64,000 nucleotides of DNA from Actinomycetes bacterium (GTDB lineage Bacteria; Actinomycetota; Thermoleophilia; RBG-16-64-13): contig JAGXFW010000004.1 in NCBI GenBank assembly GCA_024637035.1, positions 124,001 through 188,000 of the forward strand, in the 5' to 3' direction. The notes under the pieces are model-generated. The model saw only the letters and a list, made by a program, of their open reading frames with translations. It searched no databases and was not told where the DNA came from. Shown piece after piece: positions 1 to 64,000 of the stretch (within the stretch, counting starts at the first letter, position 1; each line of letters opens with the position of its first letter). The position numbers and the translations under genes were made by a program.

Positions 1-311
1 CACGTTCTACCGCCACGCTCCACCCGAAGACCGATGCCGTCGCGTCGGCGCATGCGCTACCTTCGGCACATGTCACGCGTATTGTTCAACCTCCTCTGAT
101 CTTATGACCGCTCGCGGCGGTCGCGTGGCCCCGGAATGCGCCGCGGCGCCGTATGGGTGCCGACCCGCTACCGCTCCGCCGGTTGCGGGGTGCCTGCACG
201 CGGAGGACGCACCGCCGCCCCTGATGATCACGTTCTCGAGGCGGCCGGTGATCGCGCCGAAAGGGAGGCCGCGGCGGCGTCAAGCCGTTCGGATCTACTA
301 GGGAAGACCCA
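1..311. other. No recognisable gene
   Basis: I see no reading frame here that resembles a known protein. Short open stretches exist on both strands, but none has a convincing ribosome-binding site or protein-like composition. It may be the end of a gene starting left of the window or intergenic DNA before the minus-strand gene that ends at 312. Confidence 0.4.
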
Positions 312-814
312 CTAGCCGCGCCGTCGGAAGCTTCCGGCGAGCACCCGGTCGATGGTGTCCTGATGCTTGCCCGTGAAGATCTGGCCCCAGGAGCTGGCAG
401 CATCGTACGTGCCGGCTTCCGGGTCCACGAGGAACACGCTCTGCACGATGGCCCACTGGTTGTCCACGCGGGCGACATGCTGGGCCGGTTGGATGCCGCT
501 TCGGGCGAACCCAGGCGCCAGCACGACCACCTGGATGCCGATCGCCCACAGCACGGGCAGGAATCGGCACCGGCGGGCCACCTGCCCGCGAAGTCGCTTC
601 ACGTATGGGCGAAGTCGGCCGGAGTCGGTGCCTCCGCCAGGTCGACCACGACCACCGCCCTATTGGTGTTCCTCGTCTGCCGCTTGAGTGGGAGTATCCC
701 GCCGTCGATGGTCCGGGAGGCGTCGGGAACCTCGCGGTAGCCCTGATCCGTCAGCGCCGCGGTGAGTGATGCGGTCAGCGCCGCCGTCAGTCGCGGCAGG
801 AAGTCATCGGCCAT
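312..814 (-). pseudogene. Hypothetical protein gene split by a frameshift
   Basis: Two minus-strand frames join into one plausible protein of about 167 residues. The first part (814 down to about 599) begins MADDFLPRLTAAL and ends ADFAHT. The second part continues in another frame with VKRLRGQVARRCRFLPVLW and ends RVLAGSFRRRG. The join near 603 looks like a single missing base, since one added base would restore FAHYVKRLRG. No family is recognised. The middle has a hydrophobic strand-like segment (AIGIQVVVLAPG) and the N-terminus has an Ala/Leu/Thr repeat. The shift may be a real inactivating change or a sequencing or assembly error. Confidence 0.45.
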
Positions 815-868
815 CGGCGGGCCGCCCCAGTCGCCCCAGTCGAATGTTGTCCGGACCGCCCCGACACG

Positions 869-1306
869 CTACGCCAGCAGCCGAGAGCGCACCGCCAGCT
901 GTTCCGCCGCTTGGTGCAGGTGTTCGTCGCAGGTGATCAATTCGGCGCCCGTCTCGTGACACGCGGCCAGATGGAGAGCGTCCAGGGTATCGAGCGGTAC
1001 CGCACGCTTCAGGAGCCAGTCACGGGCGCGCCCGTACGCCAGCGCGGGCACCGGCGTCAGATCGAGTAGGCCGGCGCGCAGGTCTTCCAGGTAAGCGTTC
1101 TCGATGAGCAGCGCCTGTGGCTCGTCCAATTCGCCTATGCTCACCCAACGAGCGAGCGTCGCCGCCAATTCTGCCTCAGCCAGCCGGCTCACCTTCACCG
1201 GGCTCGACAGCGACTGCAAGAACTCCTCGACCGCCCTACTCGCCGGCTCTTCGCGGTAGTAGGGGAGGAGGGCGCTCGTGTCGAGGTAGTGCTCGGGTTC
1301 AGTCAT
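869..1306 (-). CDS. PIN-domain ribonuclease toxin (VapC-like)
   Basis: This 145-residue protein has the PIN-domain layout of VapC toxins, Mg2+-dependent RNases that cut specific RNAs when freed from their antitoxin. The N-terminal HYLDTSALLPYY supplies the first conserved Asp. Acidic residues follow in the middle, and LDALHLAACHETGAELITCDEH near residues 105-127 supplies the later conserved Asp pair and the typical 'D.lHla.A...g...lvT.D' signature. It overlaps the end of the upstream antitoxin-like gene by 8 bases, as expected for a co-translated pair. The family is clear; the RNA target is unknown. Confidence 0.88.
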   Translation of the reverse strand: MTEPEHYLDTSALLPYYREEPASRAVEEFLQSLSSPVKVSRLAEAELAATLARWVSIGELDEPQALLIENAYLEDLRAGLLDLTPVPALAYGRARDWLLKRAVPLDTLDALHLAACHETGAELITCDEHLHQAAEQLAVRSRLLA

Positions 1307-1580
1307 GTTCGCTCCTCATGTCGCCCGTCATGTCGCCCGTAGGGCCGCGATCCCTCATGTCGCGGATGGGTCGAAGGCTCGCCCGAGTGCTCGGGGGCAG
1401 GCTTCCGCGCAGTTCGACCCTGCTTGGGAAGGCGATCGTCCGGATCGGCCCCCCGGCCATCGCGACGAGTCGCGCTACCGGTATGCCGCGCCTGGTGATG
1501 ACCACTTCCTCGCCCGCTCCGGCCGCATCGAGGAGGCTGGTGATGTCCGCCCTCGCTTGGCGTATGCCAACCTCACGCAT
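1299..1580 (-). CDS. Phd/YefM-type antitoxin
   Basis: This 93-residue protein starts MREVGIRQARADITSLLDAA and continues GEEVVITRRGIPVARLV, the N-terminal DNA-binding fold of the Phd/YefM antitoxin family. These proteins bind their own promoter and neutralise the partner toxin through a flexible C-terminus, here a basic and acidic tail ending at residue 93. An in-frame start 14 residues further upstream is possible, but it would place coding sequence across the palindrome at 1600-1624, so the ATG at 1580 is preferred. It is the first gene of the pair with the PIN toxin and overlaps it by 8 bases. Confidence 0.85.
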   Translation of the reverse strand: MREVGIRQARADITSLLDAAGAGEEVVITRRGIPVARLVAMAGGPIRTIAFPSRVELRGSLPPSTRASLRPIRDMRDRGPTGDMTGDMRSEHD

Positions 1581-1599
1581 CGGTTCCCCCGTCCCTTTT

Positions 1600-1624
1600 A
1601 TGTGTACATAAGAAGTGTACACAT
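1600..1624 (-). promoter_or_regulatory. Palindromic operator of the VapBC-like pair
   Basis: A perfect 9-base inverted repeat, ATGTGTACA and TGTACACAT, is separated by the 7 bases TAAGAAG. It lies 20 to 44 bases before the preferred antitoxin start. Antitoxins of this family normally repress their own operon through such palindromes, so this is the likely autoregulatory site. The assignment is inferred from position and symmetry. Confidence 0.65.
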
Positions 1625-1692
1625 AAGAGAAGCCGAGCGCGAGAGTCTCGGAACCACTCCAGATTCGCCTGGACCCTGCCGATAGTCATCCC

Positions 1693-2928
1693 ATGATCGT
1701 CAAGGCGCCCGACAGCGACCGTTCAGCCGGCGTCACCGACGCTGCCGAGCCTCCCACCGAACAGGCCGTCGCTTCCCACCTTCGCCGCGCCTTCAAGACG
1801 GACCCGGATGTGTTCGTCTTCAACGACCTGACACTGTTCTTCGAAGGCGAGGTCGTGGAGATCGATCATCTCGTGCTCCATCGAGGAGGCATGGTGGTCA
1901 TCGAGAGCAGGAGTGTCACCGGGGAAGTCGTGGTGAACGCGCTGGCCGAGTGGACTCACTGGGCGGAGACACCTCTGGAAGGCGAACTGTCTCCCGCGCA
2001 GCGGGCGGGACGGCACGAAGCGGCGCTTCGGGCGGTCTTGGCCGCGAATTCGCAGCGCCTCAGGGATCGCGCCCGGACGGAGACCGAACAGGCTCGATCA
2101 GGTCTCGATTGGCCCATCGACATCCTCATCGTGGCGGGCGACGCGTGTCGCATCACGAGAGAGGTGGATGTACCGGAGCTCTGCCGGGTGGACCAGGTGA
2201 CCGGTGAGATCGACGCGATCATCGAGCGACGCACGCACGCCCACCGTTCCTTGGTGCATAGCGATGACGGCGCGCAGAGGCTCTCCCCGGCGGAGCTGGG
2301 GCGGCTGGTGCAGTGTCTCAGTTCGAGTCATGCAGCGGAGCAGCCACAAGACCCGGGATCTGTAGACGAGGAGATGCTCGATCCGCCGGAAAGCGCGACT
2401 GCGGCGGCACAAGGACCCGTCGCGTCGAGCCCGGGATCGACGGATCCGCGTGCGACAGCCGGGGCTCCCGAGTCGGCCGTCCCGCCCGAGCCTTGGTCGG
2501 CGGATGCTGAAGCGGACGTTGAGTCGCTCGCTTCGTGCGAAACTCAGGTGCACGTCATGGCGCCCGTGCCTTCAGCGGCGACCGCGGAAGGCCCACCTTC
2601 GGCCCCCTCCGAATCGCGCGAGGCTCCTGGGTTCGATCAACCGGTCGTCGCTGACCGGACCCTGAGGCGTCCGGCCCGTGAGGAGCCGCCGCCCTTCTGC
2701 GGAGACTGTGGCAGTCTCGAGGTGCATATGCGCTATGCGCGCACCAGCCACCCCTACTACTTCCGGTGCGACCGGTGCGGCGGCATCACGCCCGCCCGAT
2801 GGGAGTGCAGCGTCTGCGGTACCCCCGCCCGCATCGTCAAGCGGGGGAGCGACTTCTTCCGCGTGTGCAAGACCTGCAATACTAGCGAGTACTTCTTCAC
2901 GAACCCGAAGATCACCCGCACGGTCTGA
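1693..2928 (+). CDS. NERD-domain protein with C-terminal zinc ribbons
   Basis: This protein has 411 residues. Residues about 20-160 resemble the nuclease-related (NERD) domain: FVFNDLTLFFEGEVVEID is followed by HLVLHRGGMVVIESR, the conserved 'iDhlvl...g..viE.K' block, with Arg in place of the usual Lys. A long low-complexity acidic, Ala/Pro/Ser-rich linker (about 215-330) leads to Cys pairs near the C-terminus (CGDCG, CDRCGG, CSVCG, CKTCN) that form two predicted zinc ribbons. NERD proteins are thought to act on nucleic acids, but the substrate of this one is unknown. It stands alone between the toxin-antitoxin pair and hgcA. Confidence 0.75.
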   Translation: MIVKAPDSDRSAGVTDAAEPPTEQAVASHLRRAFKTDPDVFVFNDLTLFFEGEVVEIDHLVLHRGGMVVIESRSVTGEVVVNALAEWTHWAETPLEGELSPAQRAGRHEAALRAVLAANSQRLRDRARTETEQARSGLDWPIDILIVAGDACRITREVDVPELCRVDQVTGEIDAIIERRTHAHRSLVHSDDGAQRLSPAELGRLVQCLSSSHAAEQPQDPGSVDEEMLDPPESATAAAQGPVASSPGSTDPRATAGAPESAVPPEPWSADAEADVESLASCETQVHVMAPVPSAATAEGPPSAPSESREAPGFDQPVVADRTLRRPAREEPPPFCGDCGSLEVHMRYARTSHPYYFRCDRCGGITPARWECSVCGTPARIVKRGSDFFRVCKTCNTSEYFFTNPKITRTV

Positions 2929-3299
2929 CCTCCGCCTCCCGCGCCACCCTGCGAGCAGGCGTGTACCGCGGCTTCATCGAGACCGGGCTGCCCCTCGGAC
3001 CTACGCTGCGCGCTGTCGCCGAGGACGGCCAGCTCACCTATGTCGACGTGCAGATGAGGGGACAGAAGCCGCCGTACTCGAATTACGTGACGAGGTAGAT
3101 CCCTCGGCGTCGATCGCCTCCTGGGTCCCGCAGGAACCCCGGGCTTGCGGATAGTCGCTCTCGTGGCCCCGCTTGTGGTGGTATGCTCGAAGTGAGCGCC
3201 GCTCCGCACCGGCCATGTTCTCGCGCGCTGCATCAGGGCAGCGCGGCAGGCGCTAGACGGCGTCGCGTCGTCCCGTCGCATCCAGGCAGGCAGGATCGC
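2929..3299. other. Intergenic region upstream of hgcA
   Basis: This 371-base gap contains one protein-like remnant (annotated separately at 2961-3098) and the leader of hgcA. I found no clear sigma-70 promoter. A weak TATGCT at 3182-3187 has no convincing -35 partner at the normal distance. Confidence 0.4.
2961..3098 (+). pseudogene. Possible C-terminal gene remnant
   Basis: A frame that is open upstream of 2961 and ends at a TAG at 3096-3098 encodes a protein-like stretch reading VYRGFIETGLPLGP and, later, YVDVQMRGQKPPYSNYVTR. The composition is like real protein rather than a shadow frame. It is only about 46 residues from the GTG at 2961, and no family is recognised. It could be the surviving end of a decayed gene or a small unknown protein. 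Confidence 0.25.
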
Positions 3300-4301
3300 A
3301 TGGACTCAGCAGCCGTACCAAACGTATCGACTCGTCTCGGCCCGACCGACATCGTCGGCCGCTGGCGGGTCCGGCTGGGCTTCCGTCGCAGCGACTACCG
3401 GGTGGCTCCCGGCCTCTATCGCGTGGGTGTGCCCGGCTCCGATTCGCCGGTACTGGTCACGGCCAACTACAAACTCTCGTTCGACGCTCTGCGTTCGCGC
3501 CTCGAAGGGGTGGACGCCTGGTTGTTGGTGCTCGATACCAAGGGTGTCAACGTCTGGTGCGCGGCGGGTAGGGGCACCTTCGGCACCGACGAGCTGGTGC
3601 GGTGCATCGAGGCGACCGGATTGGCGGAGATGGTCGGTCACCGCACCGTGGTCGTGCCGCAGCTCGGCGCTTCCGGCGTGGCGGCGCACGAAGTGCGGCA
3701 CAGAAGCGGGTTCCGCGTGGTGTATGGGCCGGTGCGGGCGGCCGACCTGCCGGTCTTCCTCCGTTCGGGCATGCGGGCCACGCCCGAGATGCGCCGCGTC
3801 ACCTTCACGATGAAGGAGCGGCTGGCGGTCACCTGGGTTGAGATCGTGCGGGCGCTGCGCTTCGTCGTGCCTCCGGTGGGTCTCGCAGTCGTCGCGTCTG
3901 CGGTGCTGGACCGCACCGGTGTGGTGGAGGTTCCCTGGGGGTGGCTCCCGATGGCCGCACCGTTCGCCGCGGCACTCGTTGCCGGGTTGGTGCTTGTGCC
4001 GGCCTTGCTCCTCTGGATACCGGGGAGGGCCTTTTCGACGAAGGGGGCGGTTGTGGGAGCCGCGGCGTCCGCGGCGGCACTCCTCGCCGTGCACGGGCAG
4101 GCGAGTGCGGCTGTTTCGATCGCGGTGTTCCTGGCCGCCACTGCGCTCACCTCGTATGTGGCCATGAACTTCACCGGCTCTACGACGTTCACGTCGGCGT
4201 CGGGGGTGGAGAAGGAGATGCGTCGGGCCATACCGTTGCAGTCGGCGGCGCTGCTCGGGGCTGCACTCTTGATGATCGCGCACCTCGGGGGGGCGTTGTG
4301 A
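3300..4301 (+). CDS. hgcA: HgcA, corrinoid protein of mercury methylation
   Basis: HgcA transfers a methyl group from a corrinoid to Hg(II), with HgcB. The 333-residue product has the full architecture. The N-terminal corrinoid domain contains PVLVTANYKLSFDALR (50-65) and the cap-helix motif NVWCAAGRGTFGTDEL (84-99). Cys87 is the predicted lower cobalt ligand. The C-terminal part has five hydrophobic membrane segments (about 190-333) and the conserved loop MNFTGSTTFTSASGVEKE. The usual motif is N(V/I)WCA(A/G)GK, so Lys is replaced by Arg91. The ATG at 3300 is chosen because homology to the family begins there (VSTRLGPTD); an in-frame ATG at 3183 would add 39 unlikely residues. It overlaps hgcB by 4 bases. 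Confidence 0.93.
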   Translation: MDSAAVPNVSTRLGPTDIVGRWRVRLGFRRSDYRVAPGLYRVGVPGSDSPVLVTANYKLSFDALRSRLEGVDAWLLVLDTKGVNVWCAAGRGTFGTDELVRCIEATGLAEMVGHRTVVVPQLGASGVAAHEVRHRSGFRVVYGPVRAADLPVFLRSGMRATPEMRRVTFTMKERLAVTWVEIVRALRFVVPPVGLAVVASAVLDRTGVVEVPWGWLPMAAPFAAALVAGLVLVPALLLWIPGRAFSTKGAVVGAAASAAALLAVHGQASAAVSIAVFLAATALTSYVAMNFTGSTTFTSASGVEKEMRRAIPLQSAALLGAALLMIAHLGGAL

Positions 4302-4657
4302 GCGGCGGCCTTGTCTACCTGCCCGGGGTGGCGACCCTGGTCTTCGACCGCGCCAAGTGCACCGGGTGCGGCATGTGCCTGACCGTGTGCCCTCACGCGG
4401 TCTTCGAGCAGGTGTCCCGGGCGGTCGAGGTGCGGGAGCTCGACCGCTGCATCGAGTGCGGTGCCTGCGCGCGCAACTGCCCCGAGGGCGCCATCGAGGT
4501 GGACCCGGGGACCGGGTGTGCTCTCGCTATCCTCAAGGGTTGGCTCTCTCGAGGCTCCCAGGGTTCATGTGGTCCGAGCGTCGTCGACGATGCCGGCTGC
4601 TCTTCGAGTGCCGTCCCTGGGGGAAGGAGCCCCGCCGCCGGGGGGAAGCCCTGCTGA
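4298..4657 (+). CDS. hgcB: HgcB, ferredoxin partner of HgcA
   Basis: The GTG start overlaps the hgcA stop (GTGA), indicating translational coupling. The 119-residue protein carries two [4Fe-4S] motifs, C21-C24-C27-C31 and C51-C54-C57-C61. The second reads CIECGACARNCPEGAI, the HgcB signature. Cys74 in PGTGCALAI matches the extra conserved Cys of HgcB. HgcB is thought to reduce the HgcA corrinoid and may pass Hg(II) through its Cys residues. The C-terminal tail is longer than usual and contains C91, a Cys in AGCSSS, and a terminal Cys119 instead of the usual adjacent Cys pair. No other ferredoxin family fits as well next to hgcA. Confidence 0.92.
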   Translation: MSGGLVYLPGVATLVFDRAKCTGCGMCLTVCPHAVFEQVSRAVEVRELDRCIECGACARNCPEGAIEVDPGTGCALAILKGWLSRGSQGSCGPSVVDDAGCSSSAVPGGRSPAAGGKPC

Positions 4658-4666
4658 GACTAAGCC

Positions 4667-4685
4667 GCGGGGGCGTGCCCCCCGC
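4667..4685 (+). terminator. GC-rich hairpin after hgcB
   Basis: GCGGGGG and CCCCCGC form a perfect 7-base stem with a 5-base loop, 10 bases after the hgcB stop. It has no run of T, so termination is inferred from position between the end of hgcB and the convergent ABC permease gene. Confidence 0.45.
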
Positions 4686-4726
4686 CCGGAACACCGATCA
4701 ACACCCGCCCGCTGTGGATCCGCCGG

Positions 4727-6019
4727 CTACCTGAAAGCCCTGATCACCGCGCGTACGCTCATCCGTCGTCCGTACATCAAGATACCGGCTCTGAAGACCT
4801 TGGCCGCCACCCACACGAGGGCGAGGATGGTGGTGAGGCTCACGACACACGTCACCACGATCTGCCAAGCAGGCGGATCCCCAAGGGCGATGCGCACGAA
4901 CATGATCATCGGGCTCGTCAGAGGGGCCATGCTGAGAAGGACGGCGCCCGCGGATTCGGGGTTGTCCATGGAGTAGATGGCCATGAACAGCACCACCACC
5001 AGTGCCATGGTGATGGGTCCGGTGATCTGCCCGGCATCCTCCGTGCGGCTCACCAAAGAACCACCCGCCGCGAACAGGCCCGCGAATGAGAAGAAGCCGA
5101 GGGTGAACAGCCCGAAGAAGGCCACGAGCAGCCAAGGATCGATGGCGGCGAACTTCAGACTCACCGGTCCCACCTGCAACCCCGAGAGCGCCCCCCGGGC
5201 GGCCAGAAGACCGAAACCCGCCGCGACCCACACCCCGTACTGGGTGAGGGCGGCCAGGCCCAATCCAAGGACTTTGCCGATCATCAATTGGAAGGGCCGC
5301 ACCGTCGAGACGATGATCTCCACCACCCGGGTGCTCTTCTCCTCGATCACTCCCATGGCCACGTACTGGCCGTAGATGATGAGAGTCATGTAGAAGAGGA
5401 GCACGAGAACGTACGTGAGCCCCCACGACTCGCCCGCCTGTTCACCCTCCACTCGCCCGATGTCGACCACCTCCGTGTCCAGCACGACCGGCCGGAACAA
5501 TTCCAAAGCCTCGGGTCCACCGATGCCCCGCTTCTCAAGGTCGAGGAAGGTACGGGCGCCCGAGAGGGCCGAGGTCAGCCGGGAGCGCTCGGCGAGGCCA
5601 AGCGCCTCGAGGGTGGTGAGCTTGAACTTTGGTCGACCGTCGATCTCTGTGATGAGTAAACCGTCGGCCTCATAGATGAGCAGGAATCCGTCGACGGTTC
5701 CCGCCGTGACTTGGGCCAGCATGCCCGCGCGGTCGGCCGAAGCCCGTTCCAGCGCGTAGCGCGGCTCGCCGCTGGCGAGTGTCTCCACCAGGTCGGCTTG
5801 GAGTCGTTCCAGATAGCCGGACGTGGCGCCCGCTTGGGCGACGGTCTCGTCGAGCACCGCGATGCGCACCTGCCGTCCGCCGAACACCGTCTCGGCGATG
5901 GTGGGCGCGAAGTTCAGCCCCACGATCGCGATCAAGCCGAACACGGTGGCGATGATCCAGCCCTTGCTCCGCACACGCGTACGGTACTCGCGCTCGACGA
6001 TCAAACGGACGACGTTCAT
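4727..6019 (-). CDS. ABC-2 type exporter permease, NatB-like
   Basis: The 430-residue membrane protein starts MNVVRLIVEREYRTRVRSKGW and has a single N-terminal membrane helix (about 22-42). A large extracytoplasmic region (about 45-190) follows, then five or six membrane helices beginning near LTYVLVLLFYMTLIIYG. This topology is typical of NatB/YhaP permeases. The sequence VIEEKSTRVVEIIVSTVRP is the conserved coupling segment of that family. It overlaps the ATPase gene by 4 bases, so the two form one exporter. Sodium efflux or peptide or antibiotic export are both known in the family; the substrate here is not evident. Confidence 0.88.
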   Translation of the reverse strand: MNVVRLIVEREYRTRVRSKGWIIATVFGLIAIVGLNFAPTIAETVFGGRQVRIAVLDETVAQAGATSGYLERLQADLVETLASGEPRYALERASADRAGMLAQVTAGTVDGFLLIYEADGLLITEIDGRPKFKLTTLEALGLAERSRLTSALSGARTFLDLEKRGIGGPEALELFRPVVLDTEVVDIGRVEGEQAGESWGLTYVLVLLFYMTLIIYGQYVAMGVIEEKSTRVVEIIVSTVRPFQLMIGKVLGLGLAALTQYGVWVAAGFGLLAARGALSGLQVGPVSLKFAAIDPWLLVAFFGLFTLGFFSFAGLFAAGGSLVSRTEDAGQITGPITMALVVVLFMAIYSMDNPESAGAVLLSMAPLTSPMIMFVRIALGDPPAWQIVVTCVVSLTTILALVWVAAKVFRAGILMYGRRMSVRAVIRAFR

Positions 6020-7053
6020 TCGGCCCCCGTCCGGTCGGCGGACTCAACACCACCGGCAGCCCCCGGTTCGCGGGTGTTTCCCATCCCGTCGGCCCCCGCT
6101 TTGTGGGCGGCCCCCGCTTCGTCGGCGGCCCCCGCTTCGTCGGCCGTGGCCTCGATGAAGATCTCCTGGAGCGAGGGGCGCTCGATGGCGAAGTACTCCA
6201 CGGTCTCGCGGGAGGCCAGCACCTGCAGTACCAGTTGTGGGTCGGCGCCCACGCGCAGCGAGAAGCGGGCGTAGTCGCGCCCGGGTTCTTCCGGGTCTAG
6301 GGGTAGGCCCCCGATGTCGGGCGGAGTCCGGGAGGCGGTTCGCACGTGCACGATCCTGCGGGCCGCCGCGTCGCGGATCGCCTCGAGGTTGCCCGAGAGC
6401 CGCAACTGTCCGCGCGCGATGATGGCCACCTCTTCGCAGAGGCCCTCCACCTGTTCCAGGCGGTGGCTCGAATAGAGGACTGTCTTGCCCCGGTCACGGA
6501 GGTCCCGCAGGGCCGCTTCGAGCAGTTCGGAGTTCAGAGGGTCGAGGCCGCTGAAGGGCTCGTCGAGCAGCGCGAGGTCGGGGTCGTGGACGAGCGCAGC
6601 GAGCACCTGCACCTTCTGTTGGTTCCCCCGACTGAGCTCGTCGAGGCGGCTGTCCTTGCGGTCGGCGATGCCGAATCGCTCGAGCCAGCGCTCGGCGGCG
6701 GCCGCGGCTTCGTCGCGAGGCATGCCGTAGAGGCGGGCAAAGAAGACGAGCTGGTCGAGCACCTTCATCTTGGGGTAGAGGCCGCGTTCCTCCGGCAGGT
6801 ACCCAAAGCGGCGACGGGTCTGGTCGTCCACCGGCCGCCCACGCCACCTCACCGTGCCGGTATCGGGCCGCAGGATATCCAGGATCACGCGCATGGTCGT
6901 GGTCTTCCCGGCGCCGTTCGGGCCGAGGAAGCCGAAGATGAGGCCTTCAGGGACGGTCAGGCTCAGTTCAGAGACGGCCTTCACGCCCTCGAAGGCTTTG
7001 CTCACGCCGTCGAGTGTCAGTCCGGTGGTGGCTCCCGATTCTGCGGGGGTCAC
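6016..7053 (-). CDS. ABC transporter ATPase, NatA-like
   Basis: The protein has Walker A GPNGAGKTTTMR, the signature LSRGNQQKV, Walker B DPDLALLDEPFSGLDP and an H-loop in YSSHRLEQVE. The C-terminal accessory domain is of the NatA/DUF4162 kind. The preferred start is the GTG at 7053, preceded by AGAGGAA about 11 bases upstream, giving 345 residues; a longer frame reaches 7197. A short Ala/Gly/Asp-rich repeat (ADEAGAADEAGAAHKAGA) sits near the C-terminus. It is the first gene of the two-gene exporter operon with the permease and diverges from the next ABC system. Confidence 0.9.
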   Translation of the reverse strand: MTPAESGATTGLTLDGVSKAFEGVKAVSELSLTVPEGLIFGFLGPNGAGKTTTMRVILDILRPDTGTVRWRGRPVDDQTRRRFGYLPEERGLYPKMKVLDQLVFFARLYGMPRDEAAAAAERWLERFGIADRKDSRLDELSRGNQQKVQVLAALVHDPDLALLDEPFSGLDPLNSELLEAALRDLRDRGKTVLYSSHRLEQVEGLCEEVAIIARGQLRLSGNLEAIRDAAARRIVHVRTASRTPPDIGGLPLDPEEPGRDYARFSLRVGADPQLVLQVLASRETVEYFAIERPSLQEIFIEATADEAGAADEAGAAHKAGADGMGNTREPGAAGGVESADRTGAE

Positions 7054-7262
7054 GTCTGTGGCGTTCCTCTCAGTTGGCGTCGCGACTACCTCAAAATCTA
7101 TCAGAAGGGCAGTGGGATCGGTCGCTGATGGGGCCCTTGTGTGTCCCGGGTGCGGATCCGTCGATGCCTGTCGGCGCGCCGCTCGGGGTATCATCACGAA
7201 TCATCGGGACACCGGTAGTTCTGGACGGTGAGGGCCCGTCACACGAGATAGTGGAGGGTGGA

Positions 7263-8327
7263 TTGAGAGCCTACGACGGACCGGCCATCGAGACCGAGGG
7301 GCTGGTGAAGATATACCGCGGAGGCACTCGTGCACTCGACGATGTGAGTCTTGAAGTGGCTCCGGGGGAGCTGTTCGGGCTGCTCGGGCCGAACGGGGCC
7401 GGAAAGACGACTGCGATCCGCGTCCTCGCGACTCTTCTGCGTGCGACGGCTGGCACGGCACGGGTGGTCGGTCTGGACGTGGTCACCCAGGCGGTCGAAG
7501 TGCGTCGGCGCCTCGGCCTAGCGATGCAGAACCCCACCCTCGACGCCTTCAGCACCGGTCGTGAGACGCTCGAGCTGGCCGGCCGGCTGCAGGGGATGGC
7601 CGCGGCCGCCGTACGGCGCCGCTCCGACGAGCTCCTTGAGCTGATGGGGCTCTCGTCGGTGGCTAAGAAGCTCGCCGGCACGTACTCGGGTGGCATGAAG
7701 CGGCGCCTCGACGTGGCCGCTGCGCTGGTGCATTGCCCCGAACTCCTGATCCTTGACGAGCCCACCGAGGGCCTTGACCCTCAGAGTCGCACGGCGCTCT
7801 GGGAGGAACTCGAGCGCATCAACGCCTCTGGTACGACCATGCTCCTCACCACCCACTACATGGAGGAGGCCGACCGCCTGTGCTCGCGGGTGGCGATCAT
7901 CGACTACGGCCGGATCGTGGTCGACGGAGCACCGGGTGCTCTCAAACAGGGCATCGGTGCCGACACCGTGGTTCTGCAGATCGAGTCCGACGGTGCGGCG
8001 GATCTGGGGGTCGTCGCCGAACCCGCCGGTGCGAACAGCGACGGAGCCGGGGCCGGCGCGCCGTCGGACCCGGTGGTGCTCGTCCGTCGGCTCCTCGAGG
8101 GGATGGTGGCGCCCGGAGCAGTGATCGCCCACCCGGTCGGTGTCAGCCTGGCCGTGCCCAACGCCAATGCGGCCGTTCCCGCGCTGCTGAGACGCCTGGA
8201 GAGCGACGGTCTGCGGGTGACGGGTCTTCAGGTGACTCAGCCGACCTTGGACGACGTGTTCATGAAGTACACCGGGCGGCGCATACGTGAGGAAGCCGCC
8301 GACCAACCACTCCTCCTGGGGTGGTGA
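7263..8327 (+). CDS. ABC transporter ATPase, DrrA-like
   Basis: This ATPase drives the export system completed by the next gene. It carries Walker A GPNGAGKTTAIR, signature YSGGMKRRLD, Walker B ELLILDEPTEGLDP and H-loop TTHYMEEADRL. Its C-terminal region matches daunorubicin-resistance type (DrrA) ATPases. The TTG at 7263 is chosen because GGAGG lies 5 bases before it; a GTG four codons upstream is the alternative. The product has 354 residues. An Ala/Gly-rich insertion sits near residues 245-270. The substrate cannot be predicted. Confidence 0.88.
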   Translation: MRAYDGPAIETEGLVKIYRGGTRALDDVSLEVAPGELFGLLGPNGAGKTTAIRVLATLLRATAGTARVVGLDVVTQAVEVRRRLGLAMQNPTLDAFSTGRETLELAGRLQGMAAAAVRRRSDELLELMGLSSVAKKLAGTYSGGMKRRLDVAAALVHCPELLILDEPTEGLDPQSRTALWEELERINASGTTMLLTTHYMEEADRLCSRVAIIDYGRIVVDGAPGALKQGIGADTVVLQIESDGAADLGVVAEPAGANSDGAGAGAPSDPVVLVRRLLEGMVAPGAVIAHPVGVSLAVPNANAAVPALLRRLESDGLRVTGLQVTQPTLDDVFMKYTGRRIREEAADQPLLLGW

Positions 8328-8334
8328 ATCGGCC

Positions 8335-9114
8335 ATGAGCGCTCTCACCGCCTTCTTCTACGAGACCTACCACCTGGGCTTGCGTACCACCCGCAGGTTC
8401 GTCCGTGTGCCGGCCAACTGGATCAGCATCATCTTTTTCCCGCTCGTCCAGCTGCTGGTCTTCAGCCAGCTCTACAAGGACATCGTGCAGTTGCCCGGGT
8501 TCGGGGGTGAGTCGAGCTACCTGGCCTATCTGGCGCCCGGGCAGGTCGCCTTCGCCGGACTGATGGCCGTGGCCTGGTCGGGATATGGGCTGCTGGTGGA
8601 GTTCCGCAGCGGATACCTGGACAAGCTACGGGCGTATCCGATCAGCCGCTGGTCGATCCTCGCCGGGGAGATGGTGCCCCTGTTCTTCCAGGCGGCCGCG
8701 ATGGCGGCTGTCATACTGGTGGTGAGCGTGTTTCTCGGGGCCACGCTGGTCACCGGGGTAGGCGGGTTCGTCCTCATCCTGGTCCTCACGGGCGCCTTCG
8801 GCGTCGCCTTCGCCGGTTCGAGCTTCATCCCGGCGCTCCTCACCAAGAGCGAGCAGGCGACGAGCACCATCTCGCTGCTGCTGTTCCCATTGATGTTCAT
8901 GTCGACGGCATTCGTACCGAAGGCTCTCATGCCGGGATGGATGCAGGTGGTCAACGACTGGAACCCGGTGACCTACCTGATCGAAGCCATGCGGGCCCTC
9001 ATGATCACCGGCTACGACTGGGGGGCGATCGGCAAGGCCGTACTGTCATTGGTGATCCTCGGCACGATACTGCAGGCGGTCACACTCTGGGCGTTCCAGA
9101 GGCTCGCGCGGTGA
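8335..9114 (+). CDS. ABC-2 type permease, DrrB-like
   Basis: The 259-residue integral membrane protein has six predicted helices and the ABC-2 permease pattern, including LAYLAPGQVAFAGLM, VEFRSGYLDKLRAYPISRW and the final STAFVPKALMPGWMQVVNDWNPVTYLIEAMR. The last is the characteristic DrrB/ABC-2 C-terminal motif. The ATG at 8335 follows the ATPase stop by 7 bases, so the two genes form one operon and one transporter. A longer in-frame start inside the ATPase gene is unlikely. Confidence 0.9.
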   Translation: MSALTAFFYETYHLGLRTTRRFVRVPANWISIIFFPLVQLLVFSQLYKDIVQLPGFGGESSYLAYLAPGQVAFAGLMAVAWSGYGLLVEFRSGYLDKLRAYPISRWSILAGEMVPLFFQAAAMAAVILVVSVFLGATLVTGVGGFVLILVLTGAFGVAFAGSSFIPALLTKSEQATSTISLLLFPLMFMSTAFVPKALMPGWMQVVNDWNPVTYLIEAMRALMITGYDWGAIGKAVLSLVILGTILQAVTLWAFQRLAR

Positions 9115-9401
9115 GCGCGCATGACGATGCGGATCGCAGCGCGGCCATGGCGGCGCGGCCGTGGCGGGCTCGGGGCCCGGAGGTGGTGCTCGGGCCGGCG
9201 TGAGAGCGGGAGCATCGGCAGGTCCCGCCTAGTTGGATCACGCGGGAGAACGTCGGTGTGGGGCCCGCGTGGATCGAGCAGGAGACCCGGCGTTCACGCG
9301 ATGGCCCCGCGCGGGGCGTGACCCCTGATCACGGGGCGCCGGCCGGAGATCCAGCGGGTGTTCGACAGCCGACACACTTCTTTCGGTCGGTTCGCTGCGG
9401 A

Positions 9402-9863
9402 CTAGTGGCTGACCGGCTGGGCTTCGGCGAGGAGCTTCAGGTTCTCGAGGCTGTGGCGGAAGTCTCGGCTCTGCAGCTTCTCGATGAGGAGTCGGTCCGC
9501 TATCTTGCCCAGCACGCTTCCCGGCAGGTTGTATTCGAAGTCCGTCGTGATGGTCGTCCCTTCCTTGTCCGGTTGATGGTGGCAGGACAACGAGCCGGAG
9601 GTCGATCCTTCGAACTTCCAGCGCCAGTCCGTGCTTCCATCGGGGTTGTGGCGTTCTTCCACGGTCTCTTCCGTCTCGTGCATGCTGACACCCAGCATGT
9701 GAAGGTCGAACTCCACCTTGGTCCCGGCCCCCCCGTCGCCGTCGATGCGGTCGGGTTCGCTCATGCCGACCCAGAAGTTGGGCCATTGGTGAGGATCACG
9801 CACTATCTCGTCGACGCGGGCCACCGGGGCGTTGATGAACAGGCTTTCCGTGAGATGGGCCAT
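9402..9863 (-). CDS. SRPBCC-fold (polyketide cyclase/START-like) protein
   Basis: The 153-residue protein begins MAHLTESLFINAPVARVDEIVRDPHQWPNF, the standard opening of SRPBCC proteins (beta strand, helix, then 'd...wp.f'). It continues through alternating strands (FDLHMLGV, WRWKFEG, TITTDFEYNLPG) and ends in a long C-terminal helix. Such proteins bind small hydrophobic ligands in a deep cavity. The ligand and role are unknown. The ATG at 9863 is used rather than one 8 codons upstream because family homology starts there. Confidence 0.75.
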   Translation of the reverse strand: MAHLTESLFINAPVARVDEIVRDPHQWPNFWVGMSEPDRIDGDGGAGTKVEFDLHMLGVSMHETEETVEERHNPDGSTDWRWKFEGSTSGSLSCHHQPDKEGTTITTDFEYNLPGSVLGKIADRLLIEKLQSRDFRHSLENLKLLAEAQPVSH

Positions 9864-10276
9864 TGTCAGATCCCTTCTTCGCTGCATCCTCCCGTGCTGT
9901 GGGCCGAGTCTCCTGTACGTCTACCCTAGTGTTTCTGAAGCGACAGGTCAAACGGGAAGTTACGAGCGGGCGGTTGCCTCCGGCAGCGGGGCCGCGGGGG
10001 CTGGCCCACGCGCCGACCTCCGAACCCGGGGGCTACGCCCCACGCCCAAGGTCACCCCAACGATCCGACTCCATGAAGAAGAAGCTCGCGCGAGTGGCAC
10101 GAGCAGCGTACACGGCGGCCTTCTCGGGCGTCCACATGTCGATACCTTTTACGTCCCCTTCACACCTGTCTGCGATAGTCGATAGAGAAACCGGAGTGCT
10201 CGCGAGCATATCGACAAGGCGTCGATCCGATCCGAGCAGTGAAGCCGGGAGCCGGCGCGAAAGGAGCCTGAACACG
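9864..10276. other. Gap without a convincing gene
   Basis: This 413-base stretch separates divergent genes. A plus-strand frame starting MKKKLARVARAAY runs into the following SHOCT gene, but it has no ribosome-binding site and the SHOCT gene has its own. I call no gene and see no clear promoter. Confidence 0.4.
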
Positions 10277-10627
10277 ATGGGCGGCGGCGGGATGATGGAT
10301 GGGTTTGGTGGCGGCCTGGGCGGTCTGGGCGGCGGTCTCGGAGATGTTGGAGGTCTGATGATGGGTTTTGGGCTGATGGGTTTGGTGCCGTTATTGGTAT
10401 TGGGCGCGATCGTCTGGCTGGTGATCGAAGTGACGAGAAGTCGCGGCTCGGCCGCTGTTCCACCCTCGTCCGGGTACGTGCAAGCTCCCATGTCGCAGGC
10501 TCCCGTGCCTGCCCCTGCGCCGCGGAACGGCGCCATGGACATCCTGGCCGAGCGATACGCGCGGGGCGAGATCGACCGAGACGAATACGTGGCGCGGAAA
10601 GCCGACTTGGTGGGCCACGCCGACTGA
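10277..10627 (+). CDS. Small SHOCT-domain membrane protein
   Basis: The 116-residue protein has a Gly/Met-rich N-terminus (MGGGGMMDGFGGGLGG), one membrane helix (about 40-60, LVPLLVLGAIVWLVIEV), a Pro/Ala/Ser linker and a C-terminal SHOCT motif, MDILAERYARGEIDRDEY. SHOCT is a short oligomerisation motif common at the ends of bacterial membrane proteins. The start is set by AGGAG 10 bases upstream. The function is unknown. Confidence 0.8.
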   Translation: MGGGGMMDGFGGGLGGLGGGLGDVGGLMMGFGLMGLVPLLVLGAIVWLVIEVTRSRGSAAVPPSSGYVQAPMSQAPVPAPAPRNGAMDILAERYARGEIDRDEYVARKADLVGHAD

Positions 10628-10877
10628 CTCGTAGCCTGGCGCGGACTGAACGGAGTGCGGCGAGGTTGTCGCTCGCGTCCGATCGCCCACCCAGGAGTGC
10701 GGGCCGGGCGAGGTTCGCTTCGGATATCGACTCTCCGGGGGTCGCCGCCGGCGAGGATCGAGCGCGGAAGGCACAGGCGTAGGGGGTATAGTCTTCTCCA
10801 GAGAGGTCGCCCTGGGGGAAGTCCATCGGGGGGAGCGGAGGCATTCGGGACCGACCGGCGTCCTGACTGGAGGCGGC

Positions 10878-11192
10878 ATGATCGGTGAAGAGCGCAAAGA
10901 GACACCGGTGGAGGTTCCCCCCGACGAGTCACACGACGCCTTCCGCGCCGAGGCCTACAACCGCATGGAGCGCGGAGCGGGCTGGATCTTCCTTTCGGTG
11001 GGCTCGATCGTTCTCATCGCGGGTGGGCTCTACGAACTGGCGGTGAGCCTGCTCCGAGATGCGGCGGATCCATGGTGGGTCCGATTCGGCGTAGCGGCCC
11101 TTGTGGTAGGGCTGGCCGTGTTGTTCGTGTCGGTGGTCAGAGAACGTATCTTCGTGTTCAAGCGAGATCCGTACAAGGAGGTCGAACGATGA
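10878..11192 (+). CDS. Small two-helix membrane protein
   Basis: The 104-residue protein has a charged N-terminus, two membrane helices (about 34-55 and 70-92), and a basic C-terminal tail ending FKRDPYKEVER. I do not recognise a family. It overlaps the following UPF0145 gene by 4 bases (ATGA), so the two are co-translated. Membrane anchoring of a partner complex is possible but not shown. Confidence 0.7.
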   Translation: MIGEERKETPVEVPPDESHDAFRAEAYNRMERGAGWIFLSVGSIVLIAGGLYELAVSLLRDAADPWWVRFGVAALVVGLAVLFVSVVRERIFVFKRDPYKEVER

Positions 11193-11503
11193 TCCTGGCC
11201 ACCACCGAGTCTGTCCCCGGGCGAGAGATCACAGAAGTCATCGGCGTGGTGCGGGGGAATACGATCCGGGCGAGGAATGTGGGCCGCGACATCGTGGCCG
11301 GCCTGCGCAACATCGTTGGTGGCGAGATCACCGAATACACGAAGCTCATGGCCGAGAGTCGAGAGCAGGCCCTCGACCGGATGATCGCGCGAGCTGAGGA
11401 GGCCGGCACGGATGCGGTGCTCGGGATACGTTTCACCACCTCGATGGTGATGTCGCAGGCCTCGGAGATACTCGTGTACGGCACGGCGGTTCGACTGAAG
11501 TAG
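11189..11503 (+). CDS. UPF0145/YbjQ-family protein
   Basis: The 104-residue protein matches the YbjQ (DUF74, 'heavy-metal-binding') family along its whole length. It has TTESVPGREITEVIGVVRGN, a central VGRDIVAGLRNIVGGEI helix, REQALDRMIARAEEAGTDAVLG and a final strand. The family forms pentamers of unknown function. The start overlaps the preceding membrane protein gene, and AAGGAGG lies 8 to 9 bases upstream. Confidence 0.88.
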   Translation: MILATTESVPGREITEVIGVVRGNTIRARNVGRDIVAGLRNIVGGEITEYTKLMAESREQALDRMIARAEEAGTDAVLGIRFTTSMVMSQASEILVYGTAVRLK

Positions 11504-11663
11504 GCGGGGCCGCGATCACCGGTTGGGGGATGCGCTCGGTGAGACTGAGGTAGGCCCGGCGTCATCCCGACGACCGCAGCCGCGCGCGACGACCGCAGCC
11601 GGCGAGCGCGGGTCTCCCGCTGTGAGGCGAGCCTGATCCGCGGCTCTGGGCTATCATGACCTC

Positions 11664-12989
11664 ATGCCCGCCTCCCCGACGCTGACTCTGGGCCGCGTCG
11701 CCAAGACGTGGTGGCCCCTGGCCCTGAGCTGGCTGCTCATGGGGCTCGAGGTGCCCGCGGTCAGCGCAGTCGTGGCCCGTCTGATAGAACCGAAGGTGAA
11801 CCTCGCCGCCTTCGGGGGCGTCGTGTTCCCTTTGGCCCTGCTCATCGAATCACCCATCGTGATGCTTCTCGCCGCCTCCACGGCTCTGTCCAAGGACCGG
11901 GCGGCCTACCTGAAGATCAGACGCTTCATGCTCTGGATAAGCGCGGCCCTCACGCTCATCCACGCGGCCATCGTGTTCACACCGCTCTACGGGGTGGTGG
12001 TCGGTTCGCTGATCGATCCGCCGGCCGAAGTGGTGGGCCCGGCCCGGGTGGGGCTCGCCATCATGATCCCCTGGACGTGGGGCATCGCCTACCGCCGTTT
12101 TAACCAGGGCGTGCTCATACGCTTCGGCCATTCCGGGGCCGTGGGCACCGGCACTCTCATCCGCCTGGCGGCCGACGCTGCCGTGCTTACAGTCGGCTAC
12201 GTCGTGGGCTCGATCCCCGGCATCGTGGTGGCTGCCGTGGCGATGAACGCGGGGGTGTTCTCGGAAGCGTTCTACGTGAAGCGCCGTGTCACACCGGTGC
12301 TGCGCGACCAGTTGCCCGATTCGGCGCCCGGTGCGTCTTGGCTGGGTCTGCGTGCCTTCCTTGCGTTCTACATCCCGTTGTCACTCACCTCGGTCATCGC
12401 TTTGTTCGCGAGCCCTCTGGGGAGCGCGGCTCTGAGCAGGATGCCCAACGCGCTCGACTCGCTCGCCCTGTGGCCCGTGGTGACCGGAGTGAGCTTCGTA
12501 TTCAGGAGCTTCGGCTTCGCGTTCAACGAGGTGGTGGTGGCTCTGCTCGACGAACGCGGCTCCTTCCCGGCGTTGCGACGTTTTGCGTTCTTGGGAGCGG
12601 CCGCGACGTCCGTGGGACTCATGGCGTTTCTCGTGCCCCCGGTGGGCGACTTCTGGTTCCACGACGTGATCGGGCTCCCGCAGGGCCTTGCCGAAGTCGC
12701 ACGCACGAGCTTGTGGTTCGCCCTGCCCCTACCCGCGCTCAGCATGCTGCAGAGCTGGCTGCAGGGCATGGTTGTGCACAGTCGCCGTACCCGGTTGATC
12801 ACTGAGGCGGTCGCTCTCTCGCTCTTCAGCATGTGTTCCGTGCTCGTAGCGGGCGTACTCGGTGGTGGCGTTGTGGGCCTCTACGTGGGGGTTGCCGCGC
12901 TCACCGTGGGCGACTCCATACGCACCGGGCTGCTGGCGTGGCGCGGTCGCGGTGTGTGGCGCGTGCTCGCGGAAGATGCCGATTCCTAG
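11664..12989 (+). CDS. MOP-superfamily transporter, ANKH-like
   Basis: The 441-residue protein has about 12 hydrophobic segments and no large soluble domain. Its N-terminal repeat (WPLALSWLLMGLEVPAVSAV, then FPLALLIESPIVMLLAAST) resembles the MATE/ANKH group of the MOP superfamily, in which ANKH proteins export pyrophosphate or related anions. I recognise the ANKH-type 'ESPI.ml...st.l' segment but not the substrate site. It stands alone, with 160 bases of non-coding DNA before it containing the repeated 15-mer CGACGACCGCAGCCG. Confidence 0.6.
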   Translation: MPASPTLTLGRVAKTWWPLALSWLLMGLEVPAVSAVVARLIEPKVNLAAFGGVVFPLALLIESPIVMLLAASTALSKDRAAYLKIRRFMLWISAALTLIHAAIVFTPLYGVVVGSLIDPPAEVVGPARVGLAIMIPWTWGIAYRRFNQGVLIRFGHSGAVGTGTLIRLAADAAVLTVGYVVGSIPGIVVAAVAMNAGVFSEAFYVKRRVTPVLRDQLPDSAPGASWLGLRAFLAFYIPLSLTSVIALFASPLGSAALSRMPNALDSLALWPVVTGVSFVFRSFGFAFNEVVVALLDERGSFPALRRFAFLGAAATSVGLMAFLVPPVGDFWFHDVIGLPQGLAEVARTSLWFALPLPALSMLQSWLQGMVVHSRRTRLITEAVALSLFSMCSVLVAGVLGGGVVGLYVGVAALTVGDSIRTGLLAWRGRGVWRVLAEDADS

Positions 12990-13244
12990 CGGGCCCTGAA
13001 GACCGAAGCGCTAGCCGCCATGGCGCACCCGGACGGCGTCATCCCTGGGCAGCCCCCCACGGAGCAATCATGCTCCGGGTCGGAAGGACGCCGCACGCCC
13101 GGACAGAATCACCGTTCGTCTTGACGACTTCCTCGGTCACGTCACACTGTGACATCGTGACATCGTGGCATCGCGCATGGTGGTCACGGGGTCGCCCCCG
13201 ACCGCCCTGAACCAACGCCGCGACGATCCATCTGGTGGAGGCTC

Positions 13245-14714
13245 GTGAAGATCTGTTTGGTCAATCCGCCGTTCCTGTTCCCGCGCCGGAAAGACGCTGT
13301 GCTGTCGCACTGCCTCGGTCTCCGCGGGCTCTCGTCGCACCTGCGCTCGCTCGGCCACGAGGTCACCCTGGTGGACGCGCTGTTGCTCGGCTTCCACCAC
13401 GCCCGCGCGGAGGCCGGGGGTTGGCTCGTCGGTCTGCCGCTCAGTACGCTCCTCGAGCACGTGCCGGAGGACGTGGAGCTGATAGGCGTGGGCGCACCGT
13501 TCAGTCAGTCGGCTCGTGTGGTGCACGAGCTGTGCGCGGCGCTGAAGAGCAGGTTCCCCGACGCGCGCCTCGTCATGGGAGGCATCTATCCGTCGGCACA
13601 GCCAGAATCGGCCCTTCGGGCTGAAGTCGACGCTATCGTGGTGGGTGAGGGTGAGGCGGCGTTCGCTGCTCTTGCCGATGGCGGCGCACACGGTGGCTTC
13701 ATGGGTGTGTACTCCCCGAACGGTTCGCACCACCGTGCTTTCGAACGCACCCACCTTGTGGCGGATCTGGATACGTTGCCGGCGCCCGATACCGATGTGC
13801 CACACTTCGCCACATATCTGGACCGTTCGCCGCGGGGAGCCGTCGGGCGGACCGCGTCGGTGGTGACGTCTCGAGGTTGCCCTTTCGACTGCGAGTTCTG
13901 CTCGATCCACCCGGTGTACGGCCACTGTTTCCGGGCGCGGTCCGCTGGGGCGGTCCTCGCCGAGGTGGAGCATCTCGTGCGGGGGTTCGGGGTGAGGGCC
14001 GTCGAGATCGAAGACGACAACTTCACGCACGATCACGAGCGTGCGGCCTCGATCCTCGAGGGGTTCGTTCGTCTGCGCGAGACGACGAACCACGTACCCT
14101 TCACGTGGCGGCCTCCCAACGGCATCCGCATCGACTCTCTCGACCCCGACCTCTTGGATCTCGTCCAGCGTAGTGGTTGCACGGAGCTGGTGTTCGGTCT
14201 CGAGCACGGCGATCCGCTCATGCAGGATCTCATGGGGAAGCGCCTGGATCTTGAGGCGGCCTTCGAGATGTTGGCGCTGTGCGTGCGGTCGGAGATCCCA
14301 AAGATCACGCTCTTCTACCTGATCGGGTACCCGGGGGAGACCAAGGAGATGTTCGAGTCGGGGCTGGGGTACCTGGAGCGCGTCCGAGCGCTCGACGGCC
14401 CCGTCACCGTTTCCGTGAACCTGGCTCAGCCCTACCCCGGCACGCGTCTGATGGAGCGATGTCGAGCCGAGGGGTACGACATCGACCCCTCCTACGAAGA
14501 CCCGCTCCAACGTCCCGGTGTGATGAGCACGCGTACGGTCATCGGCGTGACCTCCCTGGACCTCGATGAGGCCGAGATCCTGAGACGGCGGGAGCTCGTG
14601 GTACGGCTGTTCGGCCCGCGCTGGAAGCGTGCCGTGAAACGGGGCATCCCGTCCCGGGCGCTTCCGCGCCTATCAGCCGCGAGACCCACCTCTGGTAGGT
14701 GGAAGGGGTCTTGA
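13245..14714 (+). CDS. B12-binding radical SAM protein
   Basis: The 489-residue protein starts at a GTG with GGAGG close upstream. Residues 1-145 form a cobalamin-binding-like domain (MKICLVNPPFLFPRRK... RLVMGGIYPSA). Residues about 205-420 form a radical SAM barrel with the [4Fe-4S] motif CPFDCEFC (CxxxCxxC). GLEHGDP and FYLIGYPGET are typical of this class. Members perform methylations or rearrangements on varied substrates. No neighbouring pathway gene reveals the substrate. Confidence 0.85.
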   Translation: MKICLVNPPFLFPRRKDAVLSHCLGLRGLSSHLRSLGHEVTLVDALLLGFHHARAEAGGWLVGLPLSTLLEHVPEDVELIGVGAPFSQSARVVHELCAALKSRFPDARLVMGGIYPSAQPESALRAEVDAIVVGEGEAAFAALADGGAHGGFMGVYSPNGSHHRAFERTHLVADLDTLPAPDTDVPHFATYLDRSPRGAVGRTASVVTSRGCPFDCEFCSIHPVYGHCFRARSAGAVLAEVEHLVRGFGVRAVEIEDDNFTHDHERAASILEGFVRLRETTNHVPFTWRPPNGIRIDSLDPDLLDLVQRSGCTELVFGLEHGDPLMQDLMGKRLDLEAAFEMLALCVRSEIPKITLFYLIGYPGETKEMFESGLGYLERVRALDGPVTVSVNLAQPYPGTRLMERCRAEGYDIDPSYEDPLQRPGVMSTRTVIGVTSLDLDEAEILRRRELVVRLFGPRWKRAVKRGIPSRALPRLSAARPTSGRWKGS

Positions 14715-14869
14715 TACTCTCCCATTTGGGCATGATGCATACTTAGGATGCGGTGATACGTGCGTCTGAGCGGGTCCCAGGGGGCCCTCGGCGTGCAGCG
14801 TGATTGATGCTACATTCTGGCAAGTGAAAAGACCGGAGCGACGTTCCGGAGCACGGACGGAGGGTACTT

Positions 14870-15808
14870 GTGACGGAGATGTTGGATATCGCCATAGTGG
14901 GCGGGGGGCCCGCCGGGATGGCGGCGGCGTTGTACGGGGCTCGTGCCCGCGCGCGAACCGTGGTCTTCGAGAAGGGCCTCCCCGGCGGGCAGATCGTCAC
15001 CACCGAGTGGGTGGAGAACTACCCCGCGTTCCCCGAAGGCATCTCGGGACCCGATCTCGGCGAGCTCATGCTCAAGCAGGCGGAACGGTTCGGCGCCGAG
15101 TTCCGCACATTCAGCCCGGTCGAGTCCATCCGCACCGAAGGAACCGATTTCGTGCTGTCCGTTGACGGGGAGGAGATCGGGGCCCGTTCGGTGATCGTGG
15201 CCACGGGCGCGGTGCCCAAGAAGTTGGGCGTGCCGGGTGAGGCCGAGTTCACCGGCCGAGGGGTCTCGTGGTGCGCCACCTGCGACGGCGCCTTCTTCCG
15301 AGACAAGGCCGTGTGCGTGGTGGGGGGCGGTGACTCGGCCCTCCAGGAGGCGCTCTTCCTCGCGAAGTTCGCCACCACGGTATCCGTGATCCACCGTCGC
15401 GATCAGCTCCGCGCCACCGAGTGCATCCAGGAGTACTGCTTCCAGAACGACAAGATCGACGTGCGCTGGAGTCGCGTCGTCTCCGAGATCGTGGGCGAGG
15501 GCGGCAAGGTCAAGGGAGTGCAGCTCGCCTCGACCAAGGGGGAGCCCGACGAATTCCTCCCGCTCGACGGCGTCTTCATCTTCGTCGGGGTCGACGCTGT
15601 CAACGAGCTGCTCGTGGATATCGCGAGCCTCGACGAGTTCGGTTTCGTGACGGTCGACAACGCGGGGCTTACGTCGGTGCCCGGTCTCTGGGCCGCGGGC
15701 GATCTCACCGCGAACACGCTGAAGCAAGTGGTGACCGCCGCCTCCGGGGGCGCGTCGGCGGCTTTCGACGCACTGCGATACATCGAGGCAAAGACCTGTG
15801 GCATCTGA
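14870..15808 (+). CDS. trxB: Thioredoxin reductase
   Basis: The 312-residue FAD/NADPH enzyme has the N-terminal FAD-binding motif IVGGGPAGMAAALYGARA, the redox-active WCATCDGAFF (CxxC), a second nucleotide-binding motif VVGGGDSALQEA, and the C-terminal AAGDLTANTLKQVVTAASGGASAA that contacts FAD. It reduces thioredoxin in the cytoplasm. The GTG start is at 14870. The gene overlaps the next, a winged-helix protein, by 11 bases. The usual thioredoxin partner gene is not in the window. Confidence 0.95.
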   Translation: MTEMLDIAIVGGGPAGMAAALYGARARARTVVFEKGLPGGQIVTTEWVENYPAFPEGISGPDLGELMLKQAERFGAEFRTFSPVESIRTEGTDFVLSVDGEEIGARSVIVATGAVPKKLGVPGEAEFTGRGVSWCATCDGAFFRDKAVCVVGGGDSALQEALFLAKFATTVSVIHRRDQLRATECIQEYCFQNDKIDVRWSRVVSEIVGEGGKVKGVQLASTKGEPDEFLPLDGVFIFVGVDAVNELLVDIASLDEFGFVTVDNAGLTSVPGLWAAGDLTANTLKQVVTAASGGASAAFDALRYIEAKTCGI

Positions 15809-16268
15809 TCACGGGGACCCCAATGACAGGACGGCGGGCTCCGGCGCGGCGGATAGCGAAGAGCCGGTGGATGAGTGGGCGCGCGACTTCGTTCCCACCT
15901 TCGCCTGTTGGGATGTGCTCGAGTGCCTGCACTCACGGCGCGCGGAGGATATGCCGGCCGAACTGATCTCGCATGTGGTCGGCCGCGCAGAGCGCGACCT
16001 GGCGCCCACGTTTGACAGGCTCGTCTCCGCGGGCCTCATCCAGCGCAGCTTCGGTCCCCGGGGGGGAGTGCTGTACACCTATGCCCCGCGACCCGCGATA
16101 GCAGCACGAGTGAGTCACATGTTCTCCCGGCTCCCGAGCCAGGAGCTGCGGGTGCAGCTGGTGAAGGAGATACTCAAACTGGGCGGAGCCACATCGTCGA
16201 AGGGCGAGAGGGGCGGCGGCCTGCGGGGGTTGCTGCGCCTGGGTGGGGACGACCGCGGTGGTCGCTGA
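15798..16268 (+). CDS. Winged-helix DNA-binding protein
   Basis: The 156-residue protein has an acidic N-terminal arm, then a predicted winged-helix domain (about 35-105). CWDVLECLHSRRAED is followed by ERDLAPTFDRLVSAGLIQRS and a wing GPRGGVLYTYAP. This pattern fits MarR/PadR-like regulators. The C-terminus is Gly/Arg-rich. The GTG start lies inside trxB (11-base overlap), suggesting co-expression, so it may respond to redox or autoregulate the pair. That role is inference. Confidence 0.6.
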   Translation: MASDHGDPNDRTAGSGAADSEEPVDEWARDFVPTFACWDVLECLHSRRAEDMPAELISHVVGRAERDLAPTFDRLVSAGLIQRSFGPRGGVLYTYAPRPAIAARVSHMFSRLPSQELRVQLVKEILKLGGATSSKGERGGGLRGLLRLGGDDRGGR

Positions 16269-16283
16269 CGCGACGGGGGTGTG

Positions 16284-17081
16284 TTAGTCGCCCGGGATCC
16301 CGGAGATCGCCTGGATGTGCACGTGGCTGCCGGCATCACGCGTGAACTCGGCGAGGCCCTCGCCAAGATCCCCCTGTGGCGCTCGCACTTTTCCGAGCTG
16401 GGTCTTGCCCTCCACCACCACCTCACCGATCGTGACGTTGGGTTCGTCCACGAAGAGCAGCGAGATAGTGACATCGCCTACACCGTCGGGCGCGATGTCG
16501 ATCTGCACGTCGGGGTACTTCCCGTACAGACTGTACTCGGTGACACCGGTGACCACGCCGGACACCGGGCTCACGATGGGCGTGCCCGCGGGCGCGCCCA
16601 CATCGACGCAGCCGGTGCCGGAGAGGTTGCGCTCCTTGTCCTCGATCATGTAGTAGCGTACCGCGGAGGCCTCGGAGAAGACCCGTTTGAGCGTGCGGGC
16701 TAGAACGCCACCGTTCACCTGGTCACCGACCGGGCTCAGCGGAACGGCGCGGTCGTCCATGAGGGGATGGTAGGCGATGATAGTGGCGGCCTGCGCTGCG
16801 ACCGGGAGAACGAGGTTGCGAGTGTCGAGCCGCGCGAACACGGGGTACATGGGCCCAGCGGCGTCCACGGGTCCCCCGGTTGCGGGTTTGTCCACGACGA
16901 GGAGTTCGGTTCCGGTCACCTGCGCGGTCGAACGTTCTACCATGGAAAACACCGTGTACGCGGTCACAGCAAAGAAGCCCAGAAGGAGTGCAACTCCGAA
17001 TCTGAGCCTTCTGCGCCGAACGACGATCAGTCTGCGGCGCTTCTGGCGATCGATGTTTTGTCGAGAAAGCTGCGCTGACAT
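16284..17081 (-). CDS. Membrane-anchored degenerate M23-like protein
   Basis: The 265-residue protein has a basic N-terminus and one membrane anchor (FGVALLLGFFAVTAYTVFSM). After a linker, residues about 170-262 resemble an M23 (LytM) domain: GTPIVSPVSGVVTGVTEYSLYGKYPDVQI and, near the end, HVHIQA. The C-terminal HxH is kept, but the first zinc-binding HxxxD is not seen, so it is probably a non-catalytic cell-wall or activator protein. The ATG at 17081 is preferred over one 13 codons upstream. Confidence 0.6.
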   Translation of the reverse strand: MSAQLSRQNIDRQKRRRLIVVRRRRLRFGVALLLGFFAVTAYTVFSMVERSTAQVTGTELLVVDKPATGGPVDAAGPMYPVFARLDTRNLVLPVAAQAATIIAYHPLMDDRAVPLSPVGDQVNGGVLARTLKRVFSEASAVRYYMIEDKERNLSGTGCVDVGAPAGTPIVSPVSGVVTGVTEYSLYGKYPDVQIDIAPDGVGDVTISLLFVDEPNVTIGEVVVEGKTQLGKVRAPQGDLGEGLAEFTRDAGSHVHIQAISGIPGD

Positions 17082-17164
17082 CGACCGTACAGTAACATGG
17101 GGGGCGCGCGAAGACCACAATTGCCCGCATCTGGGCGGGAGTCCGGCTTGAGGAGGAATAGCAC

Positions 17165-18397
17165 GTGCAGGTGACGATACCCCGGTGGGTCCAGCTGGCC
17201 TTGTTGCCGCTTGCCGTGGGTCTGGGTGTCTACCTGGCCCGATCTGTGAGTCATGCTCTCTTCGTACTCCTCATGGCCATTCTAGTCGCGCTGCTCCTGA
17301 ATCCGGTGGCAGAGATCCTGCGCCGACGCATCCGGCTGCCCCGAGGGGTGAGCGTGCCCGCGGTCTATCTCGCCCTCTTGTCGATGCTTGGGCTTCTCCT
17401 CTTCATAGCCGTTCCGCCGCTTGCCCTACAGGCGCGGGCGCTCGTCGAACGTGCTCCCGAATGGGGGACCATGTTCAACCAGCAACTCCCCACCTACGAG
17501 GATTACCTGGCTCGATACGGCCTCCACGTCGATTTGAGCGGGGTCGCGGCCCTCTCCACCGATTGGCTGGGCAACAAAGGGTTGCAGTCACTAGGCACGA
17601 TCTTCAACGCCGGGGTGGGGGTGGCGGGGGGTGCGGCGACGGCGCTGCTTGTTCTGATCGCGAGCTTCTACATGCTCATCGACGGGCGACGCATCTTCAC
17701 CTCACTTGTCCGCGCCTTCCCCACCGATGATGTGGTGGCCGAGGCCTATCTGAATGGCATGCAGGTCTCGTTCACCCGGTACGTGAAGGGCCAGACCGTG
17801 TTGGCGTTATCGGTCGGGCTGGCCGCCGGTCTCGGGGTCTGGGTGCTGGGTTGGGACGTGGTGGGGGTCTGGCCCGAAGGAAGTCAGTACGCTCTTCTCT
17901 TCGGCGTGTGGGCCGGCGTCACCGAGGTGATCCCGTATCTCGGACCATGGCTCGGGGCCATCCCCCCTGTGCTTCTGGCTCTGTTCCACAGCCCGGGGAC
18001 GGCCCTTTGGGTAGCGATCCTGTTCTGGCTTGTGCAGCTGCTCGAGAATCACATCCTCGTGCCGAACATCATGGGCACTTCGGTCGGGGTGCATCCACTC
18101 GTCGTCATTTTCGCTCTGCTGGCCGGCGCCGAGGTGGGCGGCATCGTTGGCATGCTCGCGGTGCTCCCGATCCTAGCCATGGCGCGTCACACCATCGACT
18201 TCTTCGATTTCCGCCTCTCGCGCGCCCCCTGGGTGGGCGACGACGATGTGGTGGCGGTGGAAGTGGGGAACGTCTCAGGTGCAGGACCCGGCTTCAGCGA
18301 CACACCCGAGCCCCGCCCCGAACACCACGTCGAGACCATCTCCGATACCGTCCCGGGTACCACCGTACGGCAAGACACTGCGGGTGTGAGAGAGTGA
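17165..18397 (+). CDS. AI-2E family (PerM-like) permease
   Basis: The 410-residue protein has about eight membrane helices, the central pore signature GQTVLALSVGLAAGLGVWVLG, and the C-terminal LPILAMARHTIDFF. These are features of the AI-2E/PerM exporter family, whose members are linked to export of autoinducer-2 or to ion exchange. The soluble loop between helices 3 and 4 is present (about 95-145). The start is a GTG preceded by GAGGAGG at 8 bases. The acidic C-terminal tail has no recognised domain. The substrate is unknown. Confidence 0.85.
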   Translation: MQVTIPRWVQLALLPLAVGLGVYLARSVSHALFVLLMAILVALLLNPVAEILRRRIRLPRGVSVPAVYLALLSMLGLLLFIAVPPLALQARALVERAPEWGTMFNQQLPTYEDYLARYGLHVDLSGVAALSTDWLGNKGLQSLGTIFNAGVGVAGGAATALLVLIASFYMLIDGRRIFTSLVRAFPTDDVVAEAYLNGMQVSFTRYVKGQTVLALSVGLAAGLGVWVLGWDVVGVWPEGSQYALLFGVWAGVTEVIPYLGPWLGAIPPVLLALFHSPGTALWVAILFWLVQLLENHILVPNIMGTSVGVHPLVVIFALLAGAEVGGIVGMLAVLPILAMARHTIDFFDFRLSRAPWVGDDDVVAVEVGNVSGAGPGFSDTPEPRPEHHVETISDTVPGTTVRQDTAGVRE

Positions 18398-18499
18398 CGC
18401 CCCTCACGCCGCCCAGAGGGCCCGCGGCTGCGTCGTTTGTAGGGCCACTCGCGCGGCTGCTAGAATCGGTGCGTTTTGCAGAATAGACGCGGCCATACC

Positions 18500-19087
18500 A
18501 TGAGCGACTTGAGAGACTTCCTGGGCGAGCGAGTCCGGAGGTTCCTTGGGCCGTTGACGCATGCGCTCGATCGGCTGCACATCTCGCCGAATCAGATCAC
18601 GGTGACCGGCGCCCTTCTCAACGTGGTTGCCGCGGTGCTGGTGGCGCGGGAGATGCTGATCGTCGGTGGAGTCGTGTTCCTGATAGCCAGCAGCATGGAC
18701 ATGCTCGACGGAGCACTTGCGCGTTTCGCCAACCGGGTCACTCCGTTCGGATCGTTTCTCGACTCGACCCTCGATCGCGCCTCAGAGGGTGCTATCCTGG
18801 TGGCGGTCGCGTATCTGTTCTCGCGGCAGGGACGGTCGATGGACGTGGCGCTCGTGACGGTCGCCTTGCTCGGCTCCGTGCTCGTGAGCTACACGAGAGC
18901 CAGGGCCGAGGCGCTCGGTCTGGAGTGCAAGGTCGGCTTGATGAGTCGCCCGGAGCGGGTAGTGCTCATCGCCGTCGGTCTCTTTTTCAACGTGCTTCCG
19001 TACATCGTCTACATCTTGGCTGCGCTGACCACGTTCACCGTGGTGCAGCGGGTCGCACATACCTATCGACAGCTGCGGGCCGGCTAG
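18500..19087 (+). CDS. CDP-alcohol phosphatidyltransferase, probable phosphatidylinositol phosphate synthase
   Basis: The 195-residue membrane enzyme carries the class motif D-x2-D-G-x2-A-R-x8-G-x3-D-x3-D, visible as DMLDGALARF followed by FGSFLDSTLDR. It has about six membrane helices. The gene lies 45 bases upstream of inositol-1-phosphate synthase, so the likely reaction is transfer of a CDP-diacylglycerol phosphatidyl group to inositol-1-phosphate, as in actinobacterial PI synthesis. PgsA activity cannot be excluded from sequence alone. The ATG at 18500 is chosen since homology starts with SDLRDFLGERV. Confidence 0.82.
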   Translation: MSDLRDFLGERVRRFLGPLTHALDRLHISPNQITVTGALLNVVAAVLVAREMLIVGGVVFLIASSMDMLDGALARFANRVTPFGSFLDSTLDRASEGAILVAVAYLFSRQGRSMDVALVTVALLGSVLVSYTRARAEALGLECKVGLMSRPERVVLIAVGLFFNVLPYIVYILAALTTFTVVQRVAHTYRQLRAG

Positions 19088-19132
19088 ACCAGGCGTGAGT
19101 TCCGCAGCGGAGCAGGATAAGGAGGAGTCACA

Positions 19133-20284
19133 TTGGGCGATAAGGTGAGGGTCGCCATCGTCGGCGTGGGCAATTGCGCCTCGTCGTTCATCCAGGGAGT
19201 GCACTACTACCGCGACGCGAAAGACGATGAATTCGTGCCGGGACTCATGCACGTGAACCTGGGTGGCTACCATATCTCTGACATAGAATTCACCGCGGCC
19301 TTCGATGTCGACGTGACGAAGGTGGGCAAGGACCTCTCCGTGGCCATCGATGGCGGCCTCAACAACACGGTGAAGTTCGCCGAGGTGCCTAAGACCGGCA
19401 TCACGGTCTCCCGTGGCATGACGCACGACGGTCTGGGCAAGTACCTCTCTCAGGTGATCGAGAAGGCTCCCGGCCCTACAGCCGACGTGATCGGCATCCT
19501 CAAAGACACCAAGACCGACGTCGTGGTGAGCTACCTGCCCGTGGGCAGCGAGATGGCAACCAAGTGGTACGTGGAGCAGGTGCTGGAAGCGGGGTGCGCC
19601 TTCGTCAACTGCGTGCCGGTGTTCATCGCACGCGAAGAATACTGGCGGCAACGTTTTGAGGAGCGCGGTCTGCCCATCATCGGCGATGACATCAAGTCGC
19701 AGGTGGGCGCTACCATCATCCACCGCGTCCTGGCACACCTGATGCGCGAGCGCGGCGTACGTCTCGAGCGTACGAGCCAGCTGAACGTAGGCGGCAACAC
19801 CGACTTCTTGAACATGCTCGAGCGTGAACGTCTGGAGAGCAAGAAGATCTCGAAGACCAATGCGGTCACCTCTCAGCTCGACTACGATATCGGCGCCAAG
19901 AACGTGCACATCGGCCCCTCGGACTACGTGGAGTGGCTCGACGACCGCAAGTGGGCCTATATCCGGCTCGAGGGGCGTACCTTCGGCGACGTGCCCTTGA
20001 ACATCGAGTTGAAGCTCGAAGTCGTCGATTCGCCGAACTCCGCCGGCATCGTGATCGACGCGGTGCGTTGCGCGAAGCTGGCGCTCGACCGCGGCATCTC
20101 GGGCGCCCTGTACGGACCGGCTTCGTACTTCATGAAGTCGCCGCCGCAGCAGGTCTCCGACACCGAAGCGCACGACGCGACGGAAGCCTTCATCGCGGGC
20201 ACGGGCTCGAAATCGGCCCCCGCCGCTGCCGCGAAGGCTGCCGCCGCCGAGCCTGTCGCCGCTGAACCCGTCGAGACCGACTGA
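19133..20284 (+). CDS. ino1: myo-Inositol-1-phosphate synthase
   Basis: The 383-residue NAD-dependent enzyme converts glucose-6-phosphate to inositol-1-phosphate. It starts at a TTG with GGAGGAG about 7 bases upstream. The N-terminal Rossmann motif is [16 protein letters not shown]. The catalytic segment [20 protein letters not shown] and [12 protein letters not shown] are strongly conserved. The last 30 residues are an Ala/Glu/Pro repeat ([18 protein letters not shown]) not needed for catalysis. It forms an operon with the phosphatidyltransferase upstream and probably the glycosyltransferase-PHP gene downstream. Confidence 0.95.
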
Positions 20285-20352
20285 GACTGACCACGGGCTC
20301 TGTGGGGTAGACGCGTACCGATGAGTACGGTGCGCGTCCTCGGGATCGAGTC

Positions 20353-22422
20353 GTGAGCGACCAGAGCCTACGTGTGGCTCTGGTCACTCCCTTCTCCTGG
20401 GCGCGGCCGTGTGCAGTGAACCGGCACGTGGCCGATCTGTCGCGGGAACTCTTGGCGCGCGGGCATCAACCGGTGATCCTCACCTCTTCGGACGAAGCCG
20501 GGGAGTTGCGACGGATGCGCGCGCTCACTCGTCGGCCGGCCGAGACGGTGCTCGGCCTTCTCTCTTCGTGGGAGCGCGGTTTACCGGCTCCCGAGCTCCT
20601 TCTGCCGGGGCCTCGAGCGGGAGGTCCCCTTGTCGCCGCGGACGGGGTGCCAGTGATCGCGCTCGGCCGGAGCTTCGCCTTCAGATTCAACGGGTCGGTC
20701 TCGAGCATAGGTCTACCGGTGGACGTGTTGTCGCGCATCGAGCGGGTGCTGGCAGGCGGAGGCTTCGACGTGGTGCACGTGCACGAGCCGCTCGCTCCCT
20801 CCCTTAGCTTCACGGCGATCCGAGAAGCTCGTAGCCCCGTGGTTGCCACGTTCCACCTCACTCCCGCTGGTCTGGCGGCCTACGAGATCGGTGCCTCGGT
20901 GCTGTCTCGCTTCTACCGATTGCTCGACGAGCGCATCGTCACCTGTCGGCCTGCCCCCAGCGTCTTGGCCGAGCGCCTCGGAGGCGACTACCACCTCGTA
21001 CCGCTGGGCACTCGACTTGGCTCGAAGGCCGCCCGCCTCCCCGGTGCGCCGATGGGAGGCGAGCCTTCAGAGGCGCCACGCGCAGCGCTCTACGTGTACC
21101 GTGGCGACGACTCGCGCGCTCTCCGCACTCTCCTGCGCACCTTGTCCACGGCCTTCCCATCGACCATCGACCTGCTGCGAGTGGCGGTGCACGCTCCCTC
21201 TGCCGAACTGTGGCCTCCCCGCCGGGCTCCACGGGCGCTCCGCTCCAAGGTGGAATGGGTGGACTTCAACGATCCAATGGAACTAGCCGGGAGCTTCGCC
21301 GAAGCCTCCGTGACGATCCTGCCCTTCTTCGGAGGCGAGTGGCTTCTGCAGACGGCCGCGGAAGCACTCGCGATGGGGAGCCCGATCGTGTCCCCCGATC
21401 TCCCGCTCATGCGGGGCATCACGCAGAGTCCCTCGACGGTCGCGTATTTCGACCCCGGTCGCGAGGGGAGTCTGGCGACCGCCATGAGGTCCGTGCTTGA
21501 GGGCACAGGTTCGGGCGGGGCAGATGTTGAGACTCGAGAGCGCGTCGCCCGGGGCACCGCGGAGGCGCCCGGGAGCCTTCCCTCGTGCGACATGGGGCTC
21601 CACATGAGCGCGGTTGCGGAGAGCGTTGTCGAGATCTATCGGCAGTCGCTCGAGCGTCGCGCCGAGAGCGGTGCGCGGGAGGTGGGGGGGCCGGCTCTGG
21701 TCAGACCGAGACGGCGTCTCGACCGCAGGGTGTCGGGGCCGATCGAGGCTCCCGGGGGATGGATACACGCCGACCTCCACATGCATACCTCGTACTCCCG
21801 CGATTGCACAAGTGCGGTGGAAGACCTGATCGCCACTGCCCGCGAAGTGGGCCTGGGCGCAATCGCCGTCACAGATCACAACGCGATCGAAGGCGCGCAA
21901 TTGGCGCGCGAGCTGGCTGGAGACGACCTCTTCGTGATCGTGGCCGAAGAGGTGATGACGCTGCAAGGAGAGGTGATAGGCCTATTCCTCGAGGAGCTCA
22001 TCCCGAAGGGGCGCTCCTTCGACGAGACCCTCTCGCTCATCAAGGAGCAGGGTGGACTCGTGTATGTGCCGCACCCGTTCGACCGGCTGCGCACCACTCC
22101 GTCGTACCAGACGATGGTGGCGAATCTGCACCGCATCGACGTGGTCGAGACGTACAACGCCAGGAACATGTTGCCGCAGTTCAACCTCACCGCCGAACGG
22201 TTCGCAGCGAAGTACAACGTGGCGGCCGGCGCGGGCAGCGACGCCCACGTGCTACCCGGTCTCGGCACGGCGATGCTCCGCATGCCGCGCTTCGACGGCC
22301 CCGAGTCGTTCATGGCCGCGCTCCGCGAAGCCGACATCGTGACTCGGCGGAAGAGCCTCTTCTATCTCCAATCCCTTAAGTTCTTGCGCTCGACGCTCGA
22401 TTACGTCACTCCCGGCTCGTGA
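20353..22422 (+). CDS. Glycosyltransferase (GT4-like) fused to a PHP domain
   Basis: The 689-residue protein has two parts. Residues 1-450 resemble a GT-B glycosyltransferase of family 4: RVALVTPFSWARPCAVNRHV, FDVVHVHEPLAPSLS, and a diverged donor region with EALAMGSPIVSPDLPLMRGI. Residues about 470-689 form a PHP domain with metal-binding motifs HADLHMHTSYSRD, VTDHNAIEG, VYVPHPFDR and AGSDAHV. PHP domains act as phosphoesterases. Its position after ino1 suggests a role in mannosylated phosphatidylinositol or inositol-phosphate metabolism, which is inference. The start is a GTG. The two halves are in one unbroken frame. Confidence 0.8.
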   Translation: MSDQSLRVALVTPFSWARPCAVNRHVADLSRELLARGHQPVILTSSDEAGELRRMRALTRRPAETVLGLLSSWERGLPAPELLLPGPRAGGPLVAADGVPVIALGRSFAFRFNGSVSSIGLPVDVLSRIERVLAGGGFDVVHVHEPLAPSLSFTAIREARSPVVATFHLTPAGLAAYEIGASVLSRFYRLLDERIVTCRPAPSVLAERLGGDYHLVPLGTRLGSKAARLPGAPMGGEPSEAPRAALYVYRGDDSRALRTLLRTLSTAFPSTIDLLRVAVHAPSAELWPPRRAPRALRSKVEWVDFNDPMELAGSFAEASVTILPFFGGEWLLQTAAEALAMGSPIVSPDLPLMRGITQSPSTVAYFDPGREGSLATAMRSVLEGTGSGGADVETRERVARGTAEAPGSLPSCDMGLHMSAVAESVVEIYRQSLERRAESGAREVGGPALVRPRRRLDRRVSGPIEAPGGWIHADLHMHTSYSRDCTSAVEDLIATAREVGLGAIAVTDHNAIEGAQLARELAGDDLFVIVAEEVMTLQGEVIGLFLEELIPKGRSFDETLSLIKEQGGLVYVPHPFDRLRTTPSYQTMVANLHRIDVVETYNARNMLPQFNLTAERFAAKYNVAAGAGSDAHVLPGLGTAMLRMPRFDGPESFMAALREADIVTRRKSLFYLQSLKFLRSTLDYVTPGS

Positions 22423-22514
22423 CCTCGGGGTAGTGCGAAGGAGTCACCCTCCAGGGGACGAATATGTTCCACGAACCCCGGGCACTCGGATCGGCCTGGG
22501 TCCTGGAGGACGGC

Positions 22515-23159
22515 ATGACACCAGAACCCCGAGAGAAGTCGAAGCATCCGCCCCTCCCCCCGGAGACGAACGACATATATCGAAAACTCGAAGAACGCGC
22601 GATCGCCGAGAGCAACGAGTTGAACCGCACGGTCACCCAGTGCCACCTCTGCTCGCGAGGTGACTTCTTGCCCACCGTGGGCTCGGGGCACCCGCTGGCC
22701 GACATCTTCATGGTCAAGTACGGCCCGCGCTACCTCGAGGTGAGCGAGGGTGTGTCGTTCTTCGGTCGTTCGGGTGCCGCCGTGCTGAAGAGCGTCGAGC
22801 GGTTAGGCATCGACCCGCTGCTGCTCTACGGCACGAACATGGTGAAATGCGTGGGAGTGGAGATCAAGGAGGGTGAGGCCAACTGCCCCGGCTACCTGCT
22901 TGAGGAGCTCCAGATCACCCAGCCTAAGATCGTGGTGGTAATGGGCAGGCGGGCGCTCGACGTGCTGAACGCGAACCGCACCGCCGTCATGCGCGAGCTC
23001 GAATGGGCACCCGGGGAGCTTCAGGATCTTACTCCCACGTGCCGCGCCCTCGTCACGCCCGATGTCGACGACTCGCTCGACGATGCCGACGAGAAACGGG
23101 CCTTCTGGAACGCGTTCCGTGCGTTGGGTGACTGGCACCGAGACGAGCCGCCCTACTGA
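22515..23159 (+). CDS. Uracil-DNA glycosylase superfamily protein, diverged
   Basis: The 214-residue protein has the layout of Fe-S family 4/5 uracil-DNA glycosylases. It has an N-terminal Cys pair (CHLCSR), the fold segment SFFGRSGAAVLKSVERLGI, NMVKC and KIVVVMGRRALDVL. The catalytic motif GEAPG is replaced by VKYGP and the usual C-terminal HPS motif is not seen, so catalysis on uracil is doubtful. The ATG at 22515 is chosen because GGAGGA lies 5 bases before it. It overlaps the next gene by one base (TGATG). Confidence 0.65.
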   Translation: MTPEPREKSKHPPLPPETNDIYRKLEERAIAESNELNRTVTQCHLCSRGDFLPTVGSGHPLADIFMVKYGPRYLEVSEGVSFFGRSGAAVLKSVERLGIDPLLLYGTNMVKCVGVEIKEGEANCPGYLLEELQITQPKIVVVMGRRALDVLNANRTAVMRELEWAPGELQDLTPTCRALVTPDVDDSLDDADEKRAFWNAFRALGDWHRDEPPY

Positions 23160-23953
23160 TGGACGGATCCGGCCGCGGCACCGGCGCCCGCGGCATCGAC
23201 GCCCGGGTCGCCGGCCTCGGGGGTCGCGGCGCCCAAGACCCCCGCCGCATGACGTTCTCTCTTCTGCTACTTGGCGCTGCTGCCGCTCCACTCGTGACCC
23301 TGGCCGCGCCTCACCTACCGGCGCCCGGTCCGCTCGAGGTCGATGCGTTCGCGGGGTTCCTCGCCGGGCTTGCGCCCCTGTTGCTGATGACGTGGGTGAT
23401 GGCGCGCGGTGAGATCTCATTTCGCGTCATCGTGGGGCTCGTGCTCGTGGGCGCGGTGGGCGGCTTGGCCTTCTCCTGGCTTGGGTGGGTGGGCGTTGCC
23501 GTGCCCTTCAAGGTGGTGTTCGCCGCGGGCGGGGGCCGACTGCTCGGGCGTCACGTGGAAAGAGGGTGGTGGCTCGGCGTCGTGGCGATCGTGGCGATCG
23601 CGGCCGATGCGTGGAGCGTCTTCGCGGGGCCGACGAAGATACTCGTCGAGCAGGTGCCCGTCACCCTCGACTATCTGCTGATCCACTTCCCCGTTCTCGG
23701 GCAGACGGGCACCGGGATGGGGCTTGGGCTCAGCGACGTGGTGTTCCTTGCCCTGCTCACCTCAGGCGCCGCTGCAACGGGTCTACGTCCACGCGGCGGT
23801 TTCGTGGCGATGGGTTGTTCGCTGGTAGTGGCGGTGACGGTAGCTCTTGTGTGGCGGCCGGCAATACCCGCGCTGCCGTTCGTGGCCCTGGCCTTCCTCC
23901 TCACCCAGGCGGATCTACTCGTCGGCAGACGGCCGCGCCACGGGCTCCAGTAG
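23159..23953 (+). CDS. Polytopic membrane protein, possible presenilin-like aspartyl protease
   Basis: The 264-residue protein has eight or nine membrane segments. Three features align in order with presenilin/signal-peptide-peptidase enzymes: Asp150 in a helix followed by AWSV (ADAWSVFAGPTK), Asp193 in GLGLSDVVF (a GxGD-like motif with Ser for the second Gly), and PALP at 237-240 in the last helix. These enzymes use two membrane Asp residues and PAL to cut transmembrane substrates. The match is motif-level only. The ATG overlaps the previous stop by one base, and the 3' end overlaps the convergent rlmD gene by 39 bases. Confidence 0.5.
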   Translation: MDGSGRGTGARGIDARVAGLGGRGAQDPRRMTFSLLLLGAAAAPLVTLAAPHLPAPGPLEVDAFAGFLAGLAPLLLMTWVMARGEISFRVIVGLVLVGAVGGLAFSWLGWVGVAVPFKVVFAAGGGRLLGRHVERGWWLGVVAIVAIAADAWSVFAGPTKILVEQVPVTLDYLLIHFPVLGQTGTGMGLGLSDVVFLALLTSGAAATGLRPRGGFVAMGCSLVVAVTVALVWRPAIPALPFVALAFLLTQADLLVGRRPRHGLQ

Positions 23954-25321
23954 CGCCACCGCCTCGATGTGGGGCGTGTGCGGGAACATGTCCACCGGCG
24001 TGACCCGCGTGAGTCGGTAGCCGAGTTCTTGGAACAGGGCCGCATCGGGCGCGAGCGTCGTGGGGTTGCACGACACGTAGACCACCCTGCGGGGGCCCGC
24101 GGCAGCGATGCGATGTATCACCTTGTGGGCGAGGCCTCCACGCGGGGGGTCGACCACCACCACGTCTGGGCGGGTGAGTTCGAGGGGCAGCTCGAGGCGA
24201 CCTTCGAGGATCTCTTTGAGCACCACCCGCGCGTTGCCTTCAAGGAAGGTGGCCGCGGTGACACCGTTCTCCACGGCGTTCTGCACCGCGTCTCGCACGG
24301 CCGCCGGGACCACCTCGATGCCGAGCACCGATCGCGCGCGCCGGGCCAGATACAACGCGATCGAACCGATGCCCGAGTAGAGGTCCCACACGACCTCATC
24401 GCCGGTGAGGGCCGCCTCTTGCGCCGCCGTCTCGTACAGGACGTACGCCATTCGCGTGTTGGTCTGGAAGAAGGCGTCGATCGAGACCTTCAGCCGGAGG
24501 TCTCCGAGCGTCTCGTACATGTGAGATCGGCCCCAGAGCGTCTGGAAGGGCATGCCGGTGGCGACCTCCGCCTCGCCGGCGTTCGTGGCGTGCATGATAC
24601 CCACCACCTCCGGATGCCGCGCGCGCAGAGTGTCCACGAAGCCGGTCGGGTCCGGCAGGGCACCGGGCGCGGTGACCAAGTTCACCAGTATCTCTCCGGT
24701 GCCGTAGGCTTCGCGTATGGTCAGGTGCCGCGCATAGCCCGCGTGGTCACGCGGGTTCCAAGGCTCGGCTCCCACGTTCCGAAGCCACTCTTCCACCGTG
24801 GCGCGCACCCCTTCGGTCGCTAGAGGGAGCAGGTGGCACTCGGTCTGAGGGAGTACCGCGTCCCAACGGCCCGGTGGGTGGAAGCCCACGACGAGTCTGC
24901 CTTCGACGCTTCCGATGGAGAACTCCACCTTGTTGCGATAGCGCCAGGGGTGGTCCATCGCCTTGATCTGCCTCATCTCGAAGCCCTTGAGGCCGCCCAG
25001 CCGCTCGAGCGACTCCCCCACCTGCTGTTCCTTGTAGCGCAGCTGCACCTCGTAGTCGAGGCTCTGCCAGCGACAGCCTCCGCAGGTGCCGTAGTGAGAG
25101 CAGTGGGCACTCACGCGGTCGATCGAGGGACTGAGGATCTCCTCGAGCCGGGCTTCAGCGTAGCTCTTCTTCACTTTGGTGACAGTGGCGCGTACTTCGT
25201 CACCCGGTACCGCACCCGCCACGAACACCACGAAGTCGTCGGGCCGGGCGATGCCCTGACCCCCGAACGCGAGGCCGGTGACGGCGAGCTCGTGGGTGTC
25301 TCCGCGACGGGGTCTCGTCAT
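23915..25321 (-). CDS. rlmD: 23S rRNA (uracil-5-)-methyltransferase, RlmD-type
   Basis: The 468-residue SAM-dependent enzyme has an N-terminal TRAM domain (1-60), an Fe-S cluster motif with CSHYGTCGGCRWQSL, and a C-terminal methyltransferase domain (DLYSGIGSIALYLA). The catalytic Cys is in VVYVSCNPTTLAPDA. It most likely methylates uracil in 23S rRNA; tRNA TrmA-like activity is an alternative within the family. The ATG at 25321 is preferred, with GGAG about 7 bases upstream; an ATG eight codons earlier is possible. It converges with and overlaps the preceding membrane protein gene. Confidence 0.9.
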   Translation of the reverse strand: MTRPRRGDTHELAVTGLAFGGQGIARPDDFVVFVAGAVPGDEVRATVTKVKKSYAEARLEEILSPSIDRVSAHCSHYGTCGGCRWQSLDYEVQLRYKEQQVGESLERLGGLKGFEMRQIKAMDHPWRYRNKVEFSIGSVEGRLVVGFHPPGRWDAVLPQTECHLLPLATEGVRATVEEWLRNVGAEPWNPRDHAGYARHLTIREAYGTGEILVNLVTAPGALPDPTGFVDTLRARHPEVVGIMHATNAGEAEVATGMPFQTLWGRSHMYETLGDLRLKVSIDAFFQTNTRMAYVLYETAAQEAALTGDEVVWDLYSGIGSIALYLARRARSVLGIEVVPAAVRDAVQNAVENGVTAATFLEGNARVVLKEILEGRLELPLELTRPDVVVVDPPRGGLAHKVIHRIAAAGPRRVVYVSCNPTTLAPDAALFQELGYRLTRVTPVDMFPHTPHIEAVALLEPVARPSADE

Positions 25322-25528
25322 GTGGTTCTCCGTGGTCGGCGTCATGGCTGGGCACCCGGCGGGCGCCGGCCGCAGCGGCCAAAAAACGCGGCTGAGCGGG
25401 GAGACGCCCGCCCGCGAGACGTGCCTCGGGCGCGTCCGGCATACGGTCTGGTAGTATACCCTGCGGTCGTCGCACGCCACACGTGCGGGTCCACGAGTCT
25501 GCCCATCCGCGCGCATCCCGGAGCCGAC

Positions 25529-26605
25529 GTGACCGGAACCCATCCGAGCGATGCCCCCCCGGGCGGAACCCATCCGAGCGATGCCCTCGATAGTGCCGCC
25601 CACCCAGCTGGACCCCCCGGGGTCGGTCGTCCCAACGACCGGCGCAAACAGATCGTCGCTGAACTCCTGTTGGTGGGCGTCACTGCGGTGTGGGGGTGGA
25701 CATTCGTCATGGTCAAGGACGCCGTCACCCTCTTACCGCCACTGCCGTTCATCGCGATACGCTTCGGCCTCGCCACCGTCGTCGTGGCGCTGGGATTGGC
25801 CATCACGAGGCGATGGTCCTCGGCCGCGCGGCGAGACCCCTCGGGTCGGCGCCCCGCGACAACACCGGAAGTAAGGTCCGCGGGTCTGCGGGGCTCCGTG
25901 CGCGCCGGTGCGATCATGGGGCTCTTCCTCGGCGCCGGATACATCTTCCAGACGTTCGGTCTGCAGCGAACAACTCCCTCGAACGCCGGCTTCATCACCG
26001 GCATGTTCGTGGTGTTGGTGCCCGTGATGCAGGGTGTGGTGTGGCATATCTGGCCGGATCGCCGAGCCGTTGTGGGCGTGGCTCTCGCTGCCTTCGGGCT
26101 GTTCCTGTTGTCCGGCGGATCCGCACAACTGCACTTCCTGGGCGACGGGCTGGTCTTCCTGTGTGCGCTCAGCTTCGCTGCTCACATCCTGGCGACCTCG
26201 CGGTTCGTGAGGCATCACGATACGGCCGTGCTCACGGTGGTGCAGTTGGGCATGGTGGCGCTGTTGAGCGGGGCGCTGAGCATGGCCGGTTGGGCCCTCG
26301 GCTACCCGCTCGATCTGGGGGCAGTCTGGGATCCCGCCGTGTTGCTTGCTCTCGGAGTAACCGCCCTACTCGCTTCGGCCGCGGCCTTCTACATCCAGAC
26401 CTTCGCGCAGCGGTACGCCTCGCCCACTCGGACCGCGGTCATCCTCACGATGGAGCCGGTGTTCGCCGGAGTGTTCGGCTACACGTTGGCGGGCGACCGG
26501 CTGTCGCCGGTCGCGTGGCTCGGCGCAGCAGCGATCCTGTGCGGCATGCTCGTGTCGGAGTTCCGCACGCGGGGGCGAAGACGCCGAGAGCGCGCTGCTG
26601 TCTGA
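25529..26605 (+). CDS. EamA/DMT-family transporter
   Basis: The 358-residue protein has ten predicted membrane helices in two EamA repeats. The first begins LLLVGVTAVWGWTFVMVKD and the second begins near FLGDGLVFLCALSFAAHIL. It ends with ILTMEPVFAGVFGYTLAGD, the signature of drug/metabolite exporters. The GTG start has GGAG 6 bases before it. The N-terminal 35 residues include a duplicated GTHPSDA segment from a 30-base tandem repeat. The substrate is unknown. Confidence 0.87.
   Translation: MTGTHPSDAPPGGTHPSDALDSAAHPAGPPGVGRPNDRRKQIVAELLLVGVTAVWGWTFVMVKDAVTLLPPLPFIAIRFGLATVVVALGLAITRRWSSAARRDPSGRRPATTPEVRSAGLRGSVRAGAIMGLFLGAGYIFQTFGLQRTTPSNAGFITGMFVVLVPVMQGVVWHIWPDRRAVVGVALAAFGLFLLSGGSAQLHFLGDGLVFLCALSFAAHILATSRFVRHHDTAVLTVVQLGMVALLSGALSMAGWALGYPLDLGAVWDPAVLLALGVTALLASAAAFYIQTFAQRYASPTRTAVILTMEPVFAGVFGYTLAGDRLSPVAWLGAAAILCGMLVSEFRTRGRRRRERAAV
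25535..25586 (+). repeat. Tandem repeat in the DMT N-terminus
   Basis: The 22 bases starting GGAACCCATCC occur at 25535-25556 and again at 25565-25586, a 30-base period. They encode GTHPSDA twice in the cytoplasmic tail of the DMT protein. Confidence 0.85.
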
Positions 26606-26661
26606 GGAGGCGCGGGCGAGGCCGATCCCTCCAGGGCGCGCGGGCGTGCCCGGGCATGGGG

Positions 26662-26687
26662 GGCGGCGGGGCGTGCGCCCCGCCGCC
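26662..26687. terminator. Bidirectional hairpin terminator
   Basis: GGCGGCGGGGC and GCCCCGCCGCC form a perfect 11-base stem with a 4-base loop. It sits between the convergent DMT gene (ends 26605) and the cyclic-nucleotide-binding gene (ends 26698), so it probably terminates both. No T-run is present. Confidence 0.7.
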
Positions 26688-26697
26688 ACACCGGTGT

Positions 26698-27153
26698 CTA
26701 CGAGCCGAAGAGCCCCAGCAGTTGCAGATGGGAGTCGCGCAGACGCTGGGCTATCAGGAACGAGATCTGGCGCATCACTTGGTAGCCCAAGCGGGGGTTC
26801 TGGTCGAACATACGCCTGAGGTCTTCCGACTTGAAGACCGCCACCGTGGAATCGTCGATGGCGCGAGCCGTCGAGGTGAAGTGATATGGCGCCACGAGTC
26901 CCGACCAGGCGAAGATCTCGCCCGGCTCGACCGTGCTCACGGTGAGTCGTTTGCCGTTGCCTACATCCATCATCAGGCCGACACGCCCCTCCACCAGCAC
27001 GCAGATGGCATAGGCCGCCTCGTTCTCCTGGAAGATCTCTTCTCCGGCCACGTATGTCTTGCCGATCGCCATCTTGGCCATCGCAGCCGCTTCGCCGTCA
27101 TCGAGGGTGTTGAAGAGTTCATTACGCTTGAGCAACGTCCGATCGATGGTCAT
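26698..27153 (-). CDS. Stand-alone cyclic-nucleotide-binding protein
   Basis: The 151-residue protein is a single cNMP-binding (Crp-type) beta-barrel with no DNA-binding domain. Recognisable elements are the start LLKRNELFNTLDD, GEEIFQENEAAYAICVLVEG, and VEPGEIFAWSGLV in place of the phosphate-binding cassette. It ends in an amphipathic helix after FLIAQRLRDSHLQLL. The gene is the last of the hydrogenase operon and overlaps the large-subunit stop (ATGA). It is a paralogue of the protein at 31604-32104. It may sense redox or a nucleotide and modulate the hydrogenase; this is inference. Confidence 0.8.
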   Translation of the reverse strand: MTIDRTLLKRNELFNTLDDGEAAAMAKMAIGKTYVAGEEIFQENEAAYAICVLVEGRVGLMMDVGNGKRLTVSTVEPGEIFAWSGLVAPYHFTSTARAIDDSTVAVFKSEDLRRMFDQNPRLGYQVMRQISFLIAQRLRDSHLQLLGLFGS

Positions 27154-28667
27154 GCCGTCACCTCCTCCGGCCCAAGAGTCTGTCTACCGTGGTGCTTCGT
27201 CCTGCGCGAGTCCTCGGCGGCGTCACCCGTGGCGTCACCCGTGGCGTCACTCTGGGCGTCTCCCGCGACGTCACTCGTGCTGTCACCTGCGCTCTCGGTC
27301 CCCTCTCCGTTCAGGTAGATCACGTGGGTGGAGCACGAGATGCACGGGTCGTAGGCCCGCACGAGCATCTCCATGGCCTTCTGAGCTTTCACTTTGCCCT
27401 GAGGGAGCACCTGCGCCGCCAAGGCCCACATGTCGCGCTCGAGATTCGCGAGGTTCTGACCGGTGGGGATGATCAGGTTGGCCTCGACGATCAGCCCGGC
27501 GTCATCCACCGCATACTCGTGGTACAGCGTGCCGCGAGGCACCTCGACAGCCCCGGCGCCGCGGCCGGCTCGGATCTCCACCATGGGGGGTTCCGGCTTC
27601 AGGCCTTCGTCGAGTAGTCGGTCGATGATCATGATGGAGTCTTCTACGCAGTGAACGGTCTCGATGAGCTGAGCCACGGTGTTCATGAAGGTGTTCGTGC
27701 AGGTCGGCCGGCACCCGAGGTCGTCCGCGGCCGCCTTGGCCCCGTCGCTGAGTCCTTCGAAACCGTTGTTCAGGCGGGCCAACGCGCCCACCATGAAGGT
27801 GTCGGTGTCAGTACCGTCTCCCGGCGCGCAGTGCTTGGCCGAAGAATGAGACAGGACGCGCTCGCGCACCTTGTCACGGTAGCTGCTCACCGGGGTCATG
27901 CCGCCGTCTGACGAGAGGATCTGGTCGCCGAAGAACGCATAGGACTCACCTCCGCGAGCTTGGTCACCTCCGGCCTCCCCATAGGTGAGCGACAAGTATT
28001 CGGTGGGTCGGCTGAAGTCCGGCATGTCGAGACTCGCGAACAGGGCCACGGTCTCGTGAAGATCCGGCAGCGATTCGGCCAGCCGCGTACGCACGGCGGT
28101 GAGGGCGGCCGGCGCAGGCAGGTGCGTGAAGCCACCCACGACTGCTGCCACTTGGTGCACGGCGCGGCCGCCGATGACCTCGCAGAGGTCGTTCCCGAGC
28201 TTCTTGAGGCGCAGGGCACGCCTCACGACCTCGGGATGCGTGCCCGCCAGCGGTACCACGCTCCCCACGTCGAAGAAGTCTGGAGCGACCAGGAAGTACG
28301 CATGCAACACGTGACTTTGGATGGTCTCCCCGTGCATGAGCAGGCGCCGCAGGCGCTTGGTCTGCTCGGTGGGTGTGATGCCGAGCGCGGCTTCCATCGC
28401 GGTGATCGATGCCAGCACGTGTCCGTTGGAGCAGATGCCGCAGATGCGGCTCGTGATCAGCGGAGCCTGATCGTAGGGGCGGCCGCGCAGCATCGCCTCG
28501 AAGAAGCGAGGAGGCTCGGTCACCTCGAAGCGCACTTCTTTCGCTCGGTCGCCGTCGGCCACCACCACGATGTTGCCGTGGCCCTCCACACGAGAAACGT
28601 AGTCCACCTTCACCTCGACGGTGCGAGTGGTGCCCGCACCGCCGTTCGTGGCGCCATTGCCGGTCAT
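27150..28667 (-). CDS. [NiFe] hydrogenase large (alpha) subunit, group 3b-like
   Basis: The 505-residue catalytic subunit binds the Ni-Fe centre with RICGICSNGH (Cys76, Cys79) and DPCISCSTH (Cys442, Cys445). The gene order beta-gamma-delta-alpha is that of cytosolic NAD(P)-linked bidirectional hydrogenases (sulfhydrogenase, group 3b). After His448, where maturation proteases normally cut a short tail, there is an unusually long extension of 57 residues with Asp/Ala/Gly/Thr repeats (VAGDAQSDATGDATGDAAED). No maturation protease gene is in the window. It overlaps both neighbours by 4 bases. Confidence 0.93.
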   Translation of the reverse strand: MTGNGATNGGAGTTRTVEVKVDYVSRVEGHGNIVVVADGDRAKEVRFEVTEPPRFFEAMLRGRPYDQAPLITSRICGICSNGHVLASITAMEAALGITPTEQTKRLRRLLMHGETIQSHVLHAYFLVAPDFFDVGSVVPLAGTHPEVVRRALRLKKLGNDLCEVIGGRAVHQVAAVVGGFTHLPAPAALTAVRTRLAESLPDLHETVALFASLDMPDFSRPTEYLSLTYGEAGGDQARGGESYAFFGDQILSSDGGMTPVSSYRDKVRERVLSHSSAKHCAPGDGTDTDTFMVGALARLNNGFEGLSDGAKAAADDLGCRPTCTNTFMNTVAQLIETVHCVEDSIMIIDRLLDEGLKPEPPMVEIRAGRGAGAVEVPRGTLYHEYAVDDAGLIVEANLIIPTGQNLANLERDMWALAAQVLPQGKVKAQKAMEMLVRAYDPCISCSTHVIYLNGEGTESAGDSTSDVAGDAQSDATGDATGDAAEDSRRTKHHGRQTLGPEEVTA

Positions 28668-29452
28668 CGGGCCACCTTCGCTTTCAGGCCGCCGTCGCGG
28701 CGGGAGTAGTATCCGTTGTAGAGGCCGTACTCGGCCATGATCTCCTCGGCGGTCTTACCCTTCTCTTCCAGCAGAGCCTCCATCGAGGCGACGTTGGGGT
28801 CGTCGCACAGGCCTCGGCAACCGAAGCAGCGGCTCCCGTAGCTCGGGCAGAGCGCCCCGCAGCCGGCCCGCGTGATGGGGCCGAGGCAGACAAGGCCGCG
28901 GTCGAACGCGCAGACGTTCTCCTTGAGGCGGCACTCCACGCACACGGCGTGAGTCGGCACCGGCGGGTTCTTGCCGATCAGCAGGGCCGTCAGCACGCGC
29001 ATGAAGTCGTCCTTGTGGATGGGGCAACCGAGGATGTGCAGGTCCACGGGGATCACCGCGTCCACCGGTTTGGCTTCGATCGTGGGGAAGAAGCCGGCGT
29101 CCTCGCCGTAGACCAGCGACCCCACTTCCACCGGGTCGTGGGCGTTCTTGAGTCCCGGGACACCTACCGGATAGGCGCACGAGCCGATCGTCACCACCAG
29201 GGCTGCCTTCTCCCGGATATGGCGGAGCTTCTCCTCGTCGGACTCCCGGGTCACGGCTCCCTCGATCAGTGCGAGCTCGTAGGAATCGGATGTCTCGGTC
29301 ATCGCTTCCTTGAAGTATACGAACTCCACCAGCTGGAGCAGATCGAGAAGCTCGTCCTCGCAATTCAAGATCTGTAGCTGGCACCCGGCGCAGGAGGCGA
29401 GTTCGAACAGGGCCACGCGGGGGCGTTCTGGGCTGCGGATGGGCTCGGTCAT
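28664..29452 (-). CDS. [NiFe] hydrogenase small (delta) subunit
   Basis: The 262-residue subunit resembles the NADH:quinone oxidoreductase 20-kDa family. FELASCAGCQLQILNCED and TIGSCAYPVGVPGL carry proximal [4Fe-4S] ligands. Further Cys-rich segments (CVECRLKENVCAF, CLGPITRAGCGALCPSYG) bind additional clusters. It passes electrons from the Ni-Fe site to the gamma/beta module. The ATG at 29452 overlaps the gamma stop; longer upstream frames lack homology. Confidence 0.93.
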   Translation of the reverse strand: MTEPIRSPERPRVALFELASCAGCQLQILNCEDELLDLLQLVEFVYFKEAMTETSDSYELALIEGAVTRESDEEKLRHIREKAALVVTIGSCAYPVGVPGLKNAHDPVEVGSLVYGEDAGFFPTIEAKPVDAVIPVDLHILGCPIHKDDFMRVLTALLIGKNPPVPTHAVCVECRLKENVCAFDRGLVCLGPITRAGCGALCPSYGSRCFGCRGLCDDPNVASMEALLEEKGKTAEEIMAEYGLYNGYYSRRDGGLKAKVAR

Positions 29453-30309
29453 CAGAGCATCGCCTCCTCGAGCCGCTTGAGTTCTGCGTACGTGAACACC
29501 GGGCCGTCCTGGCACACGTACACCCCGTTGATCTGGCAGTGGCCGCACTCGCCGATGCCGCACTTCATGCGGCGCTCGAGCGAGAGGATGATCCGGTCCT
29601 CGGGTATGCCCACGGCGAGCACCTGCTTGACCACATGCTTGAACATCACAGGTGGTCCCACCATCACCGGCACTGTTGTCTTGGGGTTGACGGTGAGTCG
29701 GCGGAACAGCGTCGTGACCGGACCCACGTTCCCCTTCCAGGAAGGGTCGGCGATGTCTGTGGTGACGCGGAAGTCGATGTCCTCACGGGCCTCCCAGGCG
29801 GCGATCTCGTCCTTGAACAGCATCTCGGCCGGGCTCTTACACCCATAGAGGATCGTCACCTCGGCGAAATCCGCGCGTTCGTCGATCACCGTGCCGATGA
29901 GGCTGCGCAGTGGGACGATGCCCAGTCCTCCGGCAATGATCAGCACGTCGTTGCCGCGCATCACGTCGAGGGGGAACCCGCGTCCAAGGGGCCCCCGAAC
30001 GCCGAGCTTGGCTCCGATACCGAGCCGCTCCATCGCCGTGGTCACGTCTCCAACCCGGCGGATGCAGAGCTCGAACTCTCCGCCGCGAGTGGGCGATGAG
30101 GAGATCGAGAAGGGCGCCTCCCCGACTCCGAAGACGCTCACCTCGACGAACTGGCCGGGCGCGTGGCCAAGTTCCGCCCCATCGGTGAGTCGCAGCACGT
30201 AGAGGGTCTCGGTGGGGTTCAGTCGTTCCTTGCGGACGATCTCCGCCATGTCGGGCAGGAACGGCGATTGCTTCAGACGGCCGTGTGGCGTCGTTTGAGT
30301 ATTCACCAT
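29452..30309 (-). CDS. Hydrogenase gamma subunit, FAD/NAD(P)-binding
   Basis: The 285-residue flavoprotein has a ferredoxin-reductase fold. The FAD motif is in APFSISSSP, the nucleotide-binding motif is IIAGGLGIVPLRSLI, and a C-terminal [2Fe-2S] site is formed by the four Cys in CGIGECGHCQINGVYVC. It links the hydrogenase to NAD(P)H, so the complex can make or use H2 with pyridine nucleotides. The DNA lies 3 bases after the beta gene in the same operon. Confidence 0.93.
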   Translation of the reverse strand: MVNTQTTPHGRLKQSPFLPDMAEIVRKERLNPTETLYVLRLTDGAELGHAPGQFVEVSVFGVGEAPFSISSSPTRGGEFELCIRRVGDVTTAMERLGIGAKLGVRGPLGRGFPLDVMRGNDVLIIAGGLGIVPLRSLIGTVIDERADFAEVTILYGCKSPAEMLFKDEIAAWEAREDIDFRVTTDIADPSWKGNVGPVTTLFRRLTVNPKTTVPVMVGPPVMFKHVVKQVLAVGIPEDRIILSLERRMKCGIGECGHCQINGVYVCQDGPVFTYAELKRLEEAML

Positions 30310-30312
30310 CGC

Positions 30313-31350
30313 CTACCTTTCCACCGGTCGGCCCTTGAGCTGATTGAACACCTCGACAGGATCGATATCCACGAGACAGGCCCGTGCGCAACGACCGCAC
30401 CCCACACAGCCCATGCGCCCGTAGCGCTCGAAGATGTAGCGACCCTTGCGGTTGAAGCGGTGTTTCACGCGCATCTCGCGAGGCTTGCGGAAGCTCTCCC
30501 CGGTGCCGACCATCGCGAACTCCTCGAGTTGGCAGCTGTCCCAGGTGCGCACCCGCTCCCCGCTCTTCATGTCGAGGTTGAGCTCGTCGCGCACGTCGAA
30601 GCAGTAGCAGGTGGGGCAGACGTTGGTGCATGCCCCGCAGGAGAGGCACTTCTCGCCGAGCACGTCCCACAGGAGGGAATCCGAGCTCTCGGCGAGCAGC
30701 GCCGGGAGGTGCTCCATCGCAACATCGAGCCTTGGGGTGAACGCGGCGTCGCGACCTTCGTGTGCCTTGCGCAGCCGGGTGCGGTCCTCGTAGACCGCCT
30801 CGTGCGCACCGTCGACGGCGAGGACGAAGTCCCGGCCCTTGGTCGACTCGACGCGCACGTAGTAGGTGTCACCGAGGTCGGTGAGGAGGACGTCGAAGCC
30901 GGAGTCGGCTCTGAGGCTGCCCATGCTCTCGCAGAAGCAGTGGTCGTCGCATGGTTCGAGGCACTCGATGCCCACGAAGAAGGCCGCTTCCCGACGTGCG
31001 CGGTAGTGGCCGTCGTCCTTGTCGTCGACGAAGATGGCGTCGAGCAGTTCGAGTGCGTGCAGATCGCACGGCCGCAGGCCGAAAGCCACCGTCTCGGTGG
31101 CCTCGATGACCGGTTCCACGGCAAGCTCATCGTGCCAGGCGAAACGCAGCAGCGCCTCGCGCGGAGGCAGGAGGTGCTTGCTCGGAGGCAGCGCCGTGGG
31201 TAGATAGCCCTCGGCGACCTCCTCGGCCGATGAGATGACCTTGAAGCTGAACTGCGGGCCGTTCGCCACCGGAGCGAACACGCTCTGCTCGTGTGCCAGC
31301 CGATCGATGGACCTGATGAGGTCCGTCTTGGCCACGACGCGGTCGATCAT
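30313..31350 (-). CDS. Hydrogenase beta subunit, 4Fe-4S protein
   Basis: The 345-residue electron-transfer subunit contains FGLRPCDLHALELLD, a typical feature of the sulfhydrogenase/anaerobic sulfite reductase beta family, and two C-terminal [4Fe-4S] motifs (CLSCGACTNVCPTC and CVGCGRCARAC). It is the first gene of the hydrogenase operon. The ATG at 31350 is chosen because AGGAG lies 8 bases before it. The operon order and overlaps imply one transcript through the cNMP-binding gene. Confidence 0.92.
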   Translation of the reverse strand: MIDRVVAKTDLIRSIDRLAHEQSVFAPVANGPQFSFKVISSAEEVAEGYLPTALPPSKHLLPPREALLRFAWHDELAVEPVIEATETVAFGLRPCDLHALELLDAIFVDDKDDGHYRARREAAFFVGIECLEPCDDHCFCESMGSLRADSGFDVLLTDLGDTYYVRVESTKGRDFVLAVDGAHEAVYEDRTRLRKAHEGRDAAFTPRLDVAMEHLPALLAESSDSLLWDVLGEKCLSCGACTNVCPTCYCFDVRDELNLDMKSGERVRTWDSCQLEEFAMVGTGESFRKPREMRVKHRFNRKGRYIFERYGRMGCVGCGRCARACLVDIDPVEVFNQLKGRPVER

Positions 31351-31477
31351 GGCACCCACTCCTTCGCGCGCGGTTCGTCACCGTCGCCTCGATGTGAGGG
31401 CCGGCCACCGGTGATCCCCGGCTGTCCGGCCCCTTCGTGCTTCATTCGCGGGTCAAGCGGCACTCTATTGACGTTCT

Positions 31478-31493
31478 CGTGAACCTATTCACA
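31478..31493 (-). promoter_or_regulatory. Crp/Fnr-like palindrome upstream of the hydrogenase operon
   Basis: On the minus strand the site reads TGTGAATAGGTTCACG, close to the Crp consensus TGTGA-N6-TCACA (nine of ten fixed positions). It lies about 130 bases upstream of the beta-subunit start. Crp/Fnr-family control of the hydrogenase is a reasonable inference, but the two neighbouring cNMP proteins lack a DNA-binding domain, so the regulator would be encoded elsewhere. Confidence 0.5.
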
Positions 31494-31603
31494 TATCGGC
31501 TCACACGCTCACTATCCTTTAGCGTTTTCGCTCCTTCGCGGTGTGCGCGCGCGGTCTTCGCGCGCGGTCTTCGCGCGCCATGTCGGGAAGGGGTCGGCGG
31601 AGG

Positions 31604-32104
31604 TCAGTCCTTGTGCCGCGTGCGCAGGCCCTTTCCGGAGGGCACCTGGTCGCGCAACTGCTGTACGAGTTGGGCCGTCCTTGTGTGGGATTCGCGCAGG
31701 CGCACCGATATGACCGAAGCCACGTTGCGCATCATCATGCGACCCAGGTACTGGTCTTCCTCGCTGAGACGTGCCAGGTCTTCGGTTCTGAGGAGGGCGA
31801 CCGTGCTGTCCCCTCCTGAGACGGCGGTGGCCGAGAACTCGTGAGGTGGCACCAGGCCGGACCAACCTATGAGGTCACCCTTCCGAGCCTCACCCACCTC
31901 CACCTGCTCGACGCCGAGGGCGGTTGTGAGGGTCACGCTGCCCTCCACGACGATGTACATGCCGGGAGACGGCTCTCCCTCGGTGAAGATGGTCTCGCCA
32001 CCGGTGTAGCTCTGGACGACAGCCACCCGTTCGAGTTCGCCCACATCTGAGGGTGTGAGCCCCGTCAAAGCGGCAGACCCGGAAAGATCCAGTCCTTCGG
32101 CCAT
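31604..32104 (-). CDS. Stand-alone cyclic-nucleotide-binding protein
   Basis: The 166-residue protein is a single Crp-type sensor barrel (GGETIFTEGEPSPGMYIVVEG, then RKGDLIGWSGLVPPHEFSATA). It ends in a helical tail and has no DNA-binding domain. It is a paralogue of the protein at 26698-27153, so the hydrogenase operon is bracketed by two such sensors. The ATG at 32104 has AAGGAGGT 6 bases upstream, and an extended -10 like TGCTAGAAT lies about 35 bases before it. The ligand and partner are unknown. Confidence 0.8.
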   Translation of the reverse strand: MAEGLDLSGSAALTGLTPSDVGELERVAVVQSYTGGETIFTEGEPSPGMYIVVEGSVTLTTALGVEQVEVGEARKGDLIGWSGLVPPHEFSATAVSGGDSTVALLRTEDLARLSEEDQYLGRMMMRNVASVISVRLRESHTRTAQLVQQLRDQVPSGKGLRTRHKD

Positions 32105-32204
32105 GGAACTACCTCCTTGATCTGATCGGTCTGGCTCGATTCTAGCAGGATGCAGCTGCGGTGCCGGCCCCGATCGGCCCACGGTATGGCATCATGGCCG
32201 GAGG

Positions 32205-33602
32205 ATGGTTCGTTGTAATGGGCAGCGAGGGGAGGGGGCGAGGCGTGAGGGCGAAGAAACCACGACTACAGGCACCGTGAGCGCCCGTGCAGACGATGAC
32301 GCCACGTTGGCCGGAAGCGCGGCCTTCGTCGGCCCGGTCGGAGCCGGCCCGGGCACCGGCGCCGATAGCCCGGGGGCCGTCGTCGCTCGAACCACCGTCG
32401 CAAGCGTCTACTCGTCAGGTCTCTGTATGCAGTGCGGCACATGCGCCGCTCTCTGCAAACAGGGTGCGATCACCATGCGATGGAACGTGCGCACGGGTCT
32501 CGAACCGGTGGTATCGCTCGAAGCCTGCAATGACTGCGGCACCTGCCTCGAGGTGTGCCCCGGCCCCGGCCTGGATTTCACCGACGGCGCGTGGTGGCGT
32601 GAGCGCAACAGGGGGGCGCCTTCCGCCGACTTCCTGGGCCCGTGGCGCCGGCTCGCCTTCGGCTGGGCCACCGACGCGGAGGTGAGGTATCGGGGAGCGT
32701 CGGGAGGCGTTGCCACCGCTATCCTGCAGGGAGCGCTCGCAACCGGCAGCGTCGACTCCGTCATCGCGTGCCGCATGGATCCAGATAACGCCCTCGAGGT
32801 CGAACCGGTGATCGCGCGGACCCCGGAGGAGATCTCCGCCTGCCGGGGCTCCAAGTACAATGTGGTAGCGACGAACGTCCTCTTGCGCCGTGTGATCGAG
32901 GAGCCCGGCCGCTACGCGTTGATAGGGTTGCCCTGCCACATACAGGGCCTCCGACTCGCGCAACGGCGTCACCCGCTCCTGCGGGAGCGAGTGGTGCTCG
33001 CCGTGGGCATCTTCTGCGGGTGGACCGGCTTGCCCCAGATGGCGGCGGTCGCCGCCCGGCGCGCGGGCCTCGACGCCGATGACCTCACCTCGGTCACGTA
33101 TCGGGGGCCGGATTGGCCGGGCGTGATGCGGCTGGAGACCGCTTCCGGGGAATGCCGGGACCTTCCCTACCCAGACTACTACGTCGACATGATGTACGGG
33201 TATGTCCCCACCCGCTGCCGCTTTTGTCCCGACGCGCTGGCGGAGCTCGCTGACATCTCGGTGGGCGACGCCTGGCTCGACCGCTTCTACGGCACTCCCG
33301 GCGTGTCCGACCTCATCGCCCGCACCGACGCCGGCGTCAGGCTGCTGGAGGACTTGGAGCCCGAGTGGCTCACCTTGGAAGAGGCGCGTCCAGGCGACAT
33401 GGTGGACTCGCAAGTAGAGACCTACGTCATGAAGCGCCCCATCTATCGCGGCCGGCGGTGGCTCCGGCGGCTGGCCGGGCGCGCTGTGCCCGACTACCCC
33501 GGGGTGCAGATCACGTCGACGGCGGCCGACCGTCTGCGTGGCGCCCACGACCTGGCGCGCCAGGTCGTGTACAAGGCCCTCGGCGACCTACGCTACCCGT
33601 AG
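32205..33602 (+). CDS. Coenzyme F420 hydrogenase/dehydrogenase beta-like protein
   Basis: The protein has an N-terminal two-cluster ferredoxin domain (CMQCGTCAALC and CNDCGTCLEVC). The FrhB-type N- and C-terminal domains follow: VRYRGASGGVATAIL, CRGSKYNVVATN, LIGLPCHIQGLRLA and ADISVGDAWLD. Such proteins move electrons between F420 or flavin and iron-sulfur partners. Its specific partner is not clear. It diverges from the cNMP gene beside the hydrogenase operon. A start at 32277 (GTG) is an alternative to the ATG at 32205, since the first 60 residues are low-complexity. Confidence 0.82.
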   Translation: MVRCNGQRGEGARREGEETTTTGTVSARADDDATLAGSAAFVGPVGAGPGTGADSPGAVVARTTVASVYSSGLCMQCGTCAALCKQGAITMRWNVRTGLEPVVSLEACNDCGTCLEVCPGPGLDFTDGAWWRERNRGAPSADFLGPWRRLAFGWATDAEVRYRGASGGVATAILQGALATGSVDSVIACRMDPDNALEVEPVIARTPEEISACRGSKYNVVATNVLLRRVIEEPGRYALIGLPCHIQGLRLAQRRHPLLRERVVLAVGIFCGWTGLPQMAAVAARRAGLDADDLTSVTYRGPDWPGVMRLETASGECRDLPYPDYYVDMMYGYVPTRCRFCPDALAELADISVGDAWLDRFYGTPGVSDLIARTDAGVRLLEDLEPEWLTLEEARPGDMVDSQVETYVMKRPIYRGRRWLRRLAGRAVPDYPGVQITSTAADRLRGAHDLARQVVYKALGDLRYP

Positions 33603-33633
33603 GCGCCGGCCGCGTGGGGGCGGGCGGCGGAGG

Positions 33634-34227
33634 TCAGTCGCTGCTCCACGCCCCGGTAGTGGGTTCAAGGGCGACGGCGATCTCCGAGTAGGCCACGGTC
33701 ATGGCGGACTCTTCCGGCATCGCATCCGCATACAGCACCGTGTACGTCGCGGCTCCGGAGCCCACGTTGTCGGTCCGCAGGCGAAGGAAGTACTTGTCCG
33801 GGTGCGCACCGGCCCACCACGTCATGAACGACTCGACTTCGCTGTCCGGGGGCAGGGCGTCCAGGATGCCGGTGGTCGAGACGAAGAAAGACTCCACGCG
33901 GTTGGCGAACTCCATGCTGTCGTCGGGGGGGATGTCGATGGACGCGTAGATGGAGAAGGCCGGCACCTGCTTGCTCGTGTACGTCACCGTGTAGACCGTG
34001 TACCAGGCGTCGTGGCTTCCGGTGCTCTTCTTCTGGGCGTCGACACCGCGGATCTCGAAGCTCCAATCGGTCGACCCGGGGAACTCGGACCACAGTTGCC
34101 GCACGTTCTCGGACCGGTCGTCGGCCTTGCCGCCGGTGAGGCCGCATCCACCCGAACCGATCGCCGCAAGCAACGCAAGCGTCGCGGCCAGCGCCACGAC
34201 GAACCAACGGGCCCTATACGTGTGCAT
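33634..34227 (-). CDS. Secreted protein, probable lipoprotein
   Basis: The 197-residue protein has an N-terminal signal (RARWFVVALAATLALLAAIG) followed by SGGCGL, a weak lipobox. The exported domain is rich in beta-strand-like segments (WYTVYTVTYTSKQVPAFSIYA). I do not recognise a family. GGGAGGG lies just before the ATG. It is divergent from the sensor gene that starts at 34406. Duplicate acidic and aromatic patches give no clue to function. Confidence 0.65.
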   Translation of the reverse strand: MHTYRARWFVVALAATLALLAAIGSGGCGLTGGKADDRSENVRQLWSEFPGSTDWSFEIRGVDAQKKSTGSHDAWYTVYTVTYTSKQVPAFSIYASIDIPPDDSMEFANRVESFFVSTTGILDALPPDSEVESFMTWWAGAHPDKYFLRLRTDNVGSGAATYTVLYADAMPEESAMTVAYSEIAVALEPTTGAWSSD

Positions 34228-34405
34228 GGTCCCTCCCCCAAACGTGTGCTTCCCCACGTGCCCGACTATACCGCCGCATGTGCGGATGGGGAATGGGTCT
34301 CTGGGCCCCTCGCCTTTCTCGGCCCGATGCCGATACAACTCAGACGCGCCTGTGTGCGAGAACAGGCGCGCGTGTTCTGCAGGAACGAACGGAGGAGGGG
34401 ACCGG

Positions 34406-35815
34406 ATGCAGCTGAGGGCGAGGATCGTGGGCTTCATCGTGCTGGTCTTCGTCGTCGTCCTGGGTGTCTCGTACCTCCTCTTCGGGTGGCTGCAATCGGA
34501 CATCATGGCGGGCTTGGGCTCCGTCTACGCTGAGAAGCAGGTGCTCTACAACCAGGAACGCACCCTCCATCCACTCATGCGCGAGTTAGCCCTGGCTCAG
34601 AAGCTCGCCGATTCCTCGGTGATCCACGAGTGGGCCCGAGCCGAAGACGACCCCGTGCTTCGTGCCGCCGGCCTCCGCGAGCTCGAGGACTACCGGCGCT
34701 TCTTCTCCGACGGCAGCTATTTCTTCGTGGTCGACTCCTCCGGCCACTACTACTTCAACGACAGCGCCCAGACCTACACGGGGTCGGAGCTGCGCTACAC
34801 CCTCGATCCCACGAAGGAGGAGAACCGCTGGTACTACGTCACCGTCGACAGCGGCGAGCCTTACACGCTCAACGTAGACTTCGACGAAGAACTCGGCGTC
34901 ACCAAGGTGTGGATGAACGTCGTGGTGCGAGAGGGCGACGAGACGCTTGGCATAATAGGCACGGGCATCGACCTGTCGCGGTTCCTGAGCGAAGTGGTCA
35001 CCTCCGATCGGGCGGGAGTGACCAACATCTTCGTCGAGGAAGGCGGGGCGATCCAGGCGCACAACGAGGTGGAACTCATCGATTTCCGTTCCATCTCCAA
35101 AGACCCCTCGGAGAAGAAGATCGTCTTCCATCTTCTCGACGACGAGAAGGACCGCCGGGCTCTTGCGGACGCGATGGACCGGTTACGGGCGGACCCCGCC
35201 GGCGGCGTCGACGTGTTGGTGGCGCGCATCGGAGGGGAACCCTATCTGATCGGTCTCGGCTACCTGGAGGAGATCGGGTGGTTCAATCTAACCCTGATCG
35301 ACGCCGGGACGATGATCGGCTCCGACCGCTTCCTCCCTCTTGCCGGACTTCTGGTGGCCGCTCTGCTGCTCACCTGCGGCCTGCTGATCGTCATGCTGAA
35401 CCGGCTGTTCATCGCTCGAGTAGGCCGGCTTGATTCGTGGGTGAGGGGATTCGCGCACGGCGGTCTCACCGGACCTCCGGGATCAGAGGCTCGTGACGAG
35501 ATCGGGCGGTTGGAAAAGGGGTTCCAGCAGATGGCCGAGAGCGTGCGCCGCAACACTGAGTTGCTCGAGGCGACCGTCGAGGAGCGCACCCACGAGTTGG
35601 TGGAGCGGAACGCGAGCCTGCAGCAGGCTTTGGCCGATATCAATGCCTTGAGCGGACTCCTGCCTACCTGCATGTACTGCAAGAAGATCCGCGACGAAGC
35701 CACCGGTGAATGGGCAAGCATGGAGGAATTCATCACACAGCGCTCGGAAGCCGAGTTCAGTCACGGCATCTGCCCCGAATGCGAGGAGCGCATGGGCGAG
35801 GGTGGGGCGTCCTAG
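34406..35815 (+). CDS. dCache-type membrane sensor protein
   Basis: The 469-residue protein has an N-terminal membrane helix (about 5-30), a large extracytoplasmic dCache-like domain (about 35-300, with FFVVDSSGHYYFN and GIIGTGIDLSRF), a second helix, and a HAMP-like and coiled-coil segment. It ends in a Cys-containing tail beginning LSGLLPTCMYCKKIRD and finishing HGICPECEERM. That tail is often found at the end of bacterial sensors. There is no kinase or GGDEF domain, so the output is probably via partners. The ATG has GGAGGAGG upstream. Confidence 0.78.
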   Translation: MQLRARIVGFIVLVFVVVLGVSYLLFGWLQSDIMAGLGSVYAEKQVLYNQERTLHPLMRELALAQKLADSSVIHEWARAEDDPVLRAAGLRELEDYRRFFSDGSYFFVVDSSGHYYFNDSAQTYTGSELRYTLDPTKEENRWYYVTVDSGEPYTLNVDFDEELGVTKVWMNVVVREGDETLGIIGTGIDLSRFLSEVVTSDRAGVTNIFVEEGGAIQAHNEVELIDFRSISKDPSEKKIVFHLLDDEKDRRALADAMDRLRADPAGGVDVLVARIGGEPYLIGLGYLEEIGWFNLTLIDAGTMIGSDRFLPLAGLLVAALLLTCGLLIVMLNRLFIARVGRLDSWVRGFAHGGLTGPPGSEARDEIGRLEKGFQQMAESVRRNTELLEATVEERTHELVERNASLQQALADINALSGLLPTCMYCKKIRDEATGEWASMEEFITQRSEAEFSHGICPECEERMGEGGAS

Positions 35816-36780
35816 GCGGGGCGAGCCCTCTCGGCCGGAGGTCTCGGTGGCAGTGCGAGAAGTCGGCGCGGGTTCTCCACGGTAATGGCTCGGATGTGGT
35901 CCTCGGTGGCGCCGCCGTCGAGTAGTTGGGGGATCACCCGTTCCTGCACATAGGAGTAGCCGGCGCCTCCGAATCGCTTCAGGTTGACGACCCCGCACAC
36001 ATCCTGCGACAGCAAGATTTGCGAGGCGTGCCCGCGGCGGAGCAGCTCCTGGATGAACCCCAACACCATGCTCTCGAGGCCTCGGGTGTACGGGTCGGGG
36101 TGCCCGAACGCGTCGAATGCGACGGTGGCGCCGCGGTCGATGATGGTCTGGCAGTAGTCCAGGTCGGCGATCCAATCGCAGTGGCCGATGATCACTCGGT
36201 GCGGGTCGGCGCCTTCGGCCACGAAGAGGTCGAGCTGATCGAGACCCGCCCGCGGCCCGATCACCGAGTGCGTGGTGATGGCGGCGCCGGTACGGGCCTG
36301 GGCGCGCCCGGCGGCGCGGCACACCCGCTCCTCTTGAGCCGACACCCACGACTTGTCCGCCCCGATCTCACCGATGATGCCGGCGCGGATGCCGGTGTCG
36401 TCGATGCCCACCTCGATCTCGCGCACCATCTCGTCGGCGATGGAGTCCACGGTGCGACGGTCGATGCGCGCCTCGGGCGGGTAGTAGGGTTCCCGGTAGA
36501 AGCCGGTGCCGGCGACGATGTGCAGGCCGGTGCGTCGAGCGACCTCGGCTACGCGCAGGACGTCGCGACCGATGCCCGGGAGCGTCACGTCGACGAGGCA
36601 GCTCCCGCCCCGCGCGGTGAACTCACCCAACTCCTCCACCAGGATGTCCTCGTTGTCGATCTGCCCGGCGTAGTCGTAGCGCCCGGGGATGAGGCTGAGC
36701 TGCGCGTAGACGTGCTCGTGCGGGAGCGTGAAGCCGATCTCGGAGGCAGGTACGGGCCCGAGTACGGTCTGCACGACCAT
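35812..36780 (-). CDS. Phosphotriesterase-family amidohydrolase
   Basis: The protein (about 322 residues) has the HxH metal motif in TLPHEHVYAQLS, a conserved GIIGEIGADK with the bridging acid, HSVIGPRAG, IIGHCDW and LLSQDV containing the last Asp ligand. This is the PTE-like branch of the amidohydrolase superfamily, whose members include lactonases and hydrolases of unknown substrate. It overlaps the sensor gene end by 4 bases (convergent). A GTG 11 codons upstream (36813) is an alternative start and would overlap the adenosine-deaminase-like gene. The two are likely co-transcribed. Confidence 0.85.
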   Translation of the reverse strand: MVVQTVLGPVPASEIGFTLPHEHVYAQLSLIPGRYDYAGQIDNEDILVEELGEFTARGGSCLVDVTLPGIGRDVLRVAEVARRTGLHIVAGTGFYREPYYPPEARIDRRTVDSIADEMVREIEVGIDDTGIRAGIIGEIGADKSWVSAQEERVCRAAGRAQARTGAAITTHSVIGPRAGLDQLDLFVAEGADPHRVIIGHCDWIADLDYCQTIIDRGATVAFDAFGHPDPYTRGLESMVLGFIQELLRRGHASQILLSQDVCGVVNLKRFGGAGYSYVQERVIPQLLDGGATEDHIRAITVENPRRLLALPPRPPAERARPA

Positions 36781-36802
36781 CTCGGCCTCGGTGCTGCCTG
36801 GG

Positions 36803-37816
36803 TCAGCGCCCACTGGCTCGTCGTCCCGTTCTGTCGAGCAGAGCGAGGCGCTCGTCCTGCGTGAGGAAGCATACGGCCAGCGAATTCAGCTGCGCCTGCC
36901 TGATCTGCTCGGGCGTGAGCCCGGCGGCCGGTGCCGCCACCTCGTATTCGTGAGGCAGCTCGATCCCGCTGATGCCCGGATCGTCGGTGTTGATGGTGGC
37001 CAACACCCCGGCTTCGAGGAAGCGCCGCAGCGGGTGGGCGGCGTAGCTGGGGACGGTGCTTGTCTGCACGTTGCTCGTGAGGCAGGATTCGATGCCGATG
37101 CCGTTCTCCACCAGGTATTCCACCAGCGCGGGATCCTCGATCGCGCGGACTCCGTGACCGATCCGCTCGGCACCCAGTTCCTCGATCGCCTGCCAGACGC
37201 TCTCCGGGCCCGCCGCCTCTCCGGCGTGAACCGTGACGTGCAGGCCTGCGTCGCGGACGCGCCGGAAGTGCTTTGCGAAGAGCGGGGCGGGGAAGCGGTT
37301 CTCGTCTCCGGCCAGGTCGATGCCCGTGAGGGCACCCTGGTGGGCGAGCAGCGCCTCGAGTTCCACGAGCCCTGTCTCCGGGCCATAGGTGCGGCTGATG
37401 ATGCCGATCAGACGTATCTCGACCCCCGTGTCGCGGCTGCCGGCCGCCACCCCGTCGGCGACCGCCTCCACCACCGCAGCCGGGTCAAGCCCGTGAGTCT
37501 CAGCCATGAACCACGGGCTGAAGCGGAGCTCCGCGTAGTCGATGCCGGCGGCCAGGGCGTCCTCGACGTTCTCGTAGGCGATGCGCCGGCAGGCGTCGAG
37601 GTCTACGAGCACCGACATGGGCAGGGCGAACTTGGCAAGGAAGTCCATGAGCCCGGGCTGCGGCTCCGTCACTCGCACGTGTGGCGCGAGACCGGCGGCG
37701 TCCGTCGCGGGCAACTCGATACCGTGCATGGCGGCCAGCTCGATGACGGTCTCGAGGCGCACGTTCCCGTCGAGATGGCGGTGCAGATCGATGAGCGGGA
37801 GTGATGTGTCGATCAT
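36803..37816 (-). CDS. Adenosine deaminase-family protein
   Basis: The 337-residue protein has the ADA metal-binding motif [19 protein letters not shown], the catalytic [16 protein letters not shown] and the terminal [11 protein letters not shown] with two Asp residues. It probably deaminates adenosine or a related nucleoside, feeding purine salvage. The ATG at 37816 is preferred over one six codons upstream. The gene is upstream of the PTE-like gene. Confidence 0.88.
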
Positions 37817-37888
37817 GCGTCGAGCATACCGCAACAGCGCGGCGCGGGCACGCGTCCGCGCGGTGCAGGAGGGCGATGGCCGTCGACG

Positions 37889-38284
37889 TCAACCTCGCTG
37901 CTGGATGAGCGTGTATTCGTTCACGGCCGCGAACAGCAACCAGCTGGCCAAGAGCGGCAGTAGGAGAAGTCCCACCGCTTCCCGGTAGCGACGCGTCAAG
38001 GCGAAGGCCGCGGCGAAGAGCGGATACAAGCCGAAGAGGGCGACATCCGCGCCCGCGCTCCCCGCCCTCAGCGGCCAACTGTAGATGGTGATGATGGTCC
38101 GGAGTGCGAAGACCACCACACCCCCTACCACAGGTATGCTCTCGTAGTGGCGAGGATCGGCGAAGTTCAGGCCCATTGGGGAGTTCAGGTACGCCAGCGC
38201 GATGGGCGTGCCGAGGGCGGCGACCAGCAACGCGAGGTCGAAAGCGATCCTGCGCGGGCTGGCCGGATTACTGGTTTCGGACAC
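37889..38284 (-). CDS. Four-helix membrane protein of unknown function
   Basis: The 131-residue protein has four predicted membrane helices (about 13-33, 50-68, 80-96, 104-124) and short loops. The sequence NSPMGLNFADPRHYESIPVVGG is a non-membrane loop. No family is recognised. It stands alone between the ADA-like gene and the HicAB module. Confidence 0.6.
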   Translation of the reverse strand: MSETSNPASPRRIAFDLALLVAALGTPIALAYLNSPMGLNFADPRHYESIPVVGGVVVFALRTIITIYSWPLRAGSAGADVALFGLYPLFAAAFALTRRYREAVGLLLLPLLASWLLFAAVNEYTLIQQRG

Positions 38285-38365
38285 GTGGTCCCCCTCGCCT
38301 TTCTCGGTGGTGGTCAGTCACAACCCCAGAATAGACGCCGTGGATGTCGTGTCAACGTGGCTGGA

Positions 38366-38611
38366 TTAGCGATCGAACAGGAGCCTGACGAGTTCTTCTC
38401 GCTCGAGACCATGGTGCCGCGACACGTCCGCCAGAACTGCGGCCAAGGTCCCGACGCGCAGCGAACCATGCTTGGGGACTGTGATGTGGTGCTCCCCGCC
38501 TAGACTAGTGCTCAGTCGCATGTGACTCCCCGTCTGGCGCGTGACAACGTAGTCAAGCCCGGTCAGTGCGCGAGCGAACTCCTCACCGGAGACGTCGCGG
38601 GGCAGCCTCAT
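38366..38611 (-). CDS. HicA-type mRNA interferase toxin
   Basis: The 81-residue protein has the double-stranded RNA-binding-like HicA fold: MRLPRDVSGEEFARALTGLDYVV, then RQTGSHMRL with the catalytic His, ITVPKHGSLRVGTLAAVL and a C-terminal helix. HicA cuts mRNA and is blocked by its antitoxin. The start overlaps the antitoxin stop by 4 bases. This intact copy is the best reference for the two halves of a second copy at 47409-47576 and 45257-45366. Confidence 0.85.
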   Translation of the reverse strand: MRLPRDVSGEEFARALTGLDYVVTRQTGSHMRLSTSLGGEHHITVPKHGSLRVGTLAAVLADVSRHHGLEREELVRLLFDR

Positions 38612-38814
38612 ACGGCGATGACTTCTTCTCTGACGAAGTGGAGACGGATGATCTGGGGCTGCTCGGACCCCTCGAAGTGGCACACCACAGCGTCTCGTAC
38701 GGACGCCTCGAGATCGGCAAGCTTGTTCGCTTCAGTGAAGATCGATGCACCGAGCGCTCTTGCCGTGTACCCCCCTTCGGGGGCCTCCTCCACAATGAAG
38801 ATGATCTCGTTCAC
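38608..38814 (-). CDS. HicB-like antitoxin
   Basis: The 68-residue protein starts NEIIFIVEEAPEGGYTARALG and has the short HicB fold without a DNA-binding tail. The GTG at 38814 has GGAGGA 6 bases upstream. It is the first gene of the HicAB pair and a close paralogue of the protein at 47573-47782. Confidence 0.8.
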   Translation of the reverse strand: MNEIIFIVEEAPEGGYTARALGASIFTEANKLADLEASVRDAVVCHFEGSEQPQIIRLHFVREEVIAV

Positions 38815-38860
38815 GCTGGATCCTCCGGCTGTGGCCAAGTGGACGAATCGATTATACCGT

Positions 38861-38965
38861 TCACGATCCTCTTTCGGCCTTCCCCACCAACAACCAGAAC
38901 CCCTCCGCCTCCACCCGCACGGTGTCCCCGTCGCAGATGTCGCTCCGAAGGAGCGTCAAGGCGAT
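38861..38965 (-). pseudogene. clpB 3'-end fragment D
   Basis: Thirty-four codons match the ClpB C-terminus: [22 protein letters not shown] corresponds to the C-terminal end of the intact gene, and a short altered tail (KAERGS) follows. It is in the same orientation as the intact clpB nearly 9 kb away. This is the shortest of the four fragments. The junction sequence AACCCTATTGACTTCCGC lies just beyond it at 38978-38995. Confidence 0.8.
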
Positions 38966-38977
38966 GGTGGTGACGGG

Positions 38978-38995
38978 AACCCTATTGACTTCCGC
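38978..38995. repeat. Junction repeat, copy 1 (short)
   Basis: The 18-base core AACCCTATTGACTTCCGC is shared, with one mismatch, with the longer junction blocks at 43551-43641 and 46265-46355. In each case it lies beside the truncated start of a clpB fragment. Confidence 0.7.
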
Positions 38996-39048
38996 CGGGC
39001 CGAGGTTCATGGTCCGAGGTATCGGGTTCGCCGAGGCGCGCAAGAGGA

Positions 39049-39180
39049 TTGAGCCAGCAGGCGGCCCAAGCAGGCAAGGACCGGGTGATTCCCGTCTACC
39101 TGTCGGATGGATCCACGACCATCGGCGTGTTCATCATCACACACCACAGCGGCACCCTCGTTCTTACACCGTCGGACTAG
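39049..39180 (+). pseudogene. Orphan C-terminal gene fragment
   Basis: This frame from a TTG at 39049 to a TAG at 39180 encodes a coherent stretch (KDRVIPVYLSDGS, then IITHHSGTLVLTPSD) that looks like the end of a real protein. It lacks a start region and no family is recognised. A hairpin with one mismatch (CCGTCGGACT / AGTCCGTCGG) follows at about 39170-39192. Confidence 0.35.
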
Positions 39181-39219
39181 AAGTCCGTCGGGCAATCATC
39201 GCCCGAGGAGGACACAGCC

Positions 39220-39903
39220 ATGAGAGGGAAAGCGCTTATCGTGCCGGCGATCGCGACGCTGGTAGTCGTTGGTGCTGTGATGGGGTTAGTCGCCGCGTCT
39301 CCGGGCGGAGAAGCCATCGGCGGCAGTCGTATCGAGAAGGCGTTCGTCGATGCGCAGGGCAACCCGATAGTGGGGGTGAAGGACTTCGCCGACACGGCGG
39401 AAGGCTGGCCCGAGCAGCACTACTACACCACAGGCCCATTCGTCACTACGGCATCGGAAGCGGACGCTGCGACCATCGGCGCGCTACTACGTAGGAGCGT
39501 GGTCCTCGAATACTCGGCCATGCTCTCGTCGAACAACATGGAATCGCTGGAAGCGATGAAGGCGCAGTACGCTGAGATATACAGCGACGCGAAGGGTGAT
39601 CTCACGAAGCACCTGGGGTTCATTGACGCGAATGCCGCTCTGCTCACAGAGGACGGATACGAACAGAAAGAGCTCAGTCTGACGCGTTTCGAAGTCAAGG
39701 GTATTGACGTGCAGGGAGACCAGGCCACGGCCGTTGTCGAGGAGGAGAGCCTCGGCGTCCGCGCTCGCGTCCGGGACCAACCCACGCCCGATACCCTCAC
39801 TATCAAGAGCGGCCGGCAAATCAAGTTCTACCTTGTGCGGCAGGGGGGTGCGTGGTTGATCCTTGGGGAAAGCTGGGCGTTCTTGCCGGGGATGGGACCC
39901 TGA
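39220..39903 (+). CDS. Exported protein of unknown function
   Basis: The 227-residue protein has an N-terminal signal or anchor (ALIVPAIATLVVVGAVMGLVA) and an extracytoplasmic domain. Its C-terminal half (FEVKGIDVQGDQATAVVEEES ... FYLVRQGGAWLILGE) has an NTF2/Tim44-like pattern of strands. No family is certain. It occupies the same position relative to the next gene that the metzincin-like proteases occupy in the two other cassettes. An AGGAGG lies upstream of the ATG. Confidence 0.6.
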   Translation: MRGKALIVPAIATLVVVGAVMGLVAASPGGEAIGGSRIEKAFVDAQGNPIVGVKDFADTAEGWPEQHYYTTGPFVTTASEADAATIGALLRRSVVLEYSAMLSSNNMESLEAMKAQYAEIYSDAKGDLTKHLGFIDANAALLTEDGYEQKELSLTRFEVKGIDVQGDQATAVVEEESLGVRARVRDQPTPDTLTIKSGRQIKFYLVRQGGAWLILGESWAFLPGMGP

Positions 39904-39933
39904 GGTAGGCTCCCTGAAGGAGGAGGTCGAACC

Positions 39934-40659
39934 ATGCACAAGCTGATCGCTCTAGGTGTGACTCTCGGAGTACTACTCGTTGCCGGTACCTTGTGGGCGG
40001 CCGCTGGACGGAGTTCGGAAGCGACGCCGCAGCAGGCTGACACGAATGCAACGTGGGCGACCGCTGGAGGGGATTCGGAAGCGACGCCGCAGCAGGCCGG
40101 TACGACTACAACGGTGATAAGCGCCGAGGAATTCCCGCCCATATTGGCTACTCCGGGGATGGAGATCGACTACGACCCCTATTTCCTGACCGTTGTCGGG
40201 CAAACGGAGCATTCGGACCTTATCGTCGTCGGCGAGGTTGTTCAGATCGATCCGGCACGTTGGAACAGCCCCGATGGGAAGAGGTGGATTCCCGAAGACA
40301 CGCTGGTGGTTCCCCTGATCTTCCGGACCTTCTGGGTACAACCGACCGAGGTGCTGAAGGGGAGCCCCACCGCCAGCGGGCCGCTTCCCTTCTTCGTGCA
40401 CGGTGGAATCGAGGGGGAGGCGAGTGCGCCCGTGGATGTTGGCGAAACTGTCCTAGTCTTTGGTCGCGAGGCGCCCAAGAACACGGCCACGGATGGCTAT
40501 TGGCCGGAGGGCTACCAAGCTGTCGCCGATGAAAACGGCATCTACCAGCCGGACGAAGACCAGTTCGTCCGCTGGGGCGGCCGGGGCGGTTCGCATTCGG
40601 AATGGGAGATCACCACACTGGATCAGCTGCGCCAGCTGGTGGCCAGCGGGGAGTGGTAG
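39934..40659 (+). CDS. Exported paralogue family P, copy 1
   Basis: The 241-residue protein has a signal segment (LIALGVTLGVLLVAGTLWAA), then a beta-rich domain with SDLIVVGEVVQIDPARWNSPDG, FWVQPTEVLKG and VDVGETVLVFG. Two further copies occur at 44484-45188 and 46801-47442. No described family is recognised. After the signal, a 60-base tandem duplication repeats a 20-residue unit containing SEATPQQA. GGAGGAGG precedes the ATG. It follows the exported protein gene by 30 bases, as one operon. Confidence 0.65.
   Translation: MHKLIALGVTLGVLLVAGTLWAAAGRSSEATPQQADTNATWATAGGDSEATPQQAGTTTTVISAEEFPPILATPGMEIDYDPYFLTVVGQTEHSDLIVVGEVVQIDPARWNSPDGKRWIPEDTLVVPLIFRTFWVQPTEVLKGSPTASGPLPFFVHGGIEGEASAPVDVGETVLVFGREAPKNTATDGYWPEGYQAVADENGIYQPDEDQFVRWGGRGGSHSEWEITTLDQLRQLVASGEW
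39994..40113 (+). repeat. 60-base tandem duplication in family P copy 1
   Basis: Two 60-base units (39994-40053 and 40054-40113) encode 20 residues each, both with SEATPQQA. Copy 2 of the family (44484-45188) has a more diverged duplication at the same place, and copy 3 has a single unit. Confidence 0.8.
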
Positions 40660-40880
40660 CTGGGTGAGGAGGCGGTAGGATCAGCGGACACCGGCAGTGG
40701 CCCGCAGGGTCCTCATCACCCGATGACTCACGTCCGCCCGGTCTGCCTGAGGGTGGCCGGGCACGCACGGCGCCCCTAGTGCGATCGTGGGCGGCCTCTC
40801 GCCGGCGGTGGTAGGATGGTCACCGAGCGGGCGTTCTTCTGCGAACCGCCCCCGGCAGTGAGCCCGAAGACGAGGTTCTC

Positions 40881-41189
40881 GTGTTCATGGACATCAGCGG
40901 AGTTGACATTCCCGAGGAAGCTCTCGCGGATTTCTGTCGTCGGAACCATATCCGACGCTTGGCGCTCTTCGGCTCCATCCTGCGAGCAGACTTCGGCCCC
41001 GAGAGCGACATCGACGTGCTGGTCGACTTCGAACCCGGCACCCGTGTGGGGTTGCGGTTCTTCGCACTTGAGCGGGAACTCTCCGAACTGATCGGGCGGA
41101 AGGTCGATCTCAACACGCCGGGCTTCCTCGGCCGCGCCTTTCGTGACGAGGTGATGGCCTCGGCCATAGTCCAGTATGAAGCAGCCTGA
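40881..41189 (+). CDS. MNT-type nucleotidyltransferase (antitoxin-like)
   Basis: The protein (102 residues from the GTG, 100 from an ATG two codons on) has the minimal nucleotidyltransferase motif [20 protein letters not shown] with both catalytic Asp residues. MNT proteins pair with HEPN toxins and can inactivate them by nucleotidylation. Here the HEPN gene that starts at 41176 is broken off after about 20 codons, so the MNT is orphaned. Confidence 0.8.
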
Positions 41190-41250
41190 CGACCGCCGGC
41201 GCCTACAGCACATGCTCGACCATGTGTCTGAGGGTCGCCCGCAGGTAGAC
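41176..41250 (+). pseudogene. HEPN (DUF86) N-terminal remnant
   Basis: The start [20 protein letters not shown] is the usual beginning of a DUF86 HEPN protein and overlaps the upstream MNT stop. After about 20-25 codons the similarity is lost, and the DNA runs into the opposite-strand end of another HEPN remnant. The frame then continues without protein-like content to 41463. Confidence 0.6.
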
Positions 41251-41288
41251 ACTTCGACACCCCGGCAGGCCTCGCCTCTACGAGGCGT

Positions 41289-41557
41289 TCACCCGCCATT
41301 TCCGTCCTCCTTGTCGGCCAGCAGCTTCTTCACTGAGGCACGCAACGGGGGGAGATCGGAGGCCACCGTGTCCCAGACGATGTCCAGATCGATGCCGAAG
41401 TACTGGTGGACGAGGACGTTTCGTATGCCCGCGATCTTCGACCATGGGATCTCGGGGGTCTGAGCAACGATCGATGGTGAACTCCACTCCCCGTGTGCCT
41501 CGCGATAGCTTCGATCGAGTCAAGAATGTCGACGAGCCATTCGACGTCCCGCCTCAC
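41289..41557 (-). pseudogene. HEPN (DUF86) gene with internal deletion and frameshift
   Basis: The first part, from the GTG at 41557, reads RRDVEWLVDILDSIEAIARH. A second part in another frame reads TPEIPWSKIAGIRNVLVHQY and ends at the TGA at 41289. The RNxxxH catalytic motif is therefore retained (RNVLVH), but about 40 central residues are missing and the frame shifts. It overlaps the MNT gene upstream by 4 bases. Confidence 0.7.
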
Positions 41558-41844
41558 AGCGGAGTGGCCTCGCGCAACACGCGGTCTCTGATGCGTTGCT
41601 TGAGTCCGCGCTCACTGACCACGTCCACGTGTCTGCCAAGGAGCCTCTCGAAAGCACTGATGAGACCGGCCTGGTCGAGAAGCGTCGTGCCCGGTTCGAA
41701 ACGCACCAGAAAATCGACGTCCGATTCCGGCCCATCTTCCTCGCGGGCCACCGACCCGAACAAGCGGATGTCTCGCGCCCCATGCTCGGCGGCAACTGCA
41801 CAGATCTCGTCTCTGCGGTTCCGAAGGATATCGAGGGTAGTCAT
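41554..41844 (-). CDS. MNT-type nucleotidyltransferase
   Basis: The 96-residue protein begins TTLDILRNRRDEICAVAAEHG and carries GSVAREEDGPESDVDFLVRF, the minimal nucleotidyltransferase active site. It overlaps the damaged HEPN gene by 4 bases, so this is a second MNT/HEPN module with an inactive toxin gene. Confidence 0.8.
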   Translation of the reverse strand: MTTLDILRNRRDEICAVAAEHGARDIRLFGSVAREEDGPESDVDFLVRFEPGTTLLDQAGLISAFERLLGRHVDVVSERGLKQRIRDRVLREATPL

Positions 41845-41977
41845 TCTCCGCTCCTCCGTGAGCACGATGGCTTGTGGCCGTCTCACCGCGACCAATACCA
41901 TGATAGCGGACCGGCCGGGAACCTCGAAGCCGTGCTGGCCACACTCGCAGCCGGGCCTCGCCTGCCCCCGGGCAGCT

Positions 41978-42163
41978 TCACCTCTTCCCCAGCACGAGCC
42001 CCAACCCTTCTGCCTCCACCCGCACGGTATTCCCGTCGCAGATGTCGTCCACCCGGTTCTTGAAGCCCTCGTAGCCGGAGGGGCGCCGATGAGCCTGGCC
42101 ACCGAGTGCTTCTCCATGAACTCGGCCAGGGCGCGGGTGCGGCGCAGGGCGTTCGCGACCAAC
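41978..42163 (-). pseudogene. clpB 3'-end fragment C, heavily deleted
   Basis: Separate patches of clpB survive in order: [32 protein letters not shown] and [20 protein letters not shown] with a stop. Deletions and a frameshift join them. The DNA beyond the stop (TGCCCCCGGGC and TTCACC) is shared with fragment B, so the repeat extends past the gene end. Same orientation as intact clpB. Confidence 0.8.
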
Positions 42164-42253
42164 TTGGTATAGTGTCGAGAGGCGCTGCGCGACAAGGTAT
42201 ACGTCCGAAGCGGACTGTCGGGAGATCGGCGATGTCGGGCCCGGGGAGGGGAG

Positions 42254-42604
42254 ATGGTCAGTGGCGCGGAGACGAGCCGAGGCGGGTTCGGCGCTGATCC
42301 GGCGCTGCAGGAAGCCGTCCGTCGGTTGGTCGGCGTCTACCATCCGGATTTCATCTACCTTTTCGGTTCCGTCGCCCGCGGCGAAGCGGGCCCCGACAGC
42401 GACTTCGACCTCCTGGTGGTCGTCGCTGACACGGCGCCGGCTCAACTTCGGCGCGCGTGGATAGGCTACGAGGCGCTGTGGGGCCTCGGTGCGCCTGTGG
42501 ACGTCGTGGTATGGATCCGCAGCGAGTTCGATCGGCGACTGCATCTCAAGGCATCTCTGCCCGCGACCGTAGTGCGCGAAGGCGTACTCCTGCATGCCGC
42601 CTGA
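42254..42604 (+). CDS. MNT-type nucleotidyltransferase (MntA-like)
   Basis: The 116-residue protein carries GSVARGEAGPDSDFDLLVV, with the Gly-Ser and two Asp of the minimal nucleotidyltransferase fold. It overlaps the following intact HEPN gene by 11 bases. In such pairs the MNT neutralises the HEPN ribonuclease, in characterised cases by polyadenylation of a tyrosine near the active site. Confidence 0.87.
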   Translation: MVSGAETSRGGFGADPALQEAVRRLVGVYHPDFIYLFGSVARGEAGPDSDFDLLVVVADTAPAQLRRAWIGYEALWGLGAPVDVVVWIRSEFDRRLHLKASLPATVVREGVLLHAA

Positions 42605-43001
42605 TCCCGTGAGAATCGAAGACACGCGCGCATGGCTTGCGCGTGCCGACGCGGATCTGCGCGCGGCCGCGAACGCGGTGTCTGCGGATGAGCCGGTGCT
42701 CGGTGACGCGGTGTTCCACTGTCAGCAGGCTGCAGAGAAGGCGATGAAGGCCTTCCTGACGTGGCACGATGTTCCCTTTCGCAAGACCCACGATCTCGGA
42801 GTTCTCGGTGGGCAGTGTGTCGAACTCGAGCCCGCACTCAGCGATGTGCTGAGGAGAGCGGCTCCCATGACCGAGTACGCCTGGAAGTTCCGCTACCCCG
42901 GGGATGTGTTCGAGCCGCTGATGGGGGAGGTGAATAGCGCCCTCGGCCTTGCGCGCGCGGTCGTTTCAGAGATCAGGTCACGTCTGCCTCTCGATACGTA
43001 G
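42594..43001 (+). CDS. HEPN-domain protein (toxin-like)
   Basis: The 135-residue helical protein has the HEPN signature FHCQQAAEKAMKAFLTWH followed by FRKTHDLGVLG, with the rest of the helical bundle intact. It overlaps the MNT gene. This is the only complete MNT/HEPN pair of the three modules here. Confidence 0.87.
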   Translation: MPPDPVRIEDTRAWLARADADLRAAANAVSADEPVLGDAVFHCQQAAEKAMKAFLTWHDVPFRKTHDLGVLGGQCVELEPALSDVLRRAAPMTEYAWKFRYPGDVFEPLMGEVNSALGLARAVVSEIRSRLPLDT

Positions 43002-43035
43002 ATAAGGCTCACACGCGCGGTGCCCCCGGGCGGCC

Positions 43036-43566
43036 TCACCCCTTCCCCAGCACCAACCCCAACCCTTCCGCCTCCACCCGCACGGTGTCCCCGTCGCAGA
43101 TGTCGCCCCGCAAAAGCGCCAAGGCGATCTTGTCCTGCAGTTCCTTCTGGATGAGGCGCTTCAGCGGTCGCGCCCCATACGCCGGGTCGTAGCCTTGGGC
43201 GGCCAGGTAGTCGAGGGCTTCCTCTGAGAGTTCGAGGCCTATGTCTCGCTCGTCGAGTCGGGCGCGCAGTTGTCCGAGCTGTAGCTCCACGATGGTGCGG
43301 ATGTGTTCCCGCGAGAGCCGGTGGAAGATCACCGTGTCGTCCACCCGATTCAGGAACTCCGGCTTGAAGGTGGACCGCATAGCTTCCATCACCCGGTGGT
43401 TCATGTCGACTTCAGTGAGGTCGGGGTCGAGGATCCACTGGCTGCCGATGTTCGAGGTCATGATCACCACGGCGTTCTTGAAGCTCACCGTGCAGGCGCG
43501 CTCACGCGCGCCCGAGACCACCTCGCGGACGTCGTCGTGGCCGACCACGCGGCTATGTTCGAACAT
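43036..43566 (-). pseudogene. clpB 3'-end fragment B (open but lacking the ATPase core)
   Basis: This open frame of 176 codons begins [19 protein letters not shown], then jumps directly to [19 protein letters not shown] and continues to the ClpB C-terminus. The deletion removes Walker A and Walker B of the second AAA+ domain. The rest is close to intact ClpB. The leader FEHSRVVG is shared with fragment A and is not in intact ClpB. Confidence 0.85.
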
Positions 43567-43641
43567 CGGATAGAATGGGCTGGAAACCTATTGACTTCCG
43601 CGGCGGGGGGGGGGTAGTCTCAAGAATACTGCGGCTACCAG
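43551..43641. repeat. Junction repeat, copy 2
   Basis: About 90 bases are nearly identical to 46265-46355. They include the palindrome GTTCGAAC, GGATAGAATGGGCTGG, CCTATTGACTTCCGCGG and a G-run, then TAGTCTCAA. The block lies between the truncated clpB fragment on one side and the protease gene on the other, in both copies. The 18-base core also occurs at 38978-38995. Confidence 0.85.
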
Positions 43642-43683
43642 TTGCAGTACGTGGGCGGCAACTCCTGCCAAGCGAGGATTGGG

Positions 43684-44468
43684 ATGATCCGGGGCTCGGC
43701 AATTCGAATTGGGGTGCTGAGTCTGATGCTTGCCCTCGGCATAGCGGGGACAGGCTTGGCGACTCCGCCTAGACTCCGCCTAACGACTGGTACTACTCGT
43801 TCATGGGCTACTTCCCCTCGATCGACGAGCACAGGTATTCGAGAGAGAACAACGCCAACGAACCGTATCCGGCCAAATGGTGGCCCGCTCCCGGGTACTC
43901 TACTGCGAGTACCCCGTATCGCCTGCTGGACAGCTTGGACACCAACTTCAAGACCGCGGCTCGTGCAGCGGAGCTCGGATGGGATGATCTATGGGGCAGC
44001 GGTACGCAATGGTTCCACTTCTACGAAGCTCCGACTAACGGCAATGACTTCGATTCCACCATTGGCATGGGCTACACCCTACCCAACGTATTTGGGTTAG
44101 TGTTCGAACATGAAAGCGTCCATCCGTACCTGGGAGGCGTGGACCACAGACACGCGATGCAGAACGGATCAGGTGGATGGTACATGCGGCTGAAGTACGA
44201 CATGTATGAGAACCCCCCCATGTACTGGGGCAATGGTGATGCTGATCACTTGATTGACCGCCAAAGCGTGATCACGCATGAGTTTGGACATGTGATCAAG
44301 CTGTTACACGCCGGTCGCCTCCGCTCAGACGCTGATCCCCAGACGATGTACTACACCAATGACCCTCCGGGCCAGTACCCGCCGTATGTGAACAAGACTG
44401 GAACCTACATGCGTACTCCCAACGGCGACGATAACTTCGCTCTCAAGAAACTGTATCCGGCTCCCTGA
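43684..44468 (+). pseudogene. Exported metzincin-like zinc protease, frameshifted
   Basis: The signal peptide (MIRGSAIRIGVLSLMLALGIAG) and the mature region are in different frames. Removing one copy of an 11-base tandem duplication (GACTCCGCCTA, 43761-43782) restores ...LATPPNDWYYSF. The mature part (from about 43783) has HEFGHVIKLLH, the HExxHxxxxxH zinc site of metzincin/matrixin-type proteases, and ends NGDDNFALKKLYPAP. It looks recently inactivated, or the duplication could be an assembly error. Family P copy 2 starts 15 bases after it. Confidence 0.75.
43761..43782 (+). repeat. 11-base tandem duplication causing a frameshift
   Basis: GACTCCGCCTA occurs twice in a row (43761-43771, 43772-43782). 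The duplication adds 11 bases and breaks the reading frame between the signal peptide and the protease domain. Confidence 0.85.
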
Positions 44469-44483
44469 GGGGGGTGTCTGACG

Positions 44484-45188
44484 ATGCGTAAGATGATCGC
44501 CCTGGGCATGGGCCTCGGCATACTACTTGTCTCCGGTGCGCTGTGGCTGGCGGCCGGACACGACTCGGAAGCGATGCTGCCGCCCGCTACTACGAGTGCG
44601 GCTGGGGCCGCTGCTGGACGGGACTCGGAGGAGATGGCGCGGCAGGCCGATGAGACCACGACCGCGATAAGCGCAGAAGAGTTTCCGCCGATAACCCAGA
44701 AGTTCCACGCTCTCTACGATTATGGGTCCCTGACTGTTGCCGGACAAACGGCGTATTCGGATGTCATCGTCGTCGGAGAGGTGGTCAAGATCGATCCGGC
44801 GCGTTGGAACAGCCCCGACGGCAAGAGTTGGATCCCCGCCGATCCGCTGGTGATCCCGTGGGTCTTCCGGACTTTCTGGGTGCAGCCGATCGAGGTGGTG
44901 AAGGGACGTCCTACCATCAGCGGGCCGATCCCCTTCTTTGTACACGGGGGGACCGAGGGCGAGGCGAGCGCGCCGGTCGACGTTGGGGAGACCGTCTTGG
45001 TCTTTGGGTGGGTGGCGCCCAAGAATACCGCCACGGATGGCTACTGGCCGGAGGGCTATCTGGCCATCGTCGACGAATACAGCATCTACCGGCCGGAAGG
45101 AAACCAGTTCACCAACGGCGTGGCTGATCCGTACATCGGCGTCGTCACTTTGGATGAGGTGCGTCAGCTGGTGGCACGCGGGGAGTAG
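44484..45188 (+). CDS. Exported paralogue family P, copy 2
   Basis: The 234-residue protein is closely related to the copies at 39934-40659 and 46801-47442: the signal segment LGILLVSGALWLAAG, then SDVIVVGEVVKIDPARWNSPDG, FWVQPIEVVKG and VDVGETVLVFGWVAPKNTATDG. It follows the frameshifted protease gene closely. The function is unknown; export is predicted from the N-terminus. Confidence 0.65.
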   Translation: MRKMIALGMGLGILLVSGALWLAAGHDSEAMLPPATTSAAGAAAGRDSEEMARQADETTTAISAEEFPPITQKFHALYDYGSLTVAGQTAYSDVIVVGEVVKIDPARWNSPDGKSWIPADPLVIPWVFRTFWVQPIEVVKGRPTISGPIPFFVHGGTEGEASAPVDVGETVLVFGWVAPKNTATDGYWPEGYLAIVDEYSIYRPEGNQFTNGVADPYIGVVTLDEVRQLVARGE

Positions 45189-45256
45189 TAGCCGGGCGCG
45201 GGCCGCCGTCTTGCGTTCACGGTGGGGCTGCTGGGTCTGGATTGGCCCGCGGCCCA

Positions 45257-45366
45257 GCGGCCGTAAAGCAGGTCGAGCAGTCCTTCCCGAGTCAAGTCGT
45301 GATGCCGCGAGACCTCGGCGAGCACTCCCGCTGGCGTTCCGACTCGAAGGGGGTCGTGCGTCTCGA
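45257..45366 (-). pseudogene. hicA C-terminal fragment
   Basis: The frame reads PLRVGTPAGVLAEVSRHHDL and REGLLDLLYGR, matching residues about 49-81 of the intact HicA at 38366-38611. There is no start codon region. The matching N-terminal part lies 2.1 kb away at 47478-47576, on the same strand and in the correct order. Confidence 0.75.
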
Positions 45367-45379
45367 CGTCACCCGAAGC

Positions 45380-46282
45380 TCACTCGACTTCGGCTGACAC
45401 GCCCGCCTTCCCCACCACCAACCCCAACCCCTCCGCGTCCACCCGCACGGTATCCCCGTCGCAGACGTCGCCCCGCAAGAGCGCCAACGCGATCCTGTCC
45501 TGCAGTTCCTTCTGGATGAGGCGCTTCAAAGGCCGCGCCCCGTAGGCCGGGTCGTAGCCTTGGGCGGCCAAGTAGTCGAGGGCTTCCTCTGAGAGTTCCA
45601 GGGCGATGTCGCGCTCGGCGAGGCGGGCCCGCAGTTCCCCCAGCTGGATCTCCACGATCGTGCGGATGTGCCCGCGCGAGAGCCGGTGGAAGATGACGGT
45701 GTCGTCCACCCGGTTCAGGAACTCCGGCTTGAAGGTGGCCCGCATGGCCTCCATCACCCGGTGGTTCATGTCGACCTCGGTGAGGTCGGGGTCGAGGATC
45801 CACTGGCTGCCGATGTTGCTGGTCATGATCACCACGGCGTTCTTGAAGCTCACGGTGCGTCCGTGGCCGTCGGTGAGGCGGCCCTCGTCCAGGATCTGCA
45901 GGAGGATGTTGAACACGTCGGGGTGGGCCTTCTCGATCTCGTCGAGCAGGAGCACGGAGTAGGGGCGGCGGCGGACGGCCTCCGTCAGGTATCCGCCCTC
46001 CTCGTAGCCCACGTAGCCCGGAGGGGCACCGATCAAGCGGGCCACGGAGTGCTTCTCCATGAACTCACTCATGTCGATGCGCACCATGGCCTTCTCGTCG
46101 TCGAACATGAACTCGGCCAGGGCACGGGCGAGTTCGGTCTTGCCCACCCCGGTGGGCCCGAGGAAGATGAAGCTGCCGATGGGGCGCTCGGGATCCCCGA
46201 GGCCGGCGCGGGCGCGGCGCAGGGCGTTCGCCACTACTTCGAGGGCGTCGTCTTGGCCGACCACGCGGCTGTGTTCGAACAC
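45380..46282 (-). CDS. Truncated ClpB-like protein (fragment A: second AAA+ domain only)
   Basis: The 300-residue open frame from a GTG is nearly identical to the C-terminal third of the intact ClpB. Walker [15 protein letters not shown], Walker [12 protein letters not shown], the sensor and arginine-finger regions and the C-terminal domain are all intact. The first residues FEHS replace ClpB sequence, and the last few differ (AGVSAEVE). It may be a decaying duplicate, or expressed as an ATPase domain that could interfere with ClpB hexamers. It is flanked by the junction repeat. Confidence 0.7.
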
Positions 46283-46355
46283 CGGATAGAATGGGCTGGA
46301 AACCTATTGACTTCCGCGGCGGGGGGGGTAGTCTCAAAGACACTGCGGCTACCAG
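46265..46355. repeat. Junction repeat, copy 3
   Basis: Nearly identical to 43551-43641, placed between clpB fragment A and the protease remnant. It includes GTTCGAAC, GGATAGAATGGG, the CCTATTGACTTCCGCGG core, a G-run and TAGTCTCAA. Confidence 0.85.
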
Positions 46356-46395
46356 AGCGGTATCTGGCCGCCAACTTCTTCTAAGCGAGGATGGA

Positions 46396-46784
46396 ATGAG
46401 CCGAGGTTTGGTGATTCGAATCGCAGGGCTGGCTCTGATAATGGCCTAGGCATGACGGGGGTAGGCTTGGCGGATGAGCCTCCTCCTTGGTACTACTCGT
46501 TCAATGGCTACCTCCCCTCGACCGACGAGCACGTGTATTCCAGAGAGAACAACACCAACGAACCGTATCCGGCAATATACTGGGGAAACGGTGATGCGCC
46601 GAACATGCGGGATCGCCAGAGTGTGATTACGCACGAGCTTGGCCACGTAATCAAGCTGCAGCACCCCGGACTAATCCGCTCTGGTGATCCGCAGACCATG
46701 TTGAGCTACTACACTTCAACCGCGATGCGAACGCCCAACGGTGACGATAATTTCGCTCTCAAGAAACTCTACCCGGCTCCCTGA
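46396..46784 (+). pseudogene. Metzincin-like protease remnant
   Basis: This is a shortened copy of the protease at 43684-44468. The signal peptide frame (SRGLVIRIAGLALIM) ends at a TAG at 46447 after a one-base loss, and the rest continues in another frame from about 46452. About 120 codons between NEPYPA and YWGNGD are missing. HELGHVIKLQH keeps the HExxHxxxxxH pattern. The C-terminus NGDDNFALKKLYPAP is identical to the other copy. The signal-less frame of 110 residues is unlikely to be functional. Confidence 0.75.
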
Positions 46785-46800
46785 CGAAGGAGATCACACC

Positions 46801-47442
46801 ATGCGCAAGCTGATCGCTCTAGGGCTGACTCTCGGAATACTACTCGTTGCCGGTACCTTGTGGGTGACCGCTGGACGGGACTCGCAAGCGACGCCGCAGC
46901 AGGCTGATACGAACGTAGCGGCGACAAACGAAGAAGAATTCCCGCGCCTGACCCAGCAGACCGAGTTTCTCTACGACAAGGATGCCGGAAACGTTTCCAC
47001 GCAAACGGCGCATTCGGACATAGTCGTCGTCGGCAAGGTCGTCAAGATCGATCCCGCACGCTGGAACAGCCCCGATGGGAAGTATTGGATTCCCCCCGAT
47101 CCTGTGGTTCCGTGGCTCTTCCGGACCTTCTGGGTGGAACCGACCGAGGTGCTGAAGGGAAGCCCCACCGACAGCGGGCCGATTCCCTTCTTCTTGGTGG
47201 ATGGAGTCGAGGGTGTGGCGGACGGGCCCGTGGACGTGGGCGAGACTGTCCTGGTCTTTGGCTACGAATCGGAACAGAATACAGCCACGGATGGCTACTG
47301 GCCGATAGGTTACAAGCCCAACGTCGGTGAATACAGCATCTATAAGCCGGACGGAGACCGGTTCATCAACGGTGACCGTGATCCGCTTGTCGGGATCACC
47401 ACATTGGATCAGGTGCGCCAGTTGGTGGCCAGCGAGAAGTAG
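46801..47442 (+). CDS. Exported paralogue family P, copy 3
   Basis: The 213-residue protein has the family signal (LIALGLTLGILLVAGTLWV) and the domain with SDIVVVGKVVKIDPARWNSPDG, FWVEPTEVLKGSP and VDVGETVLVFG. It has one unit of the post-signal repeat. AAGGAG precedes the ATG. The 3' end overlaps the antisense hicA fragment. Function unknown. Confidence 0.65.
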   Translation: MRKLIALGLTLGILLVAGTLWVTAGRDSQATPQQADTNVAATNEEEFPRLTQQTEFLYDKDAGNVSTQTAHSDIVVVGKVVKIDPARWNSPDGKYWIPPDPVVPWLFRTFWVEPTEVLKGSPTDSGPIPFFLVDGVEGVADGPVDVGETVLVFGYESEQNTATDGYWPIGYKPNVGEYSIYKPDGDRFINGDRDPLVGITTLDQVRQLVASEK

Positions 47443-47576
47443 TAGCAGGGTGAGGGTGCATTAGCAACCGCCGACCGGAGGCGCATGTGGCTTCCTGTTT
47501 GCCGGCTCGGCTCGTAACCGAGGGCGCGGAGGGCGCCTACGAGTTCCTCCCCAGAGACGTCCCGCGGAAGCCTCAT
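47409..47576 (-). pseudogene. hicA N-terminal fragment
   Basis: The frame starts with RLPRDVSGEELVGALRALGY and RQTGSHMRL, matching residues 1-33 of the intact HicA. After about 47478 the match stops and the frame runs into the antisense 3' end of family P copy 3 until a TGA at 47409. The start overlaps the antitoxin stop, as in the intact pair. Confidence 0.75.
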
Positions 47577-47782
47577 ACGGCTATGACTTCTTCTCTCACG
47601 AAGTGAAGGCGGATGATCCGGGGCCGCACGGTCTCATCGTCGTAGTGGCACAGTACGGCATCGCGCACCTGCGCCTCGAGATCCGCGAGGTCGTCGGCTT
47701 CGGTGAAGATAGAGACCCCGAGGGCCGCCGCCGTGTAGCCACCCTCGGGTGCTTCCTCAACCACGAAGATGATTTCGTTCAC
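47573..47782 (-). CDS. HicB-like antitoxin with a broken toxin partner
   Basis: The 69-residue protein (NEIIFVVEEAPEGGYTAAALG) is about 75% identical by eye to the antitoxin at 38608-38814 and ends with the same LHFVREEVIAV. It starts at a GTG. Its hicA partner is split, so it is probably an orphan antitoxin. Confidence 0.78.
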   Translation of the reverse strand: MNEIIFVVEEAPEGGYTAAALGVSIFTEADDLADLEAQVRDAVLCHYDDETVRPRIIRLHFVREEVIAV

Positions 47783-47863
47783 GGTGGGTCCTCCTGCGGT
47801 GGGTAGGTGACCAGTTCTGAGTATGCCGCCCCGGACACGTCGCCGGCCGCGTCGCAGCGTAGA

Positions 47864-50440
<2,577 letters not shown>

Positions 50441-50523
50441 ATCGGTCCTCCGCGGGGCGCGGGCGTGGGCGGGTGTGCGCGTCGAAGTCGGCGCGTACTG
50501 ATGCGATAATGGCGCGCATAAAA

Positions 50524-50552
50524 TCTTATACGATAAGACTCATATCTGTCAA
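50524..50552 (-). promoter_or_regulatory. clpB promoter with overlapping palindrome
   Basis: On the minus strand TTGACA (50547-50552) is followed after 16 bases by TATAAG (50525-50530), a strong sigma-70-like promoter. A perfect inverted repeat, TCTTAT-ACG-ATAAGA (50524-50538), covers the -10. This may be an operator. It does not match the HAIR consensus used by HspR, so the regulator is unclear. Confidence 0.65.
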
Positions 50553-50634
50553 CCGGGCGCGGACAGGAACGAACGCGGTTGCTGGGCCCCAACACCGCCG
50601 CCCTGTGGGGGCGCCGGCGCGCTTGGAGCGCCGA

Positions 50635-51756
50635 TCAGGTGGCGACAAGCCCCTGCAGAGCCGGCGAGGAACGCACGAGGTCGAGCGCCGCGTCGGCGTG
50701 GCCGGGGCTGTACCCGTTCCCCATGATCATGGTGACGTCCTTGCCGACTCCCTCCGCCCCGAGGGTCGCGCGGGCGAAATCGGTGGCCATGCCGAAGAAC
50801 ACTACGGTGCCACCGTCGCGCGTGGCGAGGATCGAGGCCATCTCGGTGCCTGGAGCACTCACGCAGTTGACGGTGAGGTCGGCGTGGCGGCTCCCCGTCG
50901 CCGGTAGATATGACGCCAGCATCTCGAGAGCCTGGGTGGCGTCACCTTCGAGCACGATCGTGGGAGCGGTTGGGGCCGAATTGTTGCCGTCGCCGGCCGC
51001 CATGGCGGCTGCCAGTTCCTTTGCCCGCCCTCCCGCCTCGGCGGGATAGCACCACATCACCACGAGTCCGTCGGGCCCGACTCTTCGGGCGGCGACGGCT
51101 TGGCACAGCAATCCGGCTCTGCCGCCACCACCCAGGATCAGTACAACGTCACCTGTGCGGACGAAGTGGTCGACGTAGGCAGGAGCCCCAGCCACGTCGA
51201 GCACCGCCAAGGCTGACGATTCCGGCAGGTCGGGGGGGAGTACGGCGAAGGCGGCGCTCGCGAAGAGAACCGCGGTACCGCGCACCGGGATCTGCGGCGA
51301 CGTCGGATCGACGGTACCGATCTCAGTCAGGCGCAGCGGTGTGAGGGTAAGACTCACCAGGCTCGCGACTCGGGGCGCCGGCGCTCCGGTTTCGGCGGCC
51401 GCGGCCAAGAGACCCTGCATCTCACCCGCTCTCGGGTGTTCGGGCCCCACCTCGATGACGGTGCCGCAGAGCACGCCGCCCGATCCGGTCACCGGGTTGT
51501 GCATCTTGCCGCGCTCCTCGACGATCCCGGCCACGCGACGTGCGATCGCGCGGCCGTCGTCAGCGCACTCTTGGCGCAACTGCAGGAAGGAGGCCGCGTC
51601 GAGGTTGAGGGTGTCGACCGCGATCAAGAGCTCGTTCGGGGCGATGTGCGGCCGCGGGTCGAGGCGAAGTGCGGATTGTGGAAGCGCCCCCGGAGGCTCC
51701 AGGACGCGGTGCGTGCCGAGTGGGTCGGGGGCGGTCCAGACGGCTGAAGCGGGCAC
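50635..51756 (-). CDS. kdd: L-erythro-3,5-diaminohexanoate dehydrogenase
   Basis: The protein (about 373 residues) matches the Kdd enzyme of lysine fermentation, which oxidatively deaminates 3,5-diaminohexanoate with NAD. Recognisable segments are GTHRVLEPPGALPQSA near the start, VDTLNLDAASFLQLRQE, ERGKMHNPVTGSGGVLCGTV and the Rossmann motif VVLILGGGGRAGLL. Other pathway genes (kamA, kce, kal) are absent from the window. The start is either the GTG at 51756 or one at 51771; a 15-base direct repeat covers both. Confidence 0.85.
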   Translation of the reverse strand: MPASAVWTAPDPLGTHRVLEPPGALPQSALRLDPRPHIAPNELLIAVDTLNLDAASFLQLRQECADDGRAIARRVAGIVEERGKMHNPVTGSGGVLCGTVIEVGPEHPRAGEMQGLLAAAAETGAPAPRVASLVSLTLTPLRLTEIGTVDPTSPQIPVRGTAVLFASAAFAVLPPDLPESSALAVLDVAGAPAYVDHFVRTGDVVLILGGGGRAGLLCQAVAARRVGPDGLVVMWCYPAEAGGRAKELAAAMAAGDGNNSAPTAPTIVLEGDATQALEMLASYLPATGSRHADLTVNCVSAPGTEMASILATRDGGTVVFFGMATDFARATLGAEGVGKDVTMIMGNGYSPGHADAALDLVRSSPALQGLVAT

Positions 51757-51776
51757 CGTAGAAGCGGGCACCGCGC

Positions 51777-52010
51777 TTAGGGGGCGGCCGCGGTCGTGGT
51801 GGTGGGCGCCTTCGTAGTGGTCGTGGGCGCGGCGGTCGTCGTGGTGGTGGGCGCCTTCGTGGTCGTGGTCGTGGGCGGCGGAGCCGTGGTGCCGGTGGGC
51901 GGTGGAGCGGTCGTGCCCGTGGTCGGCGGGGCCGTGGTCGGGAAGACTATCGTGCCCGTGCTTCCTCCGAAGGGGACTGAGGTCGTCGTGGTGCTCTCGG
52001 GCTGGTGGTG
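51777..52010 (-). other. Out-of-frame Thr/Pro-rich tail of the penicillin-binding protein
   Basis: After the PBP frame enters an unlikely Arg/Pro-rich end, another frame continues with PESTTTTSVPFGGSTG and long TTAPPTTGTTAPPPT-like repeats to a TAA at 51777. Actinobacterial class A PBPs typically end in such tails, so one base has probably been lost or gained near 52005-52015. It may be a true mutation or an error. Confidence 0.6.
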
Positions 52011-53983
52011 GGCCTGACCGCGAACTTGCTCTTGAAGGTGCGATCGTACGTGACAGGCACTGCCGGGGGCTGGAAGCTCTCCTCGGGGTAGTCGCCGATC
52101 ACCTCGCGCATGAACTTGTTCCAGATGATGGCCGGGTAACTTCCGCCGGTCACTCGTATCCCGTGGACATTGCGCATCTCGATCTGGGCTTCGGGGTGCC
52201 CGACCCAGACCGCGGTCGACAGCTGGGGGATGTAGCCGCAGAACCAGGCGTCCTGGTAGTTCTGGGCTGTGCCCGTCTTGCCGGCGGCGGGACGGTCGAG
52301 TCTGGCGCGTGTGCCTGTTCCGCCTCGCACGTTCGCCTCGAGTATCTTCGTGACCACGTACGCTACCCCCGGCGTGATGGCCTGCGTCTCGCGGGTCTCC
52401 GCTTCCCAGATCACCTTGCCCTTCGAGTCGGTGACGCTCAGGATGGAGGTGGGCAGCACTCGCCGCCCCGAGTTGGCGAGGGTGCCGTAGGCCGAGGCCA
52501 TCTCGAGGGGAGAGACACCGTAGGTGAGCCCACCCAGGGCGATGGCCGGGTTCGCATTGAGCGTGCTGGTGATGCCCATGCGCATCGCCACATCGACGAT
52601 GCGCTCCGCAGTCACGTCGAGAGCGAGTTGCGCGTACACAGTGTTATCGCTGCGGAGGGTGGCCTGGGAAAGGCTGGTAGACCCGTAGTAGCTGTTGCCG
52701 AACGTCTTGACCCTCCAGGGCTCACGACTGCCGGGGATGTCGAGTTCCAGGGGTTGCGACTCGTAGTAGGTGTTGTAGGGGTCGATGCCCTGCTCGACGG
52801 CGGCCGTGAGGGCGAAGGTCTTGAATGCCGACCCCGGCTGGCGGCGTCCCTGCGCGGCGAGGTTGAACTTGGAGCTGTCGTAGTCGCTGCCGCCTACCAT
52901 CGCTACGATGTGGCCGGTGCGGGTCTCGATGCAGACGAGCGCCGCCGACGGGTCGCCTTCGCGATCTAGGGTGGATCCTATGGCTTCCTGCGCGAGCACC
53001 TGGTAGCGAGGTTCGATCGTGGTCTGAACGGTGAGGCCGCCCTCGAACACCATATCCTCCCCGAACATGTCGATCAGCTGCTTCCGCACGTATGCAACCA
53101 CGTACGGCTCCTGCACCTTGGTGTAAGGGGACGCCTCGGCCAATTGCAGCTTCGACGCGGTGGCGTCGCGGTATTGGTCGTACGTGATGAAGCCGTTGCT
53201 GTACATGCGCGCCAGCACCACGTTGCGTCGCTCGACCGATAGGTCTGGGTTGTTGCGAGGGGAGTAGTCGGTAGGCGCCTGCAGAAGCCCCGCCAGGAGT
53301 GCGGCCTCGGGAAGAGTGAGCGCTCCTGGGTCCTTGTCGAAGTAGGTTCGCGTGGCAGTTTGTACTCCATACGCGTTCGAGCCGAAGTAGACCGTGTTCA
53401 GATACTGGTCGAGGATCTCGTCCTTCGACATCTTGGTCTCCAGTTGCCAGGCGAGGGTCATCTCGCGGAACTTCCGCGTCAGGCTGACTTCCCGGCGGTC
53501 CAGATACAGGTTCCCCACCAGCTGCATTGTGATGGTCGAGAACCCTTCTTCTACCGTGCCCGCCTGTAGGTTCACCAGACTCGAACGCAGGACGCCCTGC
53601 AAGTCGACCCCATTGTGCTGGTAGTAGCGCTCGTCCTCGATCGCGACGAGGGCGTCCTTCATGACCTTCGGGATGCGCTCGTGGCCGATGATGGTGCGGT
53701 TCTCGACACCGTGAAGATATGCGAGTAGCGTGCCGTCGGCCGCATAGATGCGCGAGGTCTCCGCCAGTACCACGCCCTCCTGGTCCTCCAGGCGAGGCAC
53801 GTCGCGCCCCACCGCCGCGGCGGTTTGGAGCCCCAAGGTCACCGCGCCGAGCCCGAGTATCATCGCGAGGAAGGGGGCCATCACGAGCGCGATGACCAGA
53901 GCCTGGCTTGTGCCCCGGCGTTGAGTACGCCGCCGGCGTCGGACCAGGCGGGCTCGACGATTGGTGCTGCGGCTCTTCGGCAT
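51947..53983 (-). CDS. Class A penicillin-binding protein
   Basis: The protein (about 678 residues in this frame) has a basic cytoplasmic tail, one membrane helix, a glycosyltransferase domain (ALVAIEDERYYQHNGVD, EGFSTITMQLVGNLYL) and a transpeptidase domain with the active-site SAFK (in GRRQPGSAFKTFALT), SDN and KTGT (AAGKTGTAQNY). It polymerises and cross-links peptidoglycan. The ATG at 53983 is chosen because MPKSRSTNRRARLVRRRRRT is the usual basic start. The last residues of this frame (SPRAPRRPQSPSEEARAR) differ from the expected Thr/Pro tail found in another frame. Confidence 0.92.
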   Translation of the reverse strand: MPKSRSTNRRARLVRRRRRTQRRGTSQALVIALVMAPFLAMILGLGAVTLGLQTAAAVGRDVPRLEDQEGVVLAETSRIYAADGTLLAYLHGVENRTIIGHERIPKVMKDALVAIEDERYYQHNGVDLQGVLRSSLVNLQAGTVEEGFSTITMQLVGNLYLDRREVSLTRKFREMTLAWQLETKMSKDEILDQYLNTVYFGSNAYGVQTATRTYFDKDPGALTLPEAALLAGLLQAPTDYSPRNNPDLSVERRNVVLARMYSNGFITYDQYRDATASKLQLAEASPYTKVQEPYVVAYVRKQLIDMFGEDMVFEGGLTVQTTIEPRYQVLAQEAIGSTLDREGDPSAALVCIETRTGHIVAMVGGSDYDSSKFNLAAQGRRQPGSAFKTFALTAAVEQGIDPYNTYYESQPLELDIPGSREPWRVKTFGNSYYGSTSLSQATLRSDNTVYAQLALDVTAERIVDVAMRMGITSTLNANPAIALGGLTYGVSPLEMASAYGTLANSGRRVLPTSILSVTDSKGKVIWEAETRETQAITPGVAYVVTKILEANVRGGTGTRARLDRPAAGKTGTAQNYQDAWFCGYIPQLSTAVWVGHPEAQIEMRNVHGIRVTGGSYPAIIWNKFMREVIGDYPEESFQPPAVPVTYDRTFKSKFAVRPTTSPRAPRRPQSPSEEARAR

Positions 53984-54181
53984 GATCCCCGCATTGTATC
54001 CGAACGGACGGCGTCTGGCATCGGTGGGGCGTTCGACCCGTCCCCTTGCATCGTGTAGGGTAAGCTGATGTTCGATGCAGATCCTTAGGCTTAGCTTGGG
54101 GTCCGAAAGAGATGCGAAGCCTAGGCGCCGGGACACCGAGGCCTTCTTCGGCCTCGGCCCGTCCGATGGGGAGGTGGTTCC

Positions 54182-55153
54182 TTGATCGCCGCGAGTAGGC
54201 TCGTTTCAGTAGCCCAACGCACCGTTAACAACTACGCACGCAAGAGACCTTTCTGCGTCTCCTTCGAGATCACCCGCAGCTGCAACGCCCGTTGTAAGCA
54301 CTGTCACCTACGTGGACGTATCCCCGAAGATCTCGCCAGCCCGGAGCGGTTCGGGCAGATCGCTCGTGAGCTCAATCCTATCGTCGTCCAGATCTCAGGG
54401 GGCGAACCGTTGATGCGTCCGGACCTACCGGACATCGTGCGCGCTGTTCGCAGGCCCGACCGAGCTCCGTACGTGGACATCACGACGAACGGGACCCTGT
54501 TGACCAAGGAGAAGTACCACGAACTCCGTGCGCTCGGCATCGATCAGTTCGGGATCTCGCTCGACTACCCCGACGAGCGACATGATGATTTCCGGGGAGT
54601 GGCCGGTCTCTTCAGGCGAATCGAAAGCCTCATCGAGAGCCTCGAGGGGGAGAAGAAGGCGATCACTCTTCTCTGCGTGGTGCAGAAGGACAACTTCCGG
54701 GATCTCGTCGGTATGGTGGAGCTGGCACACCGATGGAGCGTCAACATCAACTTCAGCACCTATACGTGGCTGCGTACTTCCAACAAGGACTACGTGCTCT
54801 CGCGTGCAGACATACACGACCTGAAGCCTATTGCGGAGAGAGCGCTCGAACTAGGTAGGTCGTATCGAAATCTCTACACTTCTTCGCACGTCTTCAAGAA
54901 GATGATCGAGTTCTTTGAGAACGAGTCGATTCCGCGCTGCAGGGCCGGGAGCAGATTCATGGTCGTCAATCCGGATGGAACCCTTTCCCCTTGTGGGCTC
55001 ATGATCAAATCCTACGATTCCATGGCGGAGCTTGAGCGGGACTCGGATTGCTGGGGAGATTGCTCTGCCTGCTACACAAGCATACGAGCGAATACCGAGA
55101 AGCCCTTCGATCAGATGGTATGGGACAGTGCGCGAGTGGTGACGTGGTCCTAG
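54182..55153 (+). CDS. Radical SAM protein with SPASM-like C-terminus
   Basis: The 323-residue protein has the radical SAM motif CNARCKHC (CxxxCxxC), VVQISGGEPLMRPDL, and a C-terminal Cys-rich region (CRAGSRFMVVNPDGTLSPCG, CWGDCSACY) that resembles the SPASM/twitch extension binding auxiliary clusters. The start is a TTG with GGGAGGTGG upstream. A role in peptide or lipid modification is typical but unproven. Confidence 0.8.
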   Translation: MIAASRLVSVAQRTVNNYARKRPFCVSFEITRSCNARCKHCHLRGRIPEDLASPERFGQIARELNPIVVQISGGEPLMRPDLPDIVRAVRRPDRAPYVDITTNGTLLTKEKYHELRALGIDQFGISLDYPDERHDDFRGVAGLFRRIESLIESLEGEKKAITLLCVVQKDNFRDLVGMVELAHRWSVNINFSTYTWLRTSNKDYVLSRADIHDLKPIAERALELGRSYRNLYTSSHVFKKMIEFFENESIPRCRAGSRFMVVNPDGTLSPCGLMIKSYDSMAELERDSDCWGDCSACYTSIRANTEKPFDQMVWDSARVVTWS

Positions 55154-55156
55154 CGG

Positions 55157-55840
55157 TTGAGGGGCACTGCTGAGCGATCGACTGCAGATACGGTGAATGT
55201 CGCCGACACACCCGGCCGGGGACAGGCGTGGGTCGGATGGAAGCGGTTCTTGGTTCTCGCTGAGATCGGGCTCACCCTGGTCCTGGTGGGCGTCTGGCTT
55301 CTATCGGAGGATCTGAGAACGGACAAAAGTCTGTGGGTGTTGTTCCTGTTCAGTATTCCCGCGGAAGCTCTGGTCGCCGTCGTCCCCCACGAACCGATCA
55401 TCCTGTTCTTCAGCGCATCGTACGATCCGCTGACCGTGGCGCTGGTGGCGACTGCTGGGACGGTCACCGCCGAACTCATCAACTACTCGATAGTCGGACA
55501 CGTGGCTGAGGCGAGCTATCTGAGTAGGATCAGGAACAGCTCGCTGACCGCGCGCGTCACGAGGCACTTCGACAAGGCCCCGTTCGGGGCCTTGCTGGTC
55601 GCCGGCTTCACTCCTGTGCCCTTCTATCCGTTCCGTTTCCTGGTGGTGCTGGCCCACTACTCCCGCCTGAAATACGCAGTGGCGATCGTTCTTTCGCGAG
55701 GCCCCCGGTTCTACATCCTGGCCGTGCTTGGCCGGGAAGTGGGGCTTTCCGATCAAGTCCTGATTGCAGCGTTCGTGGTCATCGCCGTCGTCTCCGGCTT
55801 GTTGCTCTGGAAGAACCGGTCGGATGCGGCCGGGGGCTGA
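55157..55840 (+). CDS. VTT-family (DedA-like) membrane protein
   Basis: The 227-residue protein has about five hydrophobic segments and the VTT features FFSASYDPLTVALVATAGTV and FGALLVAGFTPVPFYPFR. The family moves or scrambles lipids in several organisms. It starts 3 bases after the radical SAM gene (TTG at 55157), but a GTG at 55193 is also possible. The two may share an operon. Confidence 0.75.
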   Translation: MRGTAERSTADTVNVADTPGRGQAWVGWKRFLVLAEIGLTLVLVGVWLLSEDLRTDKSLWVLFLFSIPAEALVAVVPHEPIILFFSASYDPLTVALVATAGTVTAELINYSIVGHVAEASYLSRIRNSSLTARVTRHFDKAPFGALLVAGFTPVPFYPFRFLVVLAHYSRLKYAVAIVLSRGPRFYILAVLGREVGLSDQVLIAAFVVIAVVSGLLLWKNRSDAAGG

Positions 55841-55881
55841 GGACCTGCAAACGCCCGCAGTCTCCGGAGGGTCGGCGCAGA

Positions 55882-55911
55882 CTTGACATTACGTCACTCA
55901 GATTTTATAAT
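55882..55911 (+). promoter_or_regulatory. dnaK operon promoter with HAIR-like HspR site
   Basis: TTGACA (55883-55888) and TATAAT (55906-55911) are separated by 17 bases, a perfect sigma-70 promoter. CTTGACA-N7-ACTCAGA (55882-55902) overlaps it and matches 10 of 14 positions of the HspR HAIR element CTTGAGT-N7-ACTCAAG. HspR is encoded in the same operon (59784-60206), so autorepression is the likely control. Confidence 0.8.
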
Positions 55912-55967
55912 GCCCATATACTCTATACGCGCGTGTCTTCGCGCGGCGACGATTCCGGAGGGATTCG

Positions 55968-57869
55968 ATGGGCAAGATCATCGGCATCGACCTTGGCACG
56001 ACCAACTCTGCTATGGCTGTGCTTGAAGGTGGGGAACCAACAATCATCCCGAACGCCGAAGGGGGCCGTACGACTCCCTCGGTAGTTGCGTTCGCCAAGA
56101 GCGGCGAGCGGTTGGCCGGCACCGTGGCCAAACGGCAGGCGGTCACCAACCCTGAGAACACCATCTTTTCGATCAAGCGCTTCATGGGTCGCAAGTTCAG
56201 GGATGTTTCGGAAGAGATGAAGATCGTCCCCTACGACGTCGTCGAAGGCCCCAGCAGCGACGTACGCGTGAATGTGAAGGGCGAGCAGTACAGTCCGCCG
56301 GAGATCTCGGCCATGATCCTGCAGAAGCTGAAGCGCGACGCCGAGGCGTTCTTGGGCACCGAGGTCACCGAAGCGGTGATCACCGTGCCGGCCTACTTCG
56401 ACGACGCTCAGAGGCAGGCCACCAAGGATGCCGGCAAGATCGCCGGTCTGACCGTGCGCCGTATCATCAACGAGCCCACGGCGGCCTCGCTCGCCTACGG
56501 TCTCGACAAGGAGCAAGATCAGACGATCCTCGTCTTCGACCTGGGCGGCGGCACGTTCGACGTCTCCGTGCTCGAGTTGGGCGAGGGCGTGTTCGAGGTG
56601 AAGAGCACCAACGGCGACACACACTTGGGCGGCGACAATTTCGACAAGGCGATCGTTGACTGGATCGTCGCGGAGTTCAAGCGCGAGAAGGGCGTGGATC
56701 TCTCGAAGGACCGCTCGGCCCTCCAGCGCCTGTACGAGGCCGCAGAGAAGGCCAAAGTCGAACTCTCCTCTATGGTCGAGACCACGATCAACCAGCCGTT
56801 CATCACGATGGACGAAAGCGGGCCTCTCCATCTGGAGCTTGCGATGAATCGGGCGAAGCTCGACGAACTCACCAGCGCGTTGCTCGACCGAGTGGTCGCA
56901 CCCACGAAGCAGGCCATGAAGGACGCCGGCCTCACCATGGGCGACATCGATCAGGTCGTGATGGTTGGCGGCATGACGCGCATGCCGGCCGTCATGGAGA
57001 AGGTGCGCGAGCTTACGGGGAAGGAACCTCACAAGGGCATCAACCCCGATGAGGTGGTCGCGCTTGGCGCGGCGATCCAGGGCGGCGTGCTTGCCGGCGA
57101 CGTCAAGGACGTGCTCTTGCTCGACGTGACTCCGCTCTCTCTTGGCATCGAGACCAAGGGTGGCGTATTCACGCGGTTGATCGAACGCAACACCACGATC
57201 CCCTCCAGGAAGAGCGAGATCTTCTCCACCGCCGACGACAGCCAGACCTCGGTCGAGATACACGTGCTCCAAGGCGAGCGCGACCTGGCCATGTACAACA
57301 AGACCCTCGGGAAGTTCCAGCTGATGGGTCTCCCGCCGGCTCCGCGCGGCATCCCGCAGATCGAGGTGGCGTTCGATATCGACGCCAACGGCATCGTGCA
57401 CGTGTCGGCCAAGGACATGGCCACCGGCAACGAGCAGAAGATCGAGATCAAGAGCTCCAGCGGCCTTTCCGACGACGAGATCCAGAAAATGGTGAAAGAC
57501 GCCGAGTCCCACGCCGACGAAGACCGCACCAAGAAGCAGGCCGTGGAGACCAAGAACCAGGCCGAGAACCTGGTGTACTCCACGCGCAAGTCGCTCAAGG
57601 AGATCGGCGACAAGGTCGACGGTGCCACGCGCAAGACGATCGAGGACGCAGCCAACGAACTCGAAGAGGCGGTCAAAGGCGACGACATCGAGGCTATCCA
57701 GACCAAGATGAACGCCTTGCAGGAGGCGGCCTACAAGCTGTCTGAAGCGGCCTACCAGGCGGCTCAGTCGCAGCAGCCGAATGACGGCGGCCCCTCCGGT
57801 GACGGCGCGGACCCGGTCGACGACGAGGTCGTCGAAGAAGCCGAGTTCGAAGTGATAGACGAAGACTAA
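55968..57869 (+). CDS. dnaK: Hsp70 chaperone DnaK
   Basis: The 633-residue protein has the N-terminal ATPase ([49 protein letters not shown]), the linker [16 protein letters not shown], the substrate-binding domain, and an acidic C-terminal tail ending [12 protein letters not shown]. It binds unfolded proteins in an ATP cycle driven by DnaJ and GrpE. It is the first gene of the heat-shock operon. Confidence 0.98.
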
Positions 57870-57934
57870 GTGGCATACGGCGTTTCGGGTCGCACGATCG
57901 GTGCGCCACGCAAGCGTCGGCGCTTGGAGAACGG

Positions 57935-57957
57935 GGGCGGCGCGTCACGCGCCGCCC
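57935..57957 (+). terminator. Hairpin between dnaK and grpE
   Basis: GGGCGGCGCG and CGCGCCGCCC form a perfect 10-base stem with a TCA loop. With no T-run and more operon genes after it, it is more likely an attenuator or RNA-stability element setting a high DnaK to GrpE ratio than a full stop. Confidence 0.6.
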
Positions 57958-57991
57958 GACGTATGTCCGCCCATGTGAGGACTGGCATCAG

Positions 57992-58657
57992 ATGACACAC
58001 GAGAAGAAACGAATCAACATCAACGGTCGCTGGTCCGACTCGGCCTCTGCAGCCGCGGCTGCGGCGGATGAGGCGGCGACCCCTCTTGGGGGCGCACCAC
58101 CCGAAGACTTCGCGCCCGAGTCAGCGGCCGATCCTGCCGATCCATCGCTGCAACAGGCCGGCGGCGAGGTGGTCCTCACTGCGGAGCAGATGCTCGCCGA
58201 TATCGCGGCCGAACGTGACGGGTACCTCGATTCGCTGATGCGGTTGCAGGCCGAGTTCGACAACTATCGCCGCCGTTCGCAGCGCGAATTGAATGAAGCT
58301 CGCGGGCGCTCCCGAGCGTCGCTCATCGGGGAGTTCCTTCCGGTGTTCGATAATCTCACCCGCGCTCTCGATGCCGCCGAGCATCATGAGGAGGGCAAGG
58401 TGCTCTCGGGGGTCCGGCTCACGCACAACGTCTTCGCCGACCTGCTGCGAAAGGAAGGGGTCACCGAGTTAGACCCGATCGGGGCGCCGTTCGACCCGCT
58501 TCTGCACGAAGCGATCGCCTCCATTCCTTCCGACGAGGAGGAGGGTGTCGTGATCCAGGTGCTCGAGCGCGGCTACGCGGTGGGTGACACAGTACTTCGA
58601 CCTGCGAGGGTGGCGGTCTCCGCCGGTCCGGGCGCTGCGCCCGAAGCTGAGGAGTAG
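57992..58657 (+). CDS. grpE: Nucleotide exchange factor GrpE
   Basis: The 221-residue protein has an Ala/acidic N-terminal region, the long coiled-coil (LMRLQAEFDNYRRRSQRELN), FLPVFDNLTRALDAAE and a C-terminal beta domain (PFDPLLHEAIASIPSDEEEG). It releases ADP from DnaK. It ends 6 bases before dnaJ. Confidence 0.96.
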   Translation: MTHEKKRININGRWSDSASAAAAAADEAATPLGGAPPEDFAPESAADPADPSLQQAGGEVVLTAEQMLADIAAERDGYLDSLMRLQAEFDNYRRRSQRELNEARGRSRASLIGEFLPVFDNLTRALDAAEHHEEGKVLSGVRLTHNVFADLLRKEGVTELDPIGAPFDPLLHEAIASIPSDEEEGVVIQVLERGYAVGDTVLRPARVAVSAGPGAAPEAEE

Positions 58658-58663
58658 TCCATC

Positions 58664-59761
58664 ATGGCCGGCACCCCCCGCGACTTCTACGAGACCCTTG
58701 GCGTCAGCAAGACCGCGACGGCGGACGAGCTCCGCAAGGCGTACCGCAAGCTGGCGCGGAAGTATCATCCCGACGCCAATCCGAACGATCCGGCCGCGGA
58801 AGAACGGTTCAAGGAGATCTCGACCGCGTACGAGGTCCTCTCGGACAAGGAGAAGCGGGCGGAATACGACAAAGGTCCCTCGGCGTTCTTTGGCCAAGGC
58901 GGGCGCGGGTTCGACCCGCGCGGCTTCCAGGGTTCACAGGGCTTCGGCGACTTCGCCGATATCTTCGGGAACCTGTTCGGTGGAGGATTCGGGCGGCAAG
59001 GGCAGGCGCAGCCACAGCGGGGGCGCGACATCTCGGTAGCGGTCAACCTCACGTTCGAGGCGGCGCTCAAGGGTGTCACGACCAAGATCAGCGTCCCGAA
59101 GACGGTCCGCTGCGAGAACTGCGGCGGATCCGGCGCTGCGCGGGGCACTCGGCCAGTCGAGTGCCCGGTGTGTCAGGGTCGCGGCGTCACAAGCCAGAAT
59201 CAGGGGTTCTTCGCCCTCTCCCAACCCTGCGCTCGATGCGGAGGTGACGGCAAGGTGGTCGAGACCCCGTGCCCCACGTGCTCGGGAGCCGGGGTGACTG
59301 AGGCGCTCAAGAAGTATACGGTCCCGCTGCCGGCCGGCGTCAAAGACGGCACCAAGATCCGCCTGAAGGGAAAGGGCGAGGTCGGCGCGCGCGGCGGACC
59401 TCCGGGCGATCTGTACGTGATCACGCGGGTTGCCGAAAGCGCGCTCTTCCAGCGGCGAGGGGCCGATCTCGTGGTGGACCTACCCATCACCATCTCGGAG
59501 GCCGCCCTCGGGGCGACGGTGCGAGTGCCTACCCCTGATGGTAGAGTGGCCCTCAAGGTGCCTGCCGGTGTGAGCGACGGCACCATGTTGCGCATCACGG
59601 GCAAGGGCTCACCCCGGCTCGGCCGAGAGGGGAGCGGGGATCTTCTCGCCCGCGTCTCCGTGGTGACACCCGCGGCGCTCACCGACGAGGAACGCGCGTT
59701 GCTCGAAGAGTATGCCGTGCTCCGAGACGAAGACCCGAGGGCCGGCCTGCCCGGCTGGTGA
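58664..59761 (+). CDS. dnaJ: Co-chaperone DnaJ
   Basis: The 365-residue protein has a J domain with HPD (KYHPDANP), a short Gly/Phe-rich region, four zinc motifs ([32 protein letters not shown]) and the substrate-binding C-terminal domain ([20 protein letters not shown]). It delivers substrates to DnaK and stimulates its ATPase. Confidence 0.97.
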
Positions 59762-59783
59762 CGCGGGGGAAAGGGGGAGGTTC

Positions 59784-60206
59784 GTGGTCTCAGACGACAA
59801 GAAGCGCCCACTCTTCATGATCTCCGTGGCGGCCGAACTCGCCGAGATGCATCCCCAGACCTTGCGGATGTACGAGCGCAAGGGGCTGATCAAGCCCAGT
59901 CGGTCTTCACGGAGCACTCGCCTCTACTCCATGGAAGACGTCGAACGGCTGCAGAACATCCAACGCCTCACCTCGGTCGCCGGTCTCAATCTGGCGGGAG
60001 TGGAACGTGTTCTCGATCTCGAGAACCGCATGATGGAGCTGCTCCAACGTATCGAGGCGCTCGAGGAAGAGCTGGCCGACGCCATGGAAGCCGCGCAACG
60101 AGAGCTCGACGAGGCGCACCGCGGCTATCGTAAGGAGCTCGTCGCCGTGCCTGGCCGCGAGATCGTGCTTCGCGCCAGCTTCCGCAGGGAGACCCGTCCG
60201 AGATGA
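59784..60206 (+). CDS. hspR: Heat-shock repressor HspR
   Basis: The 140-residue MerR-type regulator has [39 protein letters not shown] and a coiled-coil C-terminus. HspR binds HAIR sites with DnaK as co-repressor. The GTG at 59784 has AGGGGGAGG close upstream; the longer in-frame start inside dnaJ is unlikely. It is the last heat-shock gene of the operon. Confidence 0.92.
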
Positions 60207-60213
60207 GCCCAAG

Positions 60214-60768
60214 GTGACGGCCGCGGATCCAGACCCCGCCGGGCTCGTCGAACTCAGGTGCGCGAACCATCCCAGCCGGGAGACCCTGGTGCGGTGCAGT
60301 TCGTGCGACAAGCCTATCTGCACCGACTGCATGGTGTACTCCCCGGTCGGCATCAAGTGCCGCGAGTGCGCCAAGCTCCCTCGTTCGGCGCGGCTTGCCT
60401 TCGGTCCCGATCGGGCCGTGCGTACCGTGGCGGCGGCTCTCGTCGGGGGGACGGTCGTCGGCTTCGTGTACTACCTCCTGCTCTCCGCGGTGGGCTTCTT
60501 CTTCCTTGCGTTCTTCGTCGGGGCTGGAATAGGCTACGTCATCGGGGAGCTGGTCCTGCGGGCGGGCAAGTACTACCGGGGGTGGGAATCGGCCGCCATC
60601 GCGGTGGGAGGCACGGTCTGGGCGTTCCTGTTCCCGCCCGTGCTGACGGCCGCACTTCGCTTCGGGTTGAGTTTCGACGTGGTGGTATTCGGGTTATCGC
60701 GGCGGTCGGTCATCCACTGGTTGGTCATGGCGATCGCTGGGTACGTGGCCTGGCAACGCAACCGGTGA
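60214..60768 (+). CDS. B-box zinc-finger membrane protein
   Basis: The 184-residue protein has an N-terminal zinc finger (CANHPSRETLVRCSSCDKPIC, then CMVY...CREC) and four membrane helices. Actinobacteria often carry this B-box plus membrane fusion, sometimes joined to rhomboid proteases, but the rhomboid catalytic residues are not seen. The GTG start lies 8 bases after hspR, so it may be co-transcribed. Function unknown. Confidence 0.75.
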   Translation: MTAADPDPAGLVELRCANHPSRETLVRCSSCDKPICTDCMVYSPVGIKCRECAKLPRSARLAFGPDRAVRTVAAALVGGTVVGFVYYLLLSAVGFFFLAFFVGAGIGYVIGELVLRAGKYYRGWESAAIAVGGTVWAFLFPPVLTAALRFGLSFDVVVFGLSRRSVIHWLVMAIAGYVAWQRNR

Positions 60769-60826
60769 CGCGGCCTCCGGCCCGACGGCCGGGTCATAGG
60801 GCCGCAGACCAGGGAGCAGATGCAAG

Positions 60827-61003
60827 ATGGAATGGGGCAGGATCAAGAGCTTTCTGTGGGGGGGCGTGCTGGGCGGGGTGCTCGGTCTGATCCTGGCGCC
60901 GCGCCGGCGTCGAGGCGGGCGCAACCCCTCGTTCGCACGCCCGGAAGAATCGCATGTCTTCGCGGGGGCTCCCTGCTATCGTGAGGATGACCAGTTCACA
61001 TAA
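60827..61003 (+). CDS. Small membrane protein, YtxH-like
   Basis: The 58-residue protein (MEWGRIKSFLWGGVLGGVLG) has one membrane helix followed by LAPRRRRGGR, the usual pattern of YtxH-like small proteins. AGGGAGCAG lies upstream of the ATG. It is short but well formed. No function is known for this group beyond stress association in some bacilli. Confidence 0.55.
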   Translation: MEWGRIKSFLWGGVLGGVLGLILAPRRRRGGRNPSFARPEESHVFAGAPCYREDDQFT

Positions 61004-61019
61004 GAGTGGGGTGAATCGC

Positions 61020-61739
61020 ATGGGGGAGAACGGCCTCTACCGGTGGGATATCGTCGTTCCGGCGCAGCGGTACGTGTTCGCGATCGAAGATGCAGAGGTG
61101 TCTGAATTCAACCTACCTGGGGAGCTCCCGCACGAGCGGTTCGAGCGCTACCAGGAGATGAAGAAGGACCACCCGGTACATGGCATGATCGCCTGGCCGA
61201 ACACGGTCCTGCTTCGCGGGCCGCTCACCGTGGTCATCGACCCAGGCATCATCATGCAGGGGCCACCCCTCCTGCTCGGTCTTCAACGGCTCGGGGTGGA
61301 GCCCGAAGACATCGACTTGGTCATCAACACGCATCACCACGTCGACCACACGCACGCCAACGCCTACTTCCCCAACATCACCTGTGCGATGCACAAATGG
61401 GAGTACAACCGGTACCTATCCGAGTTCCGTCTCGGCTTCGAGCCCCTCAACATGCGGTTGCTCGAAGGGGAGTCGGGGCCCATCGGTGAGAACCTCGACT
61501 TCATCCTTACCCCGGGGCACACCATCGGTTCGATCTCGGTGATCGCCGACACGGCCGACGGCGTCCTCGTCGTGGCCGGTGATACAGTCGGGCCGCTCCC
61601 CGCGTACTTCGACGAGATGAGGTTGCCCGCTGACTTCCCCGACCGCGACGACCTCCTGCGCAGTTGGCGCGCCATACGTGACGTCGCTCCCGACATAGTC
61701 ATCCCGGGGCACAATCCGCCGATGTACGCCGACGGGTGA
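61020..61739 (+). CDS. Metallo-beta-lactamase-fold hydrolase
   Basis: The 239-residue protein has the MBL metal motif THHHVDHTHAN (HxHxDH), FILTPGHTIGS, VVAGDTVG and a C-terminal GHNPP. The fold hydrolyses many substrates (thioesters, lactones, phosphodiesters); which one is not clear. The ATG at 61020 is chosen over one 22 codons upstream. Confidence 0.85.
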   Translation: MGENGLYRWDIVVPAQRYVFAIEDAEVSEFNLPGELPHERFERYQEMKKDHPVHGMIAWPNTVLLRGPLTVVIDPGIIMQGPPLLLGLQRLGVEPEDIDLVINTHHHVDHTHANAYFPNITCAMHKWEYNRYLSEFRLGFEPLNMRLLEGESGPIGENLDFILTPGHTIGSISVIADTADGVLVVAGDTVGPLPAYFDEMRLPADFPDRDDLLRSWRAIRDVAPDIVIPGHNPPMYADG

Positions 61740-61745
61740 GTGCCG

Positions 61746-61772
61746 TTGGCACTCTCCACTCGAGAGTGCCAA
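61746..61772 (+). promoter_or_regulatory. CIRCE element (HrcA operator)
   Basis: TTGGCACTC and GAGTGCCAA, separated by exactly 9 bases (TCCACTCGA), form a perfect inverted repeat that matches the CIRCE consensus TTAGCACTC-N9-GAGTGCTAA at 16 of 18 positions. It lies 85 bases before the FmdB-type gene and is followed by a TATACT (61815-61820). HrcA would be encoded elsewhere. Confidence 0.85.
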
Positions 61773-61856
61773 CCACGATGTCGGGCGAAACTGCACAAAA
61801 TCCCCCCACTCGGGTATACTTCCTATTGGCTACGGCCAGAAGGAGGTACAGCTGTC

Positions 61857-62237
61857 TTGCCTACGTATGAATACAGGTGCCGAGAATGCGAGCACCAGTT
61901 CGAGCGCTTTCAGAAGATGTCCGACGAGCCGGTGTCGGAATGCGAGATATGCAGCGGAGAGGTGCGGAAGCTCCTCTTCCCCGTTGCGATACATTTCAAG
62001 GGGAGTGGTTTCTACACCACTGACTACGCGAAGAAGAAGACGCTTGCCGCCTCGAGTGGGAATGGATCGAGTGGGAACGGTTCGAACGGGAACGGTTCGG
62101 CTTCGTCCGATTCCTCCTCCGAGGCTTCCTCAGCGTCCGAGAAGAGTGCTTCTTCGAAGGATGGGGAGGGTTCGAAAGGGACTCAGGCCGCCAGTGCGAA
62201 GGAGAACACATCTTCGTCGGCCGCCAAGAGCACCTGA
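61857..62237 (+). CDS. FmdB-family zinc-ribbon protein
   Basis: The 126-residue protein starts at a TTG with AAGGAGG about 10 bases upstream. It has an FmdB zinc ribbon (PTYEYRCRECEHQFERFQKM, then CEICSGEVRKLL) and a long Ser/Gly/Asn/Lys-rich tail (NGSSGNGSNGNGSASS). FmdB-like proteins are small putative regulators of unknown mechanism. A CIRCE operator lies upstream, so it is probably heat-inducible. Confidence 0.85.
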   Translation: MPTYEYRCRECEHQFERFQKMSDEPVSECEICSGEVRKLLFPVAIHFKGSGFYTTDYAKKKTLAASSGNGSSGNGSNGNGSASSDSSSEASSASEKSASSKDGEGSKGTQAASAKENTSSSAAKST

Positions 62238-62261
62238 GCTGACCGCGTAACGGGAGCGTCC

Positions 62262-63665
62262 GTGGAAGACCAGCCTCCCCAAACCGACGCCCCCAACGCC
62301 GACGCCCCCAACGCCGACGCCCCCAACGGCCTCGGTCACCATTCGCCGGATTCGGTTCCTTCCCCGTGGGCGTCTCCGCTGGGACGGTGGCTGCGGGGTC
62401 TCATCGAAGACTCGACCACGGCTCTCCCCAGCCTCTCATCCGTCATCGAGACGGCGCGGCGCGAACTGGAGCGTTCGGCGGCTCTCGGCGTGTTGTTCGT
62501 GCGCTTCGAGCAGTGGGGTCTCGCCGTCGAGATGTTCGGATGGAGGGAACTGCAGAAGGTCTACGAGATGGGGTCCGGCATCGCCATGGACATGATCGGC
62601 GACGGCCTTCGACAAGTAGATCTGCCCGCCGACCTCGGCCTCCGCGGAGAAGGTTTCGCCATCATCCTCTCCGGACCCCGGCAGGCGGCCTGCTTGGAGA
62701 TAGACACCGTGGACATGGTCGCCGAACGGGTGGCCTCGCTCGTGCGGGAGCGTTTGGCAGACGGCCTTTCGCCCGAACTCCTGGAGCGCATCTCGGTGGA
62801 GGTGGGCGCCGGCATGGTGTACCGTCCGGGCACCGAGGGGACGCTGGAAGACGCTTTGGTAGCCGGGTTGGTGACGGCCGATTCGGAGGCACGCCGAAAG
62901 CAGGACGAGCGGCTCCTCGAGTTGGGGGATCGGCTGGAAGAGGTGATCGACGAGGGCAAGATCACTCCTCTGTTCCAGCCGGTGGCCGATGTCGAGTCCC
63001 AGAGCATCGTGGCGTTCGACGCTCAGATCCAGGGCCCGTTCTATCTGAATCTGCGCCTCGGCGACGTCCTACTCGATGTGGCCGCGCGCACTGGTTTGCG
63101 ACACCGGGTGCTCGACCTCTATCACCATCGCGCGCTCGAGTATTCCGAGGACGGGGTGGGCGGGGCCGAATTGCTGATCCTGAGGGCTGCATCCAGCGAT
63201 CTGCTCGAGAGCGCGGTGCGTGTCATGTCGCTTCTGTACCGTCGCGGCACCTCGCGCATGACGCCGGCCAACATCCTGTTCATGGTAGATGCGGCAGAAC
63301 TCGCGGATCGCTTCCCCACCGGCCTCGCCGTGTGGCACTCGGTGGCCGACATGGGGTTCCGCCTGGGCGTGGACCTCGCGCCCAATCGGCCGTTGCCCCT
63401 CGACTACATCCGTGAGCTGCGTCCCCACTTGATACGGGTCAGCGGCCGGAACGTCCGCGCCTTGCACCGTCACCAAGACGAGTTCGAGTTCCTGCTCATG
63501 CTCTGCCGCTTCGCGGCGCGCGGCGACATGCACGTCCTCGCCGCTGACTGCACGGACCGACGCGAGTTCGTGGCGCTGCGCCGCGCCGGAGTTTCGTATC
63601 TGCAGGGCGAGTTCGTAGCCCCGTGCTTCACGTCGCCGGTCCGGCCAGAACTGACGTTGCCCTGA
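62262..63665 (+). CDS. Degenerate EAL-type protein
   Basis: The 467-residue protein has an N-terminal Pro/Asn/Asp/Ala repeat (three DAPNA units), a GGDEF-like middle region without the active motif (EGFAIILSGPRQAA), and a C-terminal EAL-like domain (ITPLFQPVADVESQSIVAFDAQ, DLYHHRALEYS, LKxV-like segment YIRELRPHLIRVSG). The catalytic EAL reads DAQ, and key acids are lost, so it probably does not hydrolyse c-di-GMP but may bind it or act as a scaffold. The GTG start follows the FmdB gene by 24 bases. Confidence 0.7.
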   Translation: MEDQPPQTDAPNADAPNADAPNGLGHHSPDSVPSPWASPLGRWLRGLIEDSTTALPSLSSVIETARRELERSAALGVLFVRFEQWGLAVEMFGWRELQKVYEMGSGIAMDMIGDGLRQVDLPADLGLRGEGFAIILSGPRQAACLEIDTVDMVAERVASLVRERLADGLSPELLERISVEVGAGMVYRPGTEGTLEDALVAGLVTADSEARRKQDERLLELGDRLEEVIDEGKITPLFQPVADVESQSIVAFDAQIQGPFYLNLRLGDVLLDVAARTGLRHRVLDLYHHRALEYSEDGVGGAELLILRAASSDLLESAVRVMSLLYRRGTSRMTPANILFMVDAAELADRFPTGLAVWHSVADMGFRLGVDLAPNRPLPLDYIRELRPHLIRVSGRNVRALHRHQDEFEFLLMLCRFAARGDMHVLAADCTDRREFVALRRAGVSYLQGEFVAPCFTSPVRPELTLP

Positions 63666-63694
63666 CGGGTCTTCCCTTCCCGCCGCGACCCGAC

Positions 63695-64000
63695 ATGACG
63701 CCCGACCGCTCCATCCCCTCTATCCCTTCGCTGGTGCATCTGCCCGCCCGGCGACCGGTCATCCTGGTCACCAATGACGACGGCGTGGATTCGCCCGGCC
63801 TCCTGGCGGTCAAGCGGGCGCTCGATCCCCTCGGCGATGTGCGGGTGATCGCCCCCGACCGTAACCGCACGGGCGCCGCGCGCAGCATCACGATGCGTTC
63901 GCCACTCTGGGTGGAAGAGGTGTCACTGGCCGACGGCAGCGTCGGTCACGCCACAGACGGGACACCGGTCGACTGCGTGAGGCTTGCCGCCCTGGGCCTC
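63695..64000 (+). CDS. surE: 5'/3'-nucleotidase SurE (partial)
   Basis: The frame runs off the window after 102 codons. ILVTNDDGVDSPGLLAVKRAL contains the DD metal motif of SurE, and APDRNRTGAARSITM and HATDGTPVDCVRLA continue the family. SurE removes phosphate from nucleoside monophosphates. The ATG at 63695 lies 29 bases after the preceding stop. Confidence 0.9.
   Translation, partial: MTPDRSIPSIPSLVHLPARRPVILVTNDDGVDSPGLLAVKRALDPLGDVRVIAPDRNRTGAARSITMRSPLWVEEVSLADGSVGHATDGTPVDCVRLAALGL

Follow-up and report, generated by a model that had tools for sequence, protein, structure and literature searches.

The mechanism of HgcAB and the key residues of both proteins were established in Pseudodesulfovibrio mercurii ND132 (PMC11588087, PMC7305189). 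Mutagenesis in this organism demonstrated that the cap-helix cysteine of HgcA, Cys73 of HgcB and at least one C-terminal cysteine of HgcB are needed (summarized in PMC7305189). Since hgcAB marks organisms able to make methylmercury, every lineage added makes it easier to trace where methylmercury in anoxic environments comes from. In Actinobacteria, 17 hgcA-positive metagenome-assembled genomes (MAGs) were reported by McDaniel et al. in 2020, from the lineages Coriobacteriia OPB41, Thermoleophilia, UBA1414 and RBG-13-55-18 (PMC7438021). The presence of hgcA in an actinobacterial genome is therefore not a new taxonomic claim. The same study left individual transfer events and their mechanisms still to be pinpointed (PMC7438021).

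The locus described here contributes a divergent HgcA from an actinobacterium, together with a clearly delimited site at which one species of a genus has hgcAB and another lacks it. The new detail is that, where the window genome has hgcAB, the same-genus species without the pair carries a cluster of ATPase genes.

The hgcAB gene pair and its host

The window, meaning the whole 64-kb stretch of DNA that was analyzed, covers bases 124001-188000 of a 215-kb contig. The host genome (G000) comprises 3.57 Mb in 34 contigs and is rated 100% complete and 1.6% contaminated. When the host RpoB was compared with PDB, the best full-length matches were a set of polymerases that we take, by their entry codes, to be those of Streptomyces and Mycobacterium. 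The nearest matches of the host RpoB are therefore actinobacterial, which supports the phylum Actinomycetota. Five further CdhD-family matches were found in the host genome. Two of these are strong and lie near each other on contig C17, in line with a CODH/ACS pathway in the host. The host is an anaerobic actinobacterium with the Wood-Ljungdahl pathway. A search for MerB in six genomes returned no match, but the control genomes gave no match either, so that this result is no evidence of absence.

The hgcA gene (3300-4301, forward strand) encodes a protein of 333 amino acids. The sequence-only reading had proposed a profile search for HgcA, and the outcome was clear: positions 1-321 of the NCBIfam HgcA_corrinoid model (NF040863) were matched with 419.9 bits (E=6e-126), well above the curated equivalog cut-off of 275 bits. 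The HgcAB-like fusion model scored 208 bits, under its cut-off of 285, and the acetyl-CoA decarbonylase/synthase gamma model 80 bits, under its cut-off of 306. In Pfam, CdhD was matched only in part, with 52 bits over a single domain. The best solved-structure matches were CFeSP gamma subunits, with weak similarity limited to residues 14-155. The cap-helix motif NVWCAAGR with Cys87 is present and fits the pattern N(V/I)WCA(A/G)G. In an alignment of 72 HgcA sequences, 75 columns reach a conservation of 90% or more, and the window protein keeps 72 of them. The departures are K91R, P179W and P238L; at cap-motif position 91, Lys is found in 96% of the 72 sequences. Members of the HgcA family carry a C-terminal membrane domain of five helices. 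In the window protein, hydrophobic segments cover residues 180-333, which form the C-terminal half, in a hydropathy profile that does not settle the number of helices.

The hgcB gene (4298-4657, forward strand) starts with GTG and encodes a ferredoxin of 119 amino acids with two [4Fe-4S] motifs. It is adjacent to hgcA, and the four bases GTGA at 4298-4301 are common to both genes. The protein matched the NCBIfam HgcB_ferredoxin model (NF040864) with 113 bits (E=4.5e-33; curated cut-off 99 bits). The two CxxCxxCxxxCP motifs are formed by Cys 21/24/27/31 and Cys 51/54/57/61, the ferredoxin motif reads CIECGAC, and the extra Cys74 is present. The tail is longer than usual and holds Cys 91, 101 and 119; it ends in GGKPC with a single terminal cysteine (Cys119) rather than a Cys-Cys pair. 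All cysteines needed in ND132 have counterparts in the window HgcAB. The sequence-only reading had described an HgcA/HgcB pair with NVWCAAGR and Cys87, an ECGAC ferredoxin with Cys74, and a 4-base overlap; each of these features was found as described.

Sequence identity, intact reading frames and the catalytic cysteines are established in the window, as is contig integrity by synteny. These data make it highly probable that the locus is a genuine and apparently intact hgcAB operon of a Wood-Ljungdahl actinobacterium, and that it occupies a variable site of the chromosome where it was either acquired or retained. Counted against the intact-operon reading are R91 in place of Lys, W179 and L238 in place of conserved prolines, the long HgcB tail with its one terminal cysteine, and the lack of hgcAB in the same-genus genome G001. 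By homology with the ND132 proteins, the two 4Fe-4S clusters of HgcB would pass electrons to the HgcA corrinoid, and Cob(I)-HgcA would be methylated by S-adenosylmethionine. Cys87 would act as the lower axial ligand of the methyl-Co(III) corrinoid. Thiol-bound Hg(II) would be delivered by the HgcB cysteines, and methyl transfer would then yield methylmercury. This scheme presumes that the genes are expressed, that HgcA is loaded with its cofactor and that mercury is the substrate in the host.

Chromosomal site, distribution and origin of hgcAB

The hgcAB pair lies at 127.3-128.7 kb of the contig. Its left flank holds a gene for a NERD-domain protein (1693-2928, forward strand; PF08378) as well as a PIN toxin and a Phd antitoxin, and its right flank an ABC-2 exporter permease and ATPase (4727-7197, reverse strand; PF12698, PF00005). 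These neighbors had been named correctly from the sequence-only reading. Bases 1-12000 of the window were compared with G001 and aligned in collinear order to one contig, C51. The aligned segments are 868-2928 (toxin-antitoxin genes and the NERD gene, the left syntenic flank), 2952-3103, and 4706-9117 (ABC exporters), the right flank corresponding to G001:C51:35341-39689.

In G001, the NERD gene is followed by genes for a CooS-like CO dehydrogenase, a ferredoxin and an intact FAD-dependent oxidoreductase, and the exporter is preceded by an 8.9-kb V-type ATPase operon, with no hgcAB; these names were read from translations. This CO-dehydrogenase module and V-type ATPase operon (L170:6261-19125, on G001:C51) were seen in one of the two same-genus species. 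The last 152 bp of the G001 oxidoreductase gene correspond to window 2952-3103 on the forward strand, where they remain as a scar of the 3' end with 86% DNA identity to G001:C51:48624-48776. When the 13-kb G001 block was sought in the window's genome, this scar and a 67-bp match elsewhere were found, and nothing else of the block. Since the block is absent save for the scar and the rest is collinear, the hgcAB-bearing interval is 3104-4705 (forward strand, boundaries from DNA alignment). It is a compact interval of about 1.6 kb in which hgcAB are the sole recognized genes. Its GC content is 0.70, and that of the window 0.655. The codon usage is host-like, with hgcA at rank 24 among 52 window ORFs and hgcB not standing out either. 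The repeats around the interval are short and imperfect and the 64-kb window holds no tRNA gene; therefore no insertion mechanism was found.

HgcA was also sought in related genomes. Strong matches were found in 15 of 299 genomes of the window's class, and 13 of the 299 exceeded the cut-off. The sequence-only reading had considered actinobacterial hgcA to be known mainly from MAGs; such genes were published in 2020 (PMC7438021), as that reading partly anticipated, and they occur in these 13 class genomes over the cut-off, so that the rarity was overstated. Across the phylum, 10 of 396 evenly sampled genomes were over the cut-off, other families included. No HgcA was found in G001, which is 99% complete. 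Within the window's family, only G004 has a match besides the window genome. The HgcA in question (L010, on G004:C202, family f1) is one residue apart from that of L011 (G057:C15, family f6), and the G004 hgcA contig looks like a binning error.

Phylogenetic analysis of 72 HgcA proteins was performed via IQ-TREE. The window HgcA forms a long branch (0.67) that is weakly placed, and no grouping around it is well supported. By identity, its closest match is a Desulfuromonadales MAG sequence (52%). The HgcA proteins of family f6, from the window's class, form one clade (support 100/100), and those of family f3, also from this class, form a separate clade, adjoined by the Coriobacteriia MAG L079 (98/86). 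A constraint that placed all same-class sequences and L079 together was marginally disfavored (p-AU 0.045), and one that joined the window HgcA to the actinobacterial f26 and f32 sequences gained no support but was not rejected either (p-AU 0.29). The clade with other actinobacterial HgcA anticipated by the sequence-only reading was thus not recovered. The tree fits multiple acquisitions of hgcA in the class and does not single out a donor. Two side observations were made. In L008, L009 and L017 (family f3), the HgcA reading frame extends far upstream of the corrinoid domain, and this added part has many Cys-Cys motifs (CCGS, CCGA). Two different hgcA-bearing contigs (L074 and L077) occur in one Dehalococcoidia bin (B4_bin.11).

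It is rather unlikely that hgcAB is ancestral here and was lost by the sister lineage, which gained or kept the V-type ATPase and CO-dehydrogenase genes. Such a loss is compatible with a genus comparison of two genomes only, and with DNA like the ATPase block being found in only some family members; parts of the 13-kb block were found in four others of the family. However, the oxidoreductase scar reveals that genes of the CO-dehydrogenase side were formerly present in the window lineage. This distribution of the block, together with the lack of hgcA in all other family members save for the suspect G004 contig, favors the view that the window lineage acquired hgcAB, probably recently.

The stop codon of hgcB and the selenocysteine question

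The hgcB gene ends in GGKP-TGC-TGA-GAC-TAA. The stretch at 4655-4685 (forward strand) comprises this TGA, the in-frame GAC TAA and a GC-rich hairpin at 4667-4685, and may be read either as a plain stop or as a putative selenocysteine (Sec) codon with a SECIS-like element. The hairpin has a 7-bp stem and a 5-nt loop and lacks a U tract. The hairpin that the sequence-only reading had placed after the genes is present, but the stretch folds no better than shuffled sequences of the same composition (z -0.72).

Selenocysteine-containing forms of both proteins are known: HgcB with Sec at the GVGC position and a CU form of HgcA (PMC13188914). If HgcB were a selenoprotein here, the TGA at 4655 would encode Sec, the tail would end in Cys-Sec-Asp in place of Cys-Cys, and the hairpin would serve as SECIS. 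The TGC TGA GAC TAA stretch is in frame, and the hairpin fits a published bacterial SECIS model (PMC13188914) with its 16-nt spacing and 7-bp stem; its loop reads CGUGC and its energy is -14.0 kcal/mol. Moreover, selA adjoins selB, and a tRNA-Sec gene (72.6 bits) also lies on the hgcAB contig. Against these points, 14 of the 97 stops that served as controls in these genomes also have a compliant hairpin, which in 4 of the 97 is equally strong or stronger, and the fold z-score of -0.72 counts against the Sec reading as well. Stop codons here are most often TGA (59 of 98), and in no close homologue is a Cys aligned to this TGA. In the selenoprotein form of HgcB that is known, Sec stands at another cysteine (GVGU), and the selenoproteome review of 2026 (PMC13188914) lists no C-terminal Cys-Sec-Asp site for HgcB. 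L089 and L099, both known Sec-HgcB genes, fail the same strict scan. Selenocysteine at this position is thus improbable. If selenocysteine were present, selenium would adjoin the HgcB thiol that is proposed to deliver Hg(II).

Several related observations were made. In L089 and L099, both from Desulfobacterales MAGs, the TGA stands at the conserved Cys73 position of HgcB (GVG*AAYI), the known selenoprotein form. A terminal TGA as a feature common with L037 was dropped, as the compliant hairpin is missing there. In L016:1501-2478 (G019, same class as the window), the HgcA frame has an in-frame TGA for the Trp immediately preceding the cap-helix cysteine (NI*CAAGK), with no compliant hairpin after it; this TGA may be a sequencing error, a pseudogene mark or an unusual Sec.

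Contig integrity and comparison with known systems

It is very improbable that misassembly or a binning error brought hgcAB into this genome. The same-genus G001 lacks hgcAB, and bins of this class may carry foreign hgcA contigs, as the pair G004 and G057 illustrates. However, both flanks are syntenic with a single G001 contig, the genus-specific scar lies less than 200 bp from hgcA, and the codon usage of hgcAB fits the host. A join of unrelated contigs exactly at a genus-specific deletion scar would be very unlikely. Judged from the DNA itself, a chimeric contig was rejected because of the two-sided synteny with G001, the scar, and the block missing elsewhere in G000.

The identity of 3300-4301 as a CFeSP/CdhD-type Wood-Ljungdahl subunit, to which the PDB 2h9a match (E=1e-14) might point, was rejected and has a negligible probability, since the rival profiles reach 80 and 52 bits against 420 for HgcA, a putative membrane domain and an HgcB partner are present, and separate strong CdhD-family proteins are encoded on contig C17 of the same genome. 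A better CFeSP/CdhD score is what the sequence-only reading had named as grounds for abandoning the HgcA assignment, and the scores obtained run the opposite way. The CFeSP large subunit (AcsC/CdhE, PF03599) resembles HgcA in its homologous corrinoid-binding domain. It differs in lacking the membrane domain and a cap-helix cysteine at the corresponding position, and it is part of CODH/ACS.

The closest characterized system is that of P. mercurii ND132. The cap-helix cysteine (Cys87 here, Cys93 there), the two 4Fe-4S motifs of HgcB and its extra cysteine (Cys74 here, Cys73 there) are shared, and the two genes are adjacent in the same order; the membrane domain of the ND132 protein has a putative counterpart in the hydrophobic C-terminal half of the window HgcA. 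The ND132 cap motif has Lys where the window protein has Arg, and the window HgcB has the longer tail, with a single final Cys where ND132 has a Cys-Cys pair. The window host is actinobacterial, and its HgcAB is a predicted mercury-methylation system. With the published hgcA-positive Actinobacteria MAGs (PMC7438021), the window genome shares its phylum, the gene pair and membership of a poorly characterized lineage; its HgcA differs in standing separate from the actinobacterial HgcA clades recovered in this analysis.
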